A stretch of DNA of 13,721 nucleotides. It comes from Sulfurimonas sp. GTDB lineage: Bacteria; Campylobacterota; Campylobacteria; Campylobacterales; Sulfurimonadaceae. The DNA lies in assembly GCA_027011725.1 (NCBI GenBank), contig JALUZQ010000016.1:1-13721 (forward strand), written 5' to 3'. Position numbers and translations under genes: made by a program. The notes under the pieces are model-generated. The model had not been told where the DNA came from. It did not search any database and worked only from the letters and a program-made list of their open reading frames with translations. Below, one piece after another: positions 1 through 13,721 of this stretch (position 1 is the stretch's first letter; the number at the start of each line of letters is the position of its first letter).

Positions 1-361
1 GCATAGAGTAGTGCCCCATCAGGTTAAAAACTGCAAGTTTCTCCCCCTTAACATCATACACTTTACACCCCGTTCCGGGTACTTCAGCAGGATAATTATG
101 TGGTCTAAGAATTTCGTGTGTATCAAGTAGAGGGATGATGTCCTTTTTATCCCAAGTATGATTCCCGCCACTCATAACATCAATACCGTATGAGAAAAGC
201 TCATTACAGTTTTTGAGCGTCAAACCAAAGCCGTGCGAAGCATTTTCATAATTTGCAATGACAAAGTCAATGCTCTCTTTCTCTTTTATCTTTTGCAGGT
301 ATTTTTTGAGCATATCACGCCCCGGACTCCCTACTATGTCGCCTATAAATGCTATTCTCAT
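1..361 (-). CDS. ymdB: YmdB/TIGR00282-type metallophosphoesterase (partial, C-terminus beyond the left edge)
   Basis: The first 120 residues are visible, starting at ATG 361-359; the stop lies outside the window. The N-terminus MRIAFIGDIVGSPGRD carries the metal-binding Asp8. It is followed by a YENASHGFGLT stretch (the family's N-G-E-N-A motif) and GGNHTWDKKD with the Asn-His metal ligands. This matches the YmdB family, whose Bacillus subtilis member is a dinuclear-metal phosphodiesterase acting on 2',3'-cyclic nucleotides. The later His ligands are not visible. The residue before the conserved Glu-Asn pair is Tyr where I recall Gly in B. subtilis YmdB. The start ATG overlaps the mfd stop by one base (TAATG), suggesting translational coupling and operon membership. 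Cytoplasmic; its physiological substrate here is unknown. Family assignment is confident; the exact function is inferred. Confidence 0.88.
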   Translation of the reverse strand, partial: MRIAFIGDIVGSPGRDMLKKYLQKIKEKESIDFVIANYENASHGFGLTLKNCNELFSYGIDVMSGGNHTWDKKDIIPLLDTHEILRPHNYPAEVPGTGCKVYDVKGEKLAVFNLMGHYSM

Positions 362-3354
362 TACAGTACCTTTGGTTTATTATTTCTCAAGTAGTAAAGT
401 GTTGCTTTAATGATGTCATCATCATCTTTACTCTCTGATTTTATTGTCTCTTTTGCATCGTTGAAGTATGTAAAAGTGATGTTCTGTCCATAATTTGTAA
501 TGGACTTTATCTTTTTCTCAATTGAAAGCAGTTTAATGACCATAAGCTCAAAGAACTGCTTCGTAGGGGTATCGACCTCGGCAAATCTATCGATGACCTC
601 CTCTTCTATCTCGTATATCTCTACAGCACTCTCAGCCTGAGAGAGTCTGCGGTAGAGGTCTAAACGCAGCCTGTCCTCTTGGACAACCTCATCACTGATG
701 TACGCTGAAATAGTCAGTTTTATGTCCACTTTTGCGCGCTGCGTTTGGACAGTATTGCTCAGCTCTTTTATGGCATCTTCAAGCATTCTCAAGTAGAGAG
801 AATACCCGATGTTTTTAATATGCCCACTCTGCGCATCACCTACCAGGTTCCCACCACCGCGAATCTCAAGGTCGTGGTGTGCAAGGACTGAACCTGAACC
901 TAAAAAGGAGTTTGATTCAAGCGCTAAAAGACGTTTTTTCGCTTCATCTGTGAGTGTCTCTTTGTTTTGTACGATGAAGTAAGCAAAGCCTTCATAGCTT
1001 CCACGCCCGACACGTCCACGAAGCTGATGCAGATCTGCGATACCAAATCTGTCCGCACCATCTACGATGATAGTATTGACACGCGGCATATGGATACCAC
1101 TCTCAATGATACTTGTCGCTATCATCAAGTCATACTCACCCGCTTCAAACTTGAGCAGCTCTTTTTCTGTCTCTACAGCAGAGATCTTTGAGTGCAGCAT
1201 CAGAATTCTCAGCTCAGGCAACAGTGCTTTTATCTCACCCATTTTTATAGGCATATGGTCTATGGAGTTATGCACATAAAACACCTGCCCACCGCGACGC
1301 AGCTCGCGAAGTATGACCTCTTTGATGAGTTTTTCATCATACTCTTTGACAAAAGTTCGCACCCCTTGACGCTCACTTGGAGGAGTAAGAAGCTGACTCA
1401 TTGTCTTAATGGAACTGAGTGCTTGGTTGAGTGAACGCGGAATTGGAGTCGCCGACATTGAGAGCAGATGCACATTATGGTAGAGCTCTTTTATCTTCTC
1501 TTTTTGCTTCACACCGAACTTATGTTCTTCATCTATGATGACCACACCCAGATTTTTAAACTCAAGCCCAAAGAGTGCATGTGTGCCTACAACACAATCT
1601 ATCTCACCGCTTGCAAGCCCTTTTGCAACTGCTTTTTTATCTTTTGCACTCACGAACCTGTCAAGTTTTGCATAGCGTATGCCCAAATCTTTAAAACGCT
1701 CATCAAGACTGCGAAAATGCTGTGCAGAGAGGAGTGTCGTTGGCACTATAAACGCAGACTGATAGCCTGATTTGTACGCAGCAAAAATGGTGTTGAGTGC
1801 AACCTCTGTCTTTCCAAAACCGACATCACCACTCAGCAGCCTGTCCATAATCTTGCCTGAGCTCATTTGGGAGAGTATCTCATTTATCGACTGCGTTTGA
1901 TCTTCGGTATATTCAAAGCCTGAGAGTGCTTGAAACTCTTTGAGCGTCTTTTTATCGAGTGAGATCTTCGGTGCTTTTATGAGTGCTCGTGCTGCTGCTG
2001 TATTTACTATCTGTCCTGCAATTTCTAGCAGACGCTTGCGTACGGTCGCTTTGAGTTTTCCAAAGCTTCCTTTACCGAGTCTGTCAAGTACAGGTGTCGC
2101 ACCCCCACCTGCGATGTAGCGGTCTATAAAGTCAAGATTCTCAACAGGAAGTAAGATCTTGTCATCACCGACATACTTGATGACTATGAAATCTTTGACA
2201 CCGCCAAGTATTTCGGTCTGTTCAATCTTCTCAAATATCCCCACACCATAATCTTCATGCACTACATAATCACCGGCTTTTAAGTCATCAAGGAGAATGG
2301 AGCTTTTACGTCTGCGACGTTTTTTATCGGGCTTGTTGAGGGAAATGACAAGTTCATCATCTGTAATTATGTTCAAAATATATGGTGCGGTTACGACATT
2401 TATCTCTTTTGTATCATAGATGCCCGCTTGCTTGATGGTCGCTGCGTTTGCAGCAATGATGGTTATTTTTTTATCTTTATGTACTTTAAGCAGCTGTTCT
2501 GCGTTTGCTACAACAAGCTCTTTGACACTATCGTTTTCAGGCAAAATATCAAGATTGAAACTCTCTCGTGGGAGTTGCGGATTGTTTATACCGTACGCAT
2601 CTTGGAGTACCCCGTCAAGATTACGCACAAGCTTTGCATTTTTTCCCTCTAAAAAGTTCTCACTCAGTTCATCAAGATGCCAAAAACCCAAAGAGGCAAT
2701 GTCTTTGTTGAGTGCATCAAATTCACTTTTTTCCACTTTTTCATTCAGTGCATTAAACGCAGCTTCATCAAGTGAATAGAAGGCACTTCGTACTTCTACC
2801 TCTTCAAGGTCATCTCCCACAGTGCGCTGCGTTTCAAGTTCAAAGGCTTTTATCTGCTCTATCTCATTATCAAAGAGTGAGATACGCAGAGGGTTTTTCG
2901 ATGAGGGCACATAGATGTCAATGATGTCTCCGCGAAAAGAGATCTCACCCTCAACCTGTACCATATCTACAAAGGTATATCCCCAAAAGAGCATCTGTTC
3001 TTTAAAAGCATTTAAATCTATCTCAGAGCCAAACTCCAAAGTAGTCGAGCCGAGTATCTCTTTTTTTGGCAGATGAAAAAGAAGTGACTTCAGAGGAGCT
3101 ATGACGAGCGGTTTTCTCTTCGCATCATGGTAGCTTCGCAGCGCAAAAAAGAGCTCATGCAACTCCTCTTTGTATGAACGCAAATCATCACCGTATGTAG
3201 GACGAAAATCTGGAAAGACAACAACATCCTGCCCAAAATATTTGGCAACCGTCTCAAGTTCAAGAAACTCTTTTGCATCTTCGCATATTAAAACATCAAG
3301 TGCAGACTCTTTTGTTTTGTTCTTAAAATAATTGTATAAAATTGCTTGTGACAT
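361..3354 (-). CDS. mfd: Transcription-repair coupling factor Mfd
   Basis: A 997-residue cytoplasmic ATP-dependent translocase. It pushes RNA polymerase stalled at lesions off the DNA and recruits UvrA for nucleotide excision repair. Visible order: UvrB-like N-terminal region (about 1-340), a basic linker KKRRRRK (344-350), the RNA-polymerase-interaction domain with GDYVVHEDYGVGIFEKIE (361-378), then RecG-like helicase lobes. Motifs are Walker A GDVGFGKTE (509-517), DEEH box (608-611), SATPIPR (634-640), TSIIESGIHMPRVNTIIVDG (747-766) and motif VI QLRGRVGRG (777-785). A C-terminal TRCF domain follows. Length fits the roughly 1000-residue Campylobacterota form, shorter than the 1148 residues of E. 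coli. ATG 3354-3352 has AAAGAAG (3359-3365) four bases upstream. The gene begins 9 bp after the M23 gene and ends overlapping ymdB. It carries 8 of the window's 19 AAACGCAG octamers. Confidence 0.98.
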   Translation of the reverse strand: MSQAILYNYFKNKTKESALDVLICEDAKEFLELETVAKYFGQDVVVFPDFRPTYGDDLRSYKEELHELFFALRSYHDAKRKPLVIAPLKSLLFHLPKKEILGSTTLEFGSEIDLNAFKEQMLFWGYTFVDMVQVEGEISFRGDIIDIYVPSSKNPLRISLFDNEIEQIKAFELETQRTVGDDLEEVEVRSAFYSLDEAAFNALNEKVEKSEFDALNKDIASLGFWHLDELSENFLEGKNAKLVRNLDGVLQDAYGINNPQLPRESFNLDILPENDSVKELVVANAEQLLKVHKDKKITIIAANAATIKQAGIYDTKEINVVTAPYILNIITDDELVISLNKPDKKRRRRKSSILLDDLKAGDYVVHEDYGVGIFEKIEQTEILGGVKDFIVIKYVGDDKILLPVENLDFIDRYIAGGGATPVLDRLGKGSFGKLKATVRKRLLEIAGQIVNTAAARALIKAPKISLDKKTLKEFQALSGFEYTEDQTQSINEILSQMSSGKIMDRLLSGDVGFGKTEVALNTIFAAYKSGYQSAFIVPTTLLSAQHFRSLDERFKDLGIRYAKLDRFVSAKDKKAVAKGLASGEIDCVVGTHALFGLEFKNLGVVIIDEEHKFGVKQKEKIKELYHNVHLLSMSATPIPRSLNQALSSIKTMSQLLTPPSERQGVRTFVKEYDEKLIKEVILRELRRGGQVFYVHNSIDHMPIKMGEIKALLPELRILMLHSKISAVETEKELLKFEAGEYDLMIATSIIESGIHMPRVNTIIVDGADRFGIADLHQLRGRVGRGSYEGFAYFIVQNKETLTDEAKKRLLALESNSFLGSGSVLAHHDLEIRGGGNLVGDAQSGHIKNIGYSLYLRMLEDAIKELSNTVQTQRAKVDIKLTISAYISDEVVQEDRLRLDLYRRLSQAESAVEIYEIEEEVIDRFAEVDTPTKQFFELMVIKLLSIEKKIKSITNYGQNITFTYFNDAKETIKSESKDDDDIIKATLYYLRNNKPKVL

Positions 3355-3363
3355 AAAACTTCT

Positions 3364-4272
3364 TTACTTTTTAACTATTTGAATGTGACTCATCGCTTCT
3401 ATGACAGAGGGCCATGGCACTTTCTTCTCTTTTTCAAAAATTTGGTTGTAATTTTTCTGTGTCCACTTTATAAACCAAAACGGATTGAGCGGACGCTGGA
3501 TAAAGCGCACCTCATAGTGCAGATGCGGCCCGTTGCTAATACCGGAATTTCCCGTATAGCCAATCAAATCACCTTTTTTTACAAACTGACCGGACTTGAC
3601 GACTATTTTATTAAGATGTCCAAAATAGGTCTTAAATCCATACACATGCGCCAAAATAATAAGCTTTCCAAAACCACTGCGTTTATGGTAGGCTGCCCAC
3701 TCCACTATGGCATCTGCTGTGGCATACACTGGGGTGTTACGTTTGGCTTTCATATCGCTCCCCTTATGGAGTTCACGTTTGCCTGTTATTGGGTGTGTTC
3801 TGTATCCATATCTGCTGGTGATTCCATGGTACTCTACAGGTGAACCACTTGGAATGAGTTCGAGCAGTGTTGCTCGCTGCACTGAGGTCAGCTTTGTAAT
3901 GTTCACCCTCTCGTGAAGGTTCTCACTTGCTATGGGTTTGAGTCCCATAAGTTCTTCTATTTCAGAGAGGGAGTCTGAGAGTTCGGAGAGTTCCTCTTTT
4001 TTTGTTTTCAGTGCCTCTTTTGTCGTTTGCATATCCTCTTTAAGAAGTCTGTCCTGCCAGCGCAGTTTTTCGTATGCCTCTTTGAGTGCCTCGCGTTTTT
4101 TATCTATCTGATCCACACTGTAATCAAGATATAAAATCGTCCCCACTGCTAAAAGTCCAATGGCAATAAGCAGTGCCAAAAGGTAGAAAAAGAACTTTTT
4201 AAGTAATTTGTGCACATTAAATTTCTTGACACCATTTTCATCATGAATGGTAATCGTAAAGTGTTTATCCAT
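3364..4272 (-). CDS. Membrane-anchored M23 peptidoglycan endopeptidase, Csd1/Csd2-like
   Basis: Predicted to cut cross-linked peptidoglycan peptides from the periplasmic side of the inner membrane. With the chosen start it has 302 residues: a short cytoplasmic tail beginning MDKHFTITIH, one membrane helix (about 27-49), a charged coiled-coil linker (52-110), and a LytM/M23 domain (about 148-262). All zinc and catalytic residues are present: HKGSD (His169, Asp173), GHL (His219) and HLH (His250, His252). A start at 4317 would add 15 residues, but ATG 4272-4270 has a clear GGGAG (4280-4284) seven bases upstream and overlaps the folC stop by only 8 bp (ATGGATAA). The position between folC and mfd matches helical-shape proteins Csd1/Csd2 of H. 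pylori (HP1543/HP1544), which work with the bactofilin CcmA. No bactofilin gene is present here, so a shape role is inference. The family call is firm. Confidence 0.93.
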   Translation of the reverse strand: MDKHFTITIHDENGVKKFNVHKLLKKFFFYLLALLIAIGLLAVGTILYLDYSVDQIDKKREALKEAYEKLRWQDRLLKEDMQTTKEALKTKKEELSELSDSLSEIEELMGLKPIASENLHERVNITKLTSVQRATLLELIPSGSPVEYHGITSRYGYRTHPITGKRELHKGSDMKAKRNTPVYATADAIVEWAAYHKRSGFGKLIILAHVYGFKTYFGHLNKIVVKSGQFVKKGDLIGYTGNSGISNGPHLHYEVRFIQRPLNPFWFIKWTQKNYNQIFEKEKKVPWPSVIEAMSHIQIVKK

Positions 4273-5413
4273 GATAATACTCCCGTAAAAAGGTCTCGGC
4301 AACACTAAAAGAGCCAAAAACCAAATAGTTTTTTTCAGCCTCTATTTTTTCAAACTCTCTACATTCCAGACCGACTCTCTGTGCTGCGGCTTTGATAAGA
4401 GTCGGCTTTTCTATACGCTCTTCATTCACGAAAATGAGCGCAACACTCTCTACTACAGGTGCTAAAATACGCAGTATCTCTGTATAGTTCTTGTCCTTGT
4501 AGCTGTTGTAAACAAGTGTATACTTCTCTCCCTCAAGAGACTTTGCAATAGAGTGTGCGGCTAAAGTATTATGCCCGACATCAAGCAAAATATTTTCAGA
4601 CAGACGAGAGAGACGGCCGAAGAGTTTCGCCTTGAAAAAATCCTCTGCCTTATACTCAATACCCAAAAATTTCAAAGCGGCAATGGAGAGTTTGAGATTA
4701 TTTTGCAAATACTCCGCAAGGGCTAATTTTTCACTTATTTGTGCAATTTTTACTGCATCACTAGCATCAATATACTCGTTATAACTCGCTAAACGCAGTG
4801 AACGCTTCTGCGCTATCTCTTGTGCAATTTTTGCGACTTGCGAGTGCTTTTGCACGCCTAAAATAGCAGCCGACTTAACTGCATTTAGCTTAGTAGTGGC
4901 AATGTCATCAATATTTGAGCCCAAAAAAGCTTCGTGATCGAAATCTATAGGTGTCACAAGTGTTAAAATGTTATCAAACACTGCCGTAGCATCATACTCT
5001 CCGCCTAAACCCGCTTCAAGCACAACATAGTCACACTCACGGTAGATAAGCATCGCTAAAAGCGTCGTGTACTCAAAATAGCTCAGAGCATCGGCATCTT
5101 CGCTTGAGAGTAAACGCAACAGTTCTTCATGTGCCGCTTCAAGCGCTGCGTTTGATACATTTGCACCATTTTTCCATATACGCTCATTGAACTCTAAGAT
5201 ATGCGGCGAAGAGTAGTGTCCTACATCGAAGCCGCGAGCAACAAGTGCAGAGGCTAAAAAGCGCCCGGTTGTCCCTTTGCCGTTCGTTCCGACAAGATGG
5301 ATAATTTGAGGGAGCTTGAGGGATGTTTTAATTTTTTCATAGATACGCGGCATACGCGTATAATCTATTTCATCGTAGTAGAGGGGTTTATTATTTAAAA
5401 AAGCTTCGAGCAC
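4265..5413 (-). CDS. folC: Bifunctional dihydrofolate/folylpolyglutamate synthase FolC
   Basis: Mur-ligase-family enzyme that adds L-glutamate to dihydropteroate and extends folate polyglutamate tails, using ATP in the cytoplasm. The 382-residue protein shows the P-loop GTNGKGTT (42-49), SSPHILEFNERI (68-79), FEYTTLLA (113-120), LEAGLGGEYDAT (132-143), an ATP/metal segment DFDHEAFLG (157-165) with a Lys at 175, and DVGHN (278-282) in the C-terminal ligase domain. It is at the short end for FolC but complete. Translation starts at GTG (5413-5411), two bases after the stop of the diguanylate cyclase gene. The nearest GGAG is about 14 bases upstream, so translation may depend on coupling. Its end overlaps the M23 start by 8 bp. 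Whether both synthase activities are retained cannot be told from sequence alone. Confidence 0.95.
   Translation of the reverse strand: MLEAFLNNKPLYYDEIDYTRMPRIYEKIKTSLKLPQIIHLVGTNGKGTTGRFLASALVARGFDVGHYSSPHILEFNERIWKNGANVSNAALEAAHEELLRLLSSEDADALSYFEYTTLLAMLIYRECDYVVLEAGLGGEYDATAVFDNILTLVTPIDFDHEAFLGSNIDDIATTKLNAVKSAAILGVQKHSQVAKIAQEIAQKRSLRLASYNEYIDASDAVKIAQISEKLALAEYLQNNLKLSIAALKFLGIEYKAEDFFKAKLFGRLSRLSENILLDVGHNTLAAHSIAKSLEGEKYTLVYNSYKDKNYTEILRILAPVVESVALIFVNEERIEKPTLIKAAAQRVGLECREFEKIEAEKNYLVFGSFSVAETFLREYYHG
4280..4284 (-). promoter_or_regulatory. Ribosome binding site GGGAG of the M23 gene
   Basis: GGGAG on the minus strand lies seven bases before ATG 4272-4270, inside the end of folC. 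It favours this start over the in-frame candidate at 4317. Confidence 0.7.
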
Positions 5414-5415
5414 GA

Positions 5416-6963
5416 CTATTTTTTATACTCCACACGGTTTCTGCCTTCGCGTTTTGCTTTGTAGAGATACTCATCAGCAGAGTTAATGGTCGCCTCTAAA
5501 GAGACATGGTTTTTACGCTCACTCACACCTGCACTTACTGTTACTTTTATGCGTTTACCTTTGTAAAGAAAACGCGCTTTTTGGACATGTTCACGCACCT
5601 TTTGGGCAAATATTACACCGCCTTTCGTATCTGTCTCGCTTAAAATCGCCAAAAACTCTTCACCGCCAAAACGTCCGACAATATCTACACTGCGTGAATC
5701 TTTTTTCAAAATCTGTGCAAATGCAGAGAGAACCGCATCCCCAGCTTCATGCCCGTAGGTATCATTGACCTTTTTAAAGTGGTCAATGTCAAACATCACG
5801 ACTGAGTAGTTTCGTCCATAGCGTTTAAACTCGGCCTCTTTCATCTGCATCAATTCATCAAGCGCGCGTTTGTTGTAAAGCTTGGTCAGAAAGTCTTCTT
5901 GAGATTCTTTTTTTGCCGCTTCAAGCTCTTTTTCAAGTGTTCGTACCTTTTCACTCAGCATTTTGACCTCTGAAGAGTGTCCTTTGAGGTCTTTACTTAA
6001 GAGTTGTGTATTTTTCTCTAAGGCTACAGCAATGGTAAAGAGTTTCTTATGGGCTACTTTAAAGTTCGTAGTCGATTCTTCCGTGTAAGATTCAAGCTCT
6101 TTTTTGATCTTTTGCACTTCTATGTTGGAGTTATCAGAGCTCTCTATCATATCTATCAAACGCAGTGAAAGCTTGTCAAGCACACCATCAATGGAGCCGA
6201 CCATATCTTTAACGGTTTTATTATCAAGTGCTATACGCAGTGAGATTATGGCTCGTATCTCATTCTCTATTCCTGCAGATTCGAGAATATCAGGGTTCTT
6301 TCTTAGTTTATCACTTACAGATGCTATCTCATCATTGACACTTGAGGCGATGGAGGGTACAAAAGAAGCAACTAAAAGCTTTGCAAGTCTTTGCAGGTCT
6401 GCTTTATTTGTACTTGGTGTAGTTGCATCACCACACTGCATCGCCTCTATGGTTTTTCGTAAATCTGAACTATCCACTGCCCCATAAGGTTTGAGCTGTT
6501 CTAAAAATGCATCATCATAAGTGGTAATAAAATTGACCCACTGCTGTCTAATCTGATCCAGCTGCTCAGGCTGTGCAGCTGACTCTATAAGATCGATGGT
6601 TTTTTGAGAAAGTGCTGCAACCTCTTTGTTGTGTAAAACAGAAGCTACTTGTAAAATGCGTTTTGTGAGTAATATTTGTGACTCTAAAAGTTTTGTGCAC
6701 TGTGTCGGAGTTGTTCGATTGAGCTTTGTCACAACATAACGCACAAACTCTTTCATTGTTTTGATATGATAATTTTTTAGATCGTTTTGCAGCTCTTTGT
6801 TGAGCAGTTTTATATAGCCGTCCAAATGCTCACAATCTTCAACATTCATTCCTGCTTTTTTTGCCTCTTTACAAAAAGCCTCTGCGTAAAAATCCGGGGT
6901 AAGTAACTTTCCCTCAGCTTTTAAACGCTTCAGTGCATTGTTTATAATCTTGTTAATAGTCAT
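5416..6963 (-). CDS. Cytoplasmic diguanylate cyclase (GGDEF) with unrecognised helical N-terminal region
   Basis: Makes the second messenger c-di-GMP from two GTP. The 515-residue protein has no membrane segment or signal peptide. Residues 1 to about 350 are largely helical, with a probable coiled coil near 280-355 leading into the catalytic domain (about 356-515). That domain has the metal-binding FDIDHFKKVNDTYGHEAGD (391-409) and the active-site loop GGEEF (433-437), so the enzyme is predicted active. An intact allosteric inhibition site RSVD (424-427) lies exactly five residues before GGEEF, so product feedback is expected. I do not recognise residues 1-350 as PAS, GAF, REC or HAMP. The ATG has AGGAG (6971-6975) seven bases upstream, overlapping the TAG stop of the lptE-like gene. 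It separates folC from the lptE-like gene, where H. pylori has none. GGDEF call is very secure; the sensed signal is unknown. Confidence 0.96.
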   Translation of the reverse strand: MTINKIINNALKRLKAEGKLLTPDFYAEAFCKEAKKAGMNVEDCEHLDGYIKLLNKELQNDLKNYHIKTMKEFVRYVVTKLNRTTPTQCTKLLESQILLTKRILQVASVLHNKEVAALSQKTIDLIESAAQPEQLDQIRQQWVNFITTYDDAFLEQLKPYGAVDSSDLRKTIEAMQCGDATTPSTNKADLQRLAKLLVASFVPSIASSVNDEIASVSDKLRKNPDILESAGIENEIRAIISLRIALDNKTVKDMVGSIDGVLDKLSLRLIDMIESSDNSNIEVQKIKKELESYTEESTTNFKVAHKKLFTIAVALEKNTQLLSKDLKGHSSEVKMLSEKVRTLEKELEAAKKESQEDFLTKLYNKRALDELMQMKEAEFKRYGRNYSVVMFDIDHFKKVNDTYGHEAGDAVLSAFAQILKKDSRSVDIVGRFGGEEFLAILSETDTKGGVIFAQKVREHVQKARFLYKGKRIKVTVSAGVSERKNHVSLEATINSADEYLYKAKREGRNRVEYKK

Positions 6964-6973
6964 ACCAACTCTC

Positions 6974-7495
6974 CTATTTTATCTTCGAGCCTTCTGCTGA
7001 GACCTGAGCGATGAATGAAGATATCGCCTTAGCAGAACCAAACTTAATGGCATCAAATCGCTCTTGATCGGTAAGGACTGCGTTTGGTGAAACTGCGAAA
7101 TCATATGTACCCTGTGCGCTGTAATGCTTTTTAATATTTTTACTCTCACGCGTAATACCTAGCGTTATTGTAGCACGATATGCTATAACAAATCCATCTG
7201 CATTATATTGGATAGGTGTATATGTAGGTGGATTCAAGGTGATGACAAGGTGAGTATCTGCAAAATCATATGTCGTTAAAGAGGTGTGAAACACCTCCAC
7301 AAGCGCAGTATCTACAGCATCTTTGATGACAACGGTATTTTCAGGGTCTTGCGCAGAGATAACGACATCGGTACTAATGCGTTTACCAAGCACCTCTCTT
7401 GCATATTTCGAGGAGGGTTTGTATCCACACGCACTCAGCATGCTTATAATAATACTAAGAATTATAAACTGAGATATGCGTGAATAACTTTGCAA
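6974..7495 (-). CDS. lptE: LptE-like outer-membrane lipoprotein
   Basis: A 173-residue lipoprotein: hydrophobic signal segment (about 8-20) then lipobox LSAC with the lipidated Cys23, followed by GYKPSS. The mature part is compact and beta-rich with no membrane helix. The CGYKP start and the position next to leuS match the LptE-like protein of Campylobacterota (H. pylori HP1546, C. jejuni Cj1090c, recalled). LptE plugs the LptD barrel that inserts lipopolysaccharide in the outer membrane. LptE sequences diverge strongly, so this rests on layout and synteny more than on motifs. Translation must start at TTG 7495-7493: an in-frame TAA lies just upstream, and the next Met (residue 19) would destroy the signal peptide. 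AAGGG in the end of leuS, five bases upstream, is a plausible ribosome site. One base separates it from leuS. Confidence 0.75.
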   Translation of the reverse strand: MQSYSRISQFIILSIIISMLSACGYKPSSKYAREVLGKRISTDVVISAQDPENTVVIKDAVDTALVEVFHTSLTTYDFADTHLVITLNPPTYTPIQYNADGFVIAYRATITLGITRESKNIKKHYSAQGTYDFAVSPNAVLTDQERFDAIKFGSAKAISSFIAQVSAEGSKIK

Positions 7496-7496
7496 T

Positions 7497-9950
7497 TTAG
7501 CCCTTTATCACAAGATTTACAAGTTTTTTAGGAACAACAATCTCTTTGACTATTTCTTTACCTTCAAGCCATTTTGCAACACTCTCTTTTGCAGCATTTA
7601 AGATATCATCTTTACTCGCATCTGCAGTCACTTCGATCTCAGCACGTTTTTTTCCGTTGACCGAAACACCAAGAGAGATAGAGTCCTCAACAAAGACTTC
7701 TTCTATGATCTCTTGCGGAGCAAGGTTTTTAAGGTTAAAATATTTCTCTGAGATCTCCCAACAAGTATGAGGAATGACAGGTTCCATAATAGCCGAGAGT
7801 ATCCAGTAACCTTCACTCCAAACGTCAGCATTTTTCTGAGCATTGAGTGCGTTCATTGCCTCCATTACACCTGCTATCATTGTGTTAAAGGTGTAGCGTT
7901 CATTGTAAACATCTTCGGCACGTTTGAGTGCTTCATAGACCTTTTTACGTGCGAACTTTTCTTCTTTGGAAAGAGATGCATGATCTATCACAGGCTTTTT
8001 CTCAGTTGCAACGACATTTGCACTTCTGTCAAAAAATCTTTTGATGAACTTGTAAGCCCCATCAACTGCGCTGTCATTCCACTCTAACTCTTGTGTCGGC
8101 GGTGCGGCAAAAAGAATGAAAAGACGTGCTGTATCTGCACCATATTTCTCTATTATGGCATCGGGGTCAACCGTGTTGCCTTTTGATTTTGACATCTTTG
8201 CGCCATCTTTGAGTACCATTCCCTGTGTGAGGAGTCTCTCAAACGGTTCATCAAACTCCAAGTAGCCCAAATCACGGAAAACTTTTGTAAAAAATCTTGC
8301 ATATAAAAGGTGCAAAATCGCATGCTCAATCCCACCGATGTAGTGATCAACACCCATCCAGTACTTGATCTGCTCAGCAGAGAATGCCTCTTCTTCCCAG
8401 TTTTGTGGTGATGCGCAAAAGCGTAAGAAGTACCATGAAGACTCTACGAATGTATCCATAGTATCTGTCTCACGAGTAGCATCCCCTCCACACTCGGGGC
8501 ACTTACAGTGCTTCCAAGTCGGGTGATTCTCCAGTGGATTTCCCTCACCTGTAATCTCGACATCTTCAGGAAGTGCAATAGGAAGATTCTCTTTTTTCTC
8601 CATCACAAGTCCACATTTATCACAATGTACAAATGGAATAGGCGCACCCCAGTAACGTTGACGACTTACACCCCAGTCTTTGAGCTTGTAGTTCGTTGTA
8701 CGTTTTCCAAGTTTGTTCGCTTCAAAGAAATCGATGATTTTTGCTTGAGCCTCTTTGGAGTTCAACCCATCAAACTCACCGGAGTTTATCAGTTTTCCTA
8801 CCTCAGTAAAAGCCGACTTTGAAAAATCATGCTCTCCATCAAACGGGGCAATGACTGCGTTTATAGGCAGGTCATATTTTTTAGCAAAGTCATAGTCTCT
8901 GTCATCATGCGCAGGAACTGCCATAACAGCCCCGCTTCCATAATCCATCAGCACAAAGTTCGCTATCCAAACAGGTACAGCTTTTTTTGTCAGAGGATGG
9001 ATAACATTCAGACCAAGCGGTAGACCAGATTTCTCTTTTTGTCTATCGATTGAAGAGGCATTTTTCATGGCATTTATCTCTGCAATCTGTTCTTGGCTTA
9101 AAAGATTGTTCTCTATCATATACGTTACAATCTCATGCTCTGGAGCGAGAGCCGTGTAGCTTACACCGTAAATAGTATCCGGACGCGTGGTAAAGACATC
9201 AAAACTTTCAAATTTATTATCAAGTTTCGCGCGTGATGCTTCATCAAAGAACAAGTCAAACGCAAGTCCGTTTGATTTACCTATCCAGTTCTCCTGCATG
9301 GTGAGTACCTGCTTTGGCCAGCCGCCTTCAAGCTTTTTCAAATCTTCTAAAAGCTCATCCGCATAAGCAGTGATCTTAAAGTAGTACTGGTTCATATCTT
9401 TTTTAACGATCGGCGTGTCACATCTCCAGCAGCATCCATCGACAACCTGCTCATTTGCAAGAACAGTCTGGTCGTGTGGACACCAGTTAAGCATCCCTTT
9501 TTCACGATAGAGCAAACCTTTGTTGTACATATCAATGATAAAGCCCTGCTCAAATTTTGTGTAAAGCTCATCGCTCGTTGCAAGTTCACGTTTACGAGAG
9601 AATGAAAAGCCTAGAGAGTAAAACTCGTTTTTCATATAGTCTATGTTATCGTATGTCCAACTCTTTGGATGGCTTCCATTTTTGATGGCAGCATTCTCAG
9701 CAGGCATACCAAAACTGTCAAACCCGATAGGGTGCAGAACATTTTTGCCCTGTTGTCTGTGATAACGAGCAAAAGCATCTGAGATAGAGTAGTTTCTTAC
9801 ATGCCCCATATGAAGACGTCCACTAGGAAAAGGGAACATTGAAAGAATGTACTTCTTCTCCTGTGTAAAATCTTCACTCGGCTCGAAACTCTCGTGCTCT
9901 TTCCAGTACTCTTGCCACTTTTTTTCTACTTCTTGTGCCTTATATTCCAA
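7497..9950 (-). CDS. leuS: Leucyl-tRNA synthetase
   Basis: Class I synthetase that charges tRNA-Leu with leucine, in the cytoplasm. The 817 residues include the HIGH-type motif HMGH (47-50), a zinc-site cluster around CPHD...CCWRC (157-177), and the CP1 editing domain with TTRPDTIYG (254-262) and [19 protein letters not shown] (338-356). A second Cys-rich module CDKC...CKCPECGG (443-489) follows, then SSWYFLR (504-510), KMSKS (585-589), the anticodon-binding helical domain and a small C-terminal domain ending VIKG. It is somewhat shorter than the 860-residue E. coli enzyme but complete. The start is TTG 9950-9948, supported by GAGGA (9957-9961) six bases upstream and by the normal family N-terminus. 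It follows the small membrane protein gene by 11 bp. Only one AAACGCAG octamer occurs in these 2.45 kb. Confidence 0.98.
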
Positions 9951-9956
9951 ACTCTT

Positions 9957-9961
9957 TCCTC
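9957..9961 (-). promoter_or_regulatory. Ribosome binding site GAGGA of leuS
   Basis: GAGGA on the minus strand lies six bases upstream of the TTG codon 9950-9948, immediately after the stop of the upstream gene. It supports the non-ATG start of leuS. Confidence 0.7.
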
Positions 9962-10300
9962 TTAATACTCTTCATGTGTTTTACTGCTCTCAATGTAGAC
10001 GAGTCCCATTGAGAAGATATTTGCTATTAGCGCACCTATTGAGAGTGCGATTGCCCATGAGTCATCTTGTACGATAACCAAAAATATAAACGCAGGGATC
10101 AGGTGTAGATCAGCAACCAAAGAGGATGCCAAAAGTTCTGCAGAGAGCAGATTTCTAACGCCTATTTTTAAAATCGTAGATATCAAGTTCACACTTGCTG
10201 CTACGAAAAGCGAAATTGCAGTATTTTCATACAAAAAGCCTGCAATCGACGTTAAACTCATGAGTGAAAAAAATACGTAAACTACTTTACCCCAATCCAT
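9962..10300 (-). CDS. Small four-helix inner-membrane protein, DUF6394-like
   Basis: A 112-residue protein with four predicted membrane helices (about 6-24, 28-47, 56-77, 81-105) and short polar ends (MDWGK..., ...SKTHEEY). No enzymatic motif is seen. A conserved-looking segment [22 protein letters not shown] (split around residue 45-66) contains charged and polar residues within or next to membrane helices. I recall a similar family, DUF6394, at this position in Sulfurimonas-type genomes, and H. pylori HP1548 is a membrane protein at the equivalent place; neither could be checked. ATG 10300-10298 has AAGGAG (10307-10312) six bases upstream, so it is certainly expressed as a gene. It sits between secF and leuS, 12 and 11 bp away. 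A link to Sec-dependent export is suggested only by position. The function is unknown. Confidence 0.85.
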
Positions 10301-10312
10301 ATCCTGCTCCTT

Positions 10313-11287
10313 TTACATTACACCTGATTCAAACTGCTCACGCATTCTGTTTTTCTCAGCTTCTCTTTTTGCTTTTTCAGCCAGTTTTTCGTGGTATTTT
10401 TTCACGTCGAAACCAAACCATAAAAGAATAGGTGAAGCAACAAAAATAGATGAATATGTACCTATAACTATACCAATGAGCATCGTAAATGCAAATGGAT
10501 GAATAATCTCACCACCGAACATAAAGAGTGTAAATATCACAAAGAATGTCGTGAGTGATGTAAGCGTCGTTCTTGAGAGCGTTCGCGTTATAGACTCATT
10601 TATTATCTCTTGAAGACTCGTTGTCTTTTTCGATGTCACAATTCCCTCACGAATACGGTCAAATACGATGATGGTATCATTGAGTGAATACCCAAGCAGT
10701 GTAAGGAGTGCCGCTAAAACATCAAGGTTTACATCGATGCCAAAAAGTGCTACAAAACCACTTGCAATGGAGACATCATGAATAAGTGCAACAATCGAAG
10801 CAACCGCAAAACGCCACTCGAAACGAAACGCAACGTATATCAAAATACCTGCGATTGCCAAAAGCATTGACATAATGCCCTTCTCACGAAGTTCACTTCC
10901 GACTTTTGGTCCGACAATATCAACACGACGTATCTCAAAGTTCCCTGTGCCTTTGAGCGCTTCACGTGTAACATCACCAATATCTTGCGTCACACTTCCT
11001 GTTGTCGTCTTCATTCGTATGACTATCTCGTTCGGTGAGCCAAACTCTGTAATTGACGCATTGTCAAAAAGTTTATTTCCCTGTAGTCTCTCTCGAATCT
11101 TATCTATAGGAGCTTCTTTATCATACTTCACCTGAACAATCGTTCCACCTGCAAAGTCAATACCGTAGTTAAAACCTTTCACTGCCAAAATAGCATATGA
11201 AAGCAAGACCAATGTAATAGAAAACGCTATTGCTATTTTTGATTTACCCATAAAATTAAGGGCTGATTTATATCTAAAAAATTCCAT
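10313..11287 (-). CDS. secF: Protein translocase subunit SecF
   Basis: Inner-membrane RND-like partner of SecD that uses the proton-motive force to help pull exported proteins through SecYEG and release them in the periplasm. The 324 residues show a first membrane helix (about 18-37), GIDFAGGT (42-49), a periplasmic P1-like domain (about 50-135), then five more helices. Family signatures include FRFEWRFA (154-161), LLGYSLNDTIIVFDRIRE (197-214), SRTTLTSLTT (238-247) and GTYSSIFVASPIL (276-288). A charged cytoplasmic tail (295-324) closes the protein. Length is normal (E. coli 323). The ATG has AAGGGG (11293-11298) five bases upstream, formed by the last codons of secD. SecD and SecF genes are two bases apart, fitting equimolar synthesis. 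Confidence 0.98.
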   Translation of the reverse strand: MEFFRYKSALNFMGKSKIAIAFSITLVLLSYAILAVKGFNYGIDFAGGTIVQVKYDKEAPIDKIRERLQGNKLFDNASITEFGSPNEIVIRMKTTTGSVTQDIGDVTREALKGTGNFEIRRVDIVGPKVGSELREKGIMSMLLAIAGILIYVAFRFEWRFAVASIVALIHDVSIASGFVALFGIDVNLDVLAALLTLLGYSLNDTIIVFDRIREGIVTSKKTTSLQEIINESITRTLSRTTLTSLTTFFVIFTLFMFGGEIIHPFAFTMLIGIVIGTYSSIFVASPILLWFGFDVKKYHEKLAEKAKREAEKNRMREQFESGVM

Positions 11288-11289
11288 AA

Positions 11290-12855
11290 TTACCCCTTAA
11301 TTCCAAACCAAAATTTATAATCTTTGCTCTTTCTTATCTTATCTTCAAGCATATCGTAAATACCATGTGTTCCTAAAATAGCCGTAAGCATAGAGGCTAA
11401 AATACCAATACTCATCGTAATAGCAAAACCTTTAATAGCACCCGTACCATAAACATATAGAACAACCGCTGCAATGAGAGTCGTAATGTTCGCATCTAAA
11501 ATAGCACTCATTGCGTTTGCATACCCCTCTTCTATGGCTTTGTGCATAGACTTACCTTCATAAATCAGCTCACGTATCCTCTCAGATATAATAACGTTGG
11601 CATCAACTGCCATACCGACCGTAAGGACAATACCTGCCATACCCGGAAGTGTCAATGTCGCACCAAAGAGGCTCATGACTGCCAAGAGCAAGAAAAGGTT
11701 GGCAATAAGTGCAATGTTTGCAATGACACCAGCCATACGGTAGTAAACAACCATAAAAATAATTACAAGTGCAAAACCACCAAAGAGTGCGACCATCGAA
11801 GCTTTAATACTGTCAGCTCCCAAGCTTGGCCCTACTGAGCGTTTTTCCATCAAGTAAATTGGTGCAAGCAGTGCACCTGAGCGCAGTGCAATAGCCAAAT
11901 CTTTTGCTTCAAGTACCGTATAGTTTCCAGATATCTGTCCTGCACCGCCACCGATACGTTCATTAATATTTGGAGCAGAAAAGACCTTTCCATCGAGAAC
12001 AATAGCAAGACGTTTTCCAACATTCTTACCGGTAAAGTCACCGAAGATGTCAGCACCCTCTGCGTTTAGTTTAAAGTCGATTACAGGACGGTTGTTTTGA
12101 TCAAAGCCTACATTTGCACCAGTGAGCATACTTCCATCTAAAATAGGAATCTCATGTACAAGATACTTTATCTTAGGGTTCTTCGCATCAGCTAAAATCA
12201 CATCACCATACTCCGCGGCATCTGCCGGACTCATATTGTAAACCCTTGCATTTCTCTCTTCATCGACTGCCATAAGTTCAAGCTTCGCTGCACGGGAGAT
12301 AAGTTCACGTGCACGTTGCTCCTCTTGTGGTGTTTTAATACCTGCAAGTTCTACAAGAATTTTATCTTTCCCCTGTTTTGCAACGAGCGGTTCAGAGAGT
12401 CCAAACTGGTCAAGTCTGTTTCGTATCGTCTCAATCGCCTGATCTATTGCAAGTTGTTTGATTTTCTTGATCTCTTTTGGAGAAAAAGTTATGTGAATGA
12501 CACTCCCCTCTTGCGAAATTTGTGCACCATCTATTTTCTTTAAAAACTCATCAAAAGATTTCACTTCATCACTATCAAGCACTTCAAAGCTCACACTCTC
12601 ATCATCAAAAGTAAGATTGTCTATTAAGATATCATTTCTCTCAGCATAGTGTTTAATACTTGCCGCAACAGATTTAATACGAGATTTGATCGCTTCATCG
12701 GTTTTGACACCCAAAAGCATATGCAGACCGCCTTGAAGATCAAGGCCTAATGTTATTTTTTTGCCACCCTCTGTTTGCAAAAGTGACGGTACTGAAAAGA
12801 CAATACCAAATACCAATGCTAAAGCAAAAATGACAATTCGGTAATTAAGCTTCAT
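11290..12855 (-). CDS. secD: Protein translocase subunit SecD
   Basis: Larger membrane subunit of the SecDF export-assisting complex. From ATG 12855-12853 it has 521 residues: first helix (about 5-24), LGLDLQGGLHMLLGV (36-50), a large periplasmic region with the P1 fold (AIETIRNRLDQFGLSEP, 140-156), SRAAKLELMAVDE (187-199) and a head region. Then come SGALLAPIYLMEKRSVGPSLGADSI (split, 326-350) and five helices with GMAVDANVIISERIRE (414-429), whose Asp418 corresponds to the proton-relay Asp. A TTG at 12873 would add six residues but lacks a ribosome site. The ATG has AAAGAAG seven bases upstream and gives the usual MKLNYR start. It overlaps yajC by 11 bp. It is shorter than E. coli SecD (615), as is common outside gamma-proteobacteria. 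Confidence 0.97.
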   Translation of the reverse strand: MKLNYRIVIFALALVFGIVFSVPSLLQTEGGKKITLGLDLQGGLHMLLGVKTDEAIKSRIKSVAASIKHYAERNDILIDNLTFDDESVSFEVLDSDEVKSFDEFLKKIDGAQISQEGSVIHITFSPKEIKKIKQLAIDQAIETIRNRLDQFGLSEPLVAKQGKDKILVELAGIKTPQEEQRARELISRAAKLELMAVDEERNARVYNMSPADAAEYGDVILADAKNPKIKYLVHEIPILDGSMLTGANVGFDQNNRPVIDFKLNAEGADIFGDFTGKNVGKRLAIVLDGKVFSAPNINERIGGGAGQISGNYTVLEAKDLAIALRSGALLAPIYLMEKRSVGPSLGADSIKASMVALFGGFALVIIFMVVYYRMAGVIANIALIANLFLLLAVMSLFGATLTLPGMAGIVLTVGMAVDANVIISERIRELIYEGKSMHKAIEEGYANAMSAILDANITTLIAAVVLYVYGTGAIKGFAITMSIGILASMLTAILGTHGIYDMLEDKIRKSKDYKFWFGIKG

Positions 12856-13111
12856 CCTCGTACTTCTTTGCAATGGAATCTTTTGTAATTTTAACGATTG
12901 TGTCTTTATTCATTTCAACACTGAAAAACTTCTCTTCAACTTTATGAACAACAACAATAAAACCACCATTGGTGATCACTTTATCGCCTTTTTTGAGAGA
13001 CTCTAGCATCTCTTTTTTAGCTTTCGCCTCTTTTTGTTGTGGACGTATAATCACAAAGTACATAATTGCGATTAAAAATACGAATGGTAATAACTGAGAA
13101 ATAATTTCCAT
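12845..13111 (-). CDS. yajC: Sec translocon accessory protein YajC
   Basis: An 88-residue single-span inner-membrane protein that associates with SecDF and SecYEG. It has a short periplasmic N-terminus, one membrane helix (about 6-22), the hallmark RPQQKEAKAKKEM (23-35) right after it, and a cytoplasmic domain with KKGDKVITNGG (40-50) typical of YajC. It is the first gene of the operon. ATG 13111-13109 has AAGGA about ten bases upstream, the spacer being made almost entirely by an AAACGCAG octamer (13115-13122). The -10 box at 13143-13148 lies just upstream. Its end overlaps secD by 11 bp, suggesting coupling. Confidence 0.97.
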   Translation of the reverse strand: MEIISQLLPFVFLIAIMYFVIIRPQQKEAKAKKEMLESLKKGDKVITNGGFIVVVHKVEEKFFSVEMNKDTIVKITKDSIAKKYEDEA

Positions 13112-13114
13112 GTT

Positions 13115-13122
13115 CTGCGTTT
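13115..13122 (-). repeat. Intergenic AAACGCAG copy between ribosome site and start of yajC
   Basis: This is the only non-coding copy of the octamer. It fills the spacer between AAGGA and the yajC ATG, so the copy must be compatible with translation initiation. No other role is visible. Confidence 0.7.
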
Positions 13123-13142
13123 CCTTGAGTAAAATTTTGGCG

Positions 13143-13148
13143 ATTATA
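13143..13148 (-). promoter_or_regulatory. Sigma-70 -10 box of the yajC operon
   Basis: On the minus strand the sequence reads TTGTATAATCG, containing a perfect TATAAT. Transcription would start near 13136, giving a leader of about 25 bases to yajC. No good -35 hexamer is found at 17 bp; the upstream DNA is AT-rich, as in Campylobacterota sigma-70 promoters, which generally lack a conserved -35. It is the only promoter-like site placed to serve the whole ten-gene block. Confidence 0.65.
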
Positions 13149-13155
13149 CAAGAAA

Positions 13156-13186
13156 TATACTAAATAACGAGTAAATTGAGTACAAT
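13156..13186 (+). promoter_or_regulatory. Candidate lnt promoter -10 boxes
   Basis: Two -10-like hexamers face lnt: TATACT (13156-13161), giving a leader of roughly 26 bases, and TACAAT (13181-13186), which would give an almost leaderless transcript. The first is more plausible. No clear -35 is seen. Low confidence, because AT-rich DNA yields such hexamers easily. Confidence 0.3.
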
Positions 13187-13193
13187 TTCACTT

Positions 13194-13721
13194 ATGAAAC
13201 GATTATTGAGGCATCTTTTTACAGGATTGGTGAGTGCACTGCTTTTGAGTGCTTTCATCTATCTCGCAGACTACGGCATTACAAACAAATTTCTGAACAC
13301 ACTTTTAGGCATTTCGGCATTTGCCCTTTTACTCTACATTCCTAAACGCAGCGTGCTCTTTGCAGGCTTTTTCATAGGGCTGTTGTGGTTTTACTGGATA
13401 GGCTACAGCTTTAAGTATCAGGGTGTCGGATATATGACCCCTATTGTCACTTTTGGATTTGGAGTGCTTTACCTGCTCTTTTTTGCTCCGCTTGCCCTTA
13501 CCGACAAGCCCTATATACGTGCCGTTTTTCTTTTTATTTTGAGTTTTTTCGAGCCGCTTGGCTGGAACTGGATGAAATTAGAGCTGCCTTTCATCAACAG
13601 CTACATTGGTGTGTACCACTATCAGTTTATTGCTCTCTTACTTGCCCTGAGTCTGCCTGCACTCATACAAAACAAAAAGTACAAATTCCTGCCACTGCTA
13701 CTGTTGGTCGCTGCGTTTAAC
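13194..13721 (+). CDS. lnt: Apolipoprotein N-acyltransferase Lnt (partial, C-terminus beyond the right edge)
   Basis: The first 176 residues are readable from ATG 13194-13196 to the window end without a stop. Lnt adds the third acyl chain to the N-terminal Cys of lipoproteins in the inner membrane. The visible part is highly hydrophobic with about five membrane helices. It includes the family-like segment FAGFFIGLLWFYWIGYSF (about 55-72) and, at about 117-138, EPLGWNWMKLELPF followed by INSYIGV, corresponding to the conserved E-x-L/R...F-P-W-x-x-x-G-Y region. The nitrilase catalytic domain (Glu-Lys-Cys) lies outside the window. No strong ribosome site precedes the ATG. Divergent placement next to yajC matches C. 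jejuni Cj1095, recalled as lnt. The call rests on the helix pattern, these segments and synteny. Confidence 0.82.
   Translation, partial: MKRLLRHLFTGLVSALLLSAFIYLADYGITNKFLNTLLGISAFALLLYIPKRSVLFAGFFIGLLWFYWIGYSFKYQGVGYMTPIVTFGFGVLYLLFFAPLALTDKPYIRAVFLFILSFFEPLGWNWMKLELPFINSYIGVYHYQFIALLLALSLPALIQNKKYKFLPLLLLVAAFN

Follow-up and report, generated by a model that had tools for sequence, protein, structure and literature searches.

With about a thousand copies in its source genome, the octamer AAACGCAG looks like a self-recognition tag for DNA uptake. We consider it probable, at roughly 73%, that Sulfurimonas has a system of DNA uptake signals for natural transformation and that this word is its local dialect. 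Other words in related species suggest DNA-uptake dialects as in two other bacterial families. The word was noticed in a 13,721-nt stretch of Sulfurimonas DNA (the window) by a sequence-only reading, which favoured an uptake-type signal over Chi or KOPS. Two-strand evenness, genome-wide excess and codon shuffles support this preference, with uptake as the candidate function.

Abundance, strand use and reading frames of AAACGCAG

The window contains 19 copies of AAACGCAG versus approximately 0.5 expected (mean 0.51 and maximum 3 in 200 dinucleotide shuffles of the window), and its density of 1.38 per kb is above the source-genome average of 0.77 per kb. Our recount agrees with the earlier count of 19 exact copies, 7 on the plus and 12 on the minus strand, all between positions 662 and 13,718. 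The reported distribution over nine genes and one gap also holds, with 16 copies in eight minus-strand genes, one intergenic copy, and two copies after yajC. Six of the copy-bearing genes were named by family match (mfd, an M23 peptidase gene, folC, a GGDEF gene, leuS, and secD). An lptE-like gene and a 112-aa gene gave no match in the family search and were named by eye only. The two copies after yajC lie in a plus-strand frame which by eye resembles the start of an apolipoprotein N-acyltransferase (lnt-like). The copies of AAACGCAG, together with the loci of relatives that carry the exact word at the aligned place, are:

662..669, plus strand, mfd, antisense; exact in L070, L072, L074, L075
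739..746, minus strand, mfd, sense
1750..1757, plus strand, mfd, antisense; exact in L070, L074
1891..1898, minus strand, mfd, sense; exact in L072; aligned place in L070 and L074 reads AAACAAACGCAG (word intact beside a 4-base gap)
2442..2449, minus strand, mfd, sense; exact in L070, L074
2499..2506, minus strand, mfd, sense
2755..2762, plus strand, mfd, antisense; exact in L075
2827..2834, minus strand, mfd, sense; exact in L075
3677..3684, minus strand, M23 peptidase gene, sense; exact in L072
4791..4798, plus strand, folC, antisense
5146..5153, minus strand, folC, sense
6158..6165, plus strand, GGDEF gene, antisense; exact in L070, L074
7078..7085, minus strand, lptE-like gene (by eye), sense
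8855..8862, minus strand, leuS, sense; exact in L074, L075
10088..10095, plus strand, 112-aa gene, antisense; exact in L072, L074, L075
12060..12067, minus strand, secD, sense; exact in L074
13115..13122, minus strand, intergenic, between yajC and the next gene
13344..13351, plus strand, frame after yajC (lnt-like by eye); exact in L070
13711..13718, minus strand, antisense in the same lnt-like frame, at the window end

The over-representation first seen in the window extends to the whole genome. The source draft genome (1.416 Mb) carries 1,087 copies, 521 forward and 566 reverse, which is about 37-fold above the 29 copies of the reversed word. In 93 kb of this genome 77 copies were found, about 21-fold above the 3.6 predicted by a second-order Markov model, and AAACGCAG ranks first among the 8-mers.

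Copies of this kind might in principle arise from codon usage, repetitive protein sequences or a mobile repeat, and the frame most often taken by AAACGCAG in the source genome is sense frame 2 (32 of 73). However, three sense and two antisense frames are used in this genome. The same holds in the eight genes of the window, where, as had been claimed, minus-strand copies occupy three sense frames and plus-strand copies two antisense frames. Furthermore, the excess survived synonymous-codon shuffles within genes, 73 copies standing against a mean of 8.05 and a maximum of 16 (about 9-fold), and the same shuffle of genome G483 resulted in a mean of 24.5 versus 240 observed. The motif of the source genome extends to (C/T)AAACGCAG(C/T), with little information in the flanks beyond two bases, which likewise argues against such an origin. 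We regard this origin as practically negligible.

Strong strand asymmetry was not found at the local scale. Strand use is even from one stretch of at most 20 kb to the next (heterogeneity p 0.16 in the source genome and 0.13 in G483), and both strands are mixed evenly within them. The codon shuffles, the spread over frames, and this strand evenness were the grounds for rejecting codon or protein repeats as well as Chi and KOPS.

Dialects across the genus and conserved word positions

Across 135 Sulfurimonas genomes, AAACGCAG is abundant in 25, TACATGTA in 21, AGATGCWA in 15, and CACATGCC in 15, applying thresholds of 250, 200, 900, and 250 copies, respectively, that were chosen after the counts were known. 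These four words cover 76 of the 135 genomes and no genome is on two lists. The AGATGCWA list has the least distinct boundary: genomes below its threshold reach about 740 copies, and the lowest genome above it has 935. The same words reappear in separate clades, and sister clades can differ in their word. TACATGTA is a palindrome, which is unusual for uptake signals, whereas AAACGCAG, CACATGCC, and AGATGCWA are non-palindromic. S. paralvinellae (G009) has the word CTCACGCAG. The word of S. autotrophica OK10 is TACATGTA; the genome of this species, published in 2010, carries one of the dialects.

These differences bear on a rival reading in which a recombination or chromosome-handling protein recognises the words (Chi for AddAB, KOPS for FtsK, or a nucleoid organiser) and selection keeps them for purposes other than uptake. 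The average density and the genome-wide spread of AAACGCAG would fit such a protein. In contrast, the even and mixed strand use does not, and the words differ between sister clades, whereas species of one genus are known to share their Chi and KOPS sites. Moreover, the palindrome TACATGTA can have no direction, a point against Chi or KOPS as a common explanation. Such a role thus appears very unlikely.

Word positions are conserved among species of one dialect. In the five loci sharing AAACGCAG, 28 of 79 places were kept, against a background of 9.6 to 11.6% for all 8-mers of these loci; two of the 28, presumably position 1891 in L070 and L074, are interrupted by a 4-base gap next to the intact word, and 26 of 79 are kept without them. 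This comparison was restricted to loci of at least 12,000 bases with at least nine aligned sites, the companion locus count, which also gave the window density, to loci of at least 7,000 bases. In 37 loci without the shared word only 12 of 508 AAACGCAG places were kept, and in L065, which favours CTCACGCA, none of 17. L065 is a closer relative than the word-sharing loci, its LeuS being 90% identical over the full length.

HIP1 is a palindromic, hyper-abundant genome-wide octamer whose function is not settled, and a comparable mutational or repair bias might make the Sulfurimonas words with no role in uptake. Variation of the words by lineage is in line with this idea. On the other hand, three of the four words are non-palindromic, places in word-sharing species are kept well above other 8-mers, and the pilin gene P5 tracks the word (see below), so that we consider a bias of this kind quite improbable.

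The words may also be recognition sites of methyltransferases or restriction-like systems tagging self DNA, the tags being kept by selection; uptake might still depend on such a tag. In this phylum, DNA uptake that depends on a methylated tag has been described (PMC10046745). Furthermore, one word, TACATGTA, is palindromic, and some single-mismatch forms of AAACGCAG are under expectation in G483, e.g. AAACCCAG with 1 copy versus 6.6. Pooled single-mismatch forms, however, were not depleted but reached 1.93-fold expectation in G483 and 1.29-fold in the source genome (about 1.2-fold and 1.1-fold minus AAACGCAA). Methylation is not known to enrich an 8-mer by tens of fold. We therefore judge this explanation to be unlikely.

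Transformation machinery and the candidate receptor P5

A search for the competence genes that the sequence-only reading had named as a check found ComEC in 123 of the 135 Sulfurimonas genomes, T2SSE-family ATPases in all 14 genomes examined, and N_methyl pilins in every genome of two samples of nine and seven. A cluster of extension ATPase, GspF, secretin, and PilO-like genes was identified by Pfam in one stretch (L188), and its gene families are common to eight genomes. G252, which has no clear word, contains a pilus cluster with similar gene sizes. In the source draft, which is 67.6% complete, ComEC and two comEC-linked pilins were found, and neither an ATPase of the 580-600-aa pilus class nor P5 was detected. 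The type II secretion cluster was read in nine genomes; eight of them have four pseudopilins, and in G239 the stretch is truncated. It was rejected as a companion of the word, since G009 and G319 have a word without a match to its 505-aa-class ATPase. Literature searches gave no report of natural competence in Sulfurimonas among the matches listed, and none of uptake words in Campylobacterota, in agreement with the sequence-only reading, which knew of no such word in the phylum.

Among the pilins, P5, a minor pilin, is our candidate for the word receptor, as it co-varies with the word beyond phylogeny. In the eight-clade test its same-word distance residual was -0.096 (rank 2 of 280). The other ranks of 280 were 188 for P1, 74 for P2 (covering seven of the eight clades), 182 for P3, 92 for P4, and 232 for the PilX-like gene; the neighbour gene aclA reached rank 60 of 140. 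The comEC-linked pilins P1 and P2 as well as P3, P4, and the PilX-like protein were rejected as receptors, showing no co-variation with the word. Fifteen genes were tested, so that rank 2 of 280 alone would fail a strict correction; the stronger point is the contrast in effect size, -0.096 versus at most 0.019 for the other genes. The eight clades were picked by us after the trees were seen, and a P5 insertion common to G399 and G129/G402/G406 was noticed before the test. P5 entered with 20 of 30 sequences, leaving aside no-word genomes and genomes with too few comEC-linked genes. Leaving out one clade at a time, P5 ranked 1 to 4 of 35 to 140, and with G009 labelled as having its own word its rank dropped to 92 of 1,120. 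A 6-clade test that took in 11 more genes resulted in a residual of -0.133 for P5, with the pilus ATPase at rank 2 of 30 (residual -0.037) and the secretin at rank 4 of 30. By parsimony counts on the gene trees, P5 could not be told apart from housekeeping genes. In the P5 tree, four of the eight TACATGTA genomes that have P5 (G404, G186, G328, and G480) are apart from the other four (G129, G399, G402, and G406).

The P5 locus adjoins an rRNA operon. At an E-value of 1e-5 P5 was absent from G449, G460, G409, G496, and G481, and G000, G461, G488, and G444 gave weak partial matches only. The source genome has two near relatives among these, G449 (99% complete) and G460; by our reading, all eight of their N_methyl matches resemble other pilins, and both genomes seem truly to lack P5 in the assembled sequence. 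G409 has 361 word copies but two N_methyl matches. P5 is kept in G252, G311, G287, G326, and G282, and P4 in G252, G287, and G326, all of them genomes without a clear word.

P5 combines a prepilin N-terminus with a GspH/FimU fold. The GspH equivalog model TIGR01708 was matched by all 29 P5 members, the one score shown being 31.8 bits against a cut-off of 80. P5 differs from FimT, the DNA-binding minor pilin of Legionella and other Gammaproteobacteria: Pfam PF12019 (GspH/FimT) was listed for none of the 29 members, the ectodomains are mostly acidic (pI of at most 7.1 in 26 of 30) where an electropositive surface marks the FimT receptor, and the C-terminal GRxR motif described for FimT (PMC8897410, in part) was not seen in P5 by eye, the C-termini reading ETGYxxI and similar. 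A PDB sequence search with P5 matched the shared N-terminal helix and gave two weak, chance-like rows. VIA-align returned no ComP chain among the matches listed, which excludes nothing.

From these comparisons we infer uptake itself, the direction of cause, and the role of P5 as receptor. A type IV pilus would bind free DNA, a minor pilin would prefer word-bearing DNA, and the bound DNA would be pulled in via the secretin and ComEC. Recombination would then replace alleles. Word-bearing alleles would enter more often, and copies gained by mutation would spread and persist on both strands. A change of the receptor would change the favoured word and may result in a dialect switch.

Relation to known uptake systems

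Both Neisseriaceae and Pasteurellaceae have known uptake words (PMC7811141, in part). The Neisseriaceae DUS/ComP system, in the available sections of its description (PMC3630211), resembles our findings in a hyper-abundant short word, several dialects within the group, some genomes without a word, and a receptor tree (ComP) that follows dialect in large part yet not throughout. In the same source the DUS copies number 2,245 to 5,918 for the dialects quoted, mostly above those in Sulfurimonas. The core-genome tree of Neisseriaceae is congruent with dialect (PMC3630211), whereas Sulfurimonas dialects recur in separate clades. Sulfurimonas also belongs to another phylum, its words share less of a core, one being a perfect palindrome, and the GspH/FimU fold of the candidate receptor P5 is unlike the ComP system.

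The USS of Pasteurellaceae is long, with an extended flanking motif, and no such motif was seen for the Sulfurimonas words. Enriched words, divergent dialects, and a minor pilin (PpdA/ComN) proposed as receptor on in-silico evidence including co-evolution are likenesses to this system, judging from parts of PMC12616744. In the same phylum, methylated RAATTY of Campylobacter jejuni likewise serves discrimination of self DNA in transformation, yet there a degenerate hexamer is methylated, and a hyper-abundant word is not described in the available part of that report (PMC10046745).

A broader proposal, which we put forward tentatively and hold to be somewhat doubtful, is that Sulfurimonas possesses a third, independently evolved uptake-signal system. 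Transfer or replacement of one pilin locus, P5, would carry its discrete words from one clade to another, distant one, and the dialect would serve as a compatibility type, open to switching, for gene exchange within an environmental population that spans the genus. Sulfurimonas is free-living, belongs to another phylum, has four or more words with recurrent switches, and includes cultured species, which makes two questions testable, namely why uptake words arise and how a dialect changes without stranding the old genome. If the uptake reading is true, sequence-specific gene exchange in bacteria would be more widespread than thought.

Abundance of AAACGCAG and its coding context

The sequence-only reading had counted 19 copies of the octamer AAACGCAG in the window and proposed it as a candidate DNA uptake word. 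A recount bore out these copies, and the excess extends genome-wide. In the organism's own draft genome (1,416,224 bases in 279 contigs, 67.6% complete), 521 forward and 566 reverse copies were found versus 10 and 19 of the reversed word. Among all 8-mers in a 93 kb sample of it, AAACGCAG ranked first. Its consensus reads (C/T)AAACGCAG(C/T), and positions farther out carry little information. In G483, the genome richest in the word, AAACGCAA is likewise favoured (209 copies in 270 kb versus 23 expected); the remaining single-mismatch forms are near expectation overall.

Codon bias had been dismissed as an explanation, and this holds: 73 copies in ORFs of the own genome exceeded 100 within-gene synonymous-codon shuffles (mean 8.05, maximum 16), as did 240 copies in G483 (40 shuffles; mean 24.5, maximum 32). 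The share of copies within ORFs (73 of 77 and 239 of 255, respectively) was close to the ORF share of the sequence. Densities per kb were 0.85 in ORFs and 0.56 outside in the own genome, and 0.94 and 0.97 in G483, and every sense frame is used. The two-strand distribution described for the window was also seen beyond it; strand use did not differ among stretches (p 0.16 in the own genome, p 0.13 in G483).

Among 397 genomes sampled from the phylum (32 from the same genus, 365 outside), only the own genome, G239 (1,822) and G332 (1,698) were outliers, and the highest count outside the genus was 239 copies. Within 135 genomes of the genus, counts ranged from background up to 2,331 in G483, and the rich genomes use both strands about equally. 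Contrary to these, G009 is strand-skewed (111 forward, 30 reverse), which suggests a repeat array. In two genomes from another family of the phylum (G370:C1:291960-294415 and G374:C1:291108-294403), the word repeats each 408 or 411 bases and is part of a long tandem repeat. Three small contigs of G483 (L001, L002, L003) contain no copy in 9.9 kb, where about nine were expected; by eye, L003 carries genes resembling a plasmid relaxase and a replication gene, and L001 carries ordinary chromosomal genes.

Alternative words in the genus

8-mers were scanned in about 20 kb from each of 39 further genomes (some contigs were shorter, part of the samples was later enlarged) and in LeuS loci of at least 7,000 bases. 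Of the best 80 LeuS loci, 37 were labelled Sulfurimonas, the others Sulfuricurvum, Helicobacteraceae etc. Species poor in AAACGCAG often favour a different word: TACATGTA, AGATGCWA, CACATGCC, AAACGCCA, CTCACGCA(G), AAATGCAG or CTACATCC. The first three were counted across the 135 genomes, reaching maxima per genome of 848 sites for TACATGTA (reversed word 7 to 76), 2,593 for AGATGCWA and 1,668 for CACATGCC (reversed word no more than 19 on either strand). Thresholds of 250 for AAACGCAG, 200 for TACATGTA, 900 for AGATGCWA and 250 for CACATGCC gave lists of 25, 21, 15 and 15 genomes without any overlap. On the comEC tree and an 8-gene tree these dialects depart from simple descent: AAACGCAG is held by at least three clades and TACATGTA by three, one of them sister to the window's clade.

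No clear word was found in G252, G311, G287, G326 and G282 (40 to 60 kb sampled each). In G326 (L051, L227, L228), AACGGTGA is a weak candidate (13 versus 1.7 expected). Alongside AAACGCAG, G239 is enriched in CATGAGCG/ACATGAGC (26 versus 1.9 expected; L026, L175, L194, L004, L005), which might reflect a repeat or another signal. G397 shows a degenerate dialect in which AAACGCCA, AAACGCGA and TAAACGCG are enriched together (L036, L182, L189, L255-L262), beside 409 copies of AAACGCAG genome-wide; it was possibly caught mid-switch. A possible word outside Sulfurimonas occurs in L137 (Sulfuricurvum sp. PC08-66; CATCGATG 18 versus 1.5, CATCGATA 15 versus 1.3 expected). CTACATCC in L081 (Helicobacteraceae bacterium AUK043; 12 versus 0.4 expected), which has CTACAT in common with the TACATGTA dialect, is a possible further one. 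Purine-rich words such as GAAGAGGA, AAAAAGAG and AAAGAGGG were not taken as dialects because their enrichment extends to many genomes within and outside the genus, e.g. G252, G326 and L140.

Transformation genes and pilins

ComEC and type IV pilus genes, suggested earlier as worth looking for, were both recovered. ComEC is present in 123 of the 135 genomes, including the own genome, and in 78 of 79 good assemblies. Eight genomes yielded a type IV pilus or Cts-like cluster, with eleven gene families common to all of them. Pfam matches in one of them comprised an extension ATPase carrying an MshEN domain, GspF, a secretin and a weak PilO match. In G252, without clear word, cluster genes are similar in size and order.

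Pilins with an N_methyl start occurred in all nine genomes searched. P1 and P2 form a comEC-linked pair, and P3, P4 and a PilX-like protein form a set adjoining a protein of 1,192 to 1,663 aa. A further one is P5, a minor pilin and candidate receptor. The own draft genome, 67.6% complete, contains ComEC and two comEC-linked pilins; a pilus-class ATPase and P5 were not found in it. Some species carry a shorter P5-like paralog (open frames of 173-198 aa), adjoining P5 in G252, which could provide a second specificity:

P5-like paralogs
G332:C31:298-825
G402:C1:1672123-1672659
G406:C1:664340-664876
G333:C1:269219-269755
G404:C1:1772738-1773271
G252:C1:460491-460718

Conservation of word positions and relation to known uptake signals

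In relatives sharing the word, 28 of 79 aligned window copies were retained, including two across a small gap, compared with 9.6 to 11.6% of all 8-mers.

Window copies of AAACGCAG retained at loci of word-sharing relatives
L070: 6/17
L072: 4/15
L074: 8/18
L075: 5/13
L117: 5/16

At 37 loci with little or no AAACGCAG, 12 of 508 copies were retained (all 8-mers 4.4 to 15.1%). L065, whose full-length LeuS is 90% identical and is surpassed only by that of L138 (91%, partial), favours CTCACGCA and retains none of 17 copies, despite conservation of 15% of its 8-mers. Thus, the copies seem to be maintained by a factor that is common to species of the same dialect and disappears upon dialect change.

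Among the openly licensed papers listed, some of them judged by title and opening of the abstract, no report on uptake sequences in Campylobacterota or Sulfurimonas and no relevant report on natural competence in Sulfurimonas was found. Taken together, a word on both strands, kept places and exclusive dialects that appear to change with a pilin match the picture of an uptake signal. This picture is given for the Neisseriaceae and Pasteurellaceae by PMC3630211 and PMC12616744, respectively. The putative Sulfurimonas signals differ from both in belonging to another phylum, in including one palindromic word and in their recurrent switching.
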